Assembly (NCBI GenBank): GCA_026390165.1
Contig: JAPLGM010000012.1
Span: 62,001-126,000 of the forward strand
Direction of reading: 5' to 3'
Length of the DNA stretch: 64,000 nt
Source: Campylobacterales bacterium
GTDB taxonomy: Bacteria; Campylobacterota; Campylobacteria; Campylobacterales; Sulfurimonadaceae
This document shows positions 1 through 64,000 of the stretch, in pieces; positions within the stretch are counted from its first letter, which is position 1; each line of letters opens with the position of its first letter. Below the pieces are notes generated by a model. That model was not told the origin of the DNA and searched no databases. It saw nothing but the letters and a program-made list of their open reading frames with translations. The position numbers and the translations under genes are program-made.

Positions 1-288
1 TTACAATCAACGAAAGATGTAATTGATTTTATAAAAGGCAATCGAAAAGGTTCTTTTTGCTATGAAAGTTTTGACAATTTATACGAATATGAACCATGGG
101 ATGCTATTGACAGAATGATAGATTATTGTAATCCTCAGTGTATGAATTGTGGTGAGTATCAAAACTGTGAATGTTCAAGTTATAACTATGCTTCAATAAA
201 AGGAGAAAGTAAACCAAACACTGATCCTAAGTTTGAGTTTAAGAGTGTAATGTCAGAAATTAGTGGCACAAGAGAATGGAGTACCTAA
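1..288 (+). CDS. 3' end of an unrecognised Cys-rich protein (start lies outside the window)
   Basis: An open frame runs from base 1 to a TAA at 286-288 and gives the last 95 residues of a protein. The fragment is hydrophilic. It has a cysteine cluster spaced C-x3-C-x2-C-x5-C-x-C (CNPQC, MNCGEYQNCEC), which could bind a metal or an Fe-S cluster, as in the C-terminal segments of some radical-SAM or zinc proteins. No family can be assigned from this piece. It is followed by two small hairpins and by toxin-antitoxin-type genes, so it probably belongs to the same accessory island. I see no frameshift. It reads as coding because the frame is long, is rich in Tyr, Cys and Asn codons and ends cleanly. 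Confidence 0.55.
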   Translation, partial: LQSTKDVIDFIKGNRKGSFCYESFDNLYEYEPWDAIDRMIDYCNPQCMNCGEYQNCECSSYNYASIKGESKPNTDPKFEFKSVMSEISGTREWST

Positions 289-307
289 CATGTAAAATAC
301 AGATGGG

Positions 308-356
308 TACCGTGTCAGGTACGGTATCTATTTTAAACTCCAATTTTGGCAATTGG
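308..356. other. two consecutive small hairpins between the partial gene and the antitoxin
   Basis: Bases 308-313 (TACCGT) pair with 321-326 (ACGGTA), and 340-345 (CCAATT) pair with 351-356 (AATTGG). They sit between a stop codon and a -10-like box. They could be a weak terminator for the upstream gene or an autoregulatory operator for the antitoxin. No T-run follows, so a terminator is less likely. Confidence 0.3.
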
Positions 357-396
357 AACAAACGTATTCGCTGGCATCCTGAGGGCAAAAAAATGG

Positions 397-402
397 TACA
401 AT
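397..402 (+). promoter_or_regulatory. -10 box for the antitoxin gene
   Basis: TACAAT lies 23 bases upstream of the antitoxin ATG, with a GAGGAG ribosome site at 418-423 in between. Campylobacterota sigma-70 promoters are recognised mainly by the -10 box, so no -35 is claimed. Confidence 0.4.
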
Positions 403-425
403 AAAGCAAAATTACATGAGGAGTT

Positions 426-647
426 ATGATGTTGTCAATACAGTTAAATAATCCCGAACTCGAAAGCTTTATACAAGATGAATATCGAGGTGATGAAAAT
501 ACTCTCATGCGCCAGTTTGTAGAATTTTTGCAATTTCAAAAAATTAAGAGTGAAGTGAAAACATCCATTGAAGAATTGGATCGTGATGAGTTTATAGGAA
601 TTGACGAAGCATTTGAGATGGCTACGGCAAAGTATGCTAAACATTAA
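426..647 (+). CDS. small antitoxin-like protein of a ParDE/RelBE-type module
   Basis: This 73-residue, acidic, probably helical protein starts at one of two adjacent ATGs (426 or 429) behind a GAGGAG site. It overlaps by 14 bases a gene whose N-terminus looks like a ParE toxin, which is the usual arrangement of type II toxin-antitoxin pairs. The C-terminal half (IGIDEAFEMATAKYA) resembles the toxin-wrapping tails of small antitoxins. No DNA-binding fold can be assigned with certainty. The role as antitoxin is inferred from size, charge and position. Because the partner toxin appears broken, this may be a leftover antitoxin. Confidence 0.5.
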   Translation: MMLSIQLNNPELESFIQDEYRGDENTLMRQFVEFLQFQKIKSEVKTSIEELDRDEFIGIDEAFEMATAKYAKH

Positions 648-921
648 AAGCATCGTATTTTCTAAAAAAGCTACCCATAGATTGACTAAAATAACGGATT
701 ATATTTACAATCAAAGCCGATCAGATACAATTACCCTTGCCTATATGGTGAGATTAAAACAATACATCTTCAACATTCTCACACAATTTACTAGATACTG
801 TCATTGCGTAGTTTCCCTCGTTGGGAATGCAGAATCGGTGGTATACGCTACCAAGCTGGAGCTTGGTAGCGAGAAGTGGTATCACATCAGGCGTGATCGT
901 TATCTTTCAAGTGCAATATGA
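634..921 (+). pseudogene. ParE-like toxin gene interrupted by repeat hairpins
   Basis: Translation from the ATG at 634, inside the antitoxin's 3' end, begins like a ParE/RelE toxin: IKSIVFSKKATHRLTKITDY, then a helix through the phrase RLKQYIFNILTQF. After about residue 53 the family resemblance stops. The frame then runs through a truncated repeat (817-831) and a perfect hairpin (847-870) to a stop at 919-921. A ParE fold needs its C-terminal beta strands, and these are missing in frame. A short frame downstream (SGVIVIFQVQY, ending near 926) may be their remnant. I read this as a toxin gene inactivated by insertion of a REP-like element. A shortened but still expressed protein of 95 residues cannot be excluded. 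Confidence 0.5.
817..876. repeat. REP-like hairpin element, one intact and one internally deleted copy
   Basis: Bases 847-857 and 860-870 are perfect 11-base inverted arms around GG, followed by CGAGAA (871-876 starts GAGAA after the shared C). The core CCAAGCTGGAGCTTGG plus CGAGAA recurs at 1797-1821. Just upstream, 817-831 reads CTCGTTGGGAATGCA. This is the reverse complement of the 1791-1821 element with exactly its 15-base hairpin core missing. The layout of two adjacent copies in opposite orientation resembles BIME-type arrangements of REP elements. Confidence 0.6.
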
Positions 922-923
922 GT

Positions 924-929
924 TATAAT
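924..929 (+). promoter_or_regulatory. -10 box (TATAAT) upstream of the HI0074/MNT pair
   Basis: A consensus TATAAT lies 29 bases before the ATG at 959, immediately after the interrupted toxin frame. The ribosome site is CGAGG at 947-951. Confidence 0.5.
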
Positions 930-958
930 CATTAAAATATAAAAATCGAGGCTTTAAA

Positions 959-1387
959 ATGGTTGATAAAAGTGAAGACATTAGATGGAAGCAACGATTT
1001 TCAAATTACACTAATGCCTTTGAACAACTACAAGAAGCTGTTGAACTTTCTCAAGAACGAGAACTTTCTATGCTCGAAAAACAGGGGCTGATTCAAGCAT
1101 TTGAATACACCCATGAATTAGCTTGGAATGTCATGAAAGATTTTTTAGAATATCAAGGAAATCAAAACGTCAAAGGCTCTCGTGATGCTATTAGAGAAGC
1201 ATTTAAAGTGGCTCTCATAGACGATGGTGAGACATGGATGGAAACCATCCAAACCCGAAATGCAACCTTACACGGATATAACAAAGAAATGGCGAAAGAG
1301 GTGGTCAATACTATCATAAACGATTATATGGAGATCTTCTCAAAATTTGAAAATGAGATGTTGCTTCTTTTGGATCGAGAGAGCTGA
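959..1387 (+). CDS. nucleotidyltransferase substrate-binding protein, HI0074 family (HEPN-like partner)
   Basis: This 142-residue all-helical protein carries the signature features of the HI0074 family. They are an N-terminal helix with RFSNYTNAFEQLQEAV, the LIQAFEYTHELAWNVMKDFL segment, the GSRDAIREAFKVALI segment, and a late RNATLHGYNKE stretch containing the conserved H-x-Y. HI0074-type proteins pair with a minimal nucleotidyltransferase (HI0073 type), and the pairs are generally regarded as MNT/HEPN-type toxin-antitoxin modules. The downstream MNT gene begins one base after this stop codon, which fits that pairing. Length is normal for the family. The toxin or antitoxin assignment of each partner is family knowledge, not visible here. 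Confidence 0.82.
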   Translation: MVDKSEDIRWKQRFSNYTNAFEQLQEAVELSQERELSMLEKQGLIQAFEYTHELAWNVMKDFLEYQGNQNVKGSRDAIREAFKVALIDDGETWMETIQTRNATLHGYNKEMAKEVVNTIINDYMEIFSKFENEMLLLLDRES

Positions 1388-1388
1388 T

Positions 1389-1691
1389 ATGCAAGAGCTT
1401 TACGGGTTACGCGTTGATATTATTGAAAAAATAGTACGAACTATTAAAAAAAATTTGAAAATACAAAAAATTATCCTCTTTGGTTCACGAGCGAAAGAGT
1501 CCTATAAAAAGGGTTCCGACATCGATATATCGATCGTTTCAGAGGATTTAAGCCTAAAAGAATTAAATCACATAAAAGTGATGCTGGATGATTTAATGCT
1601 CCCCTACAAAATAGACTTATTAGATTATGGACGTATTTCCAATAATGATTTAAAAGAGCATATTAATAGAGTGGGAAAAATTTTGGCTTAG
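1389..1691 (+). CDS. minimal nucleotidyltransferase (MNT domain), partner of the HI0074-type protein
   Basis: I place the start at the ATG at 1389, one base after the upstream stop. An earlier in-frame ATG at 1347 would give a 14-residue extension overlapping the upstream gene. The 100-residue protein has the pol-beta-fold motif GSRAKESYKKGSDIDISI, with the G-S-x10-D-x-D pattern that binds two metals, and a later LPYKIDLLDY supplying the third acidic residue. In MNT/HEPN modules this enzyme adds nucleotides to its HEPN-like partner and neutralises it. It is complete and intact, so this pair is probably functional. Confidence 0.85.
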   Translation: MQELYGLRVDIIEKIVRTIKKNLKIQKIILFGSRAKESYKKGSDIDISIVSEDLSLKELNHIKVMLDDLMLPYKIDLLDYGRISNNDLKEHINRVGKILA

Positions 1692-1790
1692 ATTTTTGGC
1701 CTCTTTTGATTATTTTGTAGATACATTTGTAGTGTTTTAGAGGAGGGGTGTCAAGGTTTTGCTATTATTGGATGATTGCGACTGAGGTAT

Positions 1791-1821
1791 GCATTCCCAA
1801 GCTGGAGCTTGGGAACGAGAA
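1791..1821. repeat. REP-like hairpin, second intact copy
   Basis: Bases 1794-1803 and 1806-1815 are perfect 10-base inverted arms around GG, flanked by GCA and CGAGAA. The core and the CGAGAA flank match the hairpin at 847-876. Elements of the form CATTCCC...GGGAACGAG are common dispersed repeats in bacterial genomes and are often mobilised by RAYT-type transposases. No such transposase gene is in this window. Confidence 0.6.
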
Positions 1822-1877
1822 AAACGGTTGAAGAAAAAAGTGGAAAAGAAAAAAGCTGTTTTGATTTTTGGGAGTTT

Positions 1878-1976
1878 GTGAAGCCAGAAGGCGAAGGACT
1901 CTCATCCCCTTCTAAGACCCGTTCCTAATTAAAGGCGGTACGGCCGAGAGATTCACCGCGTCTTCCTTCTGGTAAC
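1878..1976 (+). ncRNA. candidate stand-alone HEARO/omega-RNA (IscB-type guide RNA scaffold), no nuclease gene adjacent
   Basis: The segment folds compactly. An outer stem pairs CCAGAAGG (1884-1891) with CCTTCTGG (1965-1972). Hairpin A pairs GAAGG (1893-1897) with CCTTC (1908-1912). Hairpin B pairs GCGGT (1935-1939) with ACCGC (1955-1959). The loops of A and B carry CTCTC (1899-1903) and GAGAG (1946-1950), which are complementary and would form a pseudoknot or kissing pair. This arrangement, and the string CTCTCATCCCCTTCTAAGAC, match my recollection of the HEARO RNA family (HNH endonuclease-associated RNA), now known as the omega-RNA of IscB. In IscB loci the guide is the sequence just 5' of the scaffold, here upstream of about 1880, and the nuclease gene follows. 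No IscB frame is present downstream, so this would be an orphan copy. The fold is seen in the sequence; the family name is inference from memory. Confidence 0.55.
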
Positions 1977-1979
1977 GGT

Positions 1980-2013
1980 AAAATTGTACTGCTTATAAAA
2001 TTGTACTGCTTAC
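1980..2013. repeat. tandem duplication of a 17-base unit
   Basis: AAAATTGTACTGCTTAT (1980-1996) is followed directly by AAAATTGTACTGCTTAC (1997-2013), with one mismatch at the last base. It lies directly 3' of the pseudoknotted element and may mark its boundary or be a replication-slippage product. Confidence 0.75.
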
Positions 2014-2021
2014 TGCGGGCA

Positions 2022-2044
2022 TTGTCAATAGCTGGTATTGACAA
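2022..2044. other. 9-base-pair inverted repeat
   Basis: TTGTCAATA (2022-2030) and TATTGACAA (2036-2044) are perfect arms around GCTGG. No T-run follows. It could be the 3' hairpin of the upstream RNA-like element, or an operator. Confidence 0.45.
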
Positions 2045-2164
2045 GTAAATCATCAATGTCTTCGTTCGTAATACAGACTTAGTCCCACTTCCGATATTCA
2101 GAAAAAAAGGGGATTATCTATTCAATCTTCTTCCGCGTTGTGAATCTCTTTATGAGTTTTGGGA

Positions 2165-2170
2165 TATAAT
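2165..2170 (+). promoter_or_regulatory. -10 box (TATAAT) for the second MNT gene
   Basis: TATAAT sits 28 bases before the ATG at 2199, and a strong GAGGAGG ribosome site (2185-2191) lies between them. Confidence 0.5.
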
Positions 2171-2198
2171 TTACTCAATTACAAAGAGGAGGGATCAG

Positions 2199-2537
2199 AT
2201 GGTAAATATTGAAGCGCTCAAACATGAAATTGTTGAATGTCTTAAGCCTCTTGATCCTGATAAGATTATCTTGTTTGGTTCTTATGCCTATGGCACTCCT
2301 ACGGAAGATAGTGACATTGATCTGTTTTTGGTAAAAGATGATCTGAACATAGAAGATGGTAGAGATTATAATTTACAAGCAAGAAAACAACTGCGACCTA
2401 TCATCATGAATCATCATACCAACGGTATAGATATTCTATCCGCACCATCGAGTTTTATCAATGCACGTGAAGATTATTTTTACAAAGTAGACATCCTACA
2501 AAATGGAAAAGTGTTGTATAAACGAAACGTCAGCTAA
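2199..2537 (+). CDS. second MNT-type nucleotidyltransferase, partner gene missing or truncated
   Basis: This 112-residue protein has the MNT motif LFGSYAYGTPTEDSDIDLFL (G-S-x10-D-x-D) and a later NGIDILSAP segment with the third acidic residue. It is a different subfamily from the MNT at 1389-1691: it is longer and has the phrase KPLDPDKIILFGSYA, typical of MNT genes followed by a HEPN gene. Here no HEPN gene follows. The +1 frame across the stop (from about 2512) reads INETSAKDYISEYH and ends at 2616, which could be the start of a lost HEPN partner. The ribosome site and promoter are strong, so the protein is probably made. Confidence 0.8.
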   Translation: MVNIEALKHEIVECLKPLDPDKIILFGSYAYGTPTEDSDIDLFLVKDDLNIEDGRDYNLQARKQLRPIIMNHHTNGIDILSAPSSFINAREDYFYKVDILQNGKVLYKRNVS

Positions 2538-2654
2538 AGATTATATTAGTGAATACCATATGCGTGAATCGTACCCCTCACCCCATAGAAGACTACCCAG
2601 TGTGATGAACTTTTAAAGATGGAAGCGGAATATGATATTCCTGAGGGTGAATAA
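2512..2654 (+). pseudogene. short gene remnants between the lone MNT and nadC
   Basis: Two short open stretches in different frames fill this gap. One frame runs from about 2512 to a stop at 2614-2616 and begins like a possible HEPN partner. The other ends at 2652-2654 and encodes CDELLKMEAEYDIPEGE, which has the composition of a genuine protein C-terminus. It ends 21 bases before the nadC start, just ahead of nadC's ribosome site. I read the second as the tail of a gene once located upstream of nadC and cut off by arrival of the island. Neither piece is long enough to name. Confidence 0.3.
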
Positions 2655-2675
2655 AATAGAGAGGAGGATGGTGTT

Positions 2676-3491
2676 ATGATCGAAAAATTTATCAAAGATG
2701 TATTGGCCGAGGATGTAGGGCGTGGGGATTTGTATGCTCGGGTTTCGCCTGCTGTAGATGCGAGTGCCAAAATTATTGCCAAAAGCGATGGGGTTTTAGC
2801 AGGGGAAGAGTATCTTTGTGTTTTGGCTCAAATGGAAAAATTTGAGATTGTGTGGCACAAGCATGACGGTGAACGGTTTGTCAAAGGGGATATTCTGATG
2901 GAGCTTAGCGGTGACTCGCATACGCTGTTGCGAATCGAGCGTACCTTGCTCAATATGCTCCTGCACGCCAGTTCGATTGCGACGTTGACCCGTCAATACG
3001 TTGATCTCGTGGCTCCCTACGGGACGAAACTTCTCGATACCCGAAAGACGCGTCCGATGTTGCGCAATTTCGAGAAATATGCGACCCGTATCGGGGGGGC
3101 GACGAATCACCGTATGGGGCTGGATGATGCGCTGATGCTCAAAGATACCCATCTCAAAACGATTGATAATTTGGAAGAATTTATGGTGAAAGCACGGGAA
3201 AAGATCCCTTTTACCTCCAAGATAGAGATTGAAGCGGAAGATTTTGAGATGGTCAAAAAAGCGATGAAGGCAGGGGCGGATATCGTGATGTGTGATAATA
3301 TGAGCCCTGAGCAGCTCAACGAAATTGTGGCGTATAAGTGGGAACATTATCCAAGTGTTTTGCTGGAAGCGAGTGGGAATATTTCACTCACAACTATTGA
3401 AAGTTATGCACGCAGTGGGGTCGATGCGATTAGCACGGGTTCCCTGATTCATCAAGCGGCTTGGATTGATCTGTCAATGAAAATGGATTAA
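2676..3491 (+). CDS. nadC: nicotinate-nucleotide pyrophosphorylase (quinolinate phosphoribosyltransferase)
   Basis: NadC converts quinolinate and PRPP to nicotinate mononucleotide, CO2 and pyrophosphate in de novo NAD synthesis. The 271-residue protein has the usual length and the family signatures: LLRIERTLLNMLLHASSIAT (about 85-104), DTRKTRP (121-127), the segment from GGATNHRMGLDD to LKDTHL (about 140-159), and EASGNIS followed by GVDAISTGSL near the C-terminus, which bind the phosphates. The start at 2676 is preceded by GAGGAGG at 2660-2666. nadA often neighbours nadC in this phylum; here the upstream side is the accessory island. flhB follows after 9 bases, so nadC and flhB are probably cotranscribed. 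Confidence 0.97.
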   Translation: MIEKFIKDVLAEDVGRGDLYARVSPAVDASAKIIAKSDGVLAGEEYLCVLAQMEKFEIVWHKHDGERFVKGDILMELSGDSHTLLRIERTLLNMLLHASSIATLTRQYVDLVAPYGTKLLDTRKTRPMLRNFEKYATRIGGATNHRMGLDDALMLKDTHLKTIDNLEEFMVKAREKIPFTSKIEIEAEDFEMVKKAMKAGADIVMCDNMSPEQLNEIVAYKWEHYPSVLLEASGNISLTTIESYARSGVDAISTGSLIHQAAWIDLSMKMD

Positions 3492-3500
3492 GGAGTTTAA

Positions 3501-4568
3501 ATGGCCGATGATATGGAGAAAACCGAAGAACCGACCCCCAAGAAGCTCGAAGATGCCAGAGCTGAGGGGAATGTTCCAAAAAGCCAGGATGCGGCTGGGG
3601 TTATTATCCTTTTTGTCGCAATTATGGCATTGCTTATGCTTTTACCTTTTATCAGTGAACATCTTTTATCCTTGGCTCGGTATTACTTTTCGTTGATGAA
3701 TCATCCGTTGGAAGAGGTCAATCTCATTGATATTGCTTTTGTGACGTTTCGAGAGTTTATACTAATGATACTCCCCTTTACCGCGATTGTTGCCCTTGCT
3801 GGGGTAGCGGGGACGGTTGCACAGATTGGATTTAATTTTACGACCAAGCCGCTCACCCCTAATTTTTCGAAGATTGATCCTATTGCAGGGCTTAAAAATA
3901 TGTTGAGTATGCAAAAGCTGATCGAATCCTTCAAAACCACCTTTAAATCCTTTACCGCGTTGGGGGTTGGATTTCTCTTTTTTTGGTCTTATATCAAAGA
4001 GCTTCCTACGGTTGCAATGTTCGATTTATGGGCACAGATGGCGTGGTTCAAGGAGAAAGTGATTATTATCGCTGCGGTTATGCTCGTTATTTTGTTTCTT
4101 TTTGCGATGATTGATCTCTTTTTGACCCGTAAACACTATTTTGATAAACTGAAAATGTCGCTGCAAGAGATTAAAGATGAGATGAAGAATATGGAAGGGG
4201 ATCCCCATATTAAGGCGAAAATACGTCAGATTCAGATGCAAGCGGCGCGAAAGCGAATGATGTCCTCCGTTCCGACTGCCGATGTTGTCGTCACCAATCC
4301 AACCCACTACGCTGTGGCGATCAAATACGATGAGACGAAGCACCATGCTCCCGTCGTTGTTGCCAAAGGGGTCGATAATATTGCCATTCAAATCAAAAAA
4401 GTGGCTCGTGAAAACGGGGTGCACGTGATGGAGAGTCCACCCTTGGCGCGTGCCCTTTATAAAGATGTCGAGATTGATCACCCTGTACCAGAAGCACTTT
4501 TTGCTGCTGTTGCGGAAGTATTGGCATATGTATATAAGATGGGGAAGAAGAAGCGAGGTAATAGATAA
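3501..4568 (+). CDS. flhB: flagellar type III export apparatus protein FlhB
   Basis: FlhB is the inner-membrane export-gate component that switches substrate from rod/hook to filament proteins. The 355-residue protein begins with the typical cytosolic stretch EKTEEPTPKKLEDARAEGNV. It has four membrane helices (about 30-55, 85-115, 145-165 and 185-210) and a C-terminal cytoplasmic domain. The self-cleavage motif NPTH is at residues 266-269. It lies between nadC and a signalling cassette, not in the main flagellar cluster at 34-39 kb. The start at 3501 has AAGGAG just upstream, and the stop is immediately followed by the next ATG. Confidence 0.97.
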   Translation: MADDMEKTEEPTPKKLEDARAEGNVPKSQDAAGVIILFVAIMALLMLLPFISEHLLSLARYYFSLMNHPLEEVNLIDIAFVTFREFILMILPFTAIVALAGVAGTVAQIGFNFTTKPLTPNFSKIDPIAGLKNMLSMQKLIESFKTTFKSFTALGVGFLFFWSYIKELPTVAMFDLWAQMAWFKEKVIIIAAVMLVILFLFAMIDLFLTRKHYFDKLKMSLQEIKDEMKNMEGDPHIKAKIRQIQMQAARKRMMSSVPTADVVVTNPTHYAVAIKYDETKHHAPVVVAKGVDNIAIQIKKVARENGVHVMESPPLARALYKDVEIDHPVPEALFAAVAEVLAYVYKMGKKKRGNR

Positions 4569-5696
4569 ATGAAAAAATGGCAGCAGTTGTTGGGGAATAA
4601 AAAGATAATTGCGGCTATTTTTCTGGTGATTATGCTTATCCTAGGGGCTATTTTTATCCGTTTGGAGGATGAAGTAACCTCGCAAACACTCGGGCGACTT
4701 AGCGATCAGCTCTCGATGGCGTTGAATAATCAACTCGAGAAGGAGCGTTCCACCGATTTGCGCTATGCGTTGATACTGAGTCAAAATGGGGCGTTGGGTG
4801 ACGCACTGGAGCAAGAGGATGAAGATAAAGGGTTTGATATTCTTTCGGAAGTGATGGAGTCGATTAAAATATATACGAATACATTGATCCGTTCTCAGAT
4901 CATTACGGCCGATTATTTTATTTTTGCGCGGAGTTGGGACAATTCGTATGCGGGGATGCCGCTGGATTTTAATCGTCCTGATCTGCTCTATTTTCAAAAT
5001 CATAAAAAACCGCGCGTGGCTATCGAAGTGGGGCGTAAGCTGGGGGTAAAAGCGACGGTTCCTATCTACAATAAGACAAATATGATCGGATTTGTTGAGG
5101 TGGTTTCCTTTTTCGAATCGACACAAGAGTATTTCGACCGTTTAGGGGTGGATATGTATATTCTTATGGATGAGAAATTTTATGAAACGGCGGTGTTTAT
5201 GCAAGAGAATCCCGCTATTGCCAAGGAGTATATTTTAGCCAATGCGAAATACACACAAAGCGATTTGAAACTGCTCAATGGAATCGATTATAAAGTGTTT
5301 CGGCAAACGCGTGTACTCTATCGTCACGGGAAATACCTTTTTTATGAACCGATGAAAAACGGGGAGGGGGAGATTGTCGGTGCATTTGTTTTTGCACTCA
5401 CCACCAAGCAAGTTTCAGCGTATACCCATTCTGATGAAGAGGATATTTCATTTTTGATCCACTTAAGCCGTGATGAACTGTATGATATGATGATGAAAAA
5501 ATCACTCGACAATGCACTGTTTCAAAGTGTCTACGACAAAGATCTCCTCTATCTAAAAGATAGTGTCGCCCCTGAAGATAGGGAGTTATTTTTAGATGAG
5601 GCGCGTGAACGGCTCAATACTTATACTAAAGAGGAGCTGATTGGTATGCTGTTGAACTACAAAGTCGCCAAAGAGGTAAAAGGGGAGATTCAATGA
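4569..5696 (+). CDS. membrane-anchored sensor-like protein (Cache-like periplasmic domain, no output domain)
   Basis: This 375-residue protein has a short cytoplasmic N-terminus, one membrane helix (about residues 13-30) and a large periplasmic part. The pattern up to about residue 280 is that of double-Cache sensory domains: a long helix, then alternating strands with ARSWDNSYAGMP, VAIEVGRKLGVKATVP and YFDRLGVDMYILMDE. The C-terminal 90 residues are helical and acidic. No kinase, HAMP, methyl-accepting or GGDEF domain is present. It overlaps the response-regulator gene by ATGA, and the kinase follows, so it probably acts as a separate periplasmic sensor for that pair. The Cache assignment is by pattern and is moderately sure; the ligand is unknown. 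Confidence 0.6.
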   Translation: MKKWQQLLGNKKIIAAIFLVIMLILGAIFIRLEDEVTSQTLGRLSDQLSMALNNQLEKERSTDLRYALILSQNGALGDALEQEDEDKGFDILSEVMESIKIYTNTLIRSQIITADYFIFARSWDNSYAGMPLDFNRPDLLYFQNHKKPRVAIEVGRKLGVKATVPIYNKTNMIGFVEVVSFFESTQEYFDRLGVDMYILMDEKFYETAVFMQENPAIAKEYILANAKYTQSDLKLLNGIDYKVFRQTRVLYRHGKYLFYEPMKNGEGEIVGAFVFALTTKQVSAYTHSDEEDISFLIHLSRDELYDMMMKKSLDNALFQSVYDKDLLYLKDSVAPEDRELFLDEARERLNTYTKEELIGMLLNYKVAKEVKGEIQ

Positions 5697-6346
5697 GGGT
5701 ATTATTGCTGGAAGATGAGTATATGTTGCGTATCAGTGTGACGGAATTTTTGGAAGAGTTGGGATTTGAAGTGACGGGGTTTTCCAATGGAGACAGGGTA
5801 CATGAAGCGACATACGAAACCCATTTTGATCTCTATTTGCTCGATGTTAATGTTCCCGGTATAAATGGATTTGAACTTTTGCGAACGCTGCGTAAAGAGG
5901 GGGATAAAACCCCAGCTATTTTCCTCACTTCAATGGTTAATGTGAATGATCTCCAAGAGGGGTATAAATCGGGATGTTGCGATTATATTCGTAAACCTTT
6001 TGATCTCTCGGAATTGCAATTACGGATAATGCATGCCCTTAAAAGTCACTATCACGACGGAGAGAATAAGCTCGATTTTGGGGAGGGGCTTGTGTATGAC
6101 ACAGAGTATTTTACCCTTACTCATAATGGAGAAACAATCGGATTGAGTAAAACGGAAAAAGAGATATTCGGGGTATTACTCAAACACAAAAATCAGATTG
6201 TTTCAGTCGATATGTTCCAAAATGAGATTTGGGGAGAGTATGTCGATCCCGCCAATATTCGGGTCCAGATCAATAATTTGCGTAAAAAACTCCCATTAGA
6301 AATTATTCAAAATCGGCGGGGACTGGGATACATCATTGAACGATAA
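5693..6346 (+). CDS. OmpR/PhoB-family response regulator
   Basis: This 217-residue protein has an N-terminal receiver domain. The acidic pocket is E7-D8-E9 and the phospho-acceptor is D51 (LYLLDVNVPGINGF); the conserved Thr/Ser is in FLTSM and the Lys in CDYIRKPFD, about residue 100. A C-terminal winged helix (about 125-217) has the recognition region VDPANIRVQINNLRKKL and ends RRGLGYIIE, as in OmpR-type regulators. It should bind promoter DNA on phosphorylation by the kinase encoded next. Its start overlaps the previous stop as ATGA, and its end overlaps the kinase start by 11 bases. Confidence 0.9.
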   Translation: MRVLLLEDEYMLRISVTEFLEELGFEVTGFSNGDRVHEATYETHFDLYLLDVNVPGINGFELLRTLRKEGDKTPAIFLTSMVNVNDLQEGYKSGCCDYIRKPFDLSELQLRIMHALKSHYHDGENKLDFGEGLVYDTEYFTLTHNGETIGLSKTEKEIFGVLLKHKNQIVSVDMFQNEIWGEYVDPANIRVQINNLRKKLPLEIIQNRRGLGYIIER

Positions 6347-7502
6347 GCTCTATGCCCTTAAAAATGCTTTTTGGTACACGATGTTTTTTGCGGTATTACT
6401 GTTGACGCCGACCTATCTCTACGTTACCTATATGAAATATGTCACCGAAATTCAATACGAATTTAAACTAAAAAAGCAATCCCATCTGATTTTACGCGCG
6501 ATGGAAGAGTTCGATCCCAAAGAGAACGAGCCCTTCTTGTATCCCCGTTACCGATCGTTTCAGTCGGGGTTGTATGATGTTCATTTTACCCCTGTTTTTA
6601 CCCTTATAACGCATCCGTTAACTATGCAAAAAGGAGGGTATCATATAGAAGATGGGTATGCCTATCTCGTGGTGGCTTTGCCAGAGAGGCGTTATTTTGA
6701 GGCATCGTATTTGGTCATTGGGGGAGCACTCTCGTATGTGAGTATCTATAGGGATATCGTGATAATTCTCCTTGGAATAACCACCCTTATTTTTGTGTTG
6801 TCTCTCTTTTTTCTCGACCGCTTTGCCTTACCGTTTCAGCGTTTGAATAAAAGGCTAGATCGTTTTATCAAAGATTCGATGCACGAGATCAATACCCCCC
6901 TCTCTATTATCAATATTAATATTGACCTCTACAACCGCTCCAATGCGACGAATAAATATTTGCAACGGATCAAAGCTGCCACTAAAACTCTCGCAACCCT
7001 CTACAACGATATGGATTATTTGATTAAGAATGAACGTCTCTCTTTTGCGTATGAAACGATTGATTTGAGTCATTATTTACAAGAACGAATTGATTATTTT
7101 TCCGAAGTAGCGGCCTTGAAAAATATCACGATAGAGGGGCATATCGCGCAAGAGATCAAGATACTGTTTAATCCGACACAGCTTCAGCGTATTATTGATA
7201 ATAATCTCTCCAATGCCATTAAATATTCATACGAAGAGGGAAACATTGAGGTTTCACTTCTCGTGGAGGATAAGACGTGTGTTATGGCGTTTAAAGATCA
7301 GGGTGTCGGTATCCAGAATGTAGATCAAATATTTGAGCGCTATTATCGTGAGAATCAAGACAAAGGGGGATTTGGGATTGGGCTTAATATTGTCAAATCG
7401 ATTATTGATAAAGCGGGAATTGAACTCAACATCGACTCCGAATACGGCAAAGGAAGTATTTTTTCGTATACTTTTAGTCCTCCTATCACCCTTTGTGCGT
7501 AA
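6336..7502 (+). CDS. membrane sensor histidine kinase, partner of the adjacent regulator
   Basis: This 388-residue kinase starts at a TTG at 6336 inside the regulator gene. It has two membrane helices (about 12-33 and 140-160) around a short periplasmic loop of about 100 residues, and no clear HAMP. The phospho-acceptor is H183 in DSMHEINTPL. The N box has N290 and N293 (NNLSNAIKYS), followed by DQGVGI and GGFGIGLNIVKSI. The small periplasmic domain and the preceding stand-alone Cache-like gene suggest the input is shared between two proteins. The sox promoter region follows about 40-75 bases downstream, so control of sulfur oxidation is possible but not shown. Confidence 0.88.
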   Translation: MNDKLYALKNAFWYTMFFAVLLLTPTYLYVTYMKYVTEIQYEFKLKKQSHLILRAMEEFDPKENEPFLYPRYRSFQSGLYDVHFTPVFTLITHPLTMQKGGYHIEDGYAYLVVALPERRYFEASYLVIGGALSYVSIYRDIVIILLGITTLIFVLSLFFLDRFALPFQRLNKRLDRFIKDSMHEINTPLSIININIDLYNRSNATNKYLQRIKAATKTLATLYNDMDYLIKNERLSFAYETIDLSHYLQERIDYFSEVAALKNITIEGHIAQEIKILFNPTQLQRIIDNNLSNAIKYSYEEGNIEVSLLVEDKTCVMAFKDQGVGIQNVDQIFERYYRENQDKGGFGIGLNIVKSIIDKAGIELNIDSEYGKGSIFSYTFSPPITLCA

Positions 7503-7540
7503 CATCTCCCTTTTTTTACGTTAATTTTACACTTCTCTTC

Positions 7541-7546
7541 TACAAT
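7541..7546 (+). promoter_or_regulatory. probable -10 box of the sox operon
   Basis: TACAAT lies 31 bases upstream of the soxX ATG in the 74-base gap after the kinase gene. A T-rich tract (7508-7517) precedes it, which suits Campylobacterota promoters. No clear -35 box or operator was seen. Confidence 0.4.
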
Positions 7547-7576
7547 ACTCTTCGAAATAAAGAACTAGGAGAGTCA

Positions 7577-8095
7577 ATGCGAACAATGATATTGCTTGGA
7601 ATCGCTACCTTTTTGGGTGCTGCTGATTTGTCGCAGGTGATTGAATCACCCGATGCGACGGCTATTCTCAAAAAAGATGCCCTTCCTGCACCCAAAATAG
7701 CGGTGATGATCGAAGGGTGTATTAGCAGTGAACCTGCTGTAATTGCACGGGGAAAATACCTTTTTCATAATCTAAACGGAAAAGATACCAAAGATCCAGC
7801 ACCTGAAGGGTTGGCGAAAATTTTGCCCAATGGTAAAGAGAAACAATACGGTAACTGTGTTGCTTGTCACAATATCGAGGGGGCAAAAGGGTATGGCAAT
7901 ATCGGTCCTGATTTGAGTAACTATAAAGCACTTTATATGGACAGTGGCGCACGAGCGGCTCAGTTTGTTTATCAAAAAATTGCCGATGCACGTATTGATA
8001 ATCCAACAAGTCATATGACAATCAATCTTACAAATGGCTTGTTTAGTGAGCGTGAAGTGTGTGATTTGACGTCGTATATCGTATCAAAAAAATAA
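7577..8095 (+). CDS. soxX: SoxX, c-type cytochrome subunit of SoxXA
   Basis: SoxXA covalently attaches thiosulfate to SoxY in the periplasm. The start at 7577 is chosen because AGGAGA (7567-7572) precedes it and a signal peptide follows at once (MRTMILLGIATFLGAA). An upstream in-frame start at 7493 would add 28 unlikely residues within the kinase gene. The mature part has one haem site, C94-V-A-C-H98, with YGNCVACH and IGPDLSNY typical of SoxX. The 172-residue length is normal. It is the first gene of soxX-Y-Z-A-B. Confidence 0.92.
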   Translation: MRTMILLGIATFLGAADLSQVIESPDATAILKKDALPAPKIAVMIEGCISSEPAVIARGKYLFHNLNGKDTKDPAPEGLAKILPNGKEKQYGNCVACHNIEGAKGYGNIGPDLSNYKALYMDSGARAAQFVYQKIADARIDNPTSHMTINLTNGLFSEREVCDLTSYIVSKK

Positions 8096-8112
8096 CCACC
8101 AAGGAATATCAG

Positions 8113-8586
8113 ATGGAAAGAAGATCATTTTTAAAAAGTTTTACAGCGGCGGCAGCGTGTGTAGCGGTCTTGCCTCGTATGGCGAGTGCAGCGGATGAGG
8201 CAAAAAAAGTTGTTGGTCCTAATGAGATGAATTATGCAACCGCAGTTGCTGCCATTACGGGTGGTAAAGCAGTAGTTGAATCAGCAAAGGTGAAAGTGGA
8301 AGCTCCTGAAATTGCTGAAAATGGCGCAGTTGTCCCCGTGAAGGTTACCGTTGACAGTCCTATGAATGACAAAGATTATGTCAAGGCAATTCATTTGTTA
8401 AATACAAAAAATGGAAATGCCCGTTGTTCTAATGTCTATTTGACTCCTGCTAATGGAGAAGCATTTTTTGGTACTCGTATAAAACTCGGAGGAACGCAAG
8501 ATGTTGTGGCCATCGCCCAAATGAGCGATGGCACTTTTCTTTCGGCAAAACAAAATGTTAAAGTTACTATTGGCGGATGTGGTTGA
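8113..8586 (+). CDS. soxY: SoxY, sulfur-carrier subunit of SoxYZ
   Basis: SoxY carries the sulfur intermediate on a C-terminal cysteine in the periplasm. The 157-residue protein starts with a Tat-type signal (RRSFLK, then a hydrophobic stretch to about residue 27) and ends VTIGGCG, with the carrier cysteine C156 on a flexible tail. The tail is one glycine shorter than the common GGCGG ending. soxZ follows after 61 bases. That gap contains no convincing terminator. Confidence 0.95.
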   Translation: MERRSFLKSFTAAAACVAVLPRMASAADEAKKVVGPNEMNYATAVAAITGGKAVVESAKVKVEAPEIAENGAVVPVKVTVDSPMNDKDYVKAIHLLNTKNGNARCSNVYLTPANGEAFFGTRIKLGGTQDVVAIAQMSDGTFLSAKQNVKVTIGGCG

Positions 8587-8647
8587 TAGTGTTGACAAAC
8601 GCTATCCAATTTTGAGTAAAAACTATCTAAAATATTAGGACAAACAG

Positions 8648-8974
8648 ATGAAAACACTTATCAAGATTAAACCAAAAACGTACGCAGCAGGTGATATTGT
8701 TAAAATTGATTTTATGGCGATGCATCCAATGGAAACGGGAATGCGTAAAGATAAAGATACGGGAGTTCTTATCCCGGCTAACTATATTGATGAAGTGAAA
8801 TTTCTCTTCAACGATACACTGATTACTAAGATGGTTATTTGGGAGTCACTCTCTGTCAATCCACTTTTTAGCATCAGTTTCAAAGTACCAAGTGCGGGAA
8901 CGCTTAAAGTGATTGCGAAAACTAATACTGGTCAAAGCGTCGAGAGTAGCGAACCCATTACTCCAAAAGGATAA
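8648..8974 (+). CDS. soxZ: SoxZ, scaffold partner of SoxY
   Basis: This 108-residue immunoglobulin-like beta-sandwich has the SoxZ hallmarks IKIKPKTYAAGDIVKIDFMAMHPMETG cut across residues 4-30, and YIDEVKFLFND. It forms the SoxYZ dimer that cycles through SoxXA, SoxB and the dehydrogenase steps. There is no signal peptide, as is usual: SoxZ is co-exported with SoxY by the Tat system. soxA starts 4 bases after its stop. Confidence 0.95.
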   Translation: MKTLIKIKPKTYAAGDIVKIDFMAMHPMETGMRKDKDTGVLIPANYIDEVKFLFNDTLITKMVIWESLSVNPLFSISFKVPSAGTLKVIAKTNTGQSVESSEPITPKG

Positions 8975-8977
8975 CGG

Positions 8978-9751
8978 ATGCGATTATTATCGGTAAGTAC
9001 CGCATTGGTATGTTTGGCACTCTTTAGTGGAGCGAATGCTGAAGAGAAAATGAGTATGAGTGACGCGGATAAAGCGATGTATGCAGAGATGCTCGAAAAC
9101 AACCCTGCTGACATGGATGTTGTTGAGGGAAAGGAGCTGTTTAACGCTCTTATTTCACAAGATGCGTATGCCCAGATGTTGGGGGTAAAAGAGAAAGATC
9201 TCGCGTCATACATTGCTGGATTTCCCCGTTTCGTGAAGCCAGCTGGCAAAGTGGTGACCCTCTCTCAAACGCTTCAAATGGCAGCAGCTCTGAGCCAAAA
9301 AGCGGTTCCTAAGCTGGAGAGCAAAGAGATATTACAAATGACGACGTATGTCAAAGCATTGGCAAACGATCAAAAAACGAATATTGATGTCAAAGCAAAC
9401 AAGCAGATGCAAGAGATGATGAAACTGGGGCAAGAGGTGTTCGAAGAGCGTCGCGGCGGTCGTGGACTCTCCTGCAACAGCTGTCACAGCCCCGATGTTA
9501 TCGGACAACGTTTGCGTATGCAGCCACTCCCTGATTTAGGCTCTAAAATCAATGCCTCTGGGGGGACATGGCCAGCATACCGTATGACCAAAAGCGAAAC
9601 AACACTGCTAGACAAACGGTTCCAACAATGTATGGACAACGCCCTCTTAGCCAAAATTCCTCTCGGTTCACGTGAGATGGTGGCACTTGAGGTCTATATT
9701 ACGAATAAAACCAAGGGCAACGAGATTCATATCCCGGGCTTGAAACGTTAA
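8978..9751 (+). CDS. soxA: SoxA, catalytic cytochrome subunit of SoxXA
   Basis: SoxA with SoxX oxidises thiosulfate and conjugates it to the SoxY cysteine. The 257-residue precursor has a signal peptide (to about residue 21), one haem-binding C166-N-S-C-H170, and a later RFQQC with C218, the cysteine that ligates the active-site haem and carries a persulfide in known SoxA proteins. Only one CxxCH is present, so this is the mono-haem form rather than the di-haem form of some alphaproteobacteria. Its start lies 4 bases behind soxZ. Confidence 0.95.
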   Translation: MRLLSVSTALVCLALFSGANAEEKMSMSDADKAMYAEMLENNPADMDVVEGKELFNALISQDAYAQMLGVKEKDLASYIAGFPRFVKPAGKVVTLSQTLQMAAALSQKAVPKLESKEILQMTTYVKALANDQKTNIDVKANKQMQEMMKLGQEVFEERRGGRGLSCNSCHSPDVIGQRLRMQPLPDLGSKINASGGTWPAYRMTKSETTLLDKRFQQCMDNALLAKIPLGSREMVALEVYITNKTKGNEIHIPGLKR

Positions 9752-9761
9752 GGAAAATACG

Positions 9762-11525
9762 ATGGATGTATCACGAAGAGATTTTTTTCATATTGCTGCT
9801 GCGTTAGGGATCGGCTTGCCCGCTCTTGGATCAGCGGCTTCTACTCCTAAACGGATTGATGAGGTAGGCTTAAAAGATATTTACTCATTTAATGCCCGTG
9901 GGAATGTGACGTTGTTACATATCTGTGACATGCACGCCCATATCAAACCGCTCTATTGGCGTGAACCCTCGACACTGATTTCGGCTCCGAATTTGACAGG
10001 GACTCCTGGGTTTTTGTGCGGTGAGTCATTTTTGAAACACTATGGGATGCAGGGGAAAACCCTTGATGCCTATTTTGATACCTTTATGAATTTTGACGCA
10101 CTTGCTCATAAATTTGGGAAAATGGGGGGGATCGCCCATATGAAAACCCTTATCAACCATGTCAAAAAAGAGCGCGGAGCGGATAATGTACTTCTCCTTG
10201 ACTCAGGTGATACGTGGCAAGGGACGGGTGTTGCCCTCAAAACCAAAGGGGAAGCGATCGTTAAAGCCCAAAACTATTTGGGTGTAGACGTGATGGTCGG
10301 ACATTGGGAATTTACCTACGGTAAAACACGGGTAAAAGAGCTTCTCTCGATGCTCAATGCCAAATTTATCTCTCAAAATATTGTTGGAGATGATTCATTT
10401 GCCGAAGATTTTGAAGAACTGATTTTCGAACCGTATACGATTATGGAGCGCGGTGGTGCGAAGATTGGTATTATCGGTCAATCATTCCCGTTTACATCGA
10501 CGGCAAATCCGAAAGAGTTTACCCAAGGGTGGAGTTTCGGTCTGCGTCTTGATACGCTTCAAAAGTACGTGGATAAACTTCGCAAAGAGGAAAAAGTTGA
10601 CTGTGTTGTACTTCTATCCCATGATGGATTCAGCGTCGATCAAGAGGTTGCCCGTCAAGTCAAAGGGATTGATTTCATCCTCAGCGGTCATACCCATGAT
10701 CCTTCGCCACAACCGACGGTTATTAATGGTACCGTGATTATTATTGCTGGAAGTCATGGTAAATACGTGGGACGTTTAGATATTGACATTCAAAACCATC
10801 GCGTCAAAGGGTATGAGTACAAACTTATCCCTGTAGCATCGAACTTGATCCCTGCAGATGCTGAAGGGGTTGAACTCGTAAATAGTCTCTATGCTCCCCA
10901 TGAGAAAGAGTTCAGTGAAGTGTTGGGGATGACGAAAAATATTCTCTACAAACGTGATACCTTTCACTCGCCGTTTGATGAGCTGATTAATGATGCGATC
11001 CTTGATGCAATGGATTCAGATATCTCCTTTACCCCTGGGTATCGCTGGGGGACAACAGTTCTCGGTGGTGAGCCCATTACGATGGATGATGTCTACGGCA
11101 TGACAGCAATCACCTATCCGAATGTCTATACCTTTGAATTGGGCGGAAAACATATTCATAGCTTGCTCGAAGATATCGCCGATAATGTTTTCAATCCAAA
11201 CCCGTTATATCAGCAAGGGGGAGATATGAGCCGTCTAGGCGGAGTCACATACGATATTAGAATCGGTGCACCAAGCGGAAAGCGCATTACGAATGTAAAG
11301 GTCAAAGGGAAACCTTTGGATGAGAAGAAAATCTACAAAGTCTCCTCATGGGGCGGTAATTTGCAAAATGCAGGAACCAATTTAAGAGATGCACTAACAC
11401 GACCGGTGTATGATGTCACAGCCGATTATATCCGCCGTCAAAAGAGTGTTAATATTGATGGTACCAGTAATGTTAAGATCCTTGATTATGATTGCGGCTG
11501 TCCTCGTAAGGGATCAAGAAGCTAG
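9762..11525 (+). CDS. soxB: SoxB, sulfate thiohydrolase
   Basis: SoxB hydrolyses the sulfone group of SoxY-bound thiosulfate, releasing sulfate. The 587-residue protein has a twin-arginine signal (SRRDFFHIAAALGIGLPALG) and a 5'-nucleotidase-type dinuclear metal site: D56-x-H58-x-H60, DSGDTWQGTG, GHWEFTYG, LLSHDGFSVD and SGHTHDPSP. The C-terminal substrate domain follows. The YWREPST segment after the first motif is typical of SoxB rather than of nucleotidases. soxCD is not in this window, so sulfur-atom oxidation by SoxCD would have to be encoded elsewhere. Confidence 0.97.
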   Translation: MDVSRRDFFHIAAALGIGLPALGSAASTPKRIDEVGLKDIYSFNARGNVTLLHICDMHAHIKPLYWREPSTLISAPNLTGTPGFLCGESFLKHYGMQGKTLDAYFDTFMNFDALAHKFGKMGGIAHMKTLINHVKKERGADNVLLLDSGDTWQGTGVALKTKGEAIVKAQNYLGVDVMVGHWEFTYGKTRVKELLSMLNAKFISQNIVGDDSFAEDFEELIFEPYTIMERGGAKIGIIGQSFPFTSTANPKEFTQGWSFGLRLDTLQKYVDKLRKEEKVDCVVLLSHDGFSVDQEVARQVKGIDFILSGHTHDPSPQPTVINGTVIIIAGSHGKYVGRLDIDIQNHRVKGYEYKLIPVASNLIPADAEGVELVNSLYAPHEKEFSEVLGMTKNILYKRDTFHSPFDELINDAILDAMDSDISFTPGYRWGTTVLGGEPITMDDVYGMTAITYPNVYTFELGGKHIHSLLEDIADNVFNPNPLYQQGGDMSRLGGVTYDIRIGAPSGKRITNVKVKGKPLDEKKIYKVSSWGGNLQNAGTNLRDALTRPVYDVTADYIRRQKSVNIDGTSNVKILDYDCGCPRKGSRS

Positions 11526-11553
11526 TAAAGAGTTTTAAACTGAAGGAAGAAAA

Positions 11554-13068
11554 ATGAAATTAGTAAATCTTAGTATTGCGGCGGCTGCTGCTTGTTTGTT
11601 CGCAACGTCAGCGCATGCGCTTAAAACGGAAGATCGTATTTTAAAAGCAAACGGTCAAATCGAATATACAAAAGCACCAGGCGATGTAAACTCAATTGGT
11701 GAAATGATTACTAAAGGTGAAGTGTACGGGCGTCTTCGATCCAATGCGTTTTGGTGGGATTGGGATAATGAAAAATCTGGTAGTACTAAAGATAACAACG
11801 AATGGGGTCTTGGCGGAAGCTTGATTTACAAAACAGGTTTTTATAAAGGGCTCGGTGCTACAGTAGGCTTTTACGGTACCGTTCCTATGGTTTCAGATAA
11901 TACTCTCGTAGGAAATACAACAAACTTTGGAAAATCGGGCAAAGATACCTATCGTACTAATGCAGACGGTAGTGAGAATTCCATTGGAGTGGTTGCAGAA
12001 GGGTTTGGCGAATATAAAGCGGGTAAAAGTGATGTCAAAATTGGTCGTCAAATGATTGACAGTATCATGCTTGCATCTAATGATACAAAAATGGTTCCGA
12101 ATACCTTCGAAGCGGCAGTGATAGAGAACAAAGATATTCCCAATACAAAAATTCGTGCGGGATATATTATGAGCCAAAAGCTTCGTGATCACCAAACATT
12201 TCACAGTATTCTTGCGTTTGAAAAATACAATCAAAACGATGATTCTGGAGTACATAAAGGGCTGAGTGTTGCTAATATTAATGCAGCAAGCGGTGATATG
12301 AAACCAGAAATGGTTTTAGTAACAGCTGAAAATAAATCCATTCCTAATCTTACACTAAACGGTGAATATGTCGGGATCAGCGGATTCTTCTCCACGGCAA
12401 TTGCTGAAGCTAATTATCAAATTGGTTTAGGAAATGGATGGTCTTTGACTCCAGGAGTACGCTATCTTAAACAAATGGATGACGGTGCAGGTGCTATTGG
12501 TGGAGCAGCCCTTAATGGTTCAATGGGACGTGATAAAACAAATGCAGCTGCAACAACGGCTCGTGCTTCTTATACAAACCCTAATAGTGCAGATGGTAGT
12601 ATTTTAATGGAACGTTTAGTATTAGCAAAAGGACCGTTTGTTCTTATGGCGGGATATTCAGCCGTTTCTGATGATGCCGATATTATCGCTCCATGGCGTG
12701 GATTCCCTACGGGTGGTTATACTCGCTCAATGGCTCAGGTAAACTGGATTGCAAATACTAAATCATGGATGGTGAAAGCCGATTATGATTTTAATAAAGC
12801 AGGACTCGTTCCAGGGCTCAAAGCAGCGATTGATTATGTAGATATGAATTTTGATGAGAAAAAGAATATTGCCCTTGCTTCTGATTTCAGTGACCGCACT
12901 ATTTTACATGTCGATTTGATTCAAGAGTTTAAAGCGCTTCCAAATACTGAGTTTAAATTCCGTTTTGCAACGGTTAATGCCGACGCATCTAAAAAAACAA
13001 GTACTACTTTAGCAACTGATTACGAATCGTACAATGAGTACCGTTTCGAAATGAACTACCTCTTCTAA
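11554..13068 (+). CDS. outer-membrane porin (Campylobacterota Opr/MOMP-like family)
   Basis: This 504-residue precursor has a cleavable signal (to about residue 22, ending in AHA) and many alternating amphipathic beta strands. It ends YRFEMNYLF with the terminal Phe that the BAM machinery recognises. Features such as YGRLRSNAFWWDWD, VKIGRQMIDS and VPGLKAAIDYVDMNFD resemble the OprD-like porins of this phylum. It sits between soxB and a SoxH-like gene on the same strand, which suggests it admits thiosulfate or other sulfur anions. That role is inference from position. Confidence 0.8.
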   Translation: MKLVNLSIAAAAACLFATSAHALKTEDRILKANGQIEYTKAPGDVNSIGEMITKGEVYGRLRSNAFWWDWDNEKSGSTKDNNEWGLGGSLIYKTGFYKGLGATVGFYGTVPMVSDNTLVGNTTNFGKSGKDTYRTNADGSENSIGVVAEGFGEYKAGKSDVKIGRQMIDSIMLASNDTKMVPNTFEAAVIENKDIPNTKIRAGYIMSQKLRDHQTFHSILAFEKYNQNDDSGVHKGLSVANINAASGDMKPEMVLVTAENKSIPNLTLNGEYVGISGFFSTAIAEANYQIGLGNGWSLTPGVRYLKQMDDGAGAIGGAALNGSMGRDKTNAAATTARASYTNPNSADGSILMERLVLAKGPFVLMAGYSAVSDDADIIAPWRGFPTGGYTRSMAQVNWIANTKSWMVKADYDFNKAGLVPGLKAAIDYVDMNFDEKKNIALASDFSDRTILHVDLIQEFKALPNTEFKFRFATVNADASKKTSTTLATDYESYNEYRFEMNYLF

Positions 13069-13078
13069 AGGCTAACCA

Positions 13079-13987
13079 ATGCGTTTACTATTGCCGTTAT
13101 GTGCTTTCGCTCTTTCGTTGAGCGGATACGATTTTGCTCTCACTCCAAAACGAGTCACCCCTGAGGTGACCTGTTTTTTCGGTGAACCTGAAGTGATGAA
13201 TACTATTAATAATGGCAATATGGTCAATACCTGTTATCTCGATACATCCAAGGGCTACGTCGTTATCGACAGTGGCTCTTCGTATGCGTATGCCCAATCG
13301 GCATACAACGAGATGAAGAAAATAAAACCTTTGCCCATAGCTTTAGTAATTAATACCCATGTTCATGATGACCATTGGTTGGGAAACGGCTTTTTCACTC
13401 AAATGGGAGTTAAGGTTTTGGGTTCGGATGATTTTGCACACAATGCACGGATTGATTCTCCCACCCGAATCCAAACCCATATCTCTCCAGAAGCGTATGC
13501 ACAGACGGTTCCAATGCTGCCAAGTGAAATGATCGCATCGGATACAAACCTGACGATAGGAGATCAAGAAATTGAGTTTCATATTATGAAGCAGCGTGCC
13601 CACAGTGATAAAGATATGGTGGTATATGTACCGAAACTCAAAGCTCTTTTTGCAGGTGATTTGGTTTTTAATGATCGTGTCCCCTCGTTGAGGGATGGAG
13701 ATATCAATGGATGGATTAGCGCATTGGATGAGTTAAAGAGTTATGGGGCAACGACAATTGTCGGTGGACACGGTTATCGTACCGATGAAAAGGCGATGGA
13801 GTTGACCTATAACTATCTCACACAGATGCGCAGTGAAATTCGCAGTGCCATGGATGAGGGACTAAGCATTGATGAGACGATTAATAAAGTGACGATGCCC
13901 TCGTTTAAATCACTACGAATGATGGAGTCGTTGCATCGAGGCAATGTCGAAGCTGCCTATCGAACTTTGGAATGGGAGCAAAAATGA
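13079..13987 (+). CDS. secreted metallo-beta-lactamase-fold hydrolase, SoxH-like
   Basis: This 302-residue protein has a signal peptide (to about residue 15) and the zinc motif H94-V-H96-D-D98-H99 in NTHVHDDHWLGN. A distal His is in MKQRAHSDKD, an Asp in FAGDLVF and a His in VGGHGYR. This set is complete for a binuclear MBL enzyme. SoxH proteins of this fold are found near sox genes and in quinoprotein-linked clusters, and their substrate is not settled. Here it lies in the run of secreted sulfur-related genes. It could act on a thiol or persulfide adduct, which is inference. Confidence 0.8.
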   Translation: MRLLLPLCAFALSLSGYDFALTPKRVTPEVTCFFGEPEVMNTINNGNMVNTCYLDTSKGYVVIDSGSSYAYAQSAYNEMKKIKPLPIALVINTHVHDDHWLGNGFFTQMGVKVLGSDDFAHNARIDSPTRIQTHISPEAYAQTVPMLPSEMIASDTNLTIGDQEIEFHIMKQRAHSDKDMVVYVPKLKALFAGDLVFNDRVPSLRDGDINGWISALDELKSYGATTIVGGHGYRTDEKAMELTYNYLTQMRSEIRSAMDEGLSIDETINKVTMPSFKSLRMMESLHRGNVEAAYRTLEWEQK

Positions 13988-14415
13988 AACGTTTACTCTT
14001 ACTTCTTCTGTGCTCCTCGTTGTTGTTGGCAGAGCTCAGACTCTCTGAACCGATTCCTAGCATAGAGAAACCGCGTGAAGTGGTGATGGGGATCAGTCAT
14101 GGAGATGATGAGGCGATTAACCATGGGCTCAGTACAGCGAACAATATTTTGAAGTTTTATGGACCCGAAAAAATTCATCTTCGTATTGTTGCCTATTATC
14201 ATGGTATCCGTACCCTCTTAAAAGAGGAAAAAGAGATTTCCGTACGGGTACGGGCGTTACAGCAATACGGTGTCGAGTTTGTTGCGTGCGGTAATACAAT
14301 GGAGACGAAAAAAATCCCTCCATCGGCATTGCTTCCCGATGTCGAAATCGTTAGTGCCGGTATTGCCGAAATCATAGAGCGTGCACACGATGGCGCCTTT
14401 TACATTCAACCCTAA
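13984..14415 (+). CDS. secreted DsrE/DsrF-like small protein
   Basis: I take the ATG at 13984, which overlaps the previous stop as ATGA. The 143-residue product has a signal peptide (MKRLLLLLLCSSLLLAE). It then has a DsrE-like alpha/beta core with GISHGDDEAINHGLSTANN, IHLRIVAYYHGIR and GVEFVACGNTM, the last holding the single candidate active cysteine of the fold. DsrE-family proteins carry or transfer sulfur as a cysteine persulfide, but mostly in the cytoplasm. A periplasmic copy in a sox operon suggests a periplasmic sulfur carrier. Confidence 0.75.
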   Translation: MKRLLLLLLCSSLLLAELRLSEPIPSIEKPREVVMGISHGDDEAINHGLSTANNILKFYGPEKIHLRIVAYYHGIRTLLKEEKEISVRVRALQQYGVEFVACGNTMETKKIPPSALLPDVEIVSAGIAEIIERAHDGAFYIQP

Positions 14416-14425
14416 GGAGTTAACC

Positions 14426-15334
14426 ATGAGAGTTTTTTTACTAGCAGTTTTGATGGGATTTTTATCCCTTTTTGGTGGTGATTTACACCTATTCAATGTC
14501 CCCAATGCTGATGGCAAAATCAATGCTTCGGTTATTGAAAAAGCCCTTGAGTCGAACGGCTTTGTTATTGCCGCTAACACGGAGATGAATGTTCCTTTTA
14601 CCAAGCAGTTTGGTGAAAGTGCATTCATGGCGTTTAATCTTTTGACAGCGTATCATAAACAATATGCCTCATCTTTGGTGAGATCCCATCCCGATGCAGG
14701 AATCTTTGTCCCGATGGGCTTTGGTATCTATCAACGTAAGGGCGATTCAGAGTTGCACGTATCGGTATTGACGGCATCGGCAATGAAAAAGATTGCCGGA
14801 TTTGATGCCCCTGAGTTTGCATTGATCGAAAAAGAGGTTCTTTCAACACTTGGAAAAGCGTTGCCAGATGCAAAAATGACGATGAGTGAAACATCACTCC
14901 CCGCCGATGGAACATTATTAAGCCGTTATGTTCGTCCAACTGCTACCGCAACATGGTCTAATGATAAAAGTGAAGTGGAAATGATGATCGAAGATGGTCT
15001 TAAACCCGCTGGATTTGTAATGTCCAACTTCACCGATTATAATTTTACTCTCAATGAAGAGAAGACGCTAAGTCCGTTTGATTTTTACGATACCTATTCG
15101 ATTTGTAAACTAAAAGTAATTTATACGGTTGCTAAAAGCCGTCCAGAAGCCGCTGCTTTCGCCCCCTGTACGCTGATGGTCTACAAGAAAAAAGATGCCA
15201 ATGAGATCGTTATGGGCTTTCCAGGCGTTTATAATTGGATGAGCAGTGCCCGCGTTAATGATCCAGAAGCCAAAGCAGTATTAATGCAAGCGCAAAAAGA
15301 TTTTGAAGCGGTACTGCAAAGTACAATAGAATAA
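14426..15334 (+). CDS. secreted protein with two DUF302 domains
   Basis: The start at 14426 is favoured by AAGGAG at 14414-14419 and by the signal peptide MRVFLLAVLMGFLSLFGG. The 302-residue product contains two repeats of the DUF302 fold: about 20-150 with SVIEKALESNGFVIAANTEM, and about 190-300 with MMIEDGLKPAGFVMSNFTDY. Each is followed by the family's YSICK- or AFNLL-type segment and a GIFVPMGFGIY or FAPCTLMVYK strand. DUF302 proteins often accompany sulfur or redox genes in chemolithotrophs, but their biochemical role is unknown. It closes the sox operon. Confidence 0.7.
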   Translation: MRVFLLAVLMGFLSLFGGDLHLFNVPNADGKINASVIEKALESNGFVIAANTEMNVPFTKQFGESAFMAFNLLTAYHKQYASSLVRSHPDAGIFVPMGFGIYQRKGDSELHVSVLTASAMKKIAGFDAPEFALIEKEVLSTLGKALPDAKMTMSETSLPADGTLLSRYVRPTATATWSNDKSEVEMMIEDGLKPAGFVMSNFTDYNFTLNEEKTLSPFDFYDTYSICKLKVIYTVAKSRPEAAAFAPCTLMVYKKKDANEIVMGFPGVYNWMSSARVNDPEAKAVLMQAQKDFEAVLQSTIE

Positions 15335-15374
15335 AATCTTAGTTCATTTAACTTTTAATTAAAGTAAAATTTCT

Positions 15375-15380
15375 TATACT
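15375..15380 (+). promoter_or_regulatory. -10 box of the PhnD-PAS-GGDEF gene
   Basis: TATACT lies 20 bases before the ATG at 15401, in a 66-base gap after the sox operon. Confidence 0.35.
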
Positions 15381-15400
15381 TAGCCTCAGCAAGGTATAAG

Positions 15401-17398
15401 ATGACAAGAATTATTTTTAAACTTTCTTTTACACTAGTTCTCTTTTTATCCCCTCTCTATGCATTATCTATAATATCTGAAAAGCAAAAAGTTGTGATCG
15501 GTGTTTTGGCATTTCGCTCCAAAGCCGATACGCTTCGTGAATGGGAACCTCTTGCCCAATATTTAGATAAACAGATTCCATCCCATGATTTTGAAATCCG
15601 ACCATTTACATACCAAGAGTTCAATGATGCTGCTGCTAGGAAGGAACTCGATTTTGGATTTACCAACCCTGAACACTACGTTTATTTTTCGGTAAAATAT
15701 AATGCTACAAGGATTGCGACACTTATCCGCGCCAGTATGGGTGGCAACGAGCTAAAAGAGTTTGGAGGAGTCATTATTGCTCGAAGCGATCGTAAGGATA
15801 TGACGACGTTGGAGAATTTAAAAAACAAACATATTGCCGCCGTTGATGAGCTATCCCTCGGAGGTTTTTTGGCACAAAGTACCGTTTTACTCTCTAAGGG
15901 GATAGATATTAAAACCGATGGGTCCGTATCGTTTACCGATATGCCTCATGACAAAGTCGTTTATAGAGTCGAGAGTGGCTCTGTTGATGCCGGATTTATC
16001 CGTACTGGTGTATTGGAGAAGATGGCGAAAGAGGGAAAGATCAATCTCAACGATTTTAAAATTATCCATCCTGTAAAAGTCGATAATTTCCCGCAGCTTC
16101 TTTCCACTCCACTTTATCCAGAATGGCCATTTATTGCTTTTAAAGAGACAGACCCACTATTAGCCAATGGTGTGGCGATTGCATTGTTGAGTCTGAAAAG
16201 AGGTTCAGAAGTAGCAACGTATGCTGGTTATTACGGATGGAATATTCCCCTCTCTTATGAGGGGATACGGGTGCTTATGCAAAATATGCGGGTTACCCCT
16301 TATGATCAAACTCCCGTATTTACTATGAATGATATTATTCGAAAATATGTTTTTCATATTATTATCTCTTTAGGCCTTGTTATTGCCCTGTTACTTTTTT
16401 TGGCATTACGGTTGCGTAATTTAACGATGAGCCTTACTGAAGAATCAAAAGAATTAGAAGAGCAGATTCGTATCCGCCAAGAAACCGAACATTATCTCAA
16501 ACGGATTGCGAATGTTTTTCACAACTCCCGAGAGGGAATTCTAATGACCGATGCGAAAAAGTTGATTATTGATGTGAATGAGGCATTTAGTGAACTAAGC
16601 GGTTATTCGAGAGAGGAAGTAATAGGAAAAACGCCAATAATTCTCCGTTCCAATCGGCATGAGCCTTTTTTTTATGAGCAAATAGATCATGCGCTGGAGA
16701 GTGCGGGATCATGGCGGGGAGAGATTTGGAACAGGAAAAAAAGCGGTCAAGAGTTCGCTGAATACTTACGAATCGACTCAGTGAGAGATGAGAACGGTAA
16801 GATTGAGAGCTTTATCGGAATTTTTAGTGATATTACCGAGCACAAGAAAGAAGAAGAACAGCTTCATCGTATGGTCAATTACGATCCTCTGACCAATCTT
16901 CCTAACCGTAATTTATACATGACGTTAGCGGAACAAATGTTAGGATACACCAAACGAAAAGGGTCAAAAGCGATCATTGCCTTTTTGGATTTAGACGGCT
17001 TTAAACAAGTTAATGACCGCTATGGGCATGAGATGGGGGATCATGTTCTGAAAAAAGCGTCGGCTCTACTGGAACAGCAGTTACGCCTAAGCGATATTAT
17101 TGCTCGCATAGGAGGGGATGAATTTGTTGTCCTTTTGAGTGATATTACTCTTGACGATGCTGAGACACTTTTAATGCGTATTCTCGATTCGTTAAAAGAA
17201 CCGTTTGAAATTAACGATGTCACGATAAGTATCGGCGTAAGTATCGGTGTGACATTGTTTCCGGATGATTGTGAGGATATTGATATCCTTATTCGTCATG
17301 CGGATGCGGCGATGTATCGATCCAAAGAGGCTGGGCGAAATCGTATTACTTACTATGATGCTGAGGCAACCTCCCTCATTTTAAAGATAAGAGGATAG
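15401..17398 (+). CDS. membrane diguanylate cyclase with periplasmic PhnD-like binding domain and PAS domain
   Basis: This 665-residue protein has a signal/anchor helix (about 5-22). A PhnD-type periplasmic binding domain follows (about 30-290), with VVIGVLAFRSKADTLREWEP, DFGFTNPEHY and a late PLYPEWPFIAFK. Then come a membrane helix (about 318-338), a PAS domain (about 365-480) and a C-terminal GGDEF domain with GGDEF at 571-575. RLSD, five residues before the GGDEF, is a product-inhibition I-site (RxxD). It should make c-di-GMP in response to a small ligand bound in the periplasm. It sits directly behind the sox operon; phosphonate, phosphite or sulfur oxyanions are conceivable ligands, but none is shown. 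Confidence 0.9.
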   Translation: MTRIIFKLSFTLVLFLSPLYALSIISEKQKVVIGVLAFRSKADTLREWEPLAQYLDKQIPSHDFEIRPFTYQEFNDAAARKELDFGFTNPEHYVYFSVKYNATRIATLIRASMGGNELKEFGGVIIARSDRKDMTTLENLKNKHIAAVDELSLGGFLAQSTVLLSKGIDIKTDGSVSFTDMPHDKVVYRVESGSVDAGFIRTGVLEKMAKEGKINLNDFKIIHPVKVDNFPQLLSTPLYPEWPFIAFKETDPLLANGVAIALLSLKRGSEVATYAGYYGWNIPLSYEGIRVLMQNMRVTPYDQTPVFTMNDIIRKYVFHIIISLGLVIALLLFLALRLRNLTMSLTEESKELEEQIRIRQETEHYLKRIANVFHNSREGILMTDAKKLIIDVNEAFSELSGYSREEVIGKTPIILRSNRHEPFFYEQIDHALESAGSWRGEIWNRKKSGQEFAEYLRIDSVRDENGKIESFIGIFSDITEHKKEEEQLHRMVNYDPLTNLPNRNLYMTLAEQMLGYTKRKGSKAIIAFLDLDGFKQVNDRYGHEMGDHVLKKASALLEQQLRLSDIIARIGGDEFVVLLSDITLDDAETLLMRILDSLKEPFEINDVTISIGVSIGVTLFPDDCEDIDILIRHADAAMYRSKEAGRNRITYYDAEATSLILKIRG

Positions 17399-17408
17399 AC
17401 AACCATGG

Positions 17409-17414
17409 TATAAT
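17409..17414 (+). promoter_or_regulatory. -10 box (TATAAT) for the DHH phosphoesterase gene
   Basis: TATAAT lies 24 bases before the ATG at 17439, with an AAGGGG ribosome site between them. Confidence 0.45.
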
Positions 17415-17438
17415 TGCCCTATTATTATAAGGGGTCGT

Positions 17439-18401
17439 ATGCCACTTTCACTTATCGATTCGGCCCATCACATCGTCCTCGTAGCGCATGAGCATCCTGA
17501 TGCAGATTCGCTTGGGAGCGCATGCGCATTTTACTCCTACCTTTTACGATCCAAAACAAAAGTGACACTTTTTTGTGTCACCCCCTCGTTGAATCAAAAT
17601 TTATCCTTTCTTCCGTGGTTTGATAAAATAACGGCTAAATTTCCTGAATCTGCAGATTTAGCTATCAGTTTTGATTGCGGTAGTTTCGCGAGGCTTGGGC
17701 TTGAGTACCATGGTGCATTGATAAATTTTGATCATCATATCAGCAATGATAACTATGGAACTCATAACTGTATCAATCCCAATGCACTGAGCACGAGTCA
17801 AGTCCTTTATGAGTGGTTTGTTACTGAGACAATCAAAATCAATGGTAAAATGGCAAATGCGCTTTATGCAGGATTGATTGACGATACAGCTTGTTTTAGT
17901 GATCCTCAATGTACCCCTTCGACATTTATGATGGCATACTCATTGGTGCAGTTGGGAGCAGATCACGCACAGTGTGTGAATGCTTTGTTTAACAGTCACT
18001 CTTTGGCATCATTTCGACTTAAAGGTGAGATGTCACGACGGATGAAATTGCTTCAGGATGGTCGCGTGGCACTTTTTGAAGTAGATCAGCCCCTTTTGGA
18101 ATCAACGGGAGCACGTTTACTCGATTGTAAAGAGGTCGTTGATGCGGCATTATCGCTTAAAACGGTAGAGGTTGCACTCTTGGTAGTAGAGTTGAAGCAT
18201 GGCGGAGTGAAGGTCTCTTTACGAAGCAGTGGTGTGATTAATGCAGCAGATATTCTCAAAAAATTTGAGGGTGGCGGCCATCGTACTCGTGCAGGTGCTC
18301 GCATGGCAGATGTGACATTACAAGAAACAGTTAAAGAATTATTGAATTCAATAAAAAGTGCATTTGAGCTTACTACTGAAGAGAACATGGCGTTAGTGTA
18401 G
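17439..18401 (+). CDS. DHH/DHHA1 phosphoesterase (NrnA-like oligoribonuclease / pAp phosphatase)
   Basis: This 320-residue protein has the DHH-family metal motifs: HEHPDADSLGSA (about 13-24), ISFDCGS, NFDHHISNDNYG (the DHH itself) and AGLIDDTACF. The C-terminal DHHA1 domain ends with GGGHRTRAGAR, which binds substrate. NrnA-type enzymes degrade short RNA oligonucleotides and 3'-phosphoadenosine 5'-phosphate. In c-di-GMP-rich bacteria they also remove pGpG. The position after a cyclase is suggestive, but this gene has its own promoter. Length and motif order match NrnA rather than RecJ. Confidence 0.85.
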   Translation: MPLSLIDSAHHIVLVAHEHPDADSLGSACAFYSYLLRSKTKVTLFCVTPSLNQNLSFLPWFDKITAKFPESADLAISFDCGSFARLGLEYHGALINFDHHISNDNYGTHNCINPNALSTSQVLYEWFVTETIKINGKMANALYAGLIDDTACFSDPQCTPSTFMMAYSLVQLGADHAQCVNALFNSHSLASFRLKGEMSRRMKLLQDGRVALFEVDQPLLESTGARLLDCKEVVDAALSLKTVEVALLVVELKHGGVKVSLRSSGVINAADILKKFEGGGHRTRAGARMADVTLQETVKELLNSIKSAFELTTEENMALV

Positions 18402-18460
18402 CTTGTTGGGATGAGTTCCAATGCGCGTTTAAAATAATAAAAGATTACGGAGGTGTTAGT

Positions 18461-19834
18461 GTGCGTAGAAGTAGAAACGGTTCAGGAATAATGGGATTGG
18501 TTATAAGTGCGATAGTGGTTGGAGCCATTGGTTTTATGGGTTTTTCTTCAAAATTTGAACGGGTAGATCCAAAAATTACCCTTAGTAAGACAGCGTACTG
18601 GAATTTTAAAGAGCCAATCAACGTTAATGTTGAAGACGCAAGCGGTTTAAAATCATTTACTGCAACCATTGTTGGACCGCATGATGAGTGGGTCGTTGTA
18701 GATGATGTGACCCCATCGAAAGTGACCAAAAAAAGTTTCCAAATTCTCCCTCCAAAAGGGGTACGTAACGCCGAAGCTCAGTCCATTGTGTTAAAAATCG
18801 AAGCAACGGACAACAGTCTTTGGGGAATGTTTATGGGCAATACCCATAAGGAAGAGGTGACATTGATTATCGATCAGCGTGCCCCAATGCTCTCGATCAT
18901 TAGCAGCTCCTACAAAATCCAAAAAGGGGGATCAGCGATCGTGATTTTCAAAGCTCAAGATGAGCAGATGGAGAGTTTAAAGATTAAAACCTCTTTTGGA
19001 AAAACGTTCATAGCGCAACCTTTTTATAAAAAAGGGTATTACGCCTCACTTCTCGCATGGCCTGTTCAAAGTGAAACTTTTAGTGCAACAGTCGTAGCAC
19101 GTGACAAAGCAGGGAATGAGACACAAGGTTCTGTCCCTTTACGACTCAAAGATCATCTCTACAAGGTTTCTAATATTGAACTTAGTGATGCATTTTTAGA
19201 GGGAAAAATTGCGGAGCTTGCTAATACGTATGAGCAAACGGTAGGGGTAACCGATCGATTGGAACAATTTCGTATTATCAATGAAAAAGTACGAGCAGAT
19301 AACGAAAAAATTATCCATGAGGTAACCTCAAAAGTTTCCAATACGATGATTAGCGATTTTAAACCGATCCCTTTTTATCCATTGGTAAATGGTCAAAAAG
19401 TAGCAGACTTTGGTGATCACCGTATCTACAGCTATAAAGGGCAAGAAAATGTCTCTCAAGCGTACCATATGGGACTAGATTTGGCAAGTGTTCATAATGG
19501 ATCGGTGATAGCATCAAATGGGGGCACGGTAGTTTTCGCGCAACCCAATGGTATTTATGGGAATTTACCCATTATCGATCATGGGTTTGGTCTCTATACC
19601 CTTTATGGACACTGTGCTGAACTGCATGTACAGGAAAAAGATCATGTTGTGAGTGCTCAAGAGATTGCGAAAACAGGGATGAGTGGCTATGCGATGGGAG
19701 ATCATCTCCATTTTGGTATTTTGGTACAGGGGATAGAAGTGCGTCCCGAAGAGTGGATGGATTCCAAATGGATTCAAGATAATATTACCAGTATTGTCGA
19801 TACCGCAAAAATGTTTATTGATCAACAGCAATAA
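18461..19834 (+). CDS. membrane-anchored M23-family metallopeptidase (peptidoglycan endopeptidase)
   Basis: The GTG start at 18461 follows ACGGAGGT at 18447-18454. The 457-residue protein has one N-terminal membrane helix (about 9-28), a long extracytoplasmic region of beta-sandwich and coiled character, and a C-terminal M23 (LytM/lysostaphin) domain. The zinc ligands are visible as H-x3-D in YHMGLDLAS and the HLH of GDHLHFGI. Such enzymes cut peptide cross-links. Related Campylobacterota proteins (Csd1/Csd2-like, Pgp3-like) set cell shape, but the exact class cannot be fixed here. Confidence 0.87.
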   Translation: MRRSRNGSGIMGLVISAIVVGAIGFMGFSSKFERVDPKITLSKTAYWNFKEPINVNVEDASGLKSFTATIVGPHDEWVVVDDVTPSKVTKKSFQILPPKGVRNAEAQSIVLKIEATDNSLWGMFMGNTHKEEVTLIIDQRAPMLSIISSSYKIQKGGSAIVIFKAQDEQMESLKIKTSFGKTFIAQPFYKKGYYASLLAWPVQSETFSATVVARDKAGNETQGSVPLRLKDHLYKVSNIELSDAFLEGKIAELANTYEQTVGVTDRLEQFRIINEKVRADNEKIIHEVTSKVSNTMISDFKPIPFYPLVNGQKVADFGDHRIYSYKGQENVSQAYHMGLDLASVHNGSVIASNGGTVVFAQPNGIYGNLPIIDHGFGLYTLYGHCAELHVQEKDHVVSAQEIAKTGMSGYAMGDHLHFGILVQGIEVRPEEWMDSKWIQDNITSIVDTAKMFIDQQQ

Positions 19835-19852
19835 GCTACACTAAAAAGTAGC

Positions 19853-19858
19853 TATAAT
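19853..19858 (+). promoter_or_regulatory. -10 box (TATAAT) for lpxC
   Basis: TATAAT lies 36 bases before the chosen lpxC start at 19895. It would place the transcript start very near the alternative upstream ATG at 19871, which supports the downstream start. Confidence 0.45.
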
Positions 19859-19894
19859 ACAAAAAGATGGATGGATGGTAGAGAGGTATTATTT

Positions 19895-20782
19895 ATGAAA
19901 AAGCAAACAACAATCGGCAAAAATGTCGAACTCGTAGGGATTGGGTTACACAAAGGTGTTCCTGTCCATTTACGTCTTGAGCCGATGGAAAGTAATAGCG
20001 GAATTGTTTTTTTCCGCAGTGATGCAGGGGTCTCTATCCCTCTTAAGCCAGAGAGTGTTGTTGATACTAAAATGGCAACCGTTATTGGCAAAGATGGGGT
20101 ATTTATCTCCACGATAGAACATATGCTCTCTGCTATTTATGCCTATGGAATTGACAACCTTCGGGTGATTGTAGATGCCGATGAAGTTCCCGTGATGGAC
20201 GGTTCGTCGATGAGTTTTTGCATGCTTTTGGATGAAGCGGGGATTGTAGAATTGGATGCACCCAAAAAAATTATGCGGATTAAAAAAGAGGTTGAGGTGA
20301 GAGAGGGGGATAAATACGTCAAACTCTCCCCTTCCAATGATCTTAGTTATAATTTTACGATTAAATTTGCCCATCCTGCTATTGATAAGCAAAGCTATGT
20401 TTTGAAATTTACCAAAGAGAATTATAAAAAAGAGATTGCCCGTGCCCGTACGTTTGGATTTGTCCACGAAGTACAGTATCTCCGATCCAAAGGGCTCGCC
20501 CTCGGGGGGAGTTTGGAAAATGCGGTCGTTTTGGATGATAAGAGAGTCCTTAATCCCGAAGGGCTTCGTTTCGGAGATGAGTTCGTTCGTCATAAAATCC
20601 TTGACGCGATAGGGGATATGTCCCTTATTGGGATGAATTTTATCGGTAATTATGAAGCATTTGCTGGGAGTCACGATCTTAATCATAAATTGACGCTAGC
20701 ATTACTAAAAGATACGGCGAATTACGAAATCATTGAACTCATTACTGCAGAATCACAAGAGTTGGCAAAAGCGTATGCATGA
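19895..20782 (+). CDS. lpxC: UDP-3-O-acyl-N-acetylglucosamine deacetylase
   Basis: LpxC catalyses the committed step of lipid A synthesis, a zinc-dependent deacetylation in the cytoplasm. The start at 19895 gives [21 protein letters not shown], the family's standard N-terminus; the ATG at 19871 would add eight extra residues. Zinc ligands are seen in [14 protein letters not shown], then H and D in HKILDAIGD, and the catalytic His in [10 protein letters not shown]. The length of 295 residues is normal. tsaB begins inside its last codons (8-base overlap). Confidence 0.97.
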
Positions 20783-21227
20783 TGCGGTTGTTATTGCTCT
20801 TGGAAGTCCTATTCGTGTTGGTATTTACAAAGAGGGTGAATTGATCGAAGCAATTAGCAGTGACAAGGTGGGTTCCGATGCGTTACCTGAAATTTTCGAG
20901 GATCTGTTGCGACGGTATACCTTCGGTCGTTTGATTTATGCGAACGGTCCGGGGAGTTTTATGGGGATCAAAGTGACCTATCTTTTTTTAAAAACCCTCA
21001 GCATTGTACAAAAAGTTCCCCTTTTTGCCCTTGATGGCTTCTTTTTCAATGAAAATAGCCCCATCAAAGCATACGGAAAGCTCTATTTCGTTAAAAATAG
21101 CACTACCATTTCGTTAGAGTCGTTTGAGCAGCTAGAGTTATATACTTTTAAGCTTCCACTCACCATAGATACGAAAAATTTTAATACCGACAATGCCCCG
21201 TGTTATGGAATTGATGCGGTTGGATAA
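20775..21227 (+). CDS. tsaB: TsaB-like protein of the tRNA t6A synthesis complex
   Basis: TsaB is the non-catalytic partner of TsaD in making threonylcarbamoyl-adenosine-37 of ANN-decoding tRNAs. The 150-residue product begins with an ASKHA-type strand ([17 protein letters not shown]) and has [22 protein letters not shown], matching the family's G-P-G-S-F-T-G-x-R motif with changes (M for T, K for R). It is much shorter than E. coli TsaB (about 230 residues) and lacks the C-terminal lobe, which I believe is usual in Campylobacterota. The start at 20775 overlaps lpxC. Confidence 0.75.
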
Positions 21228-21236
21228 GGACCAAAA

Positions 21237-22118
21237 GTGTTTGTAAGTGTACCTGCAACCAGTGCTAATTTAGGACCTGGATTTGATTCATTAGGGCTAG
21301 CAGTTGATTTACGCAATCGCGTTGAGTTGACGCCATCCCGTTTTTTTGCCGTTTCGATTAAAGGAGAGGGGGAGAATAACCCTCGCCTCAAGGGGAATAA
21401 CCTTTTCGTTAGTATTTTTAACGAGCATTATCGACGTCTTACTCAAAAGCGTCAAAATTTTAAATTTACCTTTTATAATCAGATTCCGATGTCACGCGGT
21501 TTGGGAAGCTCTTCAGCGGTGATTGTGAGTGCCATTAGCTGTGCTCATGAAGCAGCAGGGGTTAAGGTGTCCAAGCGCCGTATTTTAAACCATGCCCTCG
21601 TTTATGAAACCCATCCCGATAATATTACACCAGCAGTTATGGGGGGGTTTAATGTGGCAATGGTCGAAAAGCAAAAAGTGTTTTCTCAACAAAAACATAT
21701 GCCTGATTATCTCAAAGCGGTAGTTGTGATCCCGAATAAACCTATTTCAACGGCAAAATCACGGACAACTCTTCCACGATCGTACAGTAAGGAGAACGCT
21801 GTTTTTAATCTCTCCCACACGGCAGTAAGCGTAGGGGCTTTTTTTAATGAAGACTGGGAGATGCTACGGCTTTCAACACAGGATCGATTTCATCAAAGAG
21901 TACGGATGAAAATGTTGCCAGAGCTTTTCGACGTTCAAAAATTGGCATACGAAAACGGAGCGTTAATGAGCACCCTTTCAGGGAGTGGATCGACATTTTT
22001 CAATATGGTATATGATGATGATGCATCAATGATGGCAGATAAGTTTATCAGTGCATTTCCGGACTTTGATGTAAAAATCTTGAATTTTGATAACGACGGA
22101 CTCGTCGTTGAGCGATAA
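21237..22118 (+). CDS. thrB: homoserine kinase
   Basis: ThrB phosphorylates homoserine in threonine synthesis. The 293-residue GHMP-family kinase starts at a GTG (21237) behind AAGGA. It has [16 protein letters not shown] at the N-terminus, the phosphate-binding [17 protein letters not shown] at about 83-99, [15 protein letters not shown], and the C-terminal LSGSGSTFF motif. Spacing to tsaB is 9 bases, so it is probably in the lpxC operon. Confidence 0.95.
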
Positions 22119-22139
22119 GTAAAGGAATATTAAGCTATA

Positions 22140-22394
22140 ATGGCGCGAAATAGTAGTCATCCTGTACGAATGTGCATTGTTTGTCGTGAACGGTTCGAGC
22201 AATCGGCGTTGATTCGGCTCCAATGTCGTGAAGGTAATTTAGAGCCCTACATCGGGATGGGGCGGAGTTTTTACCTATGTTCTGCGTGTGTAGATCACAA
22301 AAAAACTTCGGGGCAACTAGCCCGCCACTGCAAGAGCAACACCCCCGTGATGCTTATGAATCGTTTAAAGGAGATTGTCGTTAATGATGGATAA
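22140..22394 (+). CDS. ylxR: YlxR-family (DUF448) RNA-binding protein
   Basis: This 84-residue protein has the YlxR signature: [20 protein letters not shown] near the N-terminus, then GMGRSFYLC and a second CxxC-like pair. In many bacteria the gene sits directly before infB, as here, where it overlaps infB by 11 bases. YlxR/RnpM proteins are reported to bind RNase P RNA in Firmicutes; in this phylum the role is untested. The basic surface and placement support a link to translation or RNA processing. Confidence 0.88.
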
Positions 22395-24921
22395 AGTAAG
22401 AGTTCATGAAATAGCCAAGGAGCTTGGAATCAATTCTAAAGAGGTAGTGGACAAAGCAGCCATTATGGGATTGAATGTAAAAACTGCTTCGAGTACCGTA
22501 TCAATGGAAGAAGCTGAAAAAATTATGAACTACATCATGGGTGGAGCAGCTGTTGAAACAAATGCACCAAAAGTATCCCCAGTAGAGATAGCTAGTGAAG
22601 CTCCAGTGATTGTCGTTGGTGAAGAACCAAAAACTCAAGATATGGTTGAGACCGTTGGTGCAGTTTCGCCTATTATAGTCGAGGAACCAGTTGTGATGGA
22701 AGTAGTACCACCAAAGCGTACAGGTTTGAAAATTGTTAAGAAAAAACGTCCAGTTGAAGAAGTAGCTGTTGTTGCACCTTCACGAAAAGATCCAGTTAAT
22801 GTTTCTCAATATGGTAAGTTAAGTGAACAAGCACAACGTGAACTTGAAGCGAAGCGGGCTAAAAAGAGTCAACACAGTTCACCAACGATGAAAAAAGATC
22901 AAGGGGTTCGTCTTGATATTTTCAGTGGTGGCATATCTGATATTTCTATGGATTATGAAGACGAACAAGTTGTTCTCCTTGATTTTAGTGATCTCAATGC
23001 AGCATTGCCTCCTGAAGAAGTGCAAAAACCAAAAGAGAAAAAGCCCATTGGGCGCAATGCCGGTAAAAAACAAGGGGCTAATCGTGGAAAACCACGTCAA
23101 GTCTCTCGTGAAAGCCGTAAGAAATATACCAAAGATGCAAAAGAAGATGAAGTTATTACTCATGTAGAAATTCCTGAAGATGTTCGTGTTTATGAATTTG
23201 CTGAAAAAGTAGGACAAACTATTTCAACGGTTATCAAAGTTCTCTTTGACCTTGGAATGATGGTTACTAAAAATGACTTCCTTGGTAAAGACGAAATCGA
23301 AATTCTTGCGAGTGAATTTGGTGTTGAAGTAACGACAATTGATCCCAAAGATGCGTTTAATCTCGAAACTGCTTACGACGAAGAGCATGCAGATAGTGCG
23401 GGGCTAGAAGAACGTCCTCCTGTTATTACGATCATGGGACACGTTGACCATGGTAAAACATCCCTTTTGGATGCGATTCGTAGTGCCAAAGTAGCGCACG
23501 GTGAAGCAGGGGGCATTACTCAGCATATCGGTGCGTATTCGGTAGAGCAAAAAGGGAAGTTGATTACTTTCTTGGATACTCCGGGACACGAAGCATTTAG
23601 TGCAATGCGTGCACGCGGGGCGCAAATTACCGATATTATCATTATTGTTGTTGCAGCTGATGATGGGGTTAAGCCTCAAACGCGTGAAGCAGTTCAACAT
23701 GCTAAAGATGCAAAAGTTCCTGTTATTGTTGCCGTCAATAAAATGGACAAACCGGGTGCTAATCCTGATATGGTCAAAGCACAAATGGCAGAACTTGGTC
23801 TGAACCCTATTGAATGGGGCGGAGACGTTGAGTTTGTTGGCGTATCGGCAAAAGCTATGACAGGTATTGATGAACTTTTGGAAGCAATTTTACTTCAATC
23901 CGAAGTAATGGAGCTTAAAGCAGATCCAACAGTGATGGCAAAAGCGGTTGTTGTTGAGAGTACCCTTGAAAAAGGACGTGGACCCGTTGCGACAGTTATT
24001 GTTCAAAATGGAACCCTTCGTATTGGAGACAACATCGTGTGTGGCGGTGCGTATGGACGTGTCCGTGCATTGATTAATGATCGTAAAGCACAGCTCCAAG
24101 AGATCGGACCAAGTCAAACTGCGGTTGTTGTTGGTCTCAATGAAGTACCGGCATCGGGTGAAACCATGATGGTTATGGAAACTGATAGAGAAGCACGTGA
24201 AATTGCACAAAAACGATATGAATATGATCGTCATCGTGAACTTTCATTGAGTACGAAAACAACGTTTGATGAATTGACGTCATTGATTGTTGAAGGTCGT
24301 ATTAAAGCCCTTAAAGTCGTTCTTAAAACAGATGTTCATGGATCATTGGAAGCAATTAAATCTGCTCTTGCAGAACTTCGTAATGAAGAGGTAAAAGTTG
24401 AAGTGATCTCTAGCGGTGTCGGTGGAATCACTGAAAATGACGTTGCGTTGGTAAACAACAGTGAAAACTGTGCATTGCTTGGATTTAATGTCCGTCCTAC
24501 AGGTAACGTTAAAGCAAGCGCAAAACAAATGGGTGTTGAGATCAAAACTTACTCTATTATTTATGAGTTAATTGATGATATCAAGCTTATGCTTACGGGC
24601 ATGATGGCACCACAATACCGTGAAGAAAATACAGGTCAAGCGGAAGTACGTGATACCTTCCCAATGCCAAGAGGTGCTGGAACAATCGCTGGATGTGTGG
24701 TTGTTGATGGGAAGCTTGTTCGTGGCGGCATGGTTCGTGTTATTCGTGACGGTGTTGTTATCCATGAGGGTGACTTGACGTCACTACGACGATTCAAAGA
24801 CGATGTCAAAGAGGTTGGTAAAGGGTTCGATTGTGGTGTTGTTCTCAATGGTTATACCGATGTTAAAGTTGGTGACGTTGTTGAAACCTTCAAAAAAATT
24901 GAGAAAAAAGTAACCCTGTGA
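22384..24921 (+). CDS. infB: translation initiation factor IF-2
   Basis: IF-2 is the GTPase that brings fMet-tRNA to the 30S subunit and promotes subunit joining. The start at 22384 (or 22387) gives [17 protein letters not shown], the usual IF2-N domain; AAAGGAG at 22366-22372 precedes it. A TTG at 22375 is less likely. An N-terminal linker rich in Val, Pro and Lys runs to about residue 260, with a second IF2-N-like domain ([20 protein letters not shown]). The GTPase domain begins with GHVDHGKT (about 352-359), followed by DTPGHEAF and NKMDKP. The C-terminal domains end [12 protein letters not shown] to [13 protein letters not shown]. The length of 845 residues is normal. Confidence 0.98.
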
Positions 24922-25283
24922 CACCGGCTCAGATAAAAATAAAACGGACAGAATCAATGCTCAAAGAGCTTATCCCTGAAGGAATTTCAGGGCTTGCAGA
25001 TGCGCGTATTCGTGAGGTTGACGTTATTGATGTTAAATGTTCACGTGGACGCAGTGATGCAAAAGTGTATCTTGACCCGCATAGTTATACACCTCAAGAA
25101 AAAGCAGCTTTTTTGAAGCTTCTCGAAAAAGTACGCCCAATCATTGAAGAACATTGTATGAAAGATCAAGGGTGGTTTCGATCTCCCCGTTTGACATTCG
25201 TTTTTGACGATACATTGGAACGCAGTAAAAATATTGAAGCTTTATTTGCCAAAATTGCCAAGGAGAAAAAAGATGAGTCTTGA
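24918..25283 (+). CDS. rbfA: ribosome-binding factor A
   Basis: RbfA is a KH-fold protein that helps mature the 30S subunit near the 5' end of 16S rRNA. The 121-residue protein starts at a GTG (24918) overlapping the infB stop as GTGA. It contains the KH-type core [20 protein letters not shown] and the C-terminal [23 protein letters not shown] typical of RbfA. It is coupled to infB and rimP, the standard ribosome-assembly trio. Confidence 0.92.
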
Positions 25284-25704
25284 ACGTGATATCAAAAAAA
25301 TGGTAGAATCCATCGGACTCTCTTTGTACGATACGCAGATTTTGAATGAGAATGACCAAACTATCTTTCGTGTCAGTGTGACAGCGCAAGGTGGGGTAAA
25401 TTTGGATCAATGTGCCGAAGTGACCCATCTTATTAACCCGCTTTTAGATGTTACCCCTCCTATGGGGGGCGAATATCGTCTCGAAGTGAGCTCTCCTGGG
25501 ATTGAGCGTCGTCTAAAAACACTGGAGCATTTCGAACAGTCTATTGGTGAGAAGGTTGTTTTTTCAACCGTTACCAAAGAGAAGTTTGAGGGTGAACTTC
25601 TCGGTGTGGATGGGGAAGAGATTCGCGTTTTGACAAAAGAGAATGGGGAACAAAAAGTTCCGTTTCGTTCTATTAGCAAGGCACGTACTTTTTTCGAGTG
25701 GTGA
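25273..25704 (+). CDS. rimP: ribosome maturation factor RimP
   Basis: RimP assists 30S assembly. I choose the ATG at 25273 ([20 protein letters not shown]), which follows AAGGAG at 25259-25264 and overlaps rbfA by 11 bases. The 143-residue product has the N-terminal domain ending GGEYRLEVSSPGIERRLKTLEHFEQ cut across residues 59-84, with the hallmark VSSPGIERRL, and a C-terminal SH3-like domain (LLGVDGEEIRVL). The usual length is about 150. Confidence 0.93.
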   Translation: MSLERDIKKMVESIGLSLYDTQILNENDQTIFRVSVTAQGGVNLDQCAEVTHLINPLLDVTPPMGGEYRLEVSSPGIERRLKTLEHFEQSIGEKVVFSTVTKEKFEGELLGVDGEEIRVLTKENGEQKVPFRSISKARTFFEW

Positions 25705-26717
25705 TGAATTTCACCGCTTATTCTCTTCACCCCATGAAACTCGCCCTTAACGAGGCGTGGAACTATCAACTTTTGACATTTCCAAATCCTGCTGTCGGTG
25801 CTGTTTGTATCGGCGGACGGGGTGAAATACTCTCTGTAGGTTCCCATAAGCGCGCAGGTGGTCCTCATGCGGAAGTGGTTGCTCTTCGAGATGCCTATAC
25901 CCTTCTTAGTGGTGATATTGCTCTCGCTGGGTGTGATGACTCCTCTTTTATTCACGATTACCTCCGAAAAAATCATAATAACCTTTTTCATACCGTTTCA
26001 ATGGCAGTAACGTTGGAACCGTGTGCTCATCGTGGTAAAACCCCCTCATGTGCCTTATTGATTCGTGATTTAGGGATAAAAAAGATTTCCATTGCGTCTA
26101 AAGATCCCAATCCTATTGCCGCCAATGGAGCTACGATTTTGGAAGAGGCTGGGGTGGAATGTACGTTTGGGGTGATGGAAGAAGAGGGGAACAGACTCTT
26201 AGAACCATTTGTGAAATGGCAAACGGATCCTTTTGTCTTTTTTAAATGGGCACAACGCCTTGATGGAACGGTTGATAATGGCATTATTAGTTCGCCAAGT
26301 TCACGTGAACACGTCCACGCCTTACGCGAACGATGTGATTTGATAGTCATTGGTGGTAATACGGTACGACATGATCGTCCGACACTTGATGCGCGTCTTG
26401 TGCAGGGTAACGCTCCTGATGTCTTGATTTATTCACACGAGAGTGATTTTGACCCCTCAATCCCCCTTTTTAGTATCCCCAATCGGAAGGTATATATTGA
26501 AGCCTCATTGGAAAAAATTAACTCTTATTCTCTCGTTATGATCGAGGGGGGAGCCTCAATGTTGGAGGCGACGCGTGAGGTATGTCATTGGTATGTGAGT
26601 TATATTGCCCCAAAAATCGGCGGCGGTTCGTACACATTTGGGGCGATACAAGAGGATTTTGAGGTAGCGCACGCTAAAATCACCGATAATATCATCCTAT
26701 GGATGAGAAAAAAATAG
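25704..26717 (+). CDS. ribD: bifunctional riboflavin deaminase/reductase RibD
   Basis: RibD carries out the second and third committed steps of riboflavin synthesis. The ATG at 25704 shares one base with the rimP stop; GTG starts lie just upstream (25698, 25701). The deaminase domain (about 1-150) has the zinc ligands in HAEVVAL and LEPCAHRGKTPSCA and the early NPAVGAV motif. The reductase domain (about 150-337) has AQRLDGTVDN and IVIGGNTVRHDRPTLDAR. The length of 337 residues is slightly short for the family (about 360). No FMN riboswitch is present upstream. Confidence 0.93.
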   Translation: MNFTAYSLHPMKLALNEAWNYQLLTFPNPAVGAVCIGGRGEILSVGSHKRAGGPHAEVVALRDAYTLLSGDIALAGCDDSSFIHDYLRKNHNNLFHTVSMAVTLEPCAHRGKTPSCALLIRDLGIKKISIASKDPNPIAANGATILEEAGVECTFGVMEEEGNRLLEPFVKWQTDPFVFFKWAQRLDGTVDNGIISSPSSREHVHALRERCDLIVIGGNTVRHDRPTLDARLVQGNAPDVLIYSHESDFDPSIPLFSIPNRKVYIEASLEKINSYSLVMIEGGASMLEATREVCHWYVSYIAPKIGGGSYTFGAIQEDFEVAHAKITDNIILWMRKK

Positions 26718-26725
26718 GAAATTGT

Positions 26726-27433
26726 ATGACCAAGCAAGAAAAAATCGTATCCATGTTTAATGATATCGCCCCAACGTATGACAAAGCGAATCGGGTACTG
26801 AGTATGGGTGTTGATACGATTTGGAGAAAAAAAGCGTGCAGTAAAGCATTTAGTTATTGTGGTGACTCTGCCCTCTCCATCGTGGATGTTGCGTGTGGTA
26901 CGGGCGATATGATGGGGTACTGGAAGCGTGTGGGTACCGAAAACAAGATGGTTATTGATGAGATTATCGGTGTTGATCCCTCTGAGGGGATGGTGGGCGT
27001 TGGACGTGAGAAATTTCCCGAAATGGCGTTTCATATCGCACCCGCGACACTGCTTCCTCGAGATGCCCAGAGCGCCGATATTATCAGTATCTCGTATGGT
27101 ATTCGCAATGTGATGGAGCGTCAAGCGGCACTGTTAGAGTTTAACCGTGTTCTTAAAGCAGGGGGCTTAGTTGTTATTCTCGAATTTATGAAAAATGAGA
27201 ACCCTTCTGCATTAGGAAAAGTAAGAGACTGGTATATGAATAATGTCCTTCCCCGTTTGGGCGGATTGATCTCGAATAATTATGAAGCGTATCGCTATCT
27301 GCCCGATTCGATTGAAGGATTTTTAACGGTTAGCAAAATGGCAACAGAGCTGGAAGTGGCAGGTTTTGAAATGCTTTATACAAAGAGTTTTTCAATGGAC
27401 ATTTCGACGTTGATGATTGCACGTAAAAAATAG
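26726..27433 (+). CDS. ubiE: demethylmenaquinone methyltransferase (UbiE/MenG)
   Basis: This enzyme methylates demethylmenaquinone with S-adenosylmethionine. I choose the ATG at 26726, giving MTKQEKIVSMFNDIAPTYDKANRVLSMG, the usual N-terminus, with TAGGAAA before it. The SAM motif is DVACGTGDM, and later motifs are GVDPSEGMV, ISYGIRNV and the RVLKAGGLVVILEF segment. The length of 235 residues is normal. Because the window also carries an aminofutalosine-deaminase-type gene, menaquinone is the likely quinone, so MenG is the physiological role. Confidence 0.93.
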   Translation: MTKQEKIVSMFNDIAPTYDKANRVLSMGVDTIWRKKACSKAFSYCGDSALSIVDVACGTGDMMGYWKRVGTENKMVIDEIIGVDPSEGMVGVGREKFPEMAFHIAPATLLPRDAQSADIISISYGIRNVMERQAALLEFNRVLKAGGLVVILEFMKNENPSALGKVRDWYMNNVLPRLGGLISNNYEAYRYLPDSIEGFLTVSKMATELEVAGFEMLYTKSFSMDISTLMIARKK

Positions 27434-27437
27434 TTTT

Positions 27438-28691
27438 ATGGCTTCAACTCTCAGCGTCTCAAACCTTAACGAGCAAATTAAGACGCTCCTTGAAACAACA
27501 TTTGAATTTGTTAGTGTTGAAGGGGAACTTTCTCGCGTGACCAAACACGGCAGTGGTCATATCTATTTCACCCTCAAAGATGCTAACTCTTCTATCAAGT
27601 GTGTTATGTTTCGGGGGAATGCAGCGCGTTTGAAATTTTCTCTCGATGAGGGGGCGCACGTAGTCATACATGGTGCCCTGAGTCTCTATACCCCTCGCGG
27701 TGAATATCAGATCAACTGTGTAGCCGCGGAGCCTTTCGGAGCAGGGGCATTGGCAGTGGCATTCGATCAGCTCAAAAAGAAGCTTGAACTCAAAGGGTAT
27801 TTTGACCCCTCTCATAAAAAACAATTTCCAAAATTTCCTCAAAAAATAGCGTTAGTCACTTCGGCAACAGGTGCGGCATTACAAGATATGCAGCGGGTTG
27901 CAACGCAGCGATGGCCGTTGGTCAAACTCATTGTCATTGATGTTCTTGTTCAAGGGGGCAGTGCCGCAGCTATGATCGCAAATGGTTTGTGTTTTGCCGA
28001 TACGCTAGGGTGTGATGTCGTCATTACAGGGCGTGGCGGTGGAAGTGTAGAGGATTTGTGGGTATTCAATGAAGAGGTCGTTGCGGATGCCATTTTTACG
28101 ATGAATACCCCTGTCGTTTCTGCGGTGGGTCATGAGATTGATTGGGTCATTAGTGATTATGTCGCCGATTTACGCGCCCCTACTCCCAGTGCCGCGATGC
28201 AGATGATTTTACCTGACAGTAATGAATTGATGCAAAGCATTGATGAGATGCGCTATGGTGCGTATGGGATGATCTCACAGCGATTACAGCGAAAACGTGA
28301 ACAGCTGGTCATGATGCAAGAGGCATTTAAACGCCACGGTGTCGAACAGCGATTAGTGTATCAAAAAGAGCAGTTGTCAGAGTTAAAAGAGCGATTTAAT
28401 CGACAAATTGGGATGAGTATGGAACGAAATCTCCGTGAAATAGCCCCTTTGAGAGAGCGATTAAACCAAGATATAGAGAATGCCATTCGTCAAAAGAAGA
28501 ATTTAGTCTCCCAAATGATGGGAGCGTATGAAGCGCAACATCCAAAACATAAAAACAAACGGGGATTTGCTCAAATCAGCCGTGATGGTAAAATTATTGA
28601 TTTGGATACCTTGCATGTTGGGGATAGGTATGAGGCGATGAGTGACACCACGATGGTGACATCCAGAGTCGTAACGATAGTGAAATTGTAA
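27438..28691 (+). CDS. xseA: exodeoxyribonuclease VII large subunit
   Basis: XseA with XseB degrades single-stranded DNA. I choose the ATG at 27438 (MASTLSVSNLNEQIKTLLE), 4 bases after ubiE. The N-terminal OB fold (GELSRVTKHGSGHIYFTLKD to about residue 100) is followed by the catalytic core with TSATGAALQDM, ITGRGGGSVEDLW, FNEE and VSAVGHEIDWVISDYVADLR, and by a long coiled coil. The length of 417 residues is normal. No xseB reading frame is seen next to it. Confidence 0.95.
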   Translation: MASTLSVSNLNEQIKTLLETTFEFVSVEGELSRVTKHGSGHIYFTLKDANSSIKCVMFRGNAARLKFSLDEGAHVVIHGALSLYTPRGEYQINCVAAEPFGAGALAVAFDQLKKKLELKGYFDPSHKKQFPKFPQKIALVTSATGAALQDMQRVATQRWPLVKLIVIDVLVQGGSAAAMIANGLCFADTLGCDVVITGRGGGSVEDLWVFNEEVVADAIFTMNTPVVSAVGHEIDWVISDYVADLRAPTPSAAMQMILPDSNELMQSIDEMRYGAYGMISQRLQRKREQLVMMQEAFKRHGVEQRLVYQKEQLSELKERFNRQIGMSMERNLREIAPLRERLNQDIENAIRQKKNLVSQMMGAYEAQHPKHKNKRGFAQISRDGKIIDLDTLHVGDRYEAMSDTTMVTSRVVTIVKL

Positions 28692-28694
28692 CCC

Positions 28695-29567
28695 CTACTT
28701 AAGGGTCACAGGGGGAAAATAGATATGGGCCAAGGTTGACCCCTCTGCTGCAAATTTCTTGAAAAATTTATCCATAGGGTCTTCTTTGTTCCAAACAGGA
28801 TCTTTGATTTTTGCAAGGACTTCAACGCGTTTTTTCGCATCAAATTCTACCCCAAGGGAATCAACGAGTTTCACCTCTTTGGCTTGGGATGCGGTAAAAA
28901 TATGAGCATCTGCATAGTCGCTGCTGCGGTTTAAATCGAGTTTGCGCGCACGGGCAACGTCACCGACAAACATCGAGTAGGTTCCACCGATCACTTTATT
29001 AAGTTCGGTACGCTCTGCTGTGTTCCATGGGCGATCAAATGTCCCTACTTGTTTATACGTCCCCGCATGGACAACTTGGGTTTTTATCCCCACTTTTTGC
29101 ATCAATTCGGAGATGTCCGCCCCCTCCATGATGACCCCTATAGAGCCAACCATACTCCCCGGATTAGCGATGATCTCATTTCCCCAGATGGCGGAGTAAT
29201 AGCCACCGCTTGCCATAATTCCTGCGGCATAAACAACGACGGGCTTTGCTTCACGAAGTCGTTTGATGGCGTAAGAAATTTCAACGGAGGGGGCAACGGC
29301 ACCGCCAGGTGAGTCGATACTAAAGAGTACCCCTTTGACCTCTTTATTTTCACGCGCTTTATCGAGTTGATCGACAATTGAGGTTGCGTCCAATATGGGA
29401 CCAACGAGTGAAATTTTCTGGAGGTTATACGACGCAAGCCCCTCTTCACTGGAGGGGAGAATGAGCCAAAGTACAAACACTACTAATAATGTTGCTTTAA
29501 AGTGCGCTTGTATAAATCGTAATCCTGTGGCTAAACACGAACCGATTTTTTTGATGATTTCCATCAT
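28695..29567 (-). CDS. sppA: signal peptide peptidase SppA, S49 family (short form)
   Basis: This 290-residue protein has an N-terminal membrane helix (about 22-40) and a single S49 domain. SIDSPGGAVAPSVEIS is the first core strand. The nucleophile Ser is in AAGIMASGGYYSAI, and the general-base Lys is probably in GIKTQVVHAGTYKQVGTFDR. It cuts leftover signal peptides in the inner membrane. One S49 domain instead of the two of E. coli SppA makes it the SppA36/PspA type. It ends convergently with xseA, 3 bases apart, and overlaps the upstream hydrolase by ATGA. Confidence 0.9.
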   Translation of the reverse strand: MMEIIKKIGSCLATGLRFIQAHFKATLLVVFVLWLILPSSEEGLASYNLQKISLVGPILDATSIVDQLDKARENKEVKGVLFSIDSPGGAVAPSVEISYAIKRLREAKPVVVYAAGIMASGGYYSAIWGNEIIANPGSMVGSIGVIMEGADISELMQKVGIKTQVVHAGTYKQVGTFDRPWNTAERTELNKVIGGTYSMFVGDVARARKLDLNRSSDYADAHIFTASQAKEVKLVDSLGVEFDAKKRVEVLAKIKDPVWNKEDPMDKFFKKFAAEGSTLAHIYFPPVTLK

Positions 29568-30775
29568 TTTATTTTTTCTCCTTGGATATATATGGATTCG
29601 ATTTGGTGTGGTTGGGTGAGCAGATGGATCGGTAACTGATCCGTAATGGGGTAATCAACCCGAACAACAAGAATGTCTGCATCATAATTAGGGGCGATTG
29701 ACCCACAATTGAGTCTAAGTGCCTTCGCTGCATCCACTGTGACACTTTTCCAAAGTTGTTTGGCGAGCGGGAGGAGAGGTTGATTCGGATGGATAAAAAG
29801 GGCAACTTTCATCTCTTCAAACAGATCAAGGGTATAGTTGGAACTTAGTCCATCCGTTCCAACTATCCAACGTATTTTTTGGGTATCAAGACGCTCAATA
29901 TCCAGCACACCGTTACCGAGAAGTCGGTTGGAGATGGGGCAGTGGATAACGGTATGCCCTTTTTGAGATAGTGTCAATAACTCCTCGTCATTGGCGTGAA
30001 CACCATGGGTAAAGAGAGTAGGAACATCGTTAAAATAGCTCAAAAACTCCTCTGCGGTATTCGCCGCAATCGATTGTTTGAGAAAATTCTGAAAGAAGGG
30101 CTGAAACTCGCCGCTATTGTCATCGAGCCATTGACGCTCAGAGAGACTCTCCATGAAATGGGCGGTAACTCGCGTCTTATGTGCTTGGGCGTATTGTAGA
30201 GCTTTTTGAATGAGGACACGGTGGACAGAGTAGGGAGAGTGGATAGCGATAGAGGGGTGAAATCCTTCACGTCGTACTTCTTGAGAGGCAAATAATCGCT
30301 CTTGAAAATCACCGTACAGTGCATCCGCCATAAGGGGGTCCGAACCGATAAGTTCGTTGAAATAGACTACTTTTTGAGGGGTTGATGCACACGCTTCGAG
30401 ATCAAAACCATATGAACTCACTGCACCAAAAGCGGTGATCCCCTTGTTTAGCATGGTTTGTGCAGCGTGTTGCATACAGGTAGCATCACAGTTGTTGATT
30501 AGCTCATCGCGATGGGTGATAACACTGGAGAGCCACGGCATAAACTCTCCATACGTGAGAGTAGAGCGGTTGGCACTAAATTCAAGATGAACATGGGGAT
30601 TGATTAGCCCGCTCATTAGGACTGAACCCTCTCCTAGCTCTTCACAGGCATTTCCATACTGGGCTCTAAGTTCATCATTGGGGGCAATGGTTACAATGGT
30701 TTTATCAAATACGATACCGTGATCTTTGTAGATCGTATCGGGGGTAAAAATAACGGCAGAGAGAACTATCTTCAC
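29564..30775 (-). CDS. aminofutalosine deaminase-type amidohydrolase
   Basis: This 403-residue amidohydrolase starts at a GTG and has the first metal motif as LINPHVHLEFSANRS, with HVHLEFS in place of the common HxH-TH form. Further ligands are in IHSPYSVH, FTHGVHAN and GTDGLSSNYTLD. This matches the Campylobacterota family represented by Nitratiruptor Nis_0429 and C. jejuni Cj0067c, which deaminates 6-amino-6-deoxyfutalosine in the futalosine route to menaquinone. It is coupled to sppA by ATGA, the same pairing as in C. jejuni. The substrate is inferred from family membership. Confidence 0.85.
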   Translation of the reverse strand: MKIVLSAVIFTPDTIYKDHGIVFDKTIVTIAPNDELRAQYGNACEELGEGSVLMSGLINPHVHLEFSANRSTLTYGEFMPWLSSVITHRDELINNCDATCMQHAAQTMLNKGITAFGAVSSYGFDLEACASTPQKVVYFNELIGSDPLMADALYGDFQERLFASQEVRREGFHPSIAIHSPYSVHRVLIQKALQYAQAHKTRVTAHFMESLSERQWLDDNSGEFQPFFQNFLKQSIAANTAEEFLSYFNDVPTLFTHGVHANDEELLTLSQKGHTVIHCPISNRLLGNGVLDIERLDTQKIRWIVGTDGLSSNYTLDLFEEMKVALFIHPNQPLLPLAKQLWKSVTVDAAKALRLNCGSIAPNYDADILVVRVDYPITDQLPIHLLTQPHQIESIYIQGEKIK

Positions 30776-30815
30776 AAATAACCTTTTGAAAATAAAAATT
30801 GAGAATAATAGTAGA

Positions 30816-30821
30816 AGTATA
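30816..30821 (-). promoter_or_regulatory. -10 box (TATACT on the minus strand) for the deaminase-sppA operon
   Basis: On the minus strand TATACT lies 41 bases upstream of the GTG start at 30775. It is back to back with the plus-strand promoter at 30849. Confidence 0.35.
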
Positions 30822-30848
30822 GCAGGCTTTTTTTTAGTGAAGATAAGG

Positions 30849-30854
30849 TATAAT
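30849..30854 (+). promoter_or_regulatory. -10 box (TATAAT) of the CheY-CheC-cyclase operon
   Basis: A consensus TATAAT lies 64 bases before the first ATG (30918), which leaves a leader of about 55 bases. AAAGAGAG (30901-30908) is the ribosome site. Confidence 0.45.
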
Positions 30855-30917
30855 TTTAGAATTATTTAAGAAATTATCACAAGTACTCATAGTGATAAGA
30901 CAAAGAGAGCAAAAAGT

Positions 30918-31277
30918 ATGAAAGTCCTCGTAGTGGATGATTCCAAATTGGCACGATTGTCATTGATTAAAACGTTAAAAGAGTATGAGCCTTCTGCGGA
31001 GATATTTGAAGCGGAAAATGGTGCCATTGGGGTCGAATTTTTCAAAGCTGAACATCCAAGGGTCGTTTTTCTGGATTTGACGATGCCGGTGATGGATGGG
31101 TATGAGGCATTGAAGCTGATGATAGAGATTGATCCAAAAGCGCAGGTTGTTGTGGTTTCGGCCGATATTCAGACACAAGCTCAGGCACGCGTATTGTCAT
31201 TGGGAGCTAAGTTAATGGTTCCTAAACCAATCAATTCAGAAAAGATGTTAGCTGTCCTTCAACAACTAGTCTTTTAA
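30918..31277 (+). CDS. stand-alone CheY-like receiver protein
   Basis: This 119-residue receiver domain has D8-D9 (VVDDSKL), the phospho-acceptor Asp in VVFLDLTMPVMDGYEAL (about D54), the conserved Ser in VVVSADIQ and the Lys in LMVPKPIN. There is no output domain. It begins an operon with a CheC-like phosphatase and a PAS-GGDEF cyclase. Its phosphorylation state is therefore probably cleared by the CheC-like protein and read by the cyclase or by the motor. No kinase is encoded in the operon. Confidence 0.9.
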   Translation: MKVLVVDDSKLARLSLIKTLKEYEPSAEIFEAENGAIGVEFFKAEHPRVVFLDLTMPVMDGYEALKLMIEIDPKAQVVVVSADIQTQAQARVLSLGAKLMVPKPINSEKMLAVLQQLVF

Positions 31278-31295
31278 CTATATTCAAGGAATACG

Positions 31296-31913
31296 ATGCA
31301 AGCAAGTGAATTTTCAGACGATCATTTAGATATTCTTAAGGAATTAATGAATATTGCAATGGGAAATGCAACGGCGAGTATTGCTGATTTACTGCAAGCA
31401 TTTGGCACTATGCATATCCCCTATATATCGGTGAGCGATCTGAACGGATTAAAATCATTTATCGAAGAGACTATTCCTAATGATCGACAATATTATGTTA
31501 CCAAGCAACTGTTTGGAGGGATGTTCGGCGGTGAATTTATCTTTGTCATGACCGATGAATCGGCAGTTAATCTTGGAAATTATTTGTACGATATTTCGAA
31601 GCCGGAGCGTGCAGATATACTGGATGCTGTCGTCGAATTGACCAATATTTTGAGTGCTACCATCGTGAGTCGTTTGACGGAAGAACTGAACACGAAAGTA
31701 CAATTTTTTGTCCCCTCAACCGAACTGGTGGAAGGTAATAATTTAATAGGGCTGGCAGAGATTCTCGATTACCATAAAATTATCATTGTCAGTACCCAAA
31801 TGGTGTTTCAAACTCAAAATATCAGCGGTTATATTTTTATTTTAACCAAAGGGGAGATGATTGAACGGCTTCGGCATCTCATTGATCAAAAATTGGAAGA
31901 ACTCTACGCATGA
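31296..31913 (+). CDS. CheC-like phosphatase
   Basis: This 205-residue protein has two CheC-type signatures: DILKELMNIAMGNATASIADLL (about 10-31, the E-x2-N active motif) and a second helix DILDAVVELTNILSATIVSRL (about 108-128, again E-x2-N). Both active sites are therefore present, as in CheC. CheC-type proteins dephosphorylate CheY-P. Here the natural substrate should be the receiver protein encoded just upstream (18-base gap). The gene downstream overlaps by ATGA. Confidence 0.85.
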   Translation: MQASEFSDDHLDILKELMNIAMGNATASIADLLQAFGTMHIPYISVSDLNGLKSFIEETIPNDRQYYVTKQLFGGMFGGEFIFVMTDESAVNLGNYLYDISKPERADILDAVVELTNILSATIVSRLTEELNTKVQFFVPSTELVEGNNLIGLAEILDYHKIIIVSTQMVFQTQNISGYIFILTKGEMIERLRHLIDQKLEELYA

Positions 31914-32869
31914 GCGAGAACTTAGAGTATTGTACAATTGTTTTTGATTCACTGGAAAACGGAACATTAATTATAGATGAAAATTGTATCGTTTGGGCAT
32001 GGAACAAATGGCTGGAGATCAATACGGGGATTTCATCTGAGAGTATTATTGGAAAAAGTTTGGAGCTGTTTTACCCTGAAATTAATTACAGAGGGTTTCA
32101 GCGCAAAATTCGGACGACCCTTCGCCTCTCTACCCCCACTTTTTATGATGCTTCGTTAAGTAACCGTTTCATTACCATTCCACGCAATAAAATTAGCACC
32201 TCTTTATTAACAACAATGCAGCTGCAAGTAACCATATCTCCTTATATCGCTGAGATGCAACGGGTAATGGTTTCGATTCATGATATCAGTGATCTTCATG
32301 AACTTAAAATGACCCTTCAGCAAAAGATGGCGGAGATTGTCCATTTGAATACTATATTAACCAAAGATCGAAAAAGGATTGAAATTCTTTCCATCACCGA
32401 TCCCTTGACAAAACTCTATAACCGTCAAAAGTTGAATGATGTTTTAGAAATGATGTTGCTGCGACGCCATTGGAATGAAGAAAACTCTTTTGGGATGATA
32501 ATCACTGATGTCGATTATTTTAAAAAAGTGAATGATACGTATGGGCATCAAGTGGGGGATAAAGTGCTGATCGCAGTTGCCAATATCCTTTCTCAAACTA
32601 TTCGTACAGGTGATATTTTGGCCAGATGGGGCGGAGAAGAGTTTGTTGTGTTGGTTTCGGATGTGGATAAAGAGAAGATTTGTTTTGTTGCTGAAAAACT
32701 ACGTACCGCCATCGAGCAGATGAATATTCCAGATATGGGAACCATTACGGCATCGTTTGGAGTATCTCTTTTTGTTGAGGGTGATACGGATGAAACGTTG
32801 ATGTATCGGTCGGATCTAGCCTTGTATCGTGCCAAAAAGAATGGGAGAAATAGAGTCGAATTCTCTTAA
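31910..32869 (+). CDS. PAS-GGDEF diguanylate cyclase
   Basis: This soluble 319-residue protein has an N-terminal PAS domain (about 5-120, with ENGTLIIDENCIVWAWNKWL). A coiled linker (MAEIVHLNTILTKDRKRIEI) leads to a GGDEF domain with GGEEF at 241-245. The usual N-terminal strand and the DYFKKVNDTYGHQVGD motif are intact, so it should be active. The residues before the GGEEF (TGDILARW) lack an RxxD I-site at the usual place, so product inhibition may be absent. It is coupled to the CheC-like gene. Confidence 0.92.
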   Translation: MSENLEYCTIVFDSLENGTLIIDENCIVWAWNKWLEINTGISSESIIGKSLELFYPEINYRGFQRKIRTTLRLSTPTFYDASLSNRFITIPRNKISTSLLTTMQLQVTISPYIAEMQRVMVSIHDISDLHELKMTLQQKMAEIVHLNTILTKDRKRIEILSITDPLTKLYNRQKLNDVLEMMLLRRHWNEENSFGMIITDVDYFKKVNDTYGHQVGDKVLIAVANILSQTIRTGDILARWGGEEFVVLVSDVDKEKICFVAEKLRTAIEQMNIPDMGTITASFGVSLFVEGDTDETLMYRSDLALYRAKKNGRNRVEFS

Positions 32870-32900
32870 TACTCGTTAGATTGTACTCTCTTTAGTTCCT

Positions 32901-32923
32901 TATAATCTCTAAGGGCTTATAAT
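32901..32923 (+). promoter_or_regulatory. two overlapping-range -10 boxes for aroQ-folK-flhF
   Basis: TATAAT occurs at 32901-32906 and again at 32918-32923, upstream of the aroQ ATG at 32956. Because the downstream genes overlap or nearly touch, these boxes may drive the whole aroQ to fliY run. Confidence 0.4.
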
Positions 32924-32955
32924 CTTGTTTCAAAATGATAAATAAGGCTCAATAA

Positions 32956-33432
32956 ATGAAAATAGCAGTAATTCAAGGTCCAAATCTCAATATGTTAGGG
33001 GTACGTGATACACAAGTATACGGTCCGATGCGTTTGGAACAGATCCATGCACAAATGAAAGATTTTGCCGCGCAAAACGGCGTAGAGATTGAATTTTATC
33101 AAAGTAATCTTGAGGGTGAGATTGTTGATCGACTCCAAGAGTGTTATGGAGATGCGGATGGAATTATTATTAATCCAGCGGCGTACACTCACACCTCTAT
33201 CGCGATTCGTGATGCGATTAGTGCGGTCAATATTCCGACAATTGAAGTGCATATCAGTAATATTTATCGTCGTGAAGAGTTTCGCCAAAAAAGTATGACG
33301 GCGCCAGCGTGCACCTCGTCTATTATCGGGTTTGGACCATTTGGGTATCATTTGGCAATGGTAGGGATGATGCAAATTTTGAGTGAAATTCAAGCAATGC
33401 GCCAAGCACAACAGGATGAGATACAAGAATAA
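32956..33432 (+). CDS. aroQ: 3-dehydroquinate dehydratase, type II
   Basis: AroQ dehydrates 3-dehydroquinate in the shikimate pathway. The 158-residue protein has [13 protein letters not shown] at the N-terminus, [33 protein letters not shown] and the catalytic [14 protein letters not shown] with its His. Type II enzymes form dodecamers. The gene lies next to folK and flhF, an order conserved in C. jejuni. Confidence 0.97.
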
Positions 33433-33434
33433 GG

Positions 33435-33956
33435 ATGACTCTTTCTCGAAAACTGGATAAACAGCATACTATTTTTATTAATCCAATGTTTCCACATCGG
33501 GTTCGAGACGAGAAAAAATTTCGCTATAGTGTTGTTTTAGGGGTTGGAGGCAATGTTGGGGATATAGGGCGACGCTTGAACCATTTGTGGATCTATTTGG
33601 GTCGTTTGGTTCAGCTTCAAAGAGTGCAAAGTGGGGTGATTTTGAAAAATCCCCCTTTTGGATATACCCAACAAGCTGATTTTTATAATACGGTGATAGA
33701 GATAGCTACATCGCTTCAGCCTAGAGTATTGTTGCGATTGGTGTGGAGAATAGAGAAACGTTTTGGACGTAGACGAAGTTTCCCCAATGCACCTCGGACA
33801 TTAGATGTAGATATACTTTTTTTTGACAATCGGTCGATCCATTATCCGGAACTTACCATTCCACACCCTCACTGGGGCTTGCGTTCCAGCGTTAAAATCC
33901 CACTGCGGAGTATGAATCGCACTTTTCGGAGACACTATGAAAATCTTAACGTTTAG
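33435..33956 (+). CDS. folK: hydroxymethyldihydropterin pyrophosphokinase
   Basis: FolK (HPPK) transfers pyrophosphate from ATP to 6-hydroxymethyl-dihydropterin in folate synthesis. The 173-residue protein has the motifs GVGGNVGDIGRRLNHL (about 36-51), RRSFPNAPRTLDVDILFFD and the late IPHPHWGLRSSVKIPL. A longer basic N-terminus (about 30 residues) precedes the usual start of the family. Its last 20 bases overlap flhF. Confidence 0.92.
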   Translation: MTLSRKLDKQHTIFINPMFPHRVRDEKKFRYSVVLGVGGNVGDIGRRLNHLWIYLGRLVQLQRVQSGVILKNPPFGYTQQADFYNTVIEIATSLQPRVLLRLVWRIEKRFGRRRSFPNAPRTLDVDILFFDNRSIHYPELTIPHPHWGLRSSVKIPLRSMNRTFRRHYENLNV

Positions 33957-35199
33957 CGGTTCTACCCCTGCAGAAGCTCTGAAGAAGGCGCAGCTGGAGG
34001 TGGGTGAAGATGCAATGCTTATCGAAACCCGTGAAATTCAAAAAAAATCATTAGGGAAGGCGGCTTTATATGAGATTGTCGTTGGCATTGAAAAAGAGAG
34101 TCCCAAAAAAGCCCCCTCCAAGGTAATAGAACCATTGACGCAACAGCGTCCACTAGCTCAAAAAAGCAATGATGTTCTTTATAATATTTCAGAAGCGGCA
34201 AAACAAATTTCTAAAATTGCTGAAGTGACAAATGAAGAGCGGGCACCCAAGCGGGAGAACTTTGTTCAGAGTGAAGATCTTAAAAAAATTAAAGATGAAA
34301 TTGAGAAACTAGGGGACAAGGTAAAGCTTATCCAAAATATGTTTTGGGATGAAAAATCTCCAAAAAACTCTTTTCCTATCCCCCCTGAATTTGCAGAAAT
34401 TTATCGACTTGCGCAACAAAGTGGGATGAATCAAGAGCATTTGGATGAAATTATGCAACTGACGTTGGAGCATATGCCCTCGAAAATGAGGGAAAACTCG
34501 GAAACCGTTAAGCGTTATTTCCAGACGTTACTGCGAAAAATGATCCCTGTGAGGATGGAGAGTCTCCCTCGGGCAGGAAGTAAAAAAGTAGTGATGCTTG
34601 TGGGTCCTACAGGGGTGGGGAAAACAACTTCCATCGCGAAACTTGCCGCCCGTTATTCCTATTTTTTGGAAAAAAAGTATAAAGTTGGATTGATCGTACT
34701 GGATACGTATCGTATTGGTGCGGTAGAACAGCTAATGCAGTATGCACGAATGATGAAGCTGGGAATTGAGACGGTGGTCGACCCTCCTGAGTTTTCAAAT
34801 GCTCTCAATGCACTGCGTTACAGTGATTATATTTTAATTGATACAATGGGCTCTTCCCCCTACGATAAGGGTAAAATTGAAAAAATTTATGAGTGTCTAC
34901 GCTCCAATTCGACGGAATACAGTGTTGATGTTGTGTTAGTGTTGCCAAGCTCTATTAAATTTGAGGATTTAAAAATAACGTATGAAAATTTTGCTCCATT
35001 GGGGATTGATACGATGATGTTTACGAAGCTTGATGAGACACGGGGTTTTGGGAATATTTTTTCATTGGTATATGAAACAAAAATACCAATTAGTTATTTT
35101 TCGATAGGACAAGAAGTTCCCGAAGATTTGGTGGTATCGAGCAGTGATTTTTTAATTGATTGTTTACTAAACGGATTTCATAAAGGTGAGCCATCATGA
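33937..35199 (+). CDS. flhF: flagellar biosynthesis GTPase FlhF
   Basis: FlhF is an SRP-type GTPase that places the flagellum at the pole. The 420-residue protein starts inside the end of folK. It has the N-terminal MKILTFSGSTPAEALKKAQ (B domain), a variable linker, a helical N domain and a GTPase domain with GPTGVGKTT at 223-231, then DTYRIGAVEQL, DTMGSSPYDK (in place of the DTAG of SRP) and TKLDETRGFG. Its regulator FlhG is encoded directly after it (ATGA overlap). Confidence 0.96.
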   Translation: MKILTFSGSTPAEALKKAQLEVGEDAMLIETREIQKKSLGKAALYEIVVGIEKESPKKAPSKVIEPLTQQRPLAQKSNDVLYNISEAAKQISKIAEVTNEERAPKRENFVQSEDLKKIKDEIEKLGDKVKLIQNMFWDEKSPKNSFPIPPEFAEIYRLAQQSGMNQEHLDEIMQLTLEHMPSKMRENSETVKRYFQTLLRKMIPVRMESLPRAGSKKVVMLVGPTGVGKTTSIAKLAARYSYFLEKKYKVGLIVLDTYRIGAVEQLMQYARMMKLGIETVVDPPEFSNALNALRYSDYILIDTMGSSPYDKGKIEKIYECLRSNSTEYSVDVVLVLPSSIKFEDLKITYENFAPLGIDTMMFTKLDETRGFGNIFSLVYETKIPISYFSIGQEVPEDLVVSSSDFLIDCLLNGFHKGEPS

Positions 35200-36068
35200 C
35201 ACATCAAGCAGCAAAGCTCGAAGAATTGGTTCGACAAAATACGCAGGTTAATCCTAAAAAAACTCGTTTTATTGCCATTACAAGCGGTAAGGGGGGGGTC
35301 GGTAAAAGTACGATCAGTTCCAATATGGCGTACATTATGGCAAAGCATGGGTTGAAAGTAGGGATCTTCGATGCGGATATCGGACTTGCCAATCTCGATG
35401 TTATGTTCAATGTAAAGATTCAAAAGAATATTCTCCATGTCCTTCGTGGAGAGGCGACGGTTGAGGAGATATTGGTTCCGATCGAGAAAAATCTGGTGCT
35501 TATTCCCGGAGAGAGTGGTGAGGAGATTTTCAAATATGCTTCAGAGGGGTTGTTTGAACGTTTTCTGGATGATGCACATGTATTGGATGACTTGGATGTT
35601 ATGATTATTGATACAGGGGCAGGGATTGGGGAGCACATACAGCTTTTCTTACGTGCGTGTGATGATGTTATTGTCGTAACGGTTCCTGATCCTGCGGCCA
35701 TTACGGATGCATATGCCACTATAAAAATAACTTCACGATTACGTAATGAGATTCATGTTATTATGAATCAAGTTCGTAATGCGCAAGAGGCAACGGCATT
35801 GTTTGAAAAGATTCAAAAAGTGGCCGCTCTTAACATCGGGAATCAGTTGCAGCTTAGTTTTTTAGGATACGTCTCATCCGATCCAAAAGTTTCTATGAGT
35901 GTTAAAAAAAGGGCGTTGTATACACGCGAGTTTCCAATGTCTGCCCCCTCAAAAGAGTTGGAGATGATCGTTAAAAAGATTGCTAAGAAATTGGAACGGA
36001 ATGTGCTTGCAATTCCTGAAGAGAGTGGGCTTAGCGGATTATTTAAACGACTAATGGAACACTTTTAA
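35196..36068 (+). CDS. flhG: MinD-like ATPase FlhG, flagellar number regulator
   Basis: FlhG limits flagellar number and stimulates the GTPase activity of FlhF. The 290-residue protein has the FlhF-activating N-terminus (KLEELVRQN), the deviant Walker A TSGKGGVGKST (29-39), DADIGLANLDVMF, and DTGAGIGEHIQLFLRA as the switch. The C-terminal amphipathic helix (LSGLFKRLMEHF) probably binds the membrane. Confidence 0.95.
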   Translation: MTHQAAKLEELVRQNTQVNPKKTRFIAITSGKGGVGKSTISSNMAYIMAKHGLKVGIFDADIGLANLDVMFNVKIQKNILHVLRGEATVEEILVPIEKNLVLIPGESGEEIFKYASEGLFERFLDDAHVLDDLDVMIIDTGAGIGEHIQLFLRACDDVIVVTVPDPAAITDAYATIKITSRLRNEIHVIMNQVRNAQEATALFEKIQKVAALNIGNQLQLSFLGYVSSDPKVSMSVKKRALYTREFPMSAPSKELEMIVKKIAKKLERNVLAIPEESGLSGLFKRLMEHF

Positions 36069-36089
36069 TATTTCTTCAGAAGGTTCATA

Positions 36090-36413
36090 ATGCGCGGGCA
36101 GAATTTTGTTTTTTTCTTGACGGTACAGGGATTTATTGCTGGACTTGTTTTTGGAATTTTGCAATCGACCAGTGCGGAAAACTTTTTGGGATTCGTTGTT
36201 TTAATTACGATCTTTTTTTATCTTTTTGCCCACGTGTGTGTTGGGTTTTATTTTCAAACACTTGGGATCAAAGCCCAACCGTTTCCAAAATATGCTCATG
36301 AAAAAAATCTGGATAACTATGTACGTGAGATTAACCGACGGGAACAGTTTATTGATGCCTATTATTCGCATAAATCGGAATTACTAAGTGATGATGAACA
36401 GGGGAAAACATGA
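36090..36413 (+). CDS. small two-helix membrane protein conserved between flhG and fliA
   Basis: This 107-residue protein has two predicted membrane helices (about 5-25 and 30-55) and a basic cytoplasmic tail that ends DDEQGKT and overlaps fliA by ATGA. A membrane protein gene in this exact position is also known in C. jejuni (Cj0062c). I do not recognise a function. The constant location inside the flagellar operon suggests a role linked to FlhF/FlhG or to FliA production. Confidence 0.75.
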   Translation: MRGQNFVFFLTVQGFIAGLVFGILQSTSAENFLGFVVLITIFFYLFAHVCVGFYFQTLGIKAQPFPKYAHEKNLDNYVREINRREQFIDAYYSHKSELLSDDEQGKT

Positions 36414-37099
36414 GTGGTGCAGGCGTTTATACGCAAGGACTAAAACATCGTGAAGATCAGCTCGCCTTACAATATCTTCCTGCTGTGAAAGCAATGTCAT
36501 TTCGACTTAAAGAGCGACTCCCCAGTTCGATTGATTATTTGGATTTATGTGCCATTGGAACGGAAGAGCTTGTCAAGTTGGCAAGACGTTACGATGAAGC
36601 GCAAAATGATTCATTTTGGGGATATGCAAAAACCCGCGTGTATGGGGCGATGTTAGATTATTTACGTTCACTTGATGTGGTGAGTCGCGCTAGCCGCCGT
36701 CTTATTAAAGAGATAGACACTGCTATTGAACATCACTTAGTGAAATTTGATAGTGAACCTACCAATGGTGATCTTGCCCTAATATTAGGGATCAATGAAG
36801 AAAAAGTCCATGAGGCGCGGATTGCATCCGATATTTATACCATTTTACCGTTGGACGATCAGTTAGGTAATGAGCTCGAGGGTGGAACACTTGATCGTAT
36901 GGAGCATGAAGAGCTTGTAGATGTGATCAAAGAGGTCTTGATGGGATTTGAGGAGCGTGAACGGATGATTATTCAGCTCTACTATTTTGAAGAGCTCACC
37001 CTAAAAGAGATTAGCAGTATCTTAAATATTACAGAATCGCGTATCTCACAAATTCATAAATCGGTTATTCGGCGTATTAAAGAAACAGTAGAGGGGTAA
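36410..37099 (+). CDS. fliA: flagellar sigma factor 28
   Basis: FliA directs transcription of late flagellar genes such as flagellin. The 229-residue protein has sigma region 2 (LPSSIDYLDLCAIGTEELVKLARRYD and FWGYAKTRVYGAMLDYLR, about 33-85), region 3 (NGDLALILGINEEKVHEAR) and region 4 (EELTLKEISSILNITESRISQIHKSVIRRIKE). Its start overlaps the preceding membrane-protein gene by ATGA, and fliM starts 3 bases after its stop. Confidence 0.97.
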   Translation: MSGAGVYTQGLKHREDQLALQYLPAVKAMSFRLKERLPSSIDYLDLCAIGTEELVKLARRYDEAQNDSFWGYAKTRVYGAMLDYLRSLDVVSRASRRLIKEIDTAIEHHLVKFDSEPTNGDLALILGINEEKVHEARIASDIYTILPLDDQLGNELEGGTLDRMEHEELVDVIKEVLMGFEERERMIIQLYYFEELTLKEISSILNITESRISQIHKSVIRRIKETVEG

Positions 37100-37102
37100 A
37101 CC

Positions 37103-38197
37103 ATGGCAGATATTTTATCCCAAGAGGAGATTGATGCCCTTCTTGACGTAGTTGATGATGAGGGTGATCTCTCCATTGATGGGGAGGAAGAGAATCTTTT
37201 TCCCAATCGTCAGATCACCTTATATGATTTTAAGCGTCCTAATCGGGTTTCAAAAGAGCAACTAAGGGCTTTTCGAGGTATTCATGACAAAATGGCACGC
37301 TCCATTTCGTCACAAATCTCCGCCATTATGCGCTCCATTGTCGAAATACAGCTTCACTCCGTCGATCAGATGACCTACGGGGAGTTTTTGATGTCATTAC
37401 CCAATCCGACAAGTTTCAATGTTTTCTCGATGAAACCGTTGGAGGGGAATGGGGTTTTGGAGATTAACCCTTCGATTGCTTTTCCGATGTTGGATCGAAT
37501 TTTGGGGGGTAAAGGGGAACCTTTCGAAGCCAATCGTGAATTTTCGGATATTGAACTCTCATTGTTTGAGACGATTTTACGGGTAATGATGGCGACACTT
37601 CGTGAAGCGTGGGGTCCCGTTATTGATCTCTATCCTCAAGTGGAATCGAAAGAATCAAGCCCCAATGTCGTCCAAATCGTTGCCCAAAATGAGATTGTTG
37701 TCATGGTGGTCATGGAAATTATCATCGGGCACAGTTCGGGGATGATGAATATTTGTTATCCTGTTATTGCCTTGGAGCCTGTATTGCCAAAATTGGCGAG
37801 TCGCGATTTGATGCTCAATGAAACCAATTCCAAAAAAAGCCGAAATCAAGAGCTTCAAGTTCTTTTGGGTGGAGCGCATGTGAATGTAGAGGTGAATTTG
37901 GGGTATGCGGAGCTTAGCCTTCAGGAACTATTGGAGATTGAAGTAGGGGATATCCTCCGTCTCAATCTCCCCGCGAATGATGTCGTGAGCGTCAGTGTGG
38001 ATGGAAAAGAGCGTTTTGTTGCTCAAATGGGGTTACGACGTTTCCGGAAATCGGTGCAAATTACCCAAATGATTGATACCGAAAAAGATGCTGTCAAGCG
38101 AGCCCTTAAAGAGTTTGAGGCAAAACGAAAAGCGCGTATTATCGGTGCGAAAGAGATTATAAAGACTCATAATGAGTACGAAGAGGATGATGAATGA
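37103..38197 (+). CDS. fliM: flagellar motor switch protein FliM
   Basis: FliM is the switch protein that receives CheY-P. The 364-residue protein begins with the CheY-binding motif LSQEEIDALL (about 5-14). The middle CheC-like domain has MTYGEFLMSLPNPTSF, FPMLDRILGGKGEP and the LREAWGP segment. A C-terminal SpoA domain follows (VNVEVNLGYAELSLQELLEIEVGDILRL). It overlaps fliY by ATGA. Confidence 0.97.
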   Translation: MADILSQEEIDALLDVVDDEGDLSIDGEEENLFPNRQITLYDFKRPNRVSKEQLRAFRGIHDKMARSISSQISAIMRSIVEIQLHSVDQMTYGEFLMSLPNPTSFNVFSMKPLEGNGVLEINPSIAFPMLDRILGGKGEPFEANREFSDIELSLFETILRVMMATLREAWGPVIDLYPQVESKESSPNVVQIVAQNEIVVMVVMEIIIGHSSGMMNICYPVIALEPVLPKLASRDLMLNETNSKKSRNQELQVLLGGAHVNVEVNLGYAELSLQELLEIEVGDILRLNLPANDVVSVSVDGKERFVAQMGLRRFRKSVQITQMIDTEKDAVKRALKEFEAKRKARIIGAKEIIKTHNEYEEDDE

Positions 38198-39066
38198 GTG
38201 ATATAACGGGGTTGTTCTCCCAAGAGGCAGTAGCAACAATTGAAGGGCTAACAGGGCAAGTTCCCTCAATCTCTTTTAAAGAGGGTGAAAATATTTCGAT
38301 TGTCAGTAATGTCATCCCCCCTATTGGGTGTGTCTATTTAAGCTTTAGCGGTGCCGCATCAGGGAAAGGGATGGTGATGGTTCCCCCTATGTTGGCTACG
38401 GCATTGGGTGATATGATGCTCGGTGGTGATGGCGAGGGAAAGGAGTCCATGAACGATGATGATCTTGATGCCCTCAAGGAGATCATTTCCAATATTATGG
38501 GTGCTATGAGTACAACTCTCTCCTCTCAAAAAGAGCTTCCAAAATTTTCCATTAAAACGGAGAATGCCATTTTTATTGGTGAAAATGGGGAGATTGATCT
38601 TGACCATTTTGTTAAAATGTATATTTTTAATTTTTCTTTGGGAGAGATAAAATCATTCATGATGTTAGCGATTGATGCGAATATTCTTGAAGCATTAGAG
38701 GGAGCATCAAAAAGAGAGGATCCCCCTTATATAAATAAAAGCGATCACTCAACACCGATGAATGAGGGGGTATTCCCATCACGTAAGCTCGATGAGACGG
38801 AAATGAAGAATATTGGTTTGATTTTAGACGTAAAACTCCCCGTCCGCGTTCGTATCGGTAAGAAAAAGATGTTACTCAAGGATGTTTTGAGTATGGATAT
38901 CGGTTCCGTTATTGAGCTCAATCAATTGGCGAATGATCCTCTCGATATTTTAGTCGATGATAACGTGATTGCACAGGGGGAAGTGGTGATCGTGGACGGA
39001 AATTTCGGTGTTCAAATCACCTCTATCGGAAGTAAACGTGATCGTCTGACAAAATTGAAAGGGTAA
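38194..39066 (+). CDS. fliY: flagellar motor switch protein FliY (FliN-type)
   Basis: This 290-residue protein joins an N-terminal CheC-like region (about 20-170, with LKEIISNIMGAMSTTLSSQ) to a C-terminal SpoA/FliN domain (about 210-290, with ILDVKLPVRVRIGKKKMLLKDVLSMDIGSVIELNQ). It matches FliY of Campylobacter and Helicobacter. In those genera FliY coexists with a separate FliN and forms part of the switch complex. The CheC-type E-x2-N is partly kept (LDALKEIISNI), so residual phosphatase activity is possible. Confidence 0.93.
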   Translation: MSDITGLFSQEAVATIEGLTGQVPSISFKEGENISIVSNVIPPIGCVYLSFSGAASGKGMVMVPPMLATALGDMMLGGDGEGKESMNDDDLDALKEIISNIMGAMSTTLSSQKELPKFSIKTENAIFIGENGEIDLDHFVKMYIFNFSLGEIKSFMMLAIDANILEALEGASKREDPPYINKSDHSTPMNEGVFPSRKLDETEMKNIGLILDVKLPVRVRIGKKKMLLKDVLSMDIGSVIELNQLANDPLDILVDDNVIAQGEVVIVDGNFGVQITSIGSKRDRLTKLKG

Positions 39067-39068
39067 CT

Positions 39069-39854
39069 ATGCCACGACGAAGAGGAAAGCAAAAAGAGTA
39101 TACAAGTAGTCGGTATGTTAAAGATATAAAATCGGCGGATGTATGGAGTGTTTTTAAAATCATCGCCGACTTTGTTCAAGGCTTTGATGAACTTGGTGAG
39201 TTGGGACCATCGGTAACAATTTTCGGAAGTGCTCGAGTTGACGAGAATCATCCCTATTATACTCAGGCAATGAAGCTCTCAGATATGCTAGGGGAACGGG
39301 GATATAATGTTATCACGGGCGGCGGTCCTGGAGTTATGGAGGCGGCTAATAGAGGTGCTTATAAACATGAAGATATTGAGTCGATAGGGTTGAATATTGA
39401 ACTTAACTCCGAACAACAGCCCAATCCGTATATTACCAAAGGACGTAGTTTTGATTATTTTTTCTCTCGCAAAGTAATGCTGGTCAAGTATTCGATGGCG
39501 TACGTTATTTTTCCGGGAGGTTTTGGGACACTTGATGAGATGTTTGAGGCTCTAACCTTGATTCAAACCCGAAAAGTCTGGGGGGTGCGTCTCTTCGTTA
39601 TCGGAACGGAATTTTATGCCCCGTTGATGGAGTTTATTCGAACTAAATTATTGGTTGAGGGGATGATTGAAGGCTCTGATATGAATTTAATTACCCTTAC
39701 GGATGATCTTGAATTTGTGATAATTGAGATAGAAAAATCACTGAAAGCACAGATGGCGGACTTGGAAAAAGAGGGGTTGAATGATACGAAATACTATCAA
39801 TCTCTTTTATCGTATGTAACGAATAGATCCGGAATAGATGGAGGGAGTATTTAA
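39069..39854 (+). CDS. LOG-family nucleoside monophosphate phosphoribohydrolase
   Basis: This 261-residue Rossmann-fold protein has the LOG motifs: FGSARVDENHPYY, ITGGGPGVMEAANRGAY and the catalytic PGGFGTLDEMFE. LOG enzymes hydrolyse the N-glycosidic bond of nucleoside 5'-monophosphates, as in cytokinin activation in plants. In most bacteria the physiological substrate is unknown. A longer N-terminus (about 50 residues) and C-terminal helices place it in the larger TIGR00730-like bacterial type. It follows fliY by 2 bases and shares a base with mnmA. Confidence 0.88.
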   Translation: MPRRRGKQKEYTSSRYVKDIKSADVWSVFKIIADFVQGFDELGELGPSVTIFGSARVDENHPYYTQAMKLSDMLGERGYNVITGGGPGVMEAANRGAYKHEDIESIGLNIELNSEQQPNPYITKGRSFDYFFSRKVMLVKYSMAYVIFPGGFGTLDEMFEALTLIQTRKVWGVRLFVIGTEFYAPLMEFIRTKLLVEGMIEGSDMNLITLTDDLEFVIIEIEKSLKAQMADLEKEGLNDTKYYQSLLSYVTNRSGIDGGSI

Positions 39855-40873
39855 TGGCAAAAAAAGTTCTTATCGGGATGAGTGGCGGTGTAGATTCGAC
39901 CGTATCAACTCTTTTACTCAAGGATCAAGGGTATGAAGTAGAGGGGGTGTATATGAAACTCCACTCAAAACCGGGATACCATGAGATTCATCAAGCCAGA
40001 GCGCAAAAAGCTGCTGATTTTGCGGGGGTAAAACTTCATATTCTTGATTTACACGAAGAGTTTAATGCGAAAGTATTCACCCCTTTTATCGAAACGTATA
40101 AAGCAGGGAAAACGCCCAATCCATGTGCGTTGTGTAACCGTAATATCAAATTTGGGGCAATGGTTGAGTTTGCCGATAGCATCGGAGCCGATTTTGTTGC
40201 GACAGGGCATTACATCCGTCATGATGGACACTATCTTCTCGAAGCACACGACGACACGAAAGATCAAAGCTATTTTCTCTTTTACATCAATCCAACACTT
40301 GTTCCACGCTTACTGTTCCCCTTGGGAGAAAAACACAAAAGCGACATCAAAGAGTACGCCGCTAATATCGAGGGTCTCGAATCATTCGCCTCTCAAAGTG
40401 AATCGACAGAGATTTGTTTTGTGGAGACAACTTATATGGAGGTGTTGAAACCTTACGTGAATATCGACGTTGAAGGGGATGTTCTTGATCTCGAAGGCAA
40501 CGTTGTGGGTAAACACAAAGGGTATATGCACTACACCATCGGCAAGCGAAAAGGGTTCAGTGTTCATGGTGCTCATGATCCCCATTTCGTCGTTGAAATC
40601 CGCCCCCAAACCAATCAAATCGTAGTGGGACAGCGTGATGCGTTGGAGTGTCACCGTGTTGTATTGGAAAATCTCAATATGTTTGATAGACGTGCTAGTT
40701 TTGAGTGTGACGTGAAACTCCGTTATCGGACGACGGCGGTACGGTGCAGCGTTGTTATCGAGGGGAATTATGCTACAGTGCAATTGCATGAGCCTGTGTT
40801 GGGTGTTGCTTCGGGTCAAGCGGGAGTCTTTTATGATGGGGATAGATTGCTTGGCGGCGGGTGGATTGTGTGA
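39854..40873 (+). CDS. mnmA: tRNA-specific 2-thiouridylase MnmA
   Basis: MnmA puts sulfur on U34 of tRNA-Lys, -Glu and -Gln. The 339-residue protein has the PP-loop GMSGGVDSTVS (about 8-18) and the first catalytic Cys in NPCALCNRNIKFG. The substrate-binding GHYIR, the QSYFLF motif and the second catalytic Cys in STEICFVE are also present. The C-terminal beta-barrel domain ends at VFYDGDRLLGGGWIV. The stop overlaps the next gene as GTGA. Confidence 0.96.
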   Translation: MAKKVLIGMSGGVDSTVSTLLLKDQGYEVEGVYMKLHSKPGYHEIHQARAQKAADFAGVKLHILDLHEEFNAKVFTPFIETYKAGKTPNPCALCNRNIKFGAMVEFADSIGADFVATGHYIRHDGHYLLEAHDDTKDQSYFLFYINPTLVPRLLFPLGEKHKSDIKEYAANIEGLESFASQSESTEICFVETTYMEVLKPYVNIDVEGDVLDLEGNVVGKHKGYMHYTIGKRKGFSVHGAHDPHFVVEIRPQTNQIVVGQRDALECHRVVLENLNMFDRRASFECDVKLRYRTTAVRCSVVIEGNYATVQLHEPVLGVASGQAGVFYDGDRLLGGGWIV

Positions 40874-42099
40874 TCGGTACCAAAAAACGTATTATTGCCG
40901 CAGGTATTATCGGCAATGTCATCGAATATTACGATTTCGCCCTTATCGGTTTTTTAGCCGTAATGATGGGGAAACTCTTTTTTCCCTCCGATGATCCGTT
41001 TCTCTCGTTACTGGGCTCATTTGGCGCGTTTGCGGCAGGGATGATTATGCGTCCTGTTGGGGCGGCGGTTTTTGGGCATATTGGGGATCGGGTAGGGCGA
41101 CGATTTGCCCTTATGGCATCGCTTATGTTGATGGCATTGCCGACTTTTCTGATCGGATTTTTACCCACCTACACCCAAATAGGAATACTAGCACCCATAC
41201 TCCTTGTCGTTCTTCGGATGATACAAGGGCTTTCCGTCGGTGGAGAATATGCTAGCTCTATTGTCTATTTGGTCGAACAATCGTCTCCTAATCGTCAAAA
41301 CCTTTACGGCTCTTTCGTCTCAGTTGGGGCAAAAATCGGAATGGGTTTAGGTTCCGCATTATGTGGAGGATTGCTTTGGTATTTGGGAGAGGACGCAATG
41401 GGGGAGTGGGGATGGAGAATCCCGTTTATCCTCAGTATCGTCATTGCAGGTGCAGGGTTGTATTTGCGCCGAAATTTGACCGATAACTATCAACCCCATG
41501 AGGATAAAACTATCCCCTTAGTCGCTATTTTTCGCCACCACAAAAAGCTTTTTGGGAAATTTTTGGTCGTTGCTTCGGTCATCTGGATGGTCTATTATAC
41601 CCTTTTCATCTATCTCCCTATTTGGCTCGAAAAAAGTGCGGGGTTGTGCAAAGCGGATGCAGGCTCTATTAATACGATCTCGATTGTGTTAGGGGTTATT
41701 TTTATTCCGACGATGGCAATGGCAGCAGATAAATTTGGGTCGATTAAAGTAATGAAAATCGCGGCATTTCTCACAGCGATTTCTATTTTTCCTCTATTGT
41801 ATACGATGGTACACGGTGGATTTTACGGAGCATTGGCGGCAACTTCCATTTTAGTTATATTGCTGTGTGCCTATCAAGCCCCCATATTTTCAGCTGTCGT
41901 GCATGCACTGGAACACCATGGACATCGTGCGTCGTTTACGGCATTGATTTTAGGGAGTGCAGCAGGAATCGTCGGTGGAATCACCCCCGCTCTTATGACC
42001 TCTATCGTCGAATTCAGTGGTGATCCTTATTCTCCTGCGTATCTCATAGGTAGTGCTTCCGTGATCGCATACGGTGTTTTGGGACGGATACGTGGATGA
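40870..42099 (+). CDS. MFS transporter of the metabolite:H+ symporter type
   Basis: I choose the GTG at 40870 (GTGA overlap with mnmA) rather than the GTG at 40861. The 409-residue protein has about 12 membrane helices. The MHS-family hallmarks are GNVIEYYDFALIGFLAVMMGKLFF across residues 14-37, GHIGDRVGRRFAL, and RMIQGLSVGGEYASSI. Family members such as ProP and KgtP carry betaine, proline or dicarboxylates with protons. Substrate cannot be told from sequence alone. Confidence 0.87.
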   Translation: MIGTKKRIIAAGIIGNVIEYYDFALIGFLAVMMGKLFFPSDDPFLSLLGSFGAFAAGMIMRPVGAAVFGHIGDRVGRRFALMASLMLMALPTFLIGFLPTYTQIGILAPILLVVLRMIQGLSVGGEYASSIVYLVEQSSPNRQNLYGSFVSVGAKIGMGLGSALCGGLLWYLGEDAMGEWGWRIPFILSIVIAGAGLYLRRNLTDNYQPHEDKTIPLVAIFRHHKKLFGKFLVVASVIWMVYYTLFIYLPIWLEKSAGLCKADAGSINTISIVLGVIFIPTMAMAADKFGSIKVMKIAAFLTAISIFPLLYTMVHGGFYGALAATSILVILLCAYQAPIFSAVVHALEHHGHRASFTALILGSAAGIVGGITPALMTSIVEFSGDPYSPAYLIGSASVIAYGVLGRIRG

Positions 42100-42392
42100 A
42101 ACGGATACAAAAGATTATTCAAAGCCCTGCTGCGGCAAAAGCGGTGCAATCGATGAAGCCTGAAAAATCGGTATGGGGGTTTTTCGGAATCGTCTTGTTT
42201 TTGATTGTTCCTGAGATAGTCGCTTTTATCTGGGGTGTTGAGATCACAGCATATGCGAAACAGGAGTTGCTAGTGGCAACTTCGTTTATTGAGAAACAAT
42301 ATTATAATCTTCTCGTAATGCTCTTTGAAGAGGGGGGGAGTTGGGTCAATATTGGCATTGGAGTAGGGTTGTTGGTTTGGTTGTTTTTCTAA
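42096..42392 (+). CDS. small two-helix membrane protein of unknown function
   Basis: This 98-residue protein overlaps the transporter stop by ATGA. It has a basic amphipathic N-terminus, a hydrophobic helix at about 28-48, and another at about 80-98 that ends at the C-terminus (WVNIGIGVGLLVWLFF). I do not recognise a family. The tight coupling suggests it works with the MFS transporter or is simply cotranscribed. Confidence 0.7.
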   Translation: MKRIQKIIQSPAAAKAVQSMKPEKSVWGFFGIVLFLIVPEIVAFIWGVEITAYAKQELLVATSFIEKQYYNLLVMLFEEGGSWVNIGIGVGLLVWLFF

Positions 42393-42448
42393 CTCGTGAC
42401 GAGAGTAGTTCAGGCGTAAGATCCGTTATTAATATCAAATGCAATAGT

Positions 42449-42482
42449 GAAATGATACAATAGATGAAATGACTATCATTTC
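42449..42482. promoter_or_regulatory. -10 box with three GAAATGA half-sites upstream of the hybrid kinase
   Basis: GAAATGA occurs at 42449-42455 and 42466-42472 in the same orientation, and inverted (TCATTTC) at 42476-42482. The last two form a 7-base inverted repeat around CTA. A TACAAT -10 box (42456-42461) lies between the first two copies. The 17-base repeat spacing and the overlap with the promoter suggest an operator for a dimeric regulator. The gap holds nothing else. Confidence 0.4.
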
Positions 42483-42515
42483 ATTTGAAGCGGAAATTCC
42501 GAATTGGACACGACC

Positions 42516-45500
42516 ATGGCTAACACTCGAATAGATTCTACCCACTATCAAATCCCTATCGATTTTCTCCCTCTCAATGTTGCTGTTTATCGATACAGCG
42601 GCGAAGACTTTATGTTCGTTGATTTTAATACTATGGCAGAGGAAACCGAAGGGTTCAAAAAAGAGGATCTCCTTGGAAAAAATCTGTGCGATATGTTTCC
42701 GGCTGTCAAAGAGTTTGGACTCTACGAGGTATTGTTACGAGTACATGAACAAGGGGGGCATGAAACCTTTGAAAAGTCCTTTTATCGCGATGAGCGTGTG
42801 AGCGGTTGGCGGAAAAATGAGATCATAAAGCTTCCAAATGGCGATATTATGGCGATTTATGAAGATTTGACCCAAGCCAAACAACTCGAAGAGGAGAATC
42901 ATAGATATTTATGTCAGCTCGAAGAGAGTGAAGATAAGTTTAGAAATATCGCTGAAAATGCGTTGATGGGGATCTTTATTTACGGTGATCGTTATCTTTA
43001 TGTCAATGACGCGTTTGCATCGATGATCGGATACACCAAAGAAGAATTGTATAGCATGGAGTTTTGGAAGATCATCGAAAAATCGGATCAAAATAAAGTC
43101 AAAGAAGCAGCTAAACGGCGATTAATGGGTGAACAGTTTGAACTGGCTTATTCGGATATTAAATTGGTGACGAAAGCAGGTCATATTAAAATAATGCGAG
43201 TATCGACTCGAACGATTAAATATGAGGGCCACTTTGCTGGTATGGGGACGATTATCGATATTACCGATATCAAAGAGACGAAAGAACAATTGAAAATGTT
43301 AGCTCAGGCGATCGAGCAGACCGATGATTTGGTAAAAATAATCAATATAAACGGGCATATCCTTTTTGTGAATGATTCCATGTTAACTCATAGCGGATAT
43401 ACCCGTTCCGAACTTATAGGAACGCATACGCGTATTTTTAAATCGGGTCGTCATAACAAATCTTTTTATACTCTCCTTTGGAATACGATCACTTCCGGAA
43501 ATACCTACAGAGATACGTTTATTAACCGAAAAAAAGACGGAACCTTTTTTTATGAAGAGGAGACCATTACCCCCATTTTTGATGAGAACAAAAAAATTGA
43601 GTATTACATTTCCACCGGTAAAGATGTCTCTTCACGTGTTGTATTGGAGAACGCACTGCGTGAATCCGAGGCAAATTTTCGTAATATTTTTAATAAATCA
43701 AGTGATGGTATTGTTATCCTCGATATGGAAGGTAATTTACTCGAAGTTAACCGTATTATGTGTGAGCGTCTTGGGTACGACAAAGAAGAACTGATTGGAG
43801 AAAACCTCACGTTTATTGATACCCCAAAAGCACAAGAAAATATTCCTATTGCAATGAAGTTATTACAAGAAAATGGGCATGTAATGTTTGAGGCAGCGCA
43901 TCGGACAAAAGATGGTACGATCATTCCCGTAGAGGTGCATGCAACTCTTATCGAGTATATCCATAATCCTGCCATTTTAAGTGCCGTGCGTGATATTACC
44001 GAACGAAAGCTAAATGAACAAGCCCTTCGTGATGCGGAAGATCTTTATCATAGAATGTTCGATCTCTCTCCTGTGGGAATCTTGTTGATCGATCCTGAAA
44101 CGGGCAATGCGGTCGAATTTAATAAAATCAGCCATGAGGCACTTGGCTACAGTGCCGAAGAATTTTCTCAGCTGCATGTCATGGATTATGAGGCGATAGA
44201 GAGCCCTGAAGATACCCAAGCGCATATTGAAGCATTGAAAAGCGGAAACCCTGAAGTATTTGAAACGCAGCATCGAACCAAAAAGGGTGAGATTCGGGAT
44301 GTTACTGTTTCTGTGCAGCTGATTGAATTCAAAGGGAAACCCCACTTATTTTCCATGTACCATGATATTACCTCCCTTAAACAGTATGAGCAAACGTTGA
44401 AAACACTTTCGCTACGTCTCTCTTTGGCAACACAAGCCGCTTCAATCGGCGTATGGGAATGGGATTTAGAAAGCAATACATTGACATGGGATGATCGGAT
44501 GTACACGATTTACGGTATCGAAAAAGATCCCAATACACAGCCTTATGCCATGTGGCACGATGCCGTTGACTCGCAGGATATTGATCGTGCAGAAGCATCA
44601 TTGCAACGTGCTATCCGAGGGGAGGGTGATTATAACACCCAGTTTTGGATCACAACACCACAAAAGGAGCGCCATTTTGTACAGGCTATGGGGACGGTGG
44701 AGCGAGATAACGCAGGTGATGTCATTCGAGTCGTTGGAGTCAACTGGGATATAACCAAACAAAAAGAGTACGAGCAGGTGCTTGAAATTGCCAAGCAAAG
44801 TGCCGAAGCCGCCAATATAGCTAAAAGTAATTTTTTGGCGAATATGTCCCATGAGATTCGAACACCGATGAATGCTATTTTGGGGATGATCCAGCTAACC
44901 CATACCTTGGATCTTCCGCAAGAGGGGGAGGAATATCTTAAAAAGATTGAGAAGTCTTCGAAGATTCTTCTTCATATTATTAATGATATTCTTGATTTTT
45001 CCAAAATCGAAGCCAATCGGCTTGAGATTACGCCGATAGTGTTTAATTTAAATGAGACTATCGATCAGTTATCCTCCCTTTTTGCCCCTAAATCGGATGC
45101 AAAAGGGTTGGAATTTATTATACGGATTGCTTCAGAGATTCCGACTTGGCTTATTGGCGATAATTTGAGACTTTTACAGATTTTGAATAATTTGGTCTCT
45201 AATGCGATTAAATTTACCCACTCGGGAGAAATTGAACTCTCCCTATCGGTGGAAAAAATAGTAGCGGAAAGAATTACGATTAATTTTGCAGTGAGAGATA
45301 CGGGTATCGGTATTTCCCCTAAAGATCACTATAAACTTTTTACGATGTTTTCCCAAGCCGATGAGAGTATCACCCGTAAATACGGAGGAACCGGTTTAGG
45401 ACTCTCTATCTCCAAACGCCTTGCCGAATTGATGGGGGGTACACTCGAATTTTTCAGTGAAGAGGGAAAAGGGTCTACGTTTACCTTTACGGCTGAGTTT

Positions 45501-46616
45501 GGTATTACCGATATGTACGCTGCCGTGTACGGTTCTTCTGGAAATACTGCACTGCAGAATGTTCAACCTGAGAGTAATGATATTATTGCCATTAGCGCAC
45601 CGATTCGCGGTGCATCAGTTCTATTGGTCGAGGATAATGAGATCAACATACACGTTGAGAGTGCTTTTTTACATCAAATGGGGATAAAAGTGACAGTCGT
45701 TACGGATGGATTACAAGCCGTTTCGTTGCTTAAAAATGAGCGATTTGATGGGATTTTGATGGATTATCAGATGCCGATAATGGATGGTATTGAAGCAACA
45801 GAGGTGATTCGCCAGCGAGGAGATGACACCCCTATCATCGCAATGACTGCTGCCGCTATGCAAAGCGATAAAGAGGCGTGCTTGCAAGCGGGGATGAATG
45901 ACTATCTCTCCAAGCCGATTGATATCATTCAGTTGGCGCAGGTTCTAACGCAATGGATTGCACCACGTCTGCACAACAATGAGGCTTTTCATGACGTGGC
46001 TTCAATACCTTCAGGGGTGGTTTTACCTGAAGCGATAGAGGGGATTGATTTACGTGTTGGATTAACGAACAGTGCTGGAAACAGGGATCTCTATCATCGT
46101 ATATTGGTACAGTTTTACCATCAATATGCGCAAGGATGTGAGCCGTTGGAAACAATGCTTAACCATAATCAGCGTATAGATGCAAAACGGTGGGTACATA
46201 CACTTAAAGGCAGCAGTGCTACGATCGGTGCAGATCTCCTTAATGCAAAGGCTAAAGCAGTCGAATTAGAGCTTAACAATAACAAAAGTGTTGATATGAA
46301 GGAACTTTGCACTGCATTGGTACATTTAAAAGATCTATTAGCACCGCTGGATGAAGCAAATACTCTGCGACATTCACGATTTAATTATCCAGTAAGTATT
46401 CAACAATTGAACGCTATCCGTAAAAAACTGAGTAACAGTCAGCTAGTAGAACAAGAAGAGATTGATAGCTTAGAGGAAGTGTTGGGTCATTACATAAACG
46501 TGCAGCACTGGAATACTCTTAGAAATGCGTTAGAAATTTTTGATTACGAAAAAGCACAAAACGCCGCCACGGCACTACAAACTTTCATAAAGGAAAAATA
46601 TGAATTCGCAAACTGA
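42516..46616 (+). CDS. large soluble hybrid histidine kinase: multiple PAS, HisKA, HATPase, REC, Hpt
   Basis: I choose the ATG at 42516; a TTG at 42504 is also possible. The 1366-residue protein has no clear membrane helix and about six PAS-type domains (roughly 10-130, 140-260, 260-385, 385-510, 510-635 and 640-760, several ending in DITD/DITE/DITK linkers). The kinase core follows: phospho-acceptor H779 in SHEIRTPMNAILGM, N box NNLVSNAIKF, and GTGLGLSISKRL. Next are a receiver domain with D1083 in GILMDYQMPIMDG and an Hpt domain with H1228 in RWVHTLKGSSATIGA. It can therefore run a full internal phosphorelay. The following gene encodes REC-GGDEF, the natural final acceptor. It is probably cytoplasmic and senses an internal signal. 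Confidence 0.93.
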   Translation: MANTRIDSTHYQIPIDFLPLNVAVYRYSGEDFMFVDFNTMAEETEGFKKEDLLGKNLCDMFPAVKEFGLYEVLLRVHEQGGHETFEKSFYRDERVSGWRKNEIIKLPNGDIMAIYEDLTQAKQLEEENHRYLCQLEESEDKFRNIAENALMGIFIYGDRYLYVNDAFASMIGYTKEELYSMEFWKIIEKSDQNKVKEAAKRRLMGEQFELAYSDIKLVTKAGHIKIMRVSTRTIKYEGHFAGMGTIIDITDIKETKEQLKMLAQAIEQTDDLVKIININGHILFVNDSMLTHSGYTRSELIGTHTRIFKSGRHNKSFYTLLWNTITSGNTYRDTFINRKKDGTFFYEEETITPIFDENKKIEYYISTGKDVSSRVVLENALRESEANFRNIFNKSSDGIVILDMEGNLLEVNRIMCERLGYDKEELIGENLTFIDTPKAQENIPIAMKLLQENGHVMFEAAHRTKDGTIIPVEVHATLIEYIHNPAILSAVRDITERKLNEQALRDAEDLYHRMFDLSPVGILLIDPETGNAVEFNKISHEALGYSAEEFSQLHVMDYEAIESPEDTQAHIEALKSGNPEVFETQHRTKKGEIRDVTVSVQLIEFKGKPHLFSMYHDITSLKQYEQTLKTLSLRLSLATQAASIGVWEWDLESNTLTWDDRMYTIYGIEKDPNTQPYAMWHDAVDSQDIDRAEASLQRAIRGEGDYNTQFWITTPQKERHFVQAMGTVERDNAGDVIRVVGVNWDITKQKEYEQVLEIAKQSAEAANIAKSNFLANMSHEIRTPMNAILGMIQLTHTLDLPQEGEEYLKKIEKSSKILLHIINDILDFSKIEANRLEITPIVFNLNETIDQLSSLFAPKSDAKGLEFIIRIASEIPTWLIGDNLRLLQILNNLVSNAIKFTHSGEIELSLSVEKIVAERITINFAVRDTGIGISPKDHYKLFTMFSQADESITRKYGGTGLGLSISKRLAELMGGTLEFFSEEGKGSTFTFTAEFGITDMYAAVYGSSGNTALQNVQPESNDIIAISAPIRGASVLLVEDNEINIHVESAFLHQMGIKVTVVTDGLQAVSLLKNERFDGILMDYQMPIMDGIEATEVIRQRGDDTPIIAMTAAAMQSDKEACLQAGMNDYLSKPIDIIQLAQVLTQWIAPRLHNNEAFHDVASIPSGVVLPEAIEGIDLRVGLTNSAGNRDLYHRILVQFYHQYAQGCEPLETMLNHNQRIDAKRWVHTLKGSSATIGADLLNAKAKAVELELNNNKSVDMKELCTALVHLKDLLAPLDEANTLRHSRFNYPVSIQQLNAIRKKLSNSQLVEQEEIDSLEEVLGHYINVQHWNTLRNALEIFDYEKAQNAATALQTFIKEKYEFAN

Positions 46617-47529
46617 TACTATCAAGCCCATTATTTTAATTGTTGATGATACCCCTATGAATATTCAGGTGCTCTCGAAAATGTTAAATAGCACTTATGA
46701 CGTACGTATCGCCACACGGGGTGATAAAGCGCTTGAGATAGCAAGATCAAAGAAATATAAGCCCGATTTGATATTGCTTGACATAATGATGCCTGAGATG
46801 GATGGATACGAGGTGTGTCGACAGCTGAAGTCCAATAGTGATACCGCCGCCATACCGGTTATTTTTGTTACCGCCAAAAGCGAAATAGAGGATGAGACGA
46901 AAGGATTTAGTCTGGGAGCAGTGGACTATATTATTAAGCCATTTCATATGCCTATTGTTCAAGCTAGAATTCAGACCCATTTACGCCTCAGTCAACAAGC
47001 AAAGCTTTTAGAAGAGTATGCATTCTTAGATCCCCTTACCCATCTTTTTAATCGTCGAAAATTCGATATGGTGTTTGAGGAAGAGTGGCGCCGTGCATTG
47101 CGTAACCATGAACCCTTATCCCTTTGTATGATTGATATTGATTTTTTTAAAGGGTACAATGATACACTCGGTCATGGTGAAGGGGATATTTGCTTACAGC
47201 AGGTTGCATCTACCATCAGTAAAAGCAGTTCACGAGGGGGTGAATTGGCAGTACGGTATGGGGGAGAGGAGTTTATTGTATTGCTTCCCCATTGTGATGA
47301 AGAGAGTGCCTATTCAAGTGGTGAGAATATTCGTGAGTCAGTCGAAGCCTTACGTATAGGGCACCCTCATTCAGATATATCATCGGTCGTGACCGTCAGT
47401 GTCGGATGTGCTACCGTCTATCCTACCCATAAAACAATTGATATGAAAAATCTGGTAAAGCTGGCGGATGATGCTTTGTATCAAGCAAAACAAAATGGTC
47501 GTAATAGAGTAGAGAAAGGGATAAAATGA
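46600..47529 (+). CDS. response regulator diguanylate cyclase (REC-GGDEF, PleD/WspR type)
   Basis: This 309-residue protein has a receiver domain (about 10-125) with D61 in LILLDIMMPEMDGYEV and Lys in VDYIIKPF. Its GGDEF domain has GGEEF at 221-225 and CMIDIDFFKGYNDTLGHGEGD. It starts 17 bases inside the kinase gene. Together the two make a simple pathway: signal to kinase to Hpt to REC to c-di-GMP. No RxxD I-site is obvious before the GGEEF (RGGELAVRY). Confidence 0.93.
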   Translation: MNSQTDTIKPIILIVDDTPMNIQVLSKMLNSTYDVRIATRGDKALEIARSKKYKPDLILLDIMMPEMDGYEVCRQLKSNSDTAAIPVIFVTAKSEIEDETKGFSLGAVDYIIKPFHMPIVQARIQTHLRLSQQAKLLEEYAFLDPLTHLFNRRKFDMVFEEEWRRALRNHEPLSLCMIDIDFFKGYNDTLGHGEGDICLQQVASTISKSSSRGGELAVRYGGEEFIVLLPHCDEESAYSSGENIRESVEALRIGHPHSDISSVVTVSVGCATVYPTHKTIDMKNLVKLADDALYQAKQNGRNRVEKGIK

Positions 47530-48806
47530 AAGTAATTGAGCGCTATTTTTCCAATATTAAAAACTGTATTCACGATTTTAGTATTAATCTTGAGAGTATA
47601 CACTCAAGTGTCTCTGACAGTCGCCTCTATAGCCAAGCCTTGAGCGAACACAAACAGCTGTTTTTAAATCTTCTCCTCTCCACCTCACAAGAGGAGATCG
47701 AAACCAATACTCTCCAGTTGGTGCATTTTACGATTGAACATGATATTTCCTATCTTTTTCTTTACAGCGAGCTCATCACCGTTGCCCGAAAACTCCTTGG
47801 CAGTCTCGTAGAACAACAAGATTTCGAGAATATTGCTGATATCAATCGCTATTTCACAGGGCATGAAGATCGCATTAGTGTTTTGTATCTCCAAAAATTT
47901 TTGAAACAGCTTACCCTGAAAAATGAACTTCGCCTCTCTCATATTTCGATCATGCCCGATAAAAAATTTATGATTCATTATGAATCCCATATCCGTTGGA
48001 TACTCAACCTGATCAGCTACATTCAACAAAATGAATTTAATGATTTCTATCCTGAACTGGATCCTAATCTTTGCGAATTCGGTCTATGGATGCGTGGAGC
48101 GTCAACCTCCTATCTCCTCTCGACTTCCCATTTTCAAGTGATTGAAAAACTCCATATCAATCTCCATGATCTGGCGGCTAATGTTATCAGTTATTGCCAA
48201 AACAAAATATTTCGCCCTGCAACCCTCATTCATCTGATGCAGCGGATCGATTATTATTCACTCGAAATCGGAAATGAGATCGCATTTCTCAATGAGATCG
48301 AAGAGAGTAGCAAAGATCCCCTTACTCATCTGCTTACCCGTCGGCTGTTTGACAAAATTATGATGAATAAACTCGATATTTCTAAAGCAACCGGTAGAGA
48401 ATTTTCCCTAATGATGTGCGATTTAGACCATTTTAAAAACGTCAACGATACCTACGGTCATGCGGTAGGAGATATTGTCCTCAAGAACTTTGCAACTATT
48501 CTGGAACAAACGCTTCGCAAATCGGATTATATTTTTCGTTTCGGCGGAGAAGAGTTTATGATTCTACTCCCTACAACTGACAAAGAAGAGGCATTGCTTA
48601 TTGGACAAAAAATATGTGATATAACGGCTGCTGAAGAGGTTATGGTGGAAGGGAGGGCACTTCGTTATACCGTTAGTATCGGAGTAATCTCCGTCCTTAT
48701 TGACAATACCGTACCCATTCTCCAAAATACAATTGATCGGTTTGTAATCCAAGTCGATGAAAAGCTTTATCTCGCCAAAGAACGGGGACGTAACCGCGTC
48801 GAATAA
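47526..48806 (+). CDS. DgcZ-like diguanylate cyclase: helical N-domain, CZB zinc-binding domain, GGDEF
   Basis: This 426-residue protein has a helical N-terminal region of about 140 residues that I cannot name. A CZB-type domain (about 150-225) follows, with H155, C183, H210 and H214 plus W158 and W188 (HIRWIL, CEFGLWM, HINLHDLA). The spacing between Cys and the two later His residues (27 and 4) matches my recollection of zinc-binding E. coli DgcZ (C52, H79, H83). The C-terminal GGDEF domain has GGEEF at 340-344 and LMMCDLDHFKNVNDTYGHAVGD, so it should be active. In DgcZ, zinc binding lowers cyclase activity. It is coupled to the REC-GGDEF gene by ATGA. Confidence 0.82.
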   Translation: MKVIERYFSNIKNCIHDFSINLESIHSSVSDSRLYSQALSEHKQLFLNLLLSTSQEEIETNTLQLVHFTIEHDISYLFLYSELITVARKLLGSLVEQQDFENIADINRYFTGHEDRISVLYLQKFLKQLTLKNELRLSHISIMPDKKFMIHYESHIRWILNLISYIQQNEFNDFYPELDPNLCEFGLWMRGASTSYLLSTSHFQVIEKLHINLHDLAANVISYCQNKIFRPATLIHLMQRIDYYSLEIGNEIAFLNEIEESSKDPLTHLLTRRLFDKIMMNKLDISKATGREFSLMMCDLDHFKNVNDTYGHAVGDIVLKNFATILEQTLRKSDYIFRFGGEEFMILLPTTDKEEALLIGQKICDITAAEEVMVEGRALRYTVSIGVISVLIDNTVPILQNTIDRFVIQVDEKLYLAKERGRNRVE

Positions 48807-48810
48807 GTCG

Positions 48811-48834
48811 GTGGCGCTCTTTAAACCCCGCCAC
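48811..48834. terminator. weak bidirectional hairpin between convergent genes
   Basis: GTGGCG (48811-48816) pairs with CGCCAC (48829-48834), with a 12-base loop, between the cyclase stop and the mtgA stop. The stem is short and has no strong T-run, so it is only a possible terminator. Confidence 0.3.
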
Positions 48835-49709
48835 TATTTACTCCCATTCCCCTCATCATTCATAAATACAGAGGGCTGGGTATCCTCACCACTCGCTGAA
48901 GGTTCCTCATCTTGGAGGGGAGTAAGTGTATCGAATAGATCACGTACACTCTCATTACTCTCCACCTCTGTTGCCATCTCTTCCTCTTTTTTCACAGGAG
49001 CCATCACCTCTTTATAAATCGACTGTATTACCCCTCGTCGCTGCATCGTTTTATAGATAATATGGGTGCGGTTAACGACGTATTTTTGCGTTCCGATGGC
49101 GTTATAACGGATGGGATTGGGGAGAACGGCTGCAAGTCTCGAGGCTTCCCGTCCTGTCAGATTTTTTGCACTCTTATGATAGTAGTGGCGTGCTGCGGCT
49201 TCGATACCGAATATTCCGTCCCCCCATTCCGCGACGTTGAGATAAATCTCCAAAATACGACGCTTAGAGAGGGTTTTTTCGATACGCCATGTGAGGATTG
49301 CCTCTTTTATTTTGCGAACAGGATTTTTACTGGGGGAGAGGTAGAGATTTTTGGAGAGCTGTTGGCTGATGGTACTTCCCCCTGCCAACGTCTTTTTTTC
49401 TATACTTCGTTCGATGGCATTTTCCATCCCCTTAACATCAAATCCGTCATGATTCCAAAACCCGTCATCTTCTCCTATCAGAACGGCTTTAATGATATTA
49501 GGGGAAATTTTATCCATGCCCACCCATTGTTGGGTGATGTGCATATCGCGATTTTCCTGTGCCCATTGATCTTCTCGATACTCCATAAAAGCGGTAGGGA
49601 TAGGGGAGATCTCTTTGAGATCATCAATATTGGGATAGAGGAAATAGCGACCAATATCGAGCGTTCCAAGAATGAGTAGGGCAAGGGTGATTTTCCAAAA
49701 AAGTTTCAT
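48834..49709 (-). CDS. mtgA: monofunctional peptidoglycan glycosyltransferase
   Basis: MtgA polymerises lipid II into glycan strands at the outer face of the inner membrane. I choose the ATG at 49709 (MKLFWKITLALLILGTLDIG), which gives one N-terminal membrane helix and overlaps the preceding gene by ATGA. The GT51 motifs are EDDGFWNHDGFD with the catalytic Glu, GGSTISQQLSKNLYLSPSKN, RKIKEAILTWRIEKTLSKRRILEIYLN and AARHYYHKSAKNLTGREASRLAAVLPNP. There is no transpeptidase domain. The C-terminal 50 residues are acidic and low-complexity, an unusual extension beyond the GT51 domain. Confidence 0.94.
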   Translation of the reverse strand: MKLFWKITLALLILGTLDIGRYFLYPNIDDLKEISPIPTAFMEYREDQWAQENRDMHITQQWVGMDKISPNIIKAVLIGEDDGFWNHDGFDVKGMENAIERSIEKKTLAGGSTISQQLSKNLYLSPSKNPVRKIKEAILTWRIEKTLSKRRILEIYLNVAEWGDGIFGIEAAARHYYHKSAKNLTGREASRLAAVLPNPIRYNAIGTQKYVVNRTHIIYKTMQRRGVIQSIYKEVMAPVKKEEEMATEVESNESVRDLFDTLTPLQDEEPSASGEDTQPSVFMNDEGNGSK

Positions 49710-50329
49710 TGTGTGTCCATATTGAGTTTGGGTAAGTGCCATTGTTTCGTATACGCTACAAGGCGTAATGTAACAGCAAGAGTGGCGATGAGGGTAACGC
49801 TTAGAGTGTTGAGATCCCACAGAGTATTCGAGAGGATGAGCAAAACGGCAACGATAAGGGCAATAGAGCCGTAAAAATCGCTGATAAGAACGGCTGGGAC
49901 TTGGTTAATCATCGTATCGCGAAGGACTCCGCCACCGACTGCCGTAAGGAAGCTGAGGATAAGTACACCGAAAAAGTTAAAGTTATACTCAAGTGCAAGG
50001 AGGGCTCCCGTAATACTAAAGGCAACCAGACCGATGGTATCGCTCAGGACAAAAAGCCATTGACGTTCCAGTTCTTCGCGCAGATGGCGACGAAATAAAA
50101 AGGCGATAAAGATGGTAATAAAAACGGTAATGGCAGGATAGTACTCATTAAAAGCAAAAGGGGTACGGGTGAGGATAACATCCCGAACAATTCCGCCCCC
50201 CAACGCCGTAATAGAAGCAGAGATAAGAAGCCCAAGAATGTCAAGCTTATGACGCACCCCTACCAAAAATCCGCTGAGGGTAAAAGCAATGATGCCTAGA
50301 ATATCGGCAGCAACGACGAGATCAAACAT
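49706..50329 (-). CDS. TRIC/UPF0126-family membrane protein
   Basis: This 207-residue protein has seven hydrophobic segments built from two repeats of the UPF0126 unit, each carrying a glycine-rich signature: ITALGGGIVRDVIL and LTAVGGGVLRDTMI. Prokaryotic members fold like the trimeric intracellular cation channels. E. coli YadS and YicG are relatives, and glycine transport has been proposed for some. Substrate here is unknown. It is translationally coupled to mtgA and to the carbonic-anhydrase-like gene. Confidence 0.88.
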   Translation of the reverse strand: MFDLVVAADILGIIAFTLSGFLVGVRHKLDILGLLISASITALGGGIVRDVILTRTPFAFNEYYPAITVFITIFIAFLFRRHLREELERQWLFVLSDTIGLVAFSITGALLALEYNFNFFGVLILSFLTAVGGGVLRDTMINQVPAVLISDFYGSIALIVAVLLILSNTLWDLNTLSVTLIATLAVTLRLVAYTKQWHLPKLNMDTQ

Positions 50330-50858
50330 TCGGGTTGCGGTAATTCTCTTTGAAGCTTACATAACGGCGTGCGGAAGCGTAGAGTTCATCAACCTCTTCA
50401 TCCGTGAGTTCTCGCACCACTTTTGCAGGGCTCCCCATGATAAGGGATCGTGGAGGGAATACTTTGTTTTTCGTCACCAACGACCCCGCCCCGACGATGG
50501 ACTCTTTGCCGATAACGGCACCATCGAGTATCGTTGCAGACATGCCGATAAGACAGCCATCCTCGATAGTACAGCCATGCAACATAACACGATGCCCCAC
50601 GGTGACATCATTGCCGATAATGGTGGGGTAACCGTCAGACATATCATCACGTTTGTGGTGAGTAACGTGTACCATGCTCAGATCTTGAATATTGCTACGA
50701 TCTCCGATTTGAATAAAATGGACATCGCCACGGACAACGCACCCGAACCAAATGCTGACATCTTCCCCCATGGAGACCCGTCCGATTACATCGGCAGAAG
50801 GGGCGATCCATACTCTCTCATTGAGAGTAGGGGTATAGTCAAGGTAGTTACTAATCAT
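50322..50858 (-). CDS. gamma-carbonic anhydrase-like hexapeptide-repeat protein
   Basis: This 178-residue protein shows the left-handed beta-helix pattern of hexapeptide repeats. The likely zinc His residues are in VHVTHHK and in TVGHRVMLHGC. The sequence resembles the YrdA/CaiE/PaaY group, in which carbonic anhydrase activity is proven for only some members. The C-terminal helix (LTDEEVDELYASARRYVSFKENY) closes the trimer. It overlaps the next gene by 8 bases. Confidence 0.88.
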   Translation of the reverse strand: MISNYLDYTPTLNERVWIAPSADVIGRVSMGEDVSIWFGCVVRGDVHFIQIGDRSNIQDLSMVHVTHHKRDDMSDGYPTIIGNDVTVGHRVMLHGCTIEDGCLIGMSATILDGAVIGKESIVGAGSLVTKNKVFPPRSLIMGSPAKVVRELTDEEVDELYASARRYVSFKENYRNPNV

Positions 50859-50871
50859 GCACGTCCTTTAA

Positions 50872-52971
50872 TTAACTCTCTTTAAACAAGCGTGACGTGA
50901 GTTGCTGCACGTAGTTAGGAGTCTGTTTTTTGGCGGAATTATATACTTTATTGGTGGTGATTTCAACAATCTGATGGGAATTAATGATATTCCCCTTCTC
51001 ATGTTTCACTTTGAGGTAGTGTCCATTGCTTTGAAGTTCGTATGCTAGGTCATTATCGGAGATTTGCAATTGCAAAATTTGGATGAGTTTATTAGAACTC
51101 TCTTCCCCTGAGATCGGGGTAAGCAGTTCAATACGACGCAATAAATTTCGAGGCATCCAATCGGCACTGGAGATATACGTTTGAGGATTGGAGTGTTTAA
51201 AATAAAAAATACGGGCATGTTCGAGATATTTACCGATGAGAGAGATAACACGGATATTTTCACTGATCCCCTCCACCCCTGGACGTAAACAACAAACACC
51301 ACGAATAATTAGTTGAATTTTCACCCCTGCTTGAGACGCTTTATAGAGAGAACGGATGATATCTTCATCCACGAGAGCATTCATCTTGGCGATAATAACC
51401 CCCTCTTTTCCCTTGTTTGTTTCATTGTGGATAAGGGAGAGAATCTTAGGTTTGATCTGCGTTGGAGCCATATAAAGTTCGTTTAGTTTCCCTTTTTTGC
51501 TAAAGCCTGTGAGGAAATGGAAAAATCGGGTCATATCGTAAGTGATAGCATCGTTGCTTGTCATATAGCTGATGTCGGTATAAATGGTCGCGGTAGAGGG
51601 GTTGTAGTTTCCGGTCCCTAGATGGGCATATTGTTTGAGTTTCCCCGCTACACGGCGGGTAATGAGTGCTGCTTTGGCGTGAACCTTAAACCCTGTGATA
51701 CCATAGATAACATGCGCCCCTGCATTCTCTAGCGCTTTTGCCCAGATGAGGTTGTTCTCTTCATCAAAACGGGCTTTAAGCTCCACCATTACGGTTACTT
51801 GTTTCCCCGACTCTGCCGCCGCAATAAGAGATTGAACAATCACCGATTTAGAGCCTGAACGGTAAAGGGTCATACGAATCGAGACAACATCCGGATCTTT
51901 TGCCGCAATTTGGATAAGACGGACTACCGGTTCAAAACTTTCAAACGGATGAAACAAAACGAGGTCTTGTTTATCGAGGATGGTATATAAGTTTTCGTCC
52001 GAATCCAAAGGGGGGAGATTACGCGGTTTGAAACTTGGGCTCGTGAGATGGGCGAAATCTTTGTTCCCCGCAACCTGCCACAATGCTCCGAGATTGAGAT
52101 AGGTTTGGAAACGGTAAATATCATCTTTGAAAACATTGGCATGACGGTTGAAAAAGTTCAGGAGATCATCATCAGCATGGTTACTGAGCTCAAGACGAAC
52201 AATCTCCCCTTTTTTACGAAGCTTCAACCCCTCTTCAAGGATCTCCATAAAATCATCGGCTTCTTCCTCTTCAATAGCGATATCCGCATTTCGAGTAACA
52301 CGAAAGGCGGAGAATTTGAGGAGCTCATATCCAGGGAAAAGATCTTGAATATGTTCGGCGACGATACTTCCGATAGGGATATAGATACGGTTGTCAATAT
52401 CGACAAATCGGGGGAGAACACGGGGAATACGAATAAGACCATAACGCTCCACGGATGGATCTTCTTGATCGCGGAGTTTGACAATTTGTCCAAATCCAAG
52501 ATTATTGAGATGAGGAAAAGGGTGAGTCGCATCGATGGCAATAGGGACAATCACGGGATAGATATTTTCTTTAAAATAACCATCAAGAATAAGACGTTGC
52601 GCATCGGTTACTTCATTATAGGATTTGAAAAAAATCCCTTCATGTTCAAGTTTTTGCATAATTCCTAGCAAACATCCCTCAACAACTTGTTGCTCCTCAT
52701 GTAAATAACGGCGTATTTCACGAAGTTGGTGCAAAGGGGTAAAGCGATCTGCCCCTGAGACATTCACCCCTGCACTGAAGAGTTTTTTCAATCCTGCAAC
52801 ACGAATCATATAAAATTCATCGAGGTTGGTTCCGTAAATAGCGAGAAATTTAAGTCGCTCTAAAAGAGGAAGAGATTCATCTTGTGCTTGCCCTAAAACG
52901 CGGGTATTAAATTGGAGCCATGAGAGCTCACGGTTGATATAAAGTGCTGGATCTTTGAGATTAGTATGCAT
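50872..52971 (-). CDS. ppk: polyphosphate kinase 1
   Basis: PPK1 polymerises ATP gamma-phosphate into polyphosphate. The 699-residue protein starts with the usual N domain (YINRELSWLQFNTRVLGQA). The two phospholipase-D-like catalytic domains have the autophosphorylated His in KVHAKAALITRR, YAHLGTGNYNPSTA, and the second His in LEHARIFYFKH. RMTLYRSGSKS and the ARFDEENNL segment bind ATP. The length is normal. It begins the minus-strand operon ppk, carbonic-anhydrase-like, TRIC, mtgA. Confidence 0.97.
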   Translation of the reverse strand: MHTNLKDPALYINRELSWLQFNTRVLGQAQDESLPLLERLKFLAIYGTNLDEFYMIRVAGLKKLFSAGVNVSGADRFTPLHQLREIRRYLHEEQQVVEGCLLGIMQKLEHEGIFFKSYNEVTDAQRLILDGYFKENIYPVIVPIAIDATHPFPHLNNLGFGQIVKLRDQEDPSVERYGLIRIPRVLPRFVDIDNRIYIPIGSIVAEHIQDLFPGYELLKFSAFRVTRNADIAIEEEEADDFMEILEEGLKLRKKGEIVRLELSNHADDDLLNFFNRHANVFKDDIYRFQTYLNLGALWQVAGNKDFAHLTSPSFKPRNLPPLDSDENLYTILDKQDLVLFHPFESFEPVVRLIQIAAKDPDVVSIRMTLYRSGSKSVIVQSLIAAAESGKQVTVMVELKARFDEENNLIWAKALENAGAHVIYGITGFKVHAKAALITRRVAGKLKQYAHLGTGNYNPSTATIYTDISYMTSNDAITYDMTRFFHFLTGFSKKGKLNELYMAPTQIKPKILSLIHNETNKGKEGVIIAKMNALVDEDIIRSLYKASQAGVKIQLIIRGVCCLRPGVEGISENIRVISLIGKYLEHARIFYFKHSNPQTYISSADWMPRNLLRRIELLTPISGEESSNKLIQILQLQISDNDLAYELQSNGHYLKVKHEKGNIINSHQIVEITTNKVYNSAKKQTPNYVQQLTSRLFKES

Positions 52972-53010
52972 GTTAAATACCTATTGGTTGTTATGTTACA
53001 GTGATTATAT

Positions 53011-53016
53011 TATACT
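53011..53016 (+). promoter_or_regulatory. -10 box of the TPR-NYN-Nif3 operon, in the divergent gap with ppk
   Basis: TATACT, preceded by TATAT, lies 22 bases before the ATG at 53038; AAAAGGAG (53025-53032) is the ribosome site. The 66-base divergent gap must also hold the ppk promoter, which I cannot place. Confidence 0.4.
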
Positions 53017-53037
53017 TTGATTACAAAAAGGAGTATT

Positions 53038-53634
53038 ATGAGTACATTTGCCATTATTATGCTTGCCGCAACGGCATTTTTCGCCTATCAAATCTATCAG
53101 CATGTCAATACATTGGAAGATAAAGAAGATGGTAAGGCTGAGCCTATTACCCCCATTGTAGAGTTTAAACCCTCTATGAGTGCTACGGATTTACTCGTGG
53201 AAGCGGATGAAGCTTATAGCGAAGGGGATTTGGAACGTGCATTGGATAAGTTGATGAAAGCTAATATTTTGTTTCCAAATACAGCTGAAATAGTGAATAA
53301 ACTTGCTTTTGTCAATGGAAAATTAGGGAATACGCAAAAAGCAATCGAACTCTATCAACACTCACTTGAGTTGGATGGGAATGATGATTTGACCCACAAT
53401 GCTATCGCTTCGATGTACAAAACCGAGGGGTCACTTCTCCTCGCCAAAGAACATTATGAAAAAGCACTTCAGATTGATGATGAGTATGCCGTGACCTATT
53501 ATAATTATGGGAATCTATTGGTGGAGCTTGGTAAGCATGAGGAAGCGAAAACGATGTATGACCGTGCACTAAGTTTGCAAGAGGAGTTCCCCGAAGCACG
53601 TGAGGCACTTGAAAATCTAAAGGGACGTGAATGA
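53038..53634 (+). CDS. membrane-anchored TPR protein
   Basis: The ATG at 53038 follows AAAAGGAG; the TTG at 53017 would lie in the promoter. The 198-residue protein has an N-terminal membrane helix (about 3-20). Four TPR units then run through about 55-190, with repeated patterns such as LLVEADEAYSEGDLERALDKL, AIELYQHSLELDGNDDLTHN and AKEHYEKALQIDDEYAVTYYNYG. TPR arrays are protein-binding scaffolds. The partner is unknown. It overlaps the NYN gene by ATGA. Confidence 0.88.
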   Translation: MSTFAIIMLAATAFFAYQIYQHVNTLEDKEDGKAEPITPIVEFKPSMSATDLLVEADEAYSEGDLERALDKLMKANILFPNTAEIVNKLAFVNGKLGNTQKAIELYQHSLELDGNDDLTHNAIASMYKTEGSLLLAKEHYEKALQIDDEYAVTYYNYGNLLVELGKHEEAKTMYDRALSLQEEFPEAREALENLKGRE

Positions 53635-54371
53635 ACCAAAATCAAGCCCGATTGGCAGTATTGATTGATGCAGATAATTCTCAGCCTTCCATTATCGCAG
53701 GATTACTCGATGAAATTGCGGGTCATGGAATAGCAAGTGTTAAACGAATCTACGGAGATTGGACCGATACAAAATTAAAGGGATGGAAAAACGTTTTGCT
53801 GGAACACGGACTTCATCCGATGCAGCAGTTTGCCTACACGACGGGTAAAAATGCAACCGACAGTGCGATGATTATTGATGCTATGGATTTGCTCTATACG
53901 AAAAATTTCGACGGGTTTTGCATCGTCTCCAGTGACAGCGATTTTACTCGGCTAGCGAGTCGTATCCGAGAATCGGGGGTCAAAGTATTGGGATTCGGGG
54001 AGCAGAAGACACCCAAATCGTTTATCGGAGCATGTGACAAATTTATCTATACTGAAAATCTTCGACGCACTGCTACGGCTGAAATCGTCACAACCCATAA
54101 AATAAAACACGATGACAAAGAACTGCTGGCACTCGTACGCAACGCCGTTGAGGATACGACGAATGAAGCAGGGTGGTCGTATATGGGAGCCATTGGTCAG
54201 AATCTGATCAATAAATCCCCCGAATTTGACCCGCGCAGTTATGGGTATAAAAAATTGGTTGATTTGATTGAGGGGCTAGGGGAGTTTGAGTTCAAATATT
54301 CGGATCCTCTCTCTGGCTCACAATCCATACATGTCCGCCTTAAACGAAAAAAAAGGAGCTATGAAAAATGA
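53631..54371 (+). CDS. NYN-domain (PIN-like) RNase candidate with C-terminal LOTUS/OST-HTH domain
   Basis: This 246-residue protein has a LabA/DUF88-type NYN domain (about 8-140). The acidic residues are placed as in PIN nucleases: LAVLIDADN, KNATDSAMIIDAMDLLY and IVSSDSDFTRLA. A C-terminal OST-HTH/LOTUS domain (about 160-235) follows, with LLALVRNAVEDTTNEAGWSYMGAIG and DPRSYGYKKLVDLIEGL. The NYN-LOTUS architecture suggests RNA cleavage guided by RNA binding; LOTUS domains have been reported to bind G-rich or structured RNA. The role in bacteria is not established. Confidence 0.88.
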   Translation: MNQNQARLAVLIDADNSQPSIIAGLLDEIAGHGIASVKRIYGDWTDTKLKGWKNVLLEHGLHPMQQFAYTTGKNATDSAMIIDAMDLLYTKNFDGFCIVSSDSDFTRLASRIRESGVKVLGFGEQKTPKSFIGACDKFIYTENLRRTATAEIVTTHKIKHDDKELLALVRNAVEDTTNEAGWSYMGAIGQNLINKSPEFDPRSYGYKKLVDLIEGLGEFEFKYSDPLSGSQSIHVRLKRKKRSYEK

Positions 54372-55090
54372 CCGTACGCGATATCTATACTTTTTTGGAT
54401 GAACTTTCCCCCTTTGCCCTTCAAGAAAAGTGGGATAATTCAGGTCTTCTTGTGGGAGATTTTACCCAAGAAATCTCTACCGTGGTCCTTTCGATTGATG
54501 TGGACGAGGCACTGCTTGAATCCATCCCTGATAATACTCTCCTCATCACCCACCACCCTATTATTTTTGGGGGATTGAAGCAGTTGCAGTTCAATCAGTA
54601 CCCAGCCAAGTTGCTTGCCGTTATGATTCGCAAAAATATTTCTAATATCGCGATGCACACGAATTTCGATCAAACCCACCTTAATGACTATGTAGCTACA
54701 AAAATTTTAGGGTATGAAATCGTGGCAAAAGAGGGATTTGTTGCCTACTTTGGAGTAGATGAATCGTTTGACGTGTTTGCGCAAAAAATCAAAAATGCTT
54801 TTGGATTGCAACATATTAGAGCGGTACAGTCTCATGATCATATTTTTACCTGCGCATTAGTAACAGGTTCAGGGGCATCCCTTATTAAAAATATTAAAGC
54901 CGATTGTTTTTTAACAGGCGATATCAAATATCACGATGCAATGGAGGCAAAAGCGATCGGATTGTCCATGTTAGACATCGGTCATTACGAGAGTGAGTGC
55001 TATTTTGGAGAGATATTAGCAGAACACTTGGAAAAATTAGGTTTGAGTGTTATAATTTCACCATCAACAAACCCCTTCACTTACCATTGA
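54368..55090 (+). CDS. Nif3-like dinuclear metal-centre protein
   Basis: This 240-residue protein has the Nif3/YbgI motifs: LQEKWDNSGLLVG, LLITHHPIIFGGLKQL with the metal-binding His pair, and IAMHTNFDQ. The C-terminal GDIKYHDAMEAKAIGLSMLDIGHYESE supplies further ligands. The fold is common, but the reaction is uncertain in bacteria (annotated by some as GTP cyclohydrolase I type 2). It overlaps the NYN gene by ATGA. Confidence 0.9.
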   Translation: MTVRDIYTFLDELSPFALQEKWDNSGLLVGDFTQEISTVVLSIDVDEALLESIPDNTLLITHHPIIFGGLKQLQFNQYPAKLLAVMIRKNISNIAMHTNFDQTHLNDYVATKILGYEIVAKEGFVAYFGVDESFDVFAQKIKNAFGLQHIRAVQSHDHIFTCALVTGSGASLIKNIKADCFLTGDIKYHDAMEAKAIGLSMLDIGHYESECYFGEILAEHLEKLGLSVIISPSTNPFTYH

Positions 55091-55117
55091 GATGAAGCAC
55101 CCCCTAAAAGGCAACTT

Positions 55118-55843
55118 ATGAACAAACATCTAAAACAGCTAATTGACTTATCGTTGATTGACAAAGAGATCGATGCGTTCGAACCGCAAATCGACGAAGC
55201 GAACCTTCAATATGATGCGCTTTTGGCAGCCAAAAACTCTATCGTGAGCGAGATTTCAACTCTCTCTGGTGAGATCAAAGATGAGCAAGTAAAAAAGCAA
55301 AAAAACGAGCTTCACCTTGCAGAGTTATCCGATAAATTGGAAAGTAACACTAAAAAAAGTGGTGAAATTAAAACTGAACGTGAAATGAAATCACTTCAAT
55401 TAGAAGAAGAAATTGCAAAAGAGCAAGTAAACTTTGCCAATGAAGAGATTGCCCGTTTGGAAAAACTCATCGAGCACAAGAAAGCAAAAACTTCTGATTT
55501 GGAAGACAAAGCAGCTGAAATTGAAGGTAAGCTTGTCGGTGTCAAAGCAGATGTAGATGTCAAATTAGCAAAAATTGATGAAGACCGTAAAGTTATTTTT
55601 GGTAAAAAAGAGATTCTTGTCGGCGAAATGAACCAAAAAGGGCTCTCGTTCTACCAAAAAATTCGTCGTTGGGCGAAAAATACAACAGCTGTACCTGTTC
55701 GTAACCAAGCATGTATGGGATGTTATATGGCAATTAGTGACAAAGTCTACTCTGATATTATCAAAGGGGAAGAGATCGTAACGTGCCCTCATTGCGGACG
55801 TTTACTCTATCTCGAACCTTCCGATGAATCAATGGGTGCATAA
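55118..55843 (+). CDS. coiled-coil protein with C4-type zinc ribbon
   Basis: This 241-residue protein is a long alpha-helical hairpin (about 5-165, Lys/Glu-rich) followed by a zinc ribbon with ACMGC (about 200) and VTCPHCGRLLYLE (about 225). It belongs to the family seen in Helicobacter (HP0958/FlgZ) and Chlamydia CT398. In Helicobacter, HP0958 binds RpoN (sigma-54) and FlgZ/flaA mRNA and is needed for flagella. The C. jejuni counterpart also affects motility. I therefore infer a flagellar regulatory role. Confidence 0.85.
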   Translation: MNKHLKQLIDLSLIDKEIDAFEPQIDEANLQYDALLAAKNSIVSEISTLSGEIKDEQVKKQKNELHLAELSDKLESNTKKSGEIKTEREMKSLQLEEEIAKEQVNFANEEIARLEKLIEHKKAKTSDLEDKAAEIEGKLVGVKADVDVKLAKIDEDRKVIFGKKEILVGEMNQKGLSFYQKIRRWAKNTTAVPVRNQACMGCYMAISDKVYSDIIKGEEIVTCPHCGRLLYLEPSDESMGA

Positions 55844-55852
55844 CACTTTTTT

Positions 55853-57004
55853 GTGAGAGCGTTTGACTTTTTTTACACTCTTCTCGCCACCACTCTTTTT
55901 GTGGTGGCACTCCCTTTCATCCTCTTTCTATCGTTCAAAAAGAAGTATCGACACTCGATACCTGCACGCTTTTTTTTAAAAAACAACCCCCCGTTTGAGT
56001 CTCATGATATTTGGTTCCATGTCTGTTCCCTCGGCGAAGCCAAAGCAATTGCCCCGATAGTAGAACGCTTAAAAGGGCTTAAAATCGTCATCAGTGTCAT
56101 TACCCATACGGGATATGAATCAGCGTTCCATTATGGTATGCAGGTACGCTATCTCCCGTTTGAACCGTGGTTATGGTTTTGGATACGTGCCCCCAAAACG
56201 GTGGTTATTTTAGAAGCAGAGTTCTGGTACCTTTTATTTAGCATTGCTACTTTGCGCGGTGCGCGGGTGATTGCCCTTAACGCCCGCATCAGTGATCGAA
56301 GCTTCCCTAAATATTACAAGATGAGATGGTTTTATGCGAAGTTGTTTGATAAGTGTGAGCGCATTTTATGCCAAAGCAATGAGGATATGGCACGTTTTAT
56401 TGCATTAGGAGCTCATAACGTCGAAGTGGTCGGAAATATCAAACTGGCGCAAAAGATTGAAGTAACAAAAGCGTATCCAAAACCTGATGGAATGACGATT
56501 GTTGCAGGAAGTACCCATGAGGGTGAAGAGGAGGGGATACTACGAGGTTTTATGGAGTATCGTACCCATAATTCACACGCAAAACTTCTCATCGTCCCTC
56601 GTCATCCCGAACGCTTTACCAAAGTAGCGGAACTCATTGCACGTACTGCCCCAAGCTATAGCTTTTCACGTTGGAGCCAGACTCAAACTATGGATGCAGA
56701 TATTACCCTCATTGATGCCATGGGAGAGCTCAACAATCTCTACGCCATCAGTGACGTGGCAATTTTAGGGGGTGCATTTTCCCCTATCGGAGGGCACAAT
56801 CCTCTGGAACCGGCACATTTTGGGTGTAAAATCATCACGGGAGAGCACTTCTTTCTACAGCGGGAACTTTTTAAATATGTTTCTCATGTACAGTTTGTAG
56901 AGCTTGATGGAATTGCTGAAGCCTTGCATATTGCCGAAACATTACCCCCATCGCAGGTGAATGCCACGATTGATTTGGATAGGGTGATGGAGTGTTTACA
57001 CTAA
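55853..57004 (+). CDS. waaA: 3-deoxy-D-manno-octulosonic acid (Kdo) transferase
   Basis: WaaA (KdtA) adds Kdo to lipid A precursor at the cytoplasmic face of the inner membrane. The 383-residue protein starts at a GTG (55853) with a membrane-anchoring helix (about 8-30). HDIWFHVCSLGEAKAIAPIV, EAEFWYLL with the acceptor Glu, GSTHEGEEE, RHPERF and GGAFSPIGGHNPLEPAHFG are the GT-B and Kdo-transferase motifs. It is a little shorter than E. coli WaaA (425). Confidence 0.95.
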   Translation: MRAFDFFYTLLATTLFVVALPFILFLSFKKKYRHSIPARFFLKNNPPFESHDIWFHVCSLGEAKAIAPIVERLKGLKIVISVITHTGYESAFHYGMQVRYLPFEPWLWFWIRAPKTVVILEAEFWYLLFSIATLRGARVIALNARISDRSFPKYYKMRWFYAKLFDKCERILCQSNEDMARFIALGAHNVEVVGNIKLAQKIEVTKAYPKPDGMTIVAGSTHEGEEEGILRGFMEYRTHNSHAKLLIVPRHPERFTKVAELIARTAPSYSFSRWSQTQTMDADITLIDAMGELNNLYAISDVAILGGAFSPIGGHNPLEPAHFGCKIITGEHFFLQRELFKYVSHVQFVELDGIAEALHIAETLPPSQVNATIDLDRVMECLH

Positions 57005-57025
57005 ACTAGTGATACAATTTCTAAA

Positions 57026-57031
57026 TATAAT
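57026..57031 (+). promoter_or_regulatory. -10 box (TATAAT) for the orphan antitoxin-like gene
   Basis: TATAAT lies 26 bases before the ATG at 57057, with GAGGAGA (57046-57052) as the ribosome site. A second box, TACAAT, is at 57013-57018. Confidence 0.4.
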
Positions 57032-57056
57032 GATTGAATTAAAATGAGGAGAAAAT

Positions 57057-57275
57057 ATGTTGGCGTACCACCTTGAAATTAATGATGAATCTATACTCGA
57101 TAAAGTAAAAGCTTTTTTCCAAACATTACCATCAAATGCTGTAACACTTACTGTAGAGAAAGAAAGGTTTCATCGTGAACTTGAAAATCAATTGAAGCGA
57201 GAAATTGATGCTCCAACCGTTGCAAGCCATCAGGATGTAGTAGCTCATATAAAATCGAAGTATGCTTTTAACTAG
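57057..57275 (+). CDS. small antitoxin-like protein without a visible toxin partner
   Basis: This 72-residue protein has an N-terminal strand-helix segment (LAYHLEINDESILDKVKAFFQTLP) and a charged C-terminal tail ending HQDVVAHIKSKYAFN. In size and pattern it resembles RelB/ParD-type or PhdYeFM-like antitoxins, but I cannot assign a subfamily. A good promoter and ribosome site precede it. No toxin gene follows; the next bases are a repeat and then antisense XRE DNA. Confidence 0.55.
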   Translation: MLAYHLEINDESILDKVKAFFQTLPSNAVTLTVEKERFHRELENQLKREIDAPTVASHQDVVAHIKSKYAFN

Positions 57276-57308
57276 TATTTAGTATCAAAAAATGTTTGCG
57301 TAGCCTTC

Positions 57309-57338
57309 TCGTCATTCCCGCGAAGGTGGGAATCCAGC
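57309..57338. repeat. dRS3-like repeat (ATTCCC-N8-GGGAAT)
   Basis: ATTCCC (57314-57319) and GGGAAT (57328-57333) are inverted arms around eight bases, in the context CGTCATTCCC...GGGAATCCAG. The 20-base pattern equals the dRS3 repeat described in Neisseria. It contains the XRE gene's stop codon and final codons. Confidence 0.6.
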
Positions 57339-57536
57339 TTCTATCTCTTCCCAATCCTTAATAAAATCACACAAATCAATTTCTAATATTTTGGCAATTT
57401 TGTATAAATGTTCAAGATTGAAATGTTTTTTGTTGTGGTAGAGTTCAGCGACGGAAATAAGCCCGACCGATTTAAGTCCAATGGAAAGGGCTAAATCGAG
57501 CTGCGTCATCCCTTTTTCTTTTCTCAGGCGCATCAC
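57312..57536 (-). CDS. small XRE-family HTH regulator with repeat-encoded C-terminus
   Basis: This 74-residue protein is almost entirely an XRE/Cro-type helix-turn-helix: MRLRKEKGMTQLDLALSIGL, then a five-helix pattern ending LEHLYKIAKILEIDLCDFIKDW. The last residues (EAGFPPSRE) and the stop codon come from the dRS3-like repeat, so the original C-terminus has been replaced. The insertion SVGLISVAELYHN is typical of HTH antitoxins of HipB/HigA-like type. Its function may be retained, because the DNA-binding fold is complete. Confidence 0.75.
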   Translation of the reverse strand: MMRLRKEKGMTQLDLALSIGLKSVGLISVAELYHNKKHFNLEHLYKIAKILEIDLCDFIKDWEEIEAGFPPSRE

Positions 57537-57555
57537 AGTTCTATTTGTTGCTACA

Positions 57556-57777
57556 GTAGATGCGGATCAATATATTAATGGGTATACAAAGAGTAATGGA
57601 ACGTATGTTGAGGGATATAATAGAAGTAGTCCGAATAGTACAAAAGTTGATAACTATTCTTCAAAAGGTAATAGTAATCCCTATACTGGTGAAAGAGGCT
57701 ATAACGATCCATATAAAAATAGTAATAGTCAAAACTCAAATTTTGGCTCAACTAGTAATAAAAAATACGGCTATTAG
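57556..57777 (+). pseudogene. 3' fragment of a secreted GYT-repeat protein gene
   Basis: The open frame (which begins upstream at 57481, antisense to the XRE start) encodes from about 57556 a Tyr/Asn/Ser-rich tail. It has INGYTKSNGTYVEGY, RSSPNSTKVDNYSSKGNSN and PYTGERGYNDPY, and ends KKYGY. This matches the C-terminal module (GYxRxxGTYVxGYxRxxPNSTxxDNYSxxGNxNPYTG) common at the end of small secreted proteins in proteobacteria. The expected N-terminal signal peptide and domain are missing, and no ribosome site fits. I read it as a truncated remnant. Confidence 0.55.
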
Positions 57778-57795
57778 GGTGATTCTCTTTGCGTC

Positions 57796-57821
57796 AGCAG
57801 TTCCCGCTTTCGTGGGAATGC
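57796..57821. repeat. second dRS3-like repeat, opposite orientation
   Basis: On the minus strand this reads ATTCCC, eight bases, GGGAA, with GTCAGC flanking where the first copy has CGTC. TTCCC is at 57801-57805 and GGGAA at 57814-57818. With the copy at 57309-57338 it brackets the XRE gene and the secreted-protein fragment. Confidence 0.5.
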
Positions 57822-57830
57822 TTAAAAAAC

Positions 57831-57926
57831 TTAATGTCGAATATGTTTTCTTCCAGCGTCAATACCACTGTATAAAAGAACAGCAAAGAAAAAGCATACA
57901 GCCCCTAAAAAGAAATATTCTATCAT
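57831..57926 (-). CDS. 31-residue single-helix membrane protein
   Basis: On the minus strand an ATG at 57926 opens a 31-codon frame that ends at 57831. It encodes one hydrophobic helix (FFLGAVCFFFAVLLYSGID) and a basic tail (AGRKHIRH). It begins one base after the stop of the preceding small membrane gene. Pairs of this kind, a gene of about 70 residues plus one of about 30-40, recur in proteobacterial genomes. Function is unknown. Confidence 0.45.
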   Translation of the reverse strand: MIEYFFLGAVCFFFAVLLYSGIDAGRKHIRH

Positions 57927-57927
57927 T

Positions 57928-58149
57928 TTAAAGTTCCTCCGTTTCATCAATTTTTGCAATAATTTTACGATGTGAAAAGAAAATGGCAATACTTAGTCCC
58001 ATAAGAATAGTGATTGCTAAATAGCTACGTATATCATTGGCTAGATGTTCACTAATCTATGAAATAATAGAGACAGCAATAACAATAAAAACTCCTAGCC
58101 AAACTTTTAAGTAATTAAGCTCTTCTTTTATTTTATCGAGCTTGCCCAT
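57928..58149 (-). pseudogene. small two-helix membrane protein gene with an internal stop codon
   Basis: On the minus strand the frame from the ATG at 58149 reads MGKLDKIKEELNYLKVWLG, then a hydrophobic helix, a TAG at 58059-58057, and continues without another stop through a second helix (YLAITILMGLSIAIFF) to KIIAKIDETEEL and a TAA at 57930-57928. Intact homologues have the same N-terminus, with a Trp near this position. One TGG-to-TAG change therefore explains the interruption. It could be a recent pseudogene, a sequencing error or a readthrough site. Confidence 0.6.
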
Positions 58150-58230
58150 CTGTATTAGCTCCTAACATGTAAAAATAATCTAAAGTATTATAGCAAAAAA
58201 TTGATTACCTGCGTTGAAGCCCTTAGATGG

Positions 58231-58236
58231 TATAAT
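58231..58236 (+). promoter_or_regulatory. -10 box (TATAAT) for the pseudouridine synthase gene
   Basis: TATAAT lies 43 bases before the chosen ATG (58279). It sits inside the longer frame that opens at 58201, which argues for the downstream start. Confidence 0.45.
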
Positions 58237-58278
58237 TCCAAAAATAAACGGATTGAAAATCAACCTGAGGACGATAAA

Positions 58279-59016
58279 ATGGAAAAACCAAAAGCATACA
58301 AGCTCTTAGCAGCACAAGAGGGAATTAGTAATTCCGAAGCAAAATCACTGATTGACCGTGGATTGGTCTATGTGGGTAACTCAAAGGTGCTCATAGCACG
58401 CGGTGAAATCAGTGGTAAAACCAGTTTTATCGTTCAAAAGGTAGAAAAAGCCCATCCTATATATGAAGATGATAACTTGATTGTCATTGATAAGCCGGCC
58501 TTCGTCAACTCTGATGAGATTGAACGACAGTTCAAAGGGTCACAGCTCCTTCACCGACTTGACCGTGAGACAAGCGGTGTGTTGATGTTGGTTAAAAATG
58601 AGGAGTATCGCCTCAAAGCCATTGCCGAATTTAAAAAAGATAATGTCTATAAAGAGTACGTGGCATGGGTCGATGGAATCATAAGTGAGCCATTTGTTAT
58701 CGATCAGCCTCTTATTACAGAGAAAAAAGGGAACAAAGCGTACACGAAAGTTTCCAAAGGGGGCAAGCCCGCCATTACCGAAGTAACCCCTCTGGAAGTA
58801 TCAGGGAAAAAGACGAAGGTTCAGCTTGTTATTCATCATGGGCGCACACACCAAATTCGTGCACACATGAAATACGCCCTTCATCCAATAGTCGGTGATG
58901 AGAGCTACGGCGGACGACAGGCAAAGCGCGTTATGTTGCATGCGAAAAAAGTAACCATTTTAGGGTTAACATTCATCGCGTCAGAACCTAAAATATTTGG
59001 ACACTTTGGGAGTTAA
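58279..59016 (+). CDS. RluA-family pseudouridine synthase with S4 domain
   Basis: I choose the ATG at 58279 because a -10 box at 58231 precludes the longer form and TGAGGA precedes it. The 245-residue protein has an S4-like N-terminus (AYKLLAAQEGISNSEAKSLI, then GLVYVGN). The catalytic motif is HRLDRETSGVLML with its Asp, and the C-terminal HHGRTHQIRAHMKYALHPIVGDESYG is also present. Enzymes of this class modify 23S rRNA or tRNA; the exact target (RluC/RluD-like) cannot be fixed. Confidence 0.92.
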   Translation: MEKPKAYKLLAAQEGISNSEAKSLIDRGLVYVGNSKVLIARGEISGKTSFIVQKVEKAHPIYEDDNLIVIDKPAFVNSDEIERQFKGSQLLHRLDRETSGVLMLVKNEEYRLKAIAEFKKDNVYKEYVAWVDGIISEPFVIDQPLITEKKGNKAYTKVSKGGKPAITEVTPLEVSGKKTKVQLVIHHGRTHQIRAHMKYALHPIVGDESYGGRQAKRVMLHAKKVTILGLTFIASEPKIFGHFGS

Positions 59017-59027
59017 AACAAAGGGTG

Positions 59028-59051
59028 GCTAAAGCATGCTTTAGCTATAAT
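59028..59051 (+). promoter_or_regulatory. perfect 18-base palindrome abutting a -10 box upstream of ffh
   Basis: GCTAAAGC (59028-59035), AT, GCTTTAGC (59038-59045) form a perfect palindrome, followed at once by TATAAT (59046-59051). A second TATAAT is at 59069-59074, 21 bases before the GTG start at 59095. The palindrome could be an operator covering the -35 region, or the terminator stem of the upstream gene. Confidence 0.45.
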
Positions 59052-59094
59052 GCGAAACTTTATATCCCTATAATTGTACCTTTCAGGAGTTCAC

Positions 59095-60441
59095 GTGTTC
59101 GATACACTCACAGAATCATTTACATCCGCAATACGCAAGATCCGTTTTCATGACGATGAAAAAGCGTTAACTAAGGCGTTAGGCGAGCTTAAAAAAGCAT
59201 TGCTCAAAGCGGATGTTCACCACAAAGTGGTCAAAGATCTTATTGATTCGGTTGAACTCCAAGTTAAACAAAATGGTATCGGTAAAGACCAATTTCTCGA
59301 TGCACTTCGTCACTCTCTTTATGAGTTGTTAAAAGTCAAAGGAAATTCGGGATTTGTCTATGCGCCTCAAGCACCTACTGTTATTTTAATGACGGGTTTA
59401 CAAGGTTCAGGGAAGACAACTACAACAGGCAAACTTGCCAATTATCTGAAAATCCGTCAGAAAAAACGTGTTTTGGTCGTTGCAGCAGACTTACAACGTC
59501 TTGCAGCAGTGGAGCAACTGCGCCAAGTGTGTGCGGGAATTGATGTTGAGCTTTACAGTGATGAAGTGACAAAAAATCCCGTGGACGTTGTCAAAGGGGC
59601 GTTAGAGTACGCCAAAAAAGTCCTCGTTGATGTCGTATTGATTGATACGGCAGGTCGTTTGGCAATCGATGATGAGTTGATGAACGAACTTGCTGAAGTT
59701 AAGCGTGCCGCAAATCCTCATGAAATTTTTTACGTTGCCGATTCGCTTGCAGGGCAGGATGCCGTTCGTACCGCGGATAGTTTCAATACCAAAATCGGTA
59801 TTGATGGAGTTATCCTTACGAAGTACGATGGAGATTCTCGTGGCGGTGTTGCCCTTGGTATTGCATCACAGATTCAAGTACCGTTGCGTTTTATCGGTGC
59901 CGGCGAAAAGATGGAAGATTTAGAGATCTTCTTGCCTGATCGTATCGTTAACCGTTTAATGGGGCTTGGGGATATTGAGGGGTTAGCTGAGAAAACAGCA
60001 TCGATAATTGATGAAAAAACAGCTAAAAAACTCAATAAAAAGATCCGTAAAGGGGAGTTCAATTTTAATGACTTCCTAGAGCAGATGGAGAGCCTCAAAA
60101 AAATGGGGAGCATGAAATCCATTATGGGGATGATCCCTGGAATGGGTGGAATGGCATCGGCACTCAAAGATTTTGATTTAGAAAATTCGGGTGAATTGAA
60201 AAAAATCAAAGCACTCGTTTCCTCCATGACGATGAAAGAGCGAGAAGATCCAGAACTCCTCAACAACAGTCGTAAAGCACGTCTTGCTAAAGGGTGTGGT
60301 TTGGATGTTGTAGATGTTAACCGTATTTTGAAGCAGTTTAAAAATGCTTCGAAAATGGCAAAACGTTTTTCAGGAAAAAAAGGGATGCAAGACCTTCAGA
60401 ATATGATGGGTCAAATCCAAGGGTCAAAAATTCCCCGCTAA
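59095..60441 (+). CDS. ffh: signal recognition particle protein Ffh
   Basis: Ffh with 4.5S RNA targets membrane proteins to FtsY. I choose the GTG at 59095 (MFDTLTESFTSAIRKIR), with CAGGAGT before it. The 448-residue protein has the N domain, a GTPase domain with GLQGSGKTTT (101-110), DTAGRLAIDDELM, TKYDGDSRGG and the closing GAGEKMEDLEIF. The methionine-rich M domain is about 325-430, with GMIPGMGGMASAL. Length is normal. Confidence 0.97.
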   Translation: MFDTLTESFTSAIRKIRFHDDEKALTKALGELKKALLKADVHHKVVKDLIDSVELQVKQNGIGKDQFLDALRHSLYELLKVKGNSGFVYAPQAPTVILMTGLQGSGKTTTTGKLANYLKIRQKKRVLVVAADLQRLAAVEQLRQVCAGIDVELYSDEVTKNPVDVVKGALEYAKKVLVDVVLIDTAGRLAIDDELMNELAEVKRAANPHEIFYVADSLAGQDAVRTADSFNTKIGIDGVILTKYDGDSRGGVALGIASQIQVPLRFIGAGEKMEDLEIFLPDRIVNRLMGLGDIEGLAEKTASIIDEKTAKKLNKKIRKGEFNFNDFLEQMESLKKMGSMKSIMGMIPGMGGMASALKDFDLENSGELKKIKALVSSMTMKEREDPELLNNSRKARLAKGCGLDVVDVNRILKQFKNASKMAKRFSGKKGMQDLQNMMGQIQGSKIPR

Positions 60442-60578
60442 GATGAGCGTTAAGCAGGGGATTTTTTAAAATCTCTGACTTAGCGTTCGAGCAGTTTAGA
60501 GGTTTTTCTTTTGCTTTTGTGGGCAAAACACTCGTCTAAGGTACTCGGCGCAAAAATATTATTTTAAAAGGATCTACA

Positions 60579-60809
60579 ATGGCAACAGTCATTCGCCTAA
60601 CCCGTATGGGTCGTAAAAAACAACCTTTCTACCGTATCGCTGTAACGGATAGCCGTAAGCGTCGTGATGGTGGTTGGATCGAATTGATCGGATATTACAA
60701 TCCAATGACAGAGCCTGCAACGGTAAAAGTAGATGAAGAGCGTATGAACTACTGGTTGAGCGTTGGTGCTCAAATGTCTGATCGTATCAAAAAAATTACA
60801 GGTAAATAA
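60579..60809 (+). CDS. rpsP: 30S ribosomal protein S16
   Basis: This 76-residue protein is a standard S16: [19 protein letters not shown] at the N-terminus, then the [12 protein letters not shown] and GYYNPM motifs. It leads the conserved operon rpsP-khpA-rimM-trmD-rplS. AAAAGGA precedes the ATG. Confidence 0.98.
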
Positions 60810-60811
60810 TC

Positions 60812-61051
60812 ATGATAGCAGACTTCGTCGCTGGTTTCGCCAAGTTGATTGCTACATATCCTGAAGATATTCAGGTAGAGTCGTATGATGGCGATGAAGT
60901 TATCGAGATTGTTTTGCATGCTAACCAAGCGGATGTAGGTAAACTCATCGGCAAGGAAGGCAAAATGATCGGTGCGATCAAAACTGTCATCTCAGGCTGT
61001 AAGGCTAAAGATGGAAAGAGTTACCGAATCAATGTCGAACCGCTTTCGTAA
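60812..61051 (+). CDS. khpA: KH-domain RNA-binding protein KhpA
   Basis: This 79-residue KH protein has IVLHANQADVGKLIGKEGKMIGAIKTVIS cut across residues 30-58, with the GKLIGKEGKM loop as the GxxG motif. KhpA acts with KhpB in binding small and messenger RNAs in several bacteria. It lies 2 bases behind rpsP and overlaps rimM. Confidence 0.93.
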   Translation: MIADFVAGFAKLIATYPEDIQVESYDGDEVIEIVLHANQADVGKLIGKEGKMIGAIKTVISGCKAKDGKSYRINVEPLS

Positions 61052-61586
61052 ATCTTTGAACCCTGACCTCCTTCATGTCGCCACATTGGGGCGCGTTGTT
61101 GGACTCAAGGGGGATATAAAACTTAATCTTCATACCGATTTTCCTGAGCAATTTGTCAAGGGGAGTACCTTTCAAAAAGAAGATGGCTCTCTGATAACCC
61201 TTCAAAGTTACAATCCTGAGCGTGAGCTTGCTCGTATTGTTGGCTTTGATACGCCAGAAGCGGTCAAAGTTCTCACGAACGCGAAGCTTTTCACAACCCA
61301 CGAGGCAACACGTGAGCGGTGTAAACTGGGTAAAGATGAGTTCTTTTGGTTTGATTTGCCAGGGCTTAACGTTTTTGAGGGGGAGATTCTCTTGGGGAGT
61401 GTTCAAGAAGTTGAACGTATCGGTGCTCAAGATTATCTTGCAATCAAAACAGAGAACTCTTTGGTGGAAAAAGGGGCGGCGGAAAGTTTTTTAATCCCTT
61501 ATATCGATCATTTTGTGGTGAAAGTCGATTTGGAGATCAAAAAGATACTCGTCAATGGTGGCGTTGATTTACTCGAGGCGTCGTAA
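61032..61586 (+). CDS. rimM: 16S rRNA processing protein RimM
   Basis: RimM aids maturation of the 30S head by binding S19. I choose the ATG at 61032 ([21 protein letters not shown]), 20 bases inside khpA. Starts further upstream would reach deep into khpA. The 184-residue product has the N-terminal barrel [16 protein letters not shown] and a PRC-barrel C-terminal domain ([12 protein letters not shown], then [14 protein letters not shown]). The usual length is about 170-180. Confidence 0.92.
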
Positions 61587-62281
61587 TGCGCTTCACCTAC
61601 GTTACCCTTTTCTCTAACTTGATTGAGGGGTATTTTCAAGATTCGATTTTGAAACGTGCTATTGAATCCAATAAGTTTGAGGTGGCGTATCTTAACCCAA
61701 GAGATTTTAGTGCCTCAAAGCATTTCAAAGTGGATGATACGGCAGTTGGAGGGGGTGCTGGGATGGTTATGACCCCTCAGCCCCTTTTTGATACGTTATC
61801 AACATTGGGGGATGAGACTCATATCATTTTTGTGGCACCCGTAGGGAAGCAATTTACCCAAAACGATGCCAAGCGCCTCGCTTTAAAGCCTCATATTGCT
61901 TTCGTAAGTGGGCGATATGAGGGGATTGATGAGCGGGTGCTGGAGACGTTTGCTGATGAAGTATTTAGCATCGGTGATTATGTTCTGACGGGTGGAGAGC
62001 TCCCCTCGTTGGTGATGACCGATGCCATTGTTCGCAATATCGACGGCGTACTGGGCAACAGTGAATCCCTCGAAATGGAGAGTTTCGAAACGCCACTTTT
62101 AGAAGCACCTTCTTTTGGGAAACCACCTATTTACGAGAAAATAGGTGTCCCATCAGAATATCTAAAGGGTAATCACAGTAAAATTCTAGCACTAAAATTA
62201 GCCTTGTCTGAATGCAAAACAAAATATTTCAGACCAGAACAGCTATTAAAGCATAAAATAAGGATTTCTTATGAAAAATAA
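61586..62281 (+). CDS. trmD: tRNA (guanine-37-N1)-methyltransferase
   Basis: TrmD methylates G37 of tRNAs using S-adenosylmethionine. The 231-residue SPOUT-family enzyme has [15 protein letters not shown] (about 53-67), [15 protein letters not shown] and the knot motif [21 protein letters not shown]. Its ATG shares one base with the rimM stop, and its end overlaps rplS by 11 bases. Confidence 0.97.
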
Positions 62282-62633
62282 ATACATCGCTAGCTTTGAG
62301 CAAGCACAAATGGCTGGGAAAAATATTCCTTTATTCCGTGCGGGAGATACGCTTCGTCTTGCGGTTACCATTACAGAGGGTGAAAAAACACGTACTCAAA
62401 ATTATGAGGGTGTATGTATCTCTATTCGTGGAGAAGGCACAGGTCGTACAATCACTGTTCGTAAAATCGGAGCAAATGCTATTGGTATCGAACGTGTATT
62501 CCCAATCTATAGCGATAGCTTAGAAAAAATTGAAGTACTTCGTCGTGGTCGTGTTCGTCGTGCTAAATTGTTCTATCTTCGTGATCTTGCAGGTAAAAAA
62601 GCACGTATCAAAGAAATTCGTCGCCCTAAATAA
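62271..62633 (+). CDS. rplS: 50S ribosomal protein L19
   Basis: This 120-residue protein has the L19 motifs [29 protein letters not shown] cut across residues 24-52, [13 protein letters not shown] and [12 protein letters not shown]. It ends the operon. A strong hairpin follows at 62641. Confidence 0.98.
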
Positions 62634-62640
62634 TTCTTCA

Positions 62641-62662
62641 CGCTACTCTCTTCTGAGTAGCG
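62641..62662. terminator. strong hairpin between rplS and smpB, probable bidirectional terminator
   Basis: CGCTACTC (62641-62648) and GAGTAGCG (62655-62662) are perfect 8-base arms around a six-base loop, 8 bases after the rplS stop. smpB arrives from the other side. A T-rich stretch lies nearby (62674-62680), and A-rich DNA flanks the other side. Confidence 0.65.
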
Positions 62663-62680
62663 ATAAACTCACTCTTCTTT

Positions 62681-63133
62681 TTAAAATCCTTTGATCGCTC
62701 GTTCCATATCACGTTTAAGACTTTTCTCTTTTAGATCATCACGTTTGTCATAAAGCTTTTTCCCTTTTGCAATGGCGATTTGTATCTTAAATATATTACG
62801 ATCATTAAGATAGATACTCAGGGGGATAAGGGTAAACCCCTCTTTTTCAACTGCCTTAAACATTTTGTCAATTTGTTTTTTGTGGAGTAAAAGTTTTCGA
62901 GATCCTCGCTCTTCATGCGCGTAAAAATGGTGGGTTGTAGCGAGGACGCCGATGTGGACATTGAACAAAAACGCCTCGCCACGGACGATTTTGATAAATC
63001 CATCTTTAAGATTAACTCTTTTATCACGCAAAGCTTTAACCTCGGAACCTTGTAATACGAGACCCGCTTCAAATTTCTCTTCGATGTGAAAATCGAAATA
63101 AGCTTTTTTATTTGTGGCTATATTTTCGCCCAT
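62681..63133 (-). CDS. smpB: SsrA-binding protein SmpB
   Basis: SmpB binds tmRNA and rescues stalled ribosomes. The 150-residue protein has [30 protein letters not shown] with the GSEVKALR signature across residues 7-36, and [12 protein letters not shown]. The basic tail ends [27 protein letters not shown], as in the family. It shares one base with ispE. Confidence 0.97.
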
Positions 63134-63900
63134 TACTGCTCCTTAATTTTAAAAAAACTGCTACCACTTCCAGAGAAAAACCATCCCTCTTTTTCGGTAA
63201 GCTCATTATAGCACCCAAGTGCGGCAGGATAGAGGTCATTCGCTTCTTTGGGGAGCATAGAGGTTAAAACTTCACGTGAGGGCATTGCTTCGAGAGCGTG
63301 AATCTCTTTAGGGGTAATGGGGGCGTAAAGATGGTCACGGTAGTAGTGGTACACAGCAGGGGTGCTGATTTTTAGAGGAGGGGTTATGACCTCAAAATCT
63401 ATCAATGGCTCATTAAAGTGTTCGACGATTTCACCAATGCCACTGACATTGGCACTCTCGTAGTCATAGAGGAAAAAGGGGACATCTGCACCGATATTTA
63501 CCCCTATTTCGGCAAGCACTTCCGTCTCAAGACCTAAATCAAGTTTTTCATTGCACATCCGTAAAAAAGTTGCCGCATCCGAGCTTCCACCGCCAAGCCC
63601 AGCAAAAGAGGGGATCTGTTTGTCAACGCATACGGCATACTCTTCCATTAGGGTTGAGAGGGCGTGAGAACGGGTATAGGAGAGAAGGTATTTATAGGCT
63701 TTATAAATGGTATTGGAAGCGATATCGCAATCAAAATTGCCTCTAATCTCAAATTCAGGGGTTGATTTAGGTTCCAGCCAAAGGGTGTCGAAGAGATTGT
63801 TTACTCGCATAAAGCGTGAGGTGATCGTGTGATAATCTCCCCGTTTTCCTGTGATTTTGAGAAAAATATTCACTTTAGCGTGGGCACGGTATCGCATCAT
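63133..63900 (-). CDS. ispE: 4-diphosphocytidyl-2-C-methyl-D-erythritol kinase
   Basis: IspE phosphorylates CDP-methylerythritol in the non-mevalonate isoprenoid route. The 255-residue GHMP kinase has [17 protein letters not shown] at the N-terminus, [19 protein letters not shown] as the ATP loop, and GADVPFFL. The C-terminal [12 protein letters not shown] motif is at the very end. It is shorter than E. coli IspE (283), as usual for this phylum. Its ATG overlaps the upstream stop by ATGA. Confidence 0.96.
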
Positions 63901-64000
63901 AGTTTGAACTTTTGGGCGAGTTGGCGTAAGAGTGATTCATCATTGCCTTTGGAAGCCGCTTTATTGGAGTCTTCAACGGCTCGAATGAGTTCACTGCGTA
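63897..64000 (-). CDS. csrA: 3' end of a csrA-like gene (start lies outside the window)
   Basis: On the minus strand an open frame enters from base 64000 and ends in TGA at 63899-63897, overlapping the ispE start as ATGA. The 33 visible residues (RSELIRAVEDSNKAASKGND, then [11 protein letters not shown]) resemble the helical C-terminus of the translational regulator CsrA, where LR-x-EL is followed by N-x2-A. csrA directly upstream of ispE is the order known in C. jejuni. The RNA-binding part is not visible. Confidence 0.65.
   Translation of the reverse strand, partial: RSELIRAVEDSNKAASKGNDESLLRQLAQKFKL

What the first reader, a model, noticed from the sequence alone, without database searches (positions are those of the whole stretch)
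1878..1976. Orphan HEARO/omega-RNA-like element: a stand-alone IscB-type guide RNA candidate
A gene-free stretch folds into an outer 8-bp stem (1884-1891 with 1965-1972) enclosing two hairpins (1893-1897/1908-1912 and 1935-1939/1955-1959). Their loops carry the complementary strings CTCTC and GAGAG, forming a pseudoknot or kissing loop. The fold and the string CTCTCATCCCCTTCTAAGAC agree with what I remember of HEARO RNAs, the omega-RNAs that guide IscB nucleases. No IscB, IsrB, TnpA or TnpB frame lies within the window, so this would be a solitary copy that could use a nuclease encoded elsewhere. Its guide would be the sequence just 5' of about 1880. Solo omega-RNAs as trans-acting guides, or domesticated regulatory RNAs, are little studied.
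Basis: partly seen in the sequence, partly recalled or inferred. Interest (0 to 1): 0.85.

Follow-up and report, generated by a model that had tools for sequence, protein, structure and literature searches.

The report
Orphan RNA antidote to phage nuclease
The stretch is not a CRISPR-like guide RNA but most likely a left-behind, tRNA-shaped RNA antidote whose relatives sit next to RNA-cutting toxins of phages and bacteria, which suggests that some of these toxins are neutralised by an RNA instead of a protein.

Summary
The stems and the loop-loop pairing at 1884-1972 are real and supported by covariation, but the HEARO reading is not: Rfam finds no HEARO. The RNA is most likely read from the MINUS strand: in all 15 copies checked a sigma70-type -10 box lies 6-12 nt before the outer stem (window: also TTGACA-N17-TACAAT, 2028-2000). 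In every intact relative it lies convergently at the stop codon of a PBECR-type nuclease gene: small stand-alone genes in Sulfuricurvum and relatives, or the toxin end of phage head proteins (SuMu, Mannheimia phage, Dulem virus 31, a Campylobacterales genome). Ten members share an outer stem, three arms and a 5-bp kissing pseudoknot that occurs in five fully complementary versions. The RNA occurs without toxin four times; none of eight close toxin homologues lacks it. The window keeps the RNA, its promoter and only the toxin's last 19 codons. A Helicobacter prophage carries a stack of such units, as immunity genes of polymorphic toxins do. Best reading: an orphan RNA antitoxin/immunity gene of a new type III-like system, perhaps a tRNA-mimic decoy. 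Transcription, toxicity and neutralisation are untested.

The parts
1884..1972 (-). core of the structured RNA (outer stem P1 to P1), cloverleaf with kissing loops
   Evidence: topology against shuffles, covariation in 9-10 members, folds
1884..1891 (-). P1, one arm (pairs with 1965-1972)
   Evidence: CCAGAAGG/CCTTCTGG; rewritten in complementary fashion in relatives; 1887/1969 differ from L002 as a compensatory pair
1965..1972 (-). P1, other arm; first arm of the minus-strand RNA
1893..1912 (-). P2, T-arm-like hairpin (1893-1897/1908-1912)
   Evidence: GAAGG/CCTTC, elsewhere AGAGG/CCTCT, GTAGG/CCTAC, GTAAG/CTTAC
1899..1903 (-). kissing-loop half in the P2 loop
   Evidence: CTCTC; CTTGC, CTCCC, CTGGA, CTCGA in relatives
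1946..1950 (-). kissing-loop half in the P3 loop
   Evidence: GAGAG; GCAAG, GGGAG, TCCAG, TCGAG in relatives
1940..1960 (-).
   Evidence: paired change in L049, folds of L014, L049, L054
1915..1939 (-). P4, third arm between P3 and P2 (approximate limits)
   Evidence: minimum-energy folds of the window, L014, L049, L054, L070
2023..2028 (-). -35 box TTGACA
   Evidence: consensus scan, 11 of 12 with the -10 at 2000-2005, spacer 17; same -35/-10 pair in L005
2000..2005 (-). -10 box TACAAT, distal copy
1983..1988 (-). -10 box TACAAT, proximal copy, 10 nt from P1 (the position conserved in relatives)
   Evidence: sequence; position conserved
1822..1881 (+). remnant of the lost nuclease gene: last 19 codons and stop; on the minus strand the 3' extension of the RNA
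   Evidence: identical to L002 over these 60 nt; part of the shared block 1822-1985

Best explanation
The window holds an orphan gene for a small structured RNA, transcribed from the minus strand (start near 1976 or 1993, reading towards about 1822). [quoted passage not shown] I propose that the RNA is the nuclease's antitoxin or immunity factor: made constitutively from its own sigma70 promoter, it binds the nuclease through its cloverleaf and kissing loops and blocks the active site, perhaps as a decoy of the natural RNA substrate (a tRNA, inferred from the shape and from what colicins D and E5 do). In the window the toxin was lost and the RNA kept, which would protect the cell against phages or neighbours that carry the cognate toxin. 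Shown: structure, covariation, promoter position, linkage to the nuclease, orphan copies. Inferred: transcription, toxicity, neutralisation, tRNA mimicry.
For: RNA at the stop codon of all eight close nuclease homologues: 7 of 7 in the family and L054. Same architecture behind MuF-PBECR genes of SuMu and Mannheimia phage, whose C-termini pass Pfam's PBECR3 cut-off (62.6 and 47 bits against 30), and of Dulem virus 31. Five complementary kissing-loop versions, rewritten P1 and P2; 307 of 312 pairs kept on the minus reading. Minus-strand -10 6-12 nt before P1 in all 15 copies; 11 of 20 more distant loci have an extended minus -10 against 4.5% background and 0 of 20 on plus. Orphan RNAs without any PBECR domain in G000, G014, G026, G077. 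Compensatory difference in the window's orphan. Stack of three RNA-like units with a foreign toxin tail in prophage L103. Invariant His, Tyr, Lys, Ser in the nuclease.
Against: No transcript data and no toxicity or neutralisation data. PBECR3 matches of the stand-alone proteins are below Pfam's cut-off (L013, L049) or absent (L002, L005). AlphaFold failed (pLDDT 40). The G-U/A-C strand count is partly circular because P3 and P4 were drawn from minus-strand folds. The best promoter match in the window is no rarer than chance for 500 bp. SuMu also has a 67-aa ORF after the RNA that could be a protein immunity factor.
Confidence: 0.72

Rival explanations
1. Type I-like cis-antisense RNA: the convergent RNA overlaps the 3' end of the toxin mRNA and lowers toxin expression by base pairing, not by binding the protein.
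For: Convergent orientation and overlap with the stop codon and the end of the gene.
Against: What is conserved is a folded core with compensatory changes, mostly beyond the coding sequence; orphan copies keep it although the target mRNA is gone.
Confidence: 0.15
2. Orphan HEARO/omega-RNA of an IscB-type nuclease.
For: Structured RNA with a loop-loop pseudoknot and no partner gene nearby.
Against: No Rfam hit; no TnpB domain in the genome; partner in relatives is a PBECR nuclease; likely transcript on the other strand.
Confidence: 0.02
3. Recombination site (attC-like, end of a mobile gene cassette) or transcription terminator that follows different genes.
For: Lies directly after the stop codon of different genes in L006 (SIR2-like) and L007 (PemK-like).
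Against: No attC core sequences seen by eye, no terminator found, one copy per genome, -10 box on the far side in all copies, constant linkage to one nuclease family.
Confidence: 0.05
4. Phage RNA with a structural or packaging role near the MuF head gene, later captured by chromosomes.
For: Several relatives lie behind MuF head-protein genes.
Against: Stand-alone nuclease-RNA pairs and orphan RNAs without any MuF protein, next to defence and toxin-antitoxin genes.
Confidence: 0.06

Closest known systems
Type III toxin-antitoxin systems (ToxIN, CptIN, TenpIN; PMC5086642)
   Same: An endoribonuclease (here predicted) paired with a pseudoknotted RNA encoded beside it.
   Different: Toxin of the BECR fold instead of the ToxN family; one cloverleaf unit instead of tandem repeats; RNA downstream and convergent with its own promoter instead of upstream in one operon with a terminator between.
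MuF polymorphic toxins of temperate phages and their immunity genes (PMC5576092); PBECR domains (PMC5512222)
   Same: C-terminal PBECR nuclease on a phage head protein, immunity position directly downstream, orphan stacks with toxin tails.
   Different: At the immunity position there is a structured RNA gene instead of the small ORF reported behind 89.4% of MuF toxin genes.
Type I antisense antitoxins with a 3' overlap
   Same: Convergent RNA overlapping the end of the toxin gene.
   Different: Conserved folded core with kissing loops; kept as an orphan without target.
tRNA and tRNA-like RNAs
   Same: Four-way cloverleaf in several members; contact between the loops of the D-arm-like and T-arm-like hairpins.
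   Different: Contact is a 5-bp kissing helix; no T-loop consensus; not recognised by ARAGORN or Rfam.
HEARO / IscB omega-RNA (RF02033)
   Same: Structured RNA with a loop-loop pseudoknot.
   Different: No model match, other size, other partner protein, no guide logic.

Membership tests
HEARO / IscB omega-RNA | Match to the Rfam HEARO covariance model | tested here: not met
   No hit in the window, around the element at permissive threshold, or in the own genome (genome controls silent)
HEARO / IscB omega-RNA | Linked to iscB/isrB or related transposon genes | tested here: not met
   Partner in relatives is a PBECR nuclease; no TnpB domain in own genome; RRXRR none but controls silent
Type III toxin-antitoxin | Endoribonuclease toxin | tested here: inconclusive
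   PBECR3 domain above cut-off in the SuMu and Mannheimia phage members, sub-threshold in stand-alone ones; activity not testable
Type III toxin-antitoxin | Structured, pseudoknotted RNA encoded beside the toxin | tested here: met
   Covarying kissing loop and linkage
Type III toxin-antitoxin | Tandem RNA repeats upstream of the toxin in one operon, terminator between | tested here: not met
   Single unit, downstream, convergent, own promoter (definition in PMC5086642)
Type III toxin-antitoxin | RNA binds and inhibits the toxin protein | not testable with these tools
   Needs experiment
MuF polymorphic toxin immunity gene | Encoded directly downstream of a MuF toxin domain | tested here: met
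   SuMu, Mannheimia phage, Dulem virus 31 with Phage_Mu_F; window copy itself is an orphan without MuF
MuF polymorphic toxin immunity gene | Orphan copies with remnants of toxin C-termini | tested here: met
   Window 1822-1881 and L103 unit 2
MuF polymorphic toxin immunity gene | Small protein-coding ORF | tested here: not met
   Non-coding: changes follow base pairs; no conserved reading frame seen by eye
Type I toxin-antitoxin | Antisense RNA acting by pairing with the toxin mRNA | tested here: inconclusive
   Overlap exists, but the folded core is what is conserved and orphans lack the target
tRNA | Recognised by tRNA models (ARAGORN, Rfam) | tested here: not met

The most novel reading that the evidence does not exclude
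A previously undescribed class of RNA immunity genes: tRNA-shaped decoy RNAs with interchangeable kissing-loop codes that neutralise phage-borne MuF-PBECR ribonucleases and are exchanged, stacked and domesticated as orphan RNAs in the way immunity proteins of polymorphic toxins are. The window is one such orphan.
Probability: 0.5. Interest if true: 0.92.

Novelty: new variant of a known kind. Interest (0 to 1): 0.85.

Why it matters
Immunity to polymorphic toxins is described as protein-based, and RNA antitoxins that act on proteins are few. A structured RNA at the immunity position of PBECR nucleases, found in Campylobacterota, two Pasteurellaceae phages and a gut phage, would add an RNA branch to toxin-immunity biology, explain how lysogens survive nucleases carried in their own virions, and point to the toxin's substrate (the RNA it mimics). 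The five kissing-loop variants make specificity directly testable. Orphan copies, as in the window, would be RNA-only protection.

Tried and rejected
HEARO/Rfam reading: rejected. Integron attC or terminator: considered because L006 and L007 follow other genes; rejected. Plus-strand RNA: disfavoured by -10 positions and by G-U against A-C counts. AAGAC/GTCTT helix in the window's minimum-energy fold: not kept in L005 or L013, rejected. First covariance model R1 had a poor automatic structure and was not used; MAFFT shifts P1 and P2 by one base between groups, so pairs were counted by hand. IMG/VR scans with the nuclease and with RNA patterns found nothing; a looser pattern gave 15 hits without the fold, taken as chance. 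Phage and plasmid DNA searches with the window element: none. AlphaFold of the nuclease from two sequences: useless, so no fold search. L037, L039 and L042 share only about 20-28 nt with the motif, taken as chance. The automatic topology test on the more distant Helicobacter-type loci was mixed and mostly not significant; pseudoknots in those groups were read by eye only, so only the ten members listed are claimed as one RNA family.

Full report
OBSERVATION. One sequence alone would not prove a structured RNA (plus-strand z +0.64; minus-strand z -1.4). Rfam gives nothing on the whole window at curated thresholds and no HEARO at a permissive threshold on 1700-2200; the HEARO model finds nothing in the whole genome, though its controls were silent too. 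The element is single-copy in its genome.

RELATIVES. Six of 40 other genomes of the genus carry it at 91-97% identity; none of 59 genomes outside the genus did in that search. Named records identify the genus as Sulfuricurvum. In four of these copies (L002-L005) it lies directly after the same gene of about 138 codons; in the window only the last 19 codons of that gene remain (1822-1881, identical to L002). In L006 it follows a SIR2-like gene and in L007 a PemK-like gene. More distant copies were found in another genus of the family (L013, L014), and again the gene directly upstream is a homologue of that gene.

PARTNER PROTEIN. A profile of the gene (A3) hits 7 of 228 genomes of the family; all seven have the RNA at the stop codon, including one found only through the protein (L049). 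Phylum-wide the only new strong hit (E = 2e-53) is L054, where the domain forms the C-terminus of a long open frame (482 codons) and the RNA is again at its stop codon. [quoted passage not shown] One His, two Tyr, one Lys and one Ser are invariant over 18 divergent domains. Both phages and Dulem virus 31 (Phage_Mu_F with a sub-threshold PBECR2 hit) have the same RNA architecture directly after this gene. The N-terminal part of L054 has no Pfam hit; calling it MuF-like is my inference.

STRUCTURE. With helices defined by hand in nine members, 206 of 216 pairs are Watson-Crick. The kissing pair exists as CTCTC/GAGAG, CTTGC/GCAAG, CTCCC/GGGAG (in two distant members), CTGGA/TCCAG and CTCGA/TCGAG, always 1 nt after the P2 arm. 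P1 and P2 are rewritten in complementary fashion. The topology is reached by at most 5 of 400 shuffles in each of nine members. Minus-strand folds of L014, L049, L054 and L070 give a four-way cloverleaf: outer stem, D-arm-like P3, a third arm P4, and T-arm-like P2 next to the outer stem. The kissing pair joins the loops of P3 and P2, as D- and T-loop meet in tRNA. In ten members the minus reading has 285 Watson-Crick, 22 G-U, 4 A-C and 1 other pair; a plus reading would leave 23 non-pairs. ARAGORN and Rfam do not call these RNAs tRNA.

PROMOTER. In 13 of 15 copies the best-scoring minus-strand -10 hexamer ends 6-12 nt before P1; in the other two (the window and L054) the script's best site is farther away but a further -10 hexamer lies 10 nt from P1 in the printed sequence. 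The transcript would thus start at or just before the outer stem. Often there is an extended TGn or a good -35, e.g. TTGAAA-N17-TATAAT in L049. The window has TTGACA-N17-TACAAT (2028-2000; 11 of 12), whose -10 is one of two copies made by a 17-bp duplication; the other copy (1983-1988) is the conserved one. One promoter-like site is expected by chance in 500 bp, so the case rests on conservation. Over 20 more distant MuF-PBECR loci, mainly Helicobacter-type prophages, the extended -10 TGNTANAAT occurs on the minus strand within 160 nt of the stop in 11, on the plus strand in none, against 4.5% background (some loci are related to each other).

IMMUNITY LOGIC. RNA without toxin: G000 (window), G014, G026 and G077, none of which has a PBECR domain by profile A6. 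Toxin without RNA among close homologues: none of eight. Against L002 the window's RNA core differs only at 1887 and 1969, which pair with each other: a compensatory difference in an orphan. L120 (G077) also differs from L054 by a paired change in P2. In the Helicobacter pullorum prophage L103 the 462-nt gap after the MuF gene holds three RNA-like units; the second is 95% identical to the toxin tail plus RNA of L066, the third 73% to the stretch behind L101's gene. Stacks of orphan immunity genes with toxin tails are a hallmark of polymorphic toxins (own knowledge). Neighbours of the copies include a UG5-type defence reverse transcriptase (L002), a PDC-S46 protein (L003), SIR2 (L006) and HepT/MntA genes (window).

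MECHANISM. Most likely a constitutive minus-strand RNA folds into a cloverleaf, binds the PBECR nuclease and blocks its active site, possibly as a decoy of its RNA substrate. In lysogens the RNA would protect the host from the nuclease of its own phage; as an orphan it would protect against foreign ones. Shown: structure, covariation, promoter position, linkage, orphan pattern. Inferred: transcription, toxicity, binding, tRNA mimicry. Type I-like antisense action cannot be excluded.

NOVELTY. Classical type III systems have tandem RNA repeats upstream of the toxin in one operon (PMC5086642). MuF toxins are described with small ORFs as likely immunity genes (PMC5576092), and the passages read of the paper that defined PBECR mention no RNA antidote (PMC5512222). 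Literature searches found no RNA immunity for MuF/PBECR toxins; subscription papers and preprints are not held. I rate it a new variant of a known kind, since RNA-neutralised RNases are known, with a fair chance that it deserves a class of its own.

Noticed in passing
L103 1810-2271 (BK070135, Helicobacter pullorum prophage): Stack of three different RNA-like units behind one MuF gene, the second with the tail of a foreign toxin; looks like an orphan immunity array.
   Followed up: partly
L055-L068 and L078-L096 (Helicobacter-type prophages): Other MuF-PBECR genes are followed by 70-150 nt without an ORF, in several sequence groups that differ from the window's RNA, often ending in a minus-strand extended -10; probably further RNA types.
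   Followed up: partly
window 959-1691 and 2199-2537: HepT/MntA-like (type VII toxin-antitoxin) pair and a second MntA-like gene flank the element.
   Followed up: no
window 426-921: Small gene followed by a short ParE-like frame; looks like a degenerate toxin-antitoxin pair (by eye).
   Followed up: no
window 1791-1820 and 835-875: Palindromic repeat (CCAAGCTGGAGCTTGG type); one copy abuts the break point of the lost nuclease gene at 1822 and may have mediated the deletion.
   Followed up: no
window 1978-2011: 17-bp tandem duplication that doubles the -10 box of the RNA promoter and puts the distal copy 17 nt from TTGACA.
   Followed up: partly
L002 1887-3128: Defence-type reverse transcriptase (UG5-nitrilase model, E = 9e-102) directly beyond the nuclease-RNA pair.
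   Followed up: no
L098 2068-2268 (phage SuMu): 67-aa ORF after the RNA, before the next morphogenesis gene; could be an additional protein immunity factor.
   Followed up: no

Follow-up and report, generated by a model that had tools for sequence, protein, structure and literature searches.

The pdcABC unit of Burkholderia thailandensis couples a single receiver and a CheC-type phosphatase to a diguanylate cyclase. By the account of Wang et al. 2022 given in PMC9899790, phosphorylated PdcC binds the PAS domain of the cyclase PdcA and inhibits it, and the phosphatase PdcB relieves this inhibition; PMC12421958 also reports repression of PdcA by PdcC. In a table of PMC9899790, Bcam2836 and PdcA share the same B. 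pseudomallei counterpart. Deletion of bcam2836 is reported to raise swimming (PMC6335245), and deletion of BCAM2837, described as a pseudogene in strain J2315, to impair swarming (PMC3296584). Response regulators of the Psyr_0886 type, composed of a receiver plus CheC, appear as orphan regulators in the lists of PMC2222644 and PMC5654926, and receivers of the Arcobacter CheYc-CheC type are classed in PMC9321776 as chemosensory rather than two-component.

The window, that is, the whole stretch of 64,000 nucleotides that was analysed, contains a locus of this kind at positions 30918-32869, where reading of the ORFs confirmed three real genes, all on the + strand. The first (30918..31277) encodes a single-domain receiver of 119 aa, CheY-like and PdcC-like by ORF, Pfam (Response_reg, 1e-21) and residue alignment, with the codon of the predicted phospho-acceptor D53 placed by translation and alignment at 31074..31076. 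The second, after a gap of 18 bp, encodes a CheC-type, PdcB-like phosphatase of 205 aa (31296..31913), assigned from its ORF, Pfam (CheC 4e-10 and CheX 5e-10), a profile match and a model. It overlaps by 4 bp the gene for a PdcA-like PAS-GGDEF diguanylate cyclase of 319 aa (31910..32869; GGDEF 2e-44 and PAS 8e-6 in Pfam). Alignment and profile searches placed the cyclase's N-terminal PAS domain, which is common to cyclase, kinase and output-less versions of the third gene, at 31913..32356. The GGDEF domain (residues 162-315 in Pfam, 32393..32854) has an intact active site, GGEEF (32630..32644), and an intact inhibitory site of the RxxD type, RTGD (32603..32614). Outside the module, family matches identified mqnX on the - strand to the left (29564..30775), encoding an aminofutalosine deaminase family hydrolase (NCBIfam PRK08418, 514 bits, cut-off 320), and aroQ, a type II dehydroquinase gene, on the + strand to the right (32956..33432).

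The dN/dS values against two near relatives were 0.06-0.12 in each of the receiver, CheC, PAS and GGDEF parts, indicating that the trio is under purifying selection and is more than a set of chance ORFs. A site scan found no terminator-like site at the unit, and its 11 promoter-like matches were close to chance (mean 7.9, sd 2.7 in shuffles).

The active-site consensus of CheC proteins, attributed to Muff and Ordal, is said to be D/S-x3-E-x2-N-x22-P. A motif scan showed that both sites of the window CheC match it exactly, namely D12-x3-E16-x2-N19-x22-P42 (31329..31421, + strand) and D110-x3-E114-x2-N117-x22-P140 (31623..31715, + strand). The initial annotation, a receiver followed by a CheC with both active motifs and a cyclase, is thus borne out by the ORFs, the Pfam matches and the exact motif spacing. 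The profile of the protein matched the Thermotoga maritima CheC structure 1XKR at 6e-14, and its model (pLDDT 86) superposed on 1XKR with a Z of 23.2 and 2.4 A over 194 residues. The predicted fold is that of CheC, and the motifs point to a two-site phosphatase with putative CheY-P activity. Strict matches at both sites occur in 43 of 47 GGDEF-type units and in all but one of the 25 kinase-type units described below. The model of the cyclase was weak in the PAS part, with a mean pLDDT of 72 and several stretches below 50.

Receiver, CheC and PAS-GGDEF genes are also found in a B. cenocepacia plasmid record (L287), a locus that from its order and content is probably BCAM2836/BCAM2837. Profiles made from Campylobacterota only matched its receiver at E 2e-32, its CheC at 8e-18 and its PAS at 5e-21, with identities to the B. 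cenocepacia proteins of 18-42% over the three parts (PAS 18%, CheC 25%). By this homology the window unit is a distant relative of PdcABC, the closest described system. The reading preferred here, at a probability of about 0.62, is that the unit is a PdcABC-like switch in which a PAS-bound receiver holds the cyclase down. A kinase encoded elsewhere in the genome would phosphorylate D53 of the receiver, which in this state would dock on the cyclase's N-terminal PAS domain and keep the enzyme inhibited. CheC would strip off the phosphoryl group, releasing the cyclase to make c-di-GMP. For the window unit we infer the contact between receiver and PAS, the action of CheC on this receiver, and the involvement of a distant kinase. 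The sign of control, with the phosphorylated receiver as inhibitor, would follow by analogy with B. thailandensis as presented in the papers citing that work.

The residues of the receiver agree with the first of these steps. D7, D8, D53, S81 and K103 are all present in the residue alignment, and the tally of triad receivers, with either kind of output, shows no exception to D7, D8, D53 and K103 wherever the position is filled, so that the window receiver is predicted to be phosphorylatable. Two further positions, D83 and Q85 of the SADxQ motif (residues 81-85 of the window receiver), do not vary in any triad receiver with a tallied residue, and could be a contact for CheC or PAS.

These residues also bear on the cross-talk between chemotaxis signalling and c-di-GMP that the initial annotation had proposed; in such a branch of chemotaxis CheA would phosphorylate the window receiver and so couple taxis to c-di-GMP. 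Receiver and phosphatase do come from chemotaxis-type families in Pfam, a receiver beside cheC in Arcobacter is treated as chemosensory in PMC9321776, and a related unit on a Nostoc plasmid adjoins cheA-cheW genes. However, FliM-binding CheYs are described in PMC9321776 as keeping W58, K91, K119 and Y106 (E. coli numbering), and the window receiver, mapped onto this numbering through D57, T87 and K109, has L54, Q85, V113 and M100 at these positions, of which 54, 85 and 100 were also tallied across the triad receivers. With the FliM-contact residues absent, nothing ties the window receiver to the flagellar motor. Furthermore, the ORFs directly flanking the unit include no che genes, and many relatives encode a kinase as the third gene. 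A link to flagellar chemotaxis is therefore not supported by the residues, and a branch of chemotaxis of this kind seems quite improbable.

The same annotation had stated that the unit has no dedicated kinase, and Pfam agrees: no kinase gene lies within it. The genome contains 107 receiver and 18 Hpt matches, with no kinase assignable to the unit. Two CheX units of this genome, on contigs C5 and C11, were considered as a kinase source and rejected, being different paralogues (CheX with another N-terminal domain) with no link to the window unit. The one on C5 (L126, G000:C5:34000-44000, at 2015-6869) is a second phosphatase-receiver-cyclase unit with a kinase-like gene, comprising an NMT1-HATPase protein of 828 aa, CheX, a receiver, a GGDEF protein and, besides these, a short protein similar to the N-terminal part of the cyclase. 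The one on C11 (L125, G000:C11:15000-27000, at 2610-7922) has in a row a CheX protein with a weak STAS match, a CHAD protein, a HATPase kinase, CheX and a receiver. Within the window, at 38200-39000, a FliY-like protein with a FliN C-terminal domain and a CheX match below the cut-off is another possible phosphatase nearby.

The genus of the window genome (g1) is here called Sulfuricurvum, after the Sulfuricurvum MAGs that are the nearest named relatives of this genome (G000, 2.64 Mb). CheC was found in 19 of its 37 genomes, the window genome included, and the order in each of the 19 is receiver, CheC, PAS-GGDEF, the cyclase of G012 reading as two ORFs; the three genes are inherited jointly. 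In 17 of these genomes the unit is located beside mqnX, toward aroQ, and in G004 and G031 it is elsewhere in the genome, where a binning error is possible. Among the 18 triad-less genomes mqnX and aroQ are directly adjacent in 14; two have other genes between them, in one aroQ has other neighbours and the stretch lacks mqnX, and one reaches a contig end. Adjacency of the two genes extends to other families of the order, where it was seen in 10 of the 13 aroQ loci that were read. With mqnX on its left, aroQ on its right and the two adjacent in most triad-less genomes, the unit does lie between conserved neighbours, as first annotated.

A tree of MqnX from 34 genomes (G031, with its unit elsewhere, scored as absent; G004, G018 and G034 left out) showed that presence of the unit at the mqnX-aroQ site is scattered and no more clustered than shuffled labels, with 10 changes, at least 6 of them forced by starred branches, and 125 of 500 shuffles as low. 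This scatter fits repeated loss from one site and does not prove it. The N-terminal PAS profile gave strong matches in exactly those genomes with CheC (14 of the 25 genomes G000-G024). Weak matches were seen in G006 (E 8e-4) and elsewhere in G000 (E 1e-3); G037, from another family and with no CheC match, gave a partial one (E 1e-8). Most cyclases of the genus (about 430 aa) contain a second PAS domain, which is absent from the window cyclase and its closest relatives.

The gap between mqnX and aroQ looks like an insertion-prone spot. In G015 (L106, G015:C3, at 4225-7658), which is among the 17 genomes with the unit at this site, a 7TMR-DISM-HisKA_2 histidine kinase and two ORFs lie between the cyclase and aroQ, and this kinase is a possible candidate for the kinase of the unit. 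Other genes fill or border the gap in further genomes of the genus (L100, L104, L088); a 1398-aa ORF in L104 and a 350-aa ORF in L100 had no Pfam match at E 1e-3.

A search of 397 Campylobacterota genomes with the CheC profile (E 1e-12 or better) found CheC in 57 places of 55 genomes, comprising L158-L206, L109, L110 and six Sulfuricurvum loci. Domains were called with our own profiles of three to eight sequences each. A homologous PAS is encoded beside CheC in all 57 places, and its output is a GGDEF domain in 33 and a histidine kinase in 23, the remaining one being cut off by a contig end. The receiver was found in 55 places; in the other two (L194 and L197) CheC and a PAS-kinase are present and these profiles detected no receiver. 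For the third genes of the phylum that were checked, Pfam agrees (GGDEF in L011, L019 and L109; kinase in L108 and L110). A kinase forms part of the unit in L108, L110, L043 and 22 of the 49 loci L158-L206. Of the 24 loci in family f9, 20 have a PAS-histidine kinase as third gene and 4 a PAS-GGDEF.

The constancy of PAS beside CheC, slightly greater than that of the receiver, would suit a reversed control in which CheC is the partner that contacts the PAS domain, with the receiver no more than a modulator of CheC. The interaction reported in Burkholderia is, however, between PdcC and PAS, according to the statements in PMC9899790 and PMC12421958, and we regard the reversed arrangement as very improbable indeed.

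A tree built from receiver, CheC and PAS (72 rows, L206 left out) required three output changes. With L043 left out, AU tests on this tree rejected a common origin of all GGDEF outputs (p 4e-8), and likewise every pairing of the three GGDEF groups (p 6e-4, 3e-7 and 1e-60). A tree of the GGDEF domain itself, with 22 of the 47 triad GGDEF domains and 31 others, mainly from five genomes, rejected a single clade for the three groups together (p 0.003) and for f20 joined to either of the others (p 0.04 and 1e-4); the Sulfuricurvum/g23 and f9 groups as one clade were not rejected (p 0.5), so that by itself this tree supports only two sources. Both trees come from quick searches and contain some long branches, and the groups were named after inspecting the first tree, so that the p values flatter the case. 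At least three output changes within Campylobacterota, from kinase to cyclase or the reverse, are supported by these phylogenies.

Beyond the phylum, 369 genomes of Gammaproteobacteria, the class given in the title of the MAG behind L043, were searched for CheC at E 1e-15 or better. It was present in 57 genomes at 63 places, all of which were read as 62 loci. By script, PAS follows CheC in 58 of these loci: as PAS-GGDEF in 48, as PAS-kinase in a minority of 6, and with no output seen in 4, one of which (L256) runs off the end of the stretch. The script's distance rule assigned no PAS to the other 4, among them L300, where a PAS-kinase follows a second CheC.

In 28 of the 62 loci our own profiles found receiver and CheC fused in one protein; in the fused proteins of L258 and L289 Pfam recognised only the receiver half at E 1e-3, so the CheC call there rests on our own profile (97 and 75 bits). 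Such fusions strengthen the annotated pairing of phosphatase with receiver.

Plasmids also encode relatives of the unit. A search with the window CheC as query gave no match, and 26 named plasmid records contain a relative of the fused protein; seven were read. Besides the B. cenocepacia record, these comprise four (Vibrio sp. HDW18, V. campbellii, Aeromonas caviae and Pseudomonas asturiensis) in which the gene for the fused protein precedes a PAS gene that stands alone, with no output; the record of V. coralliilyticus has receiver, CheC and PAS-kinase, and that of Nostoc has receiver, CheC/CheX and PAS-kinase-receiver. Relatives of the trio are found in many bacteria, and what is attached to the sensor (cyclase, kinase or nothing) differs by lineage. 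As for the "mini-operon" of the initial annotation, the trio stands and its local character does not, since it is a widespread module, related to PdcABC of Burkholderia, whose third gene is a PAS-histidine kinase in other lineages.

PAS domains often bind ligands, and the one in this unit could be a plain ligand sensor, which counts against the switch reading. The PAS would then sense a ligand or redox state alone, and receiver and CheC would form a separate short circuit sharing the operon, such as a phosphate sink or a motility output. The two phylum places with no receiver found and the 4 gammaproteobacterial loci scored as CheC without PAS agree with such independence. Against it, strong PAS matches in the genus occur only where CheC does, and an output-less PAS beside a fused receiver-CheC makes little sense unless the PAS works with the receiver or CheC. 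We consider the separate circuit unlikely. The PdcABC-like switch leads one to expect a fixed receiver-CheC-PAS core, a varying output and output-less PAS genes, if PAS is the docking site of the receiver. Across the homologues compared, PAS is the fixed partner, and the attached output is a GGDEF domain, a histidine kinase or nothing.

A wider reading, which we hold tentatively and put a little under even odds, is that receiver, CheC and PAS form a portable core with an exchangeable effector, the phosphorylated receiver gripping the PAS whatever follows it, and that kinase and cyclase were exchanged at least three times in Campylobacterota with the core kept. With a cyclase as output the core would control c-di-GMP; with a histidine kinase it would form a closed loop, the kinase being throttled by its own product and CheC resetting it; with no output the PAS would act as a bare adaptor. 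A literature search turned up neither the exchangeable output nor the stand-alone PAS versions, and no account of the module as such in Campylobacterota; this is weak evidence of absence, as subscription papers were mostly outside its reach. The exchangeable output would be the new part, the kind of module itself being already known.

This interpretation places an orphan-looking receiver and a "chemotaxis" phosphatase in a defined c-di-GMP control module and supplies a mechanism that is ready to be tested. It also suggests that a receiver-gripped PAS is a reusable switch for cyclases or kinases, and the kinase versions offer a direct way of asking whether feedback of a response regulator on its own kinase can run through a PAS domain.

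In SiaC-SiaD and WspR-type systems (structure 7e6g was among the matches) the cyclase is likewise governed by a partner or a receiver. To our knowledge, the partners there differ from those of the window unit, and we know of no PAS-receiver contact in them. Compared with CheC-type phosphatases, the window CheC shares the fold and the two active sites of the T. maritima protein, and is apparently dedicated to a non-flagellar receiver. The REC-CheC regulators of the Psyr_0886 type differ in having both domains in one protein, and the accounts in PMC2222644 and PMC5654926, as far as they were available, mention no PAS partner. Arcobacter CheYc-CheC is likewise a single receiver beside cheC in Campylobacterota (PMC9321776). 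If family f9 is the Arcobacter group, which is a guess, the PAS-kinase of its own in 20 of 24 f9 units argues against the chemosensory view expressed in that source. The closest likeness is with PdcABC and BCAM2836-BCAM2837: compared with the B. cenocepacia proteins, the window has the same order of receiver, CheC and PAS-GGDEF with each part homologous, the trio side by side on one strand and the homologous PAS before the GGDEF domain. The Burkholderia unit belongs to a different phylum, and differs from those of Campylobacterota in that most Sulfuricurvum cyclases have a second PAS domain and related lineages have versions with a kinase output.
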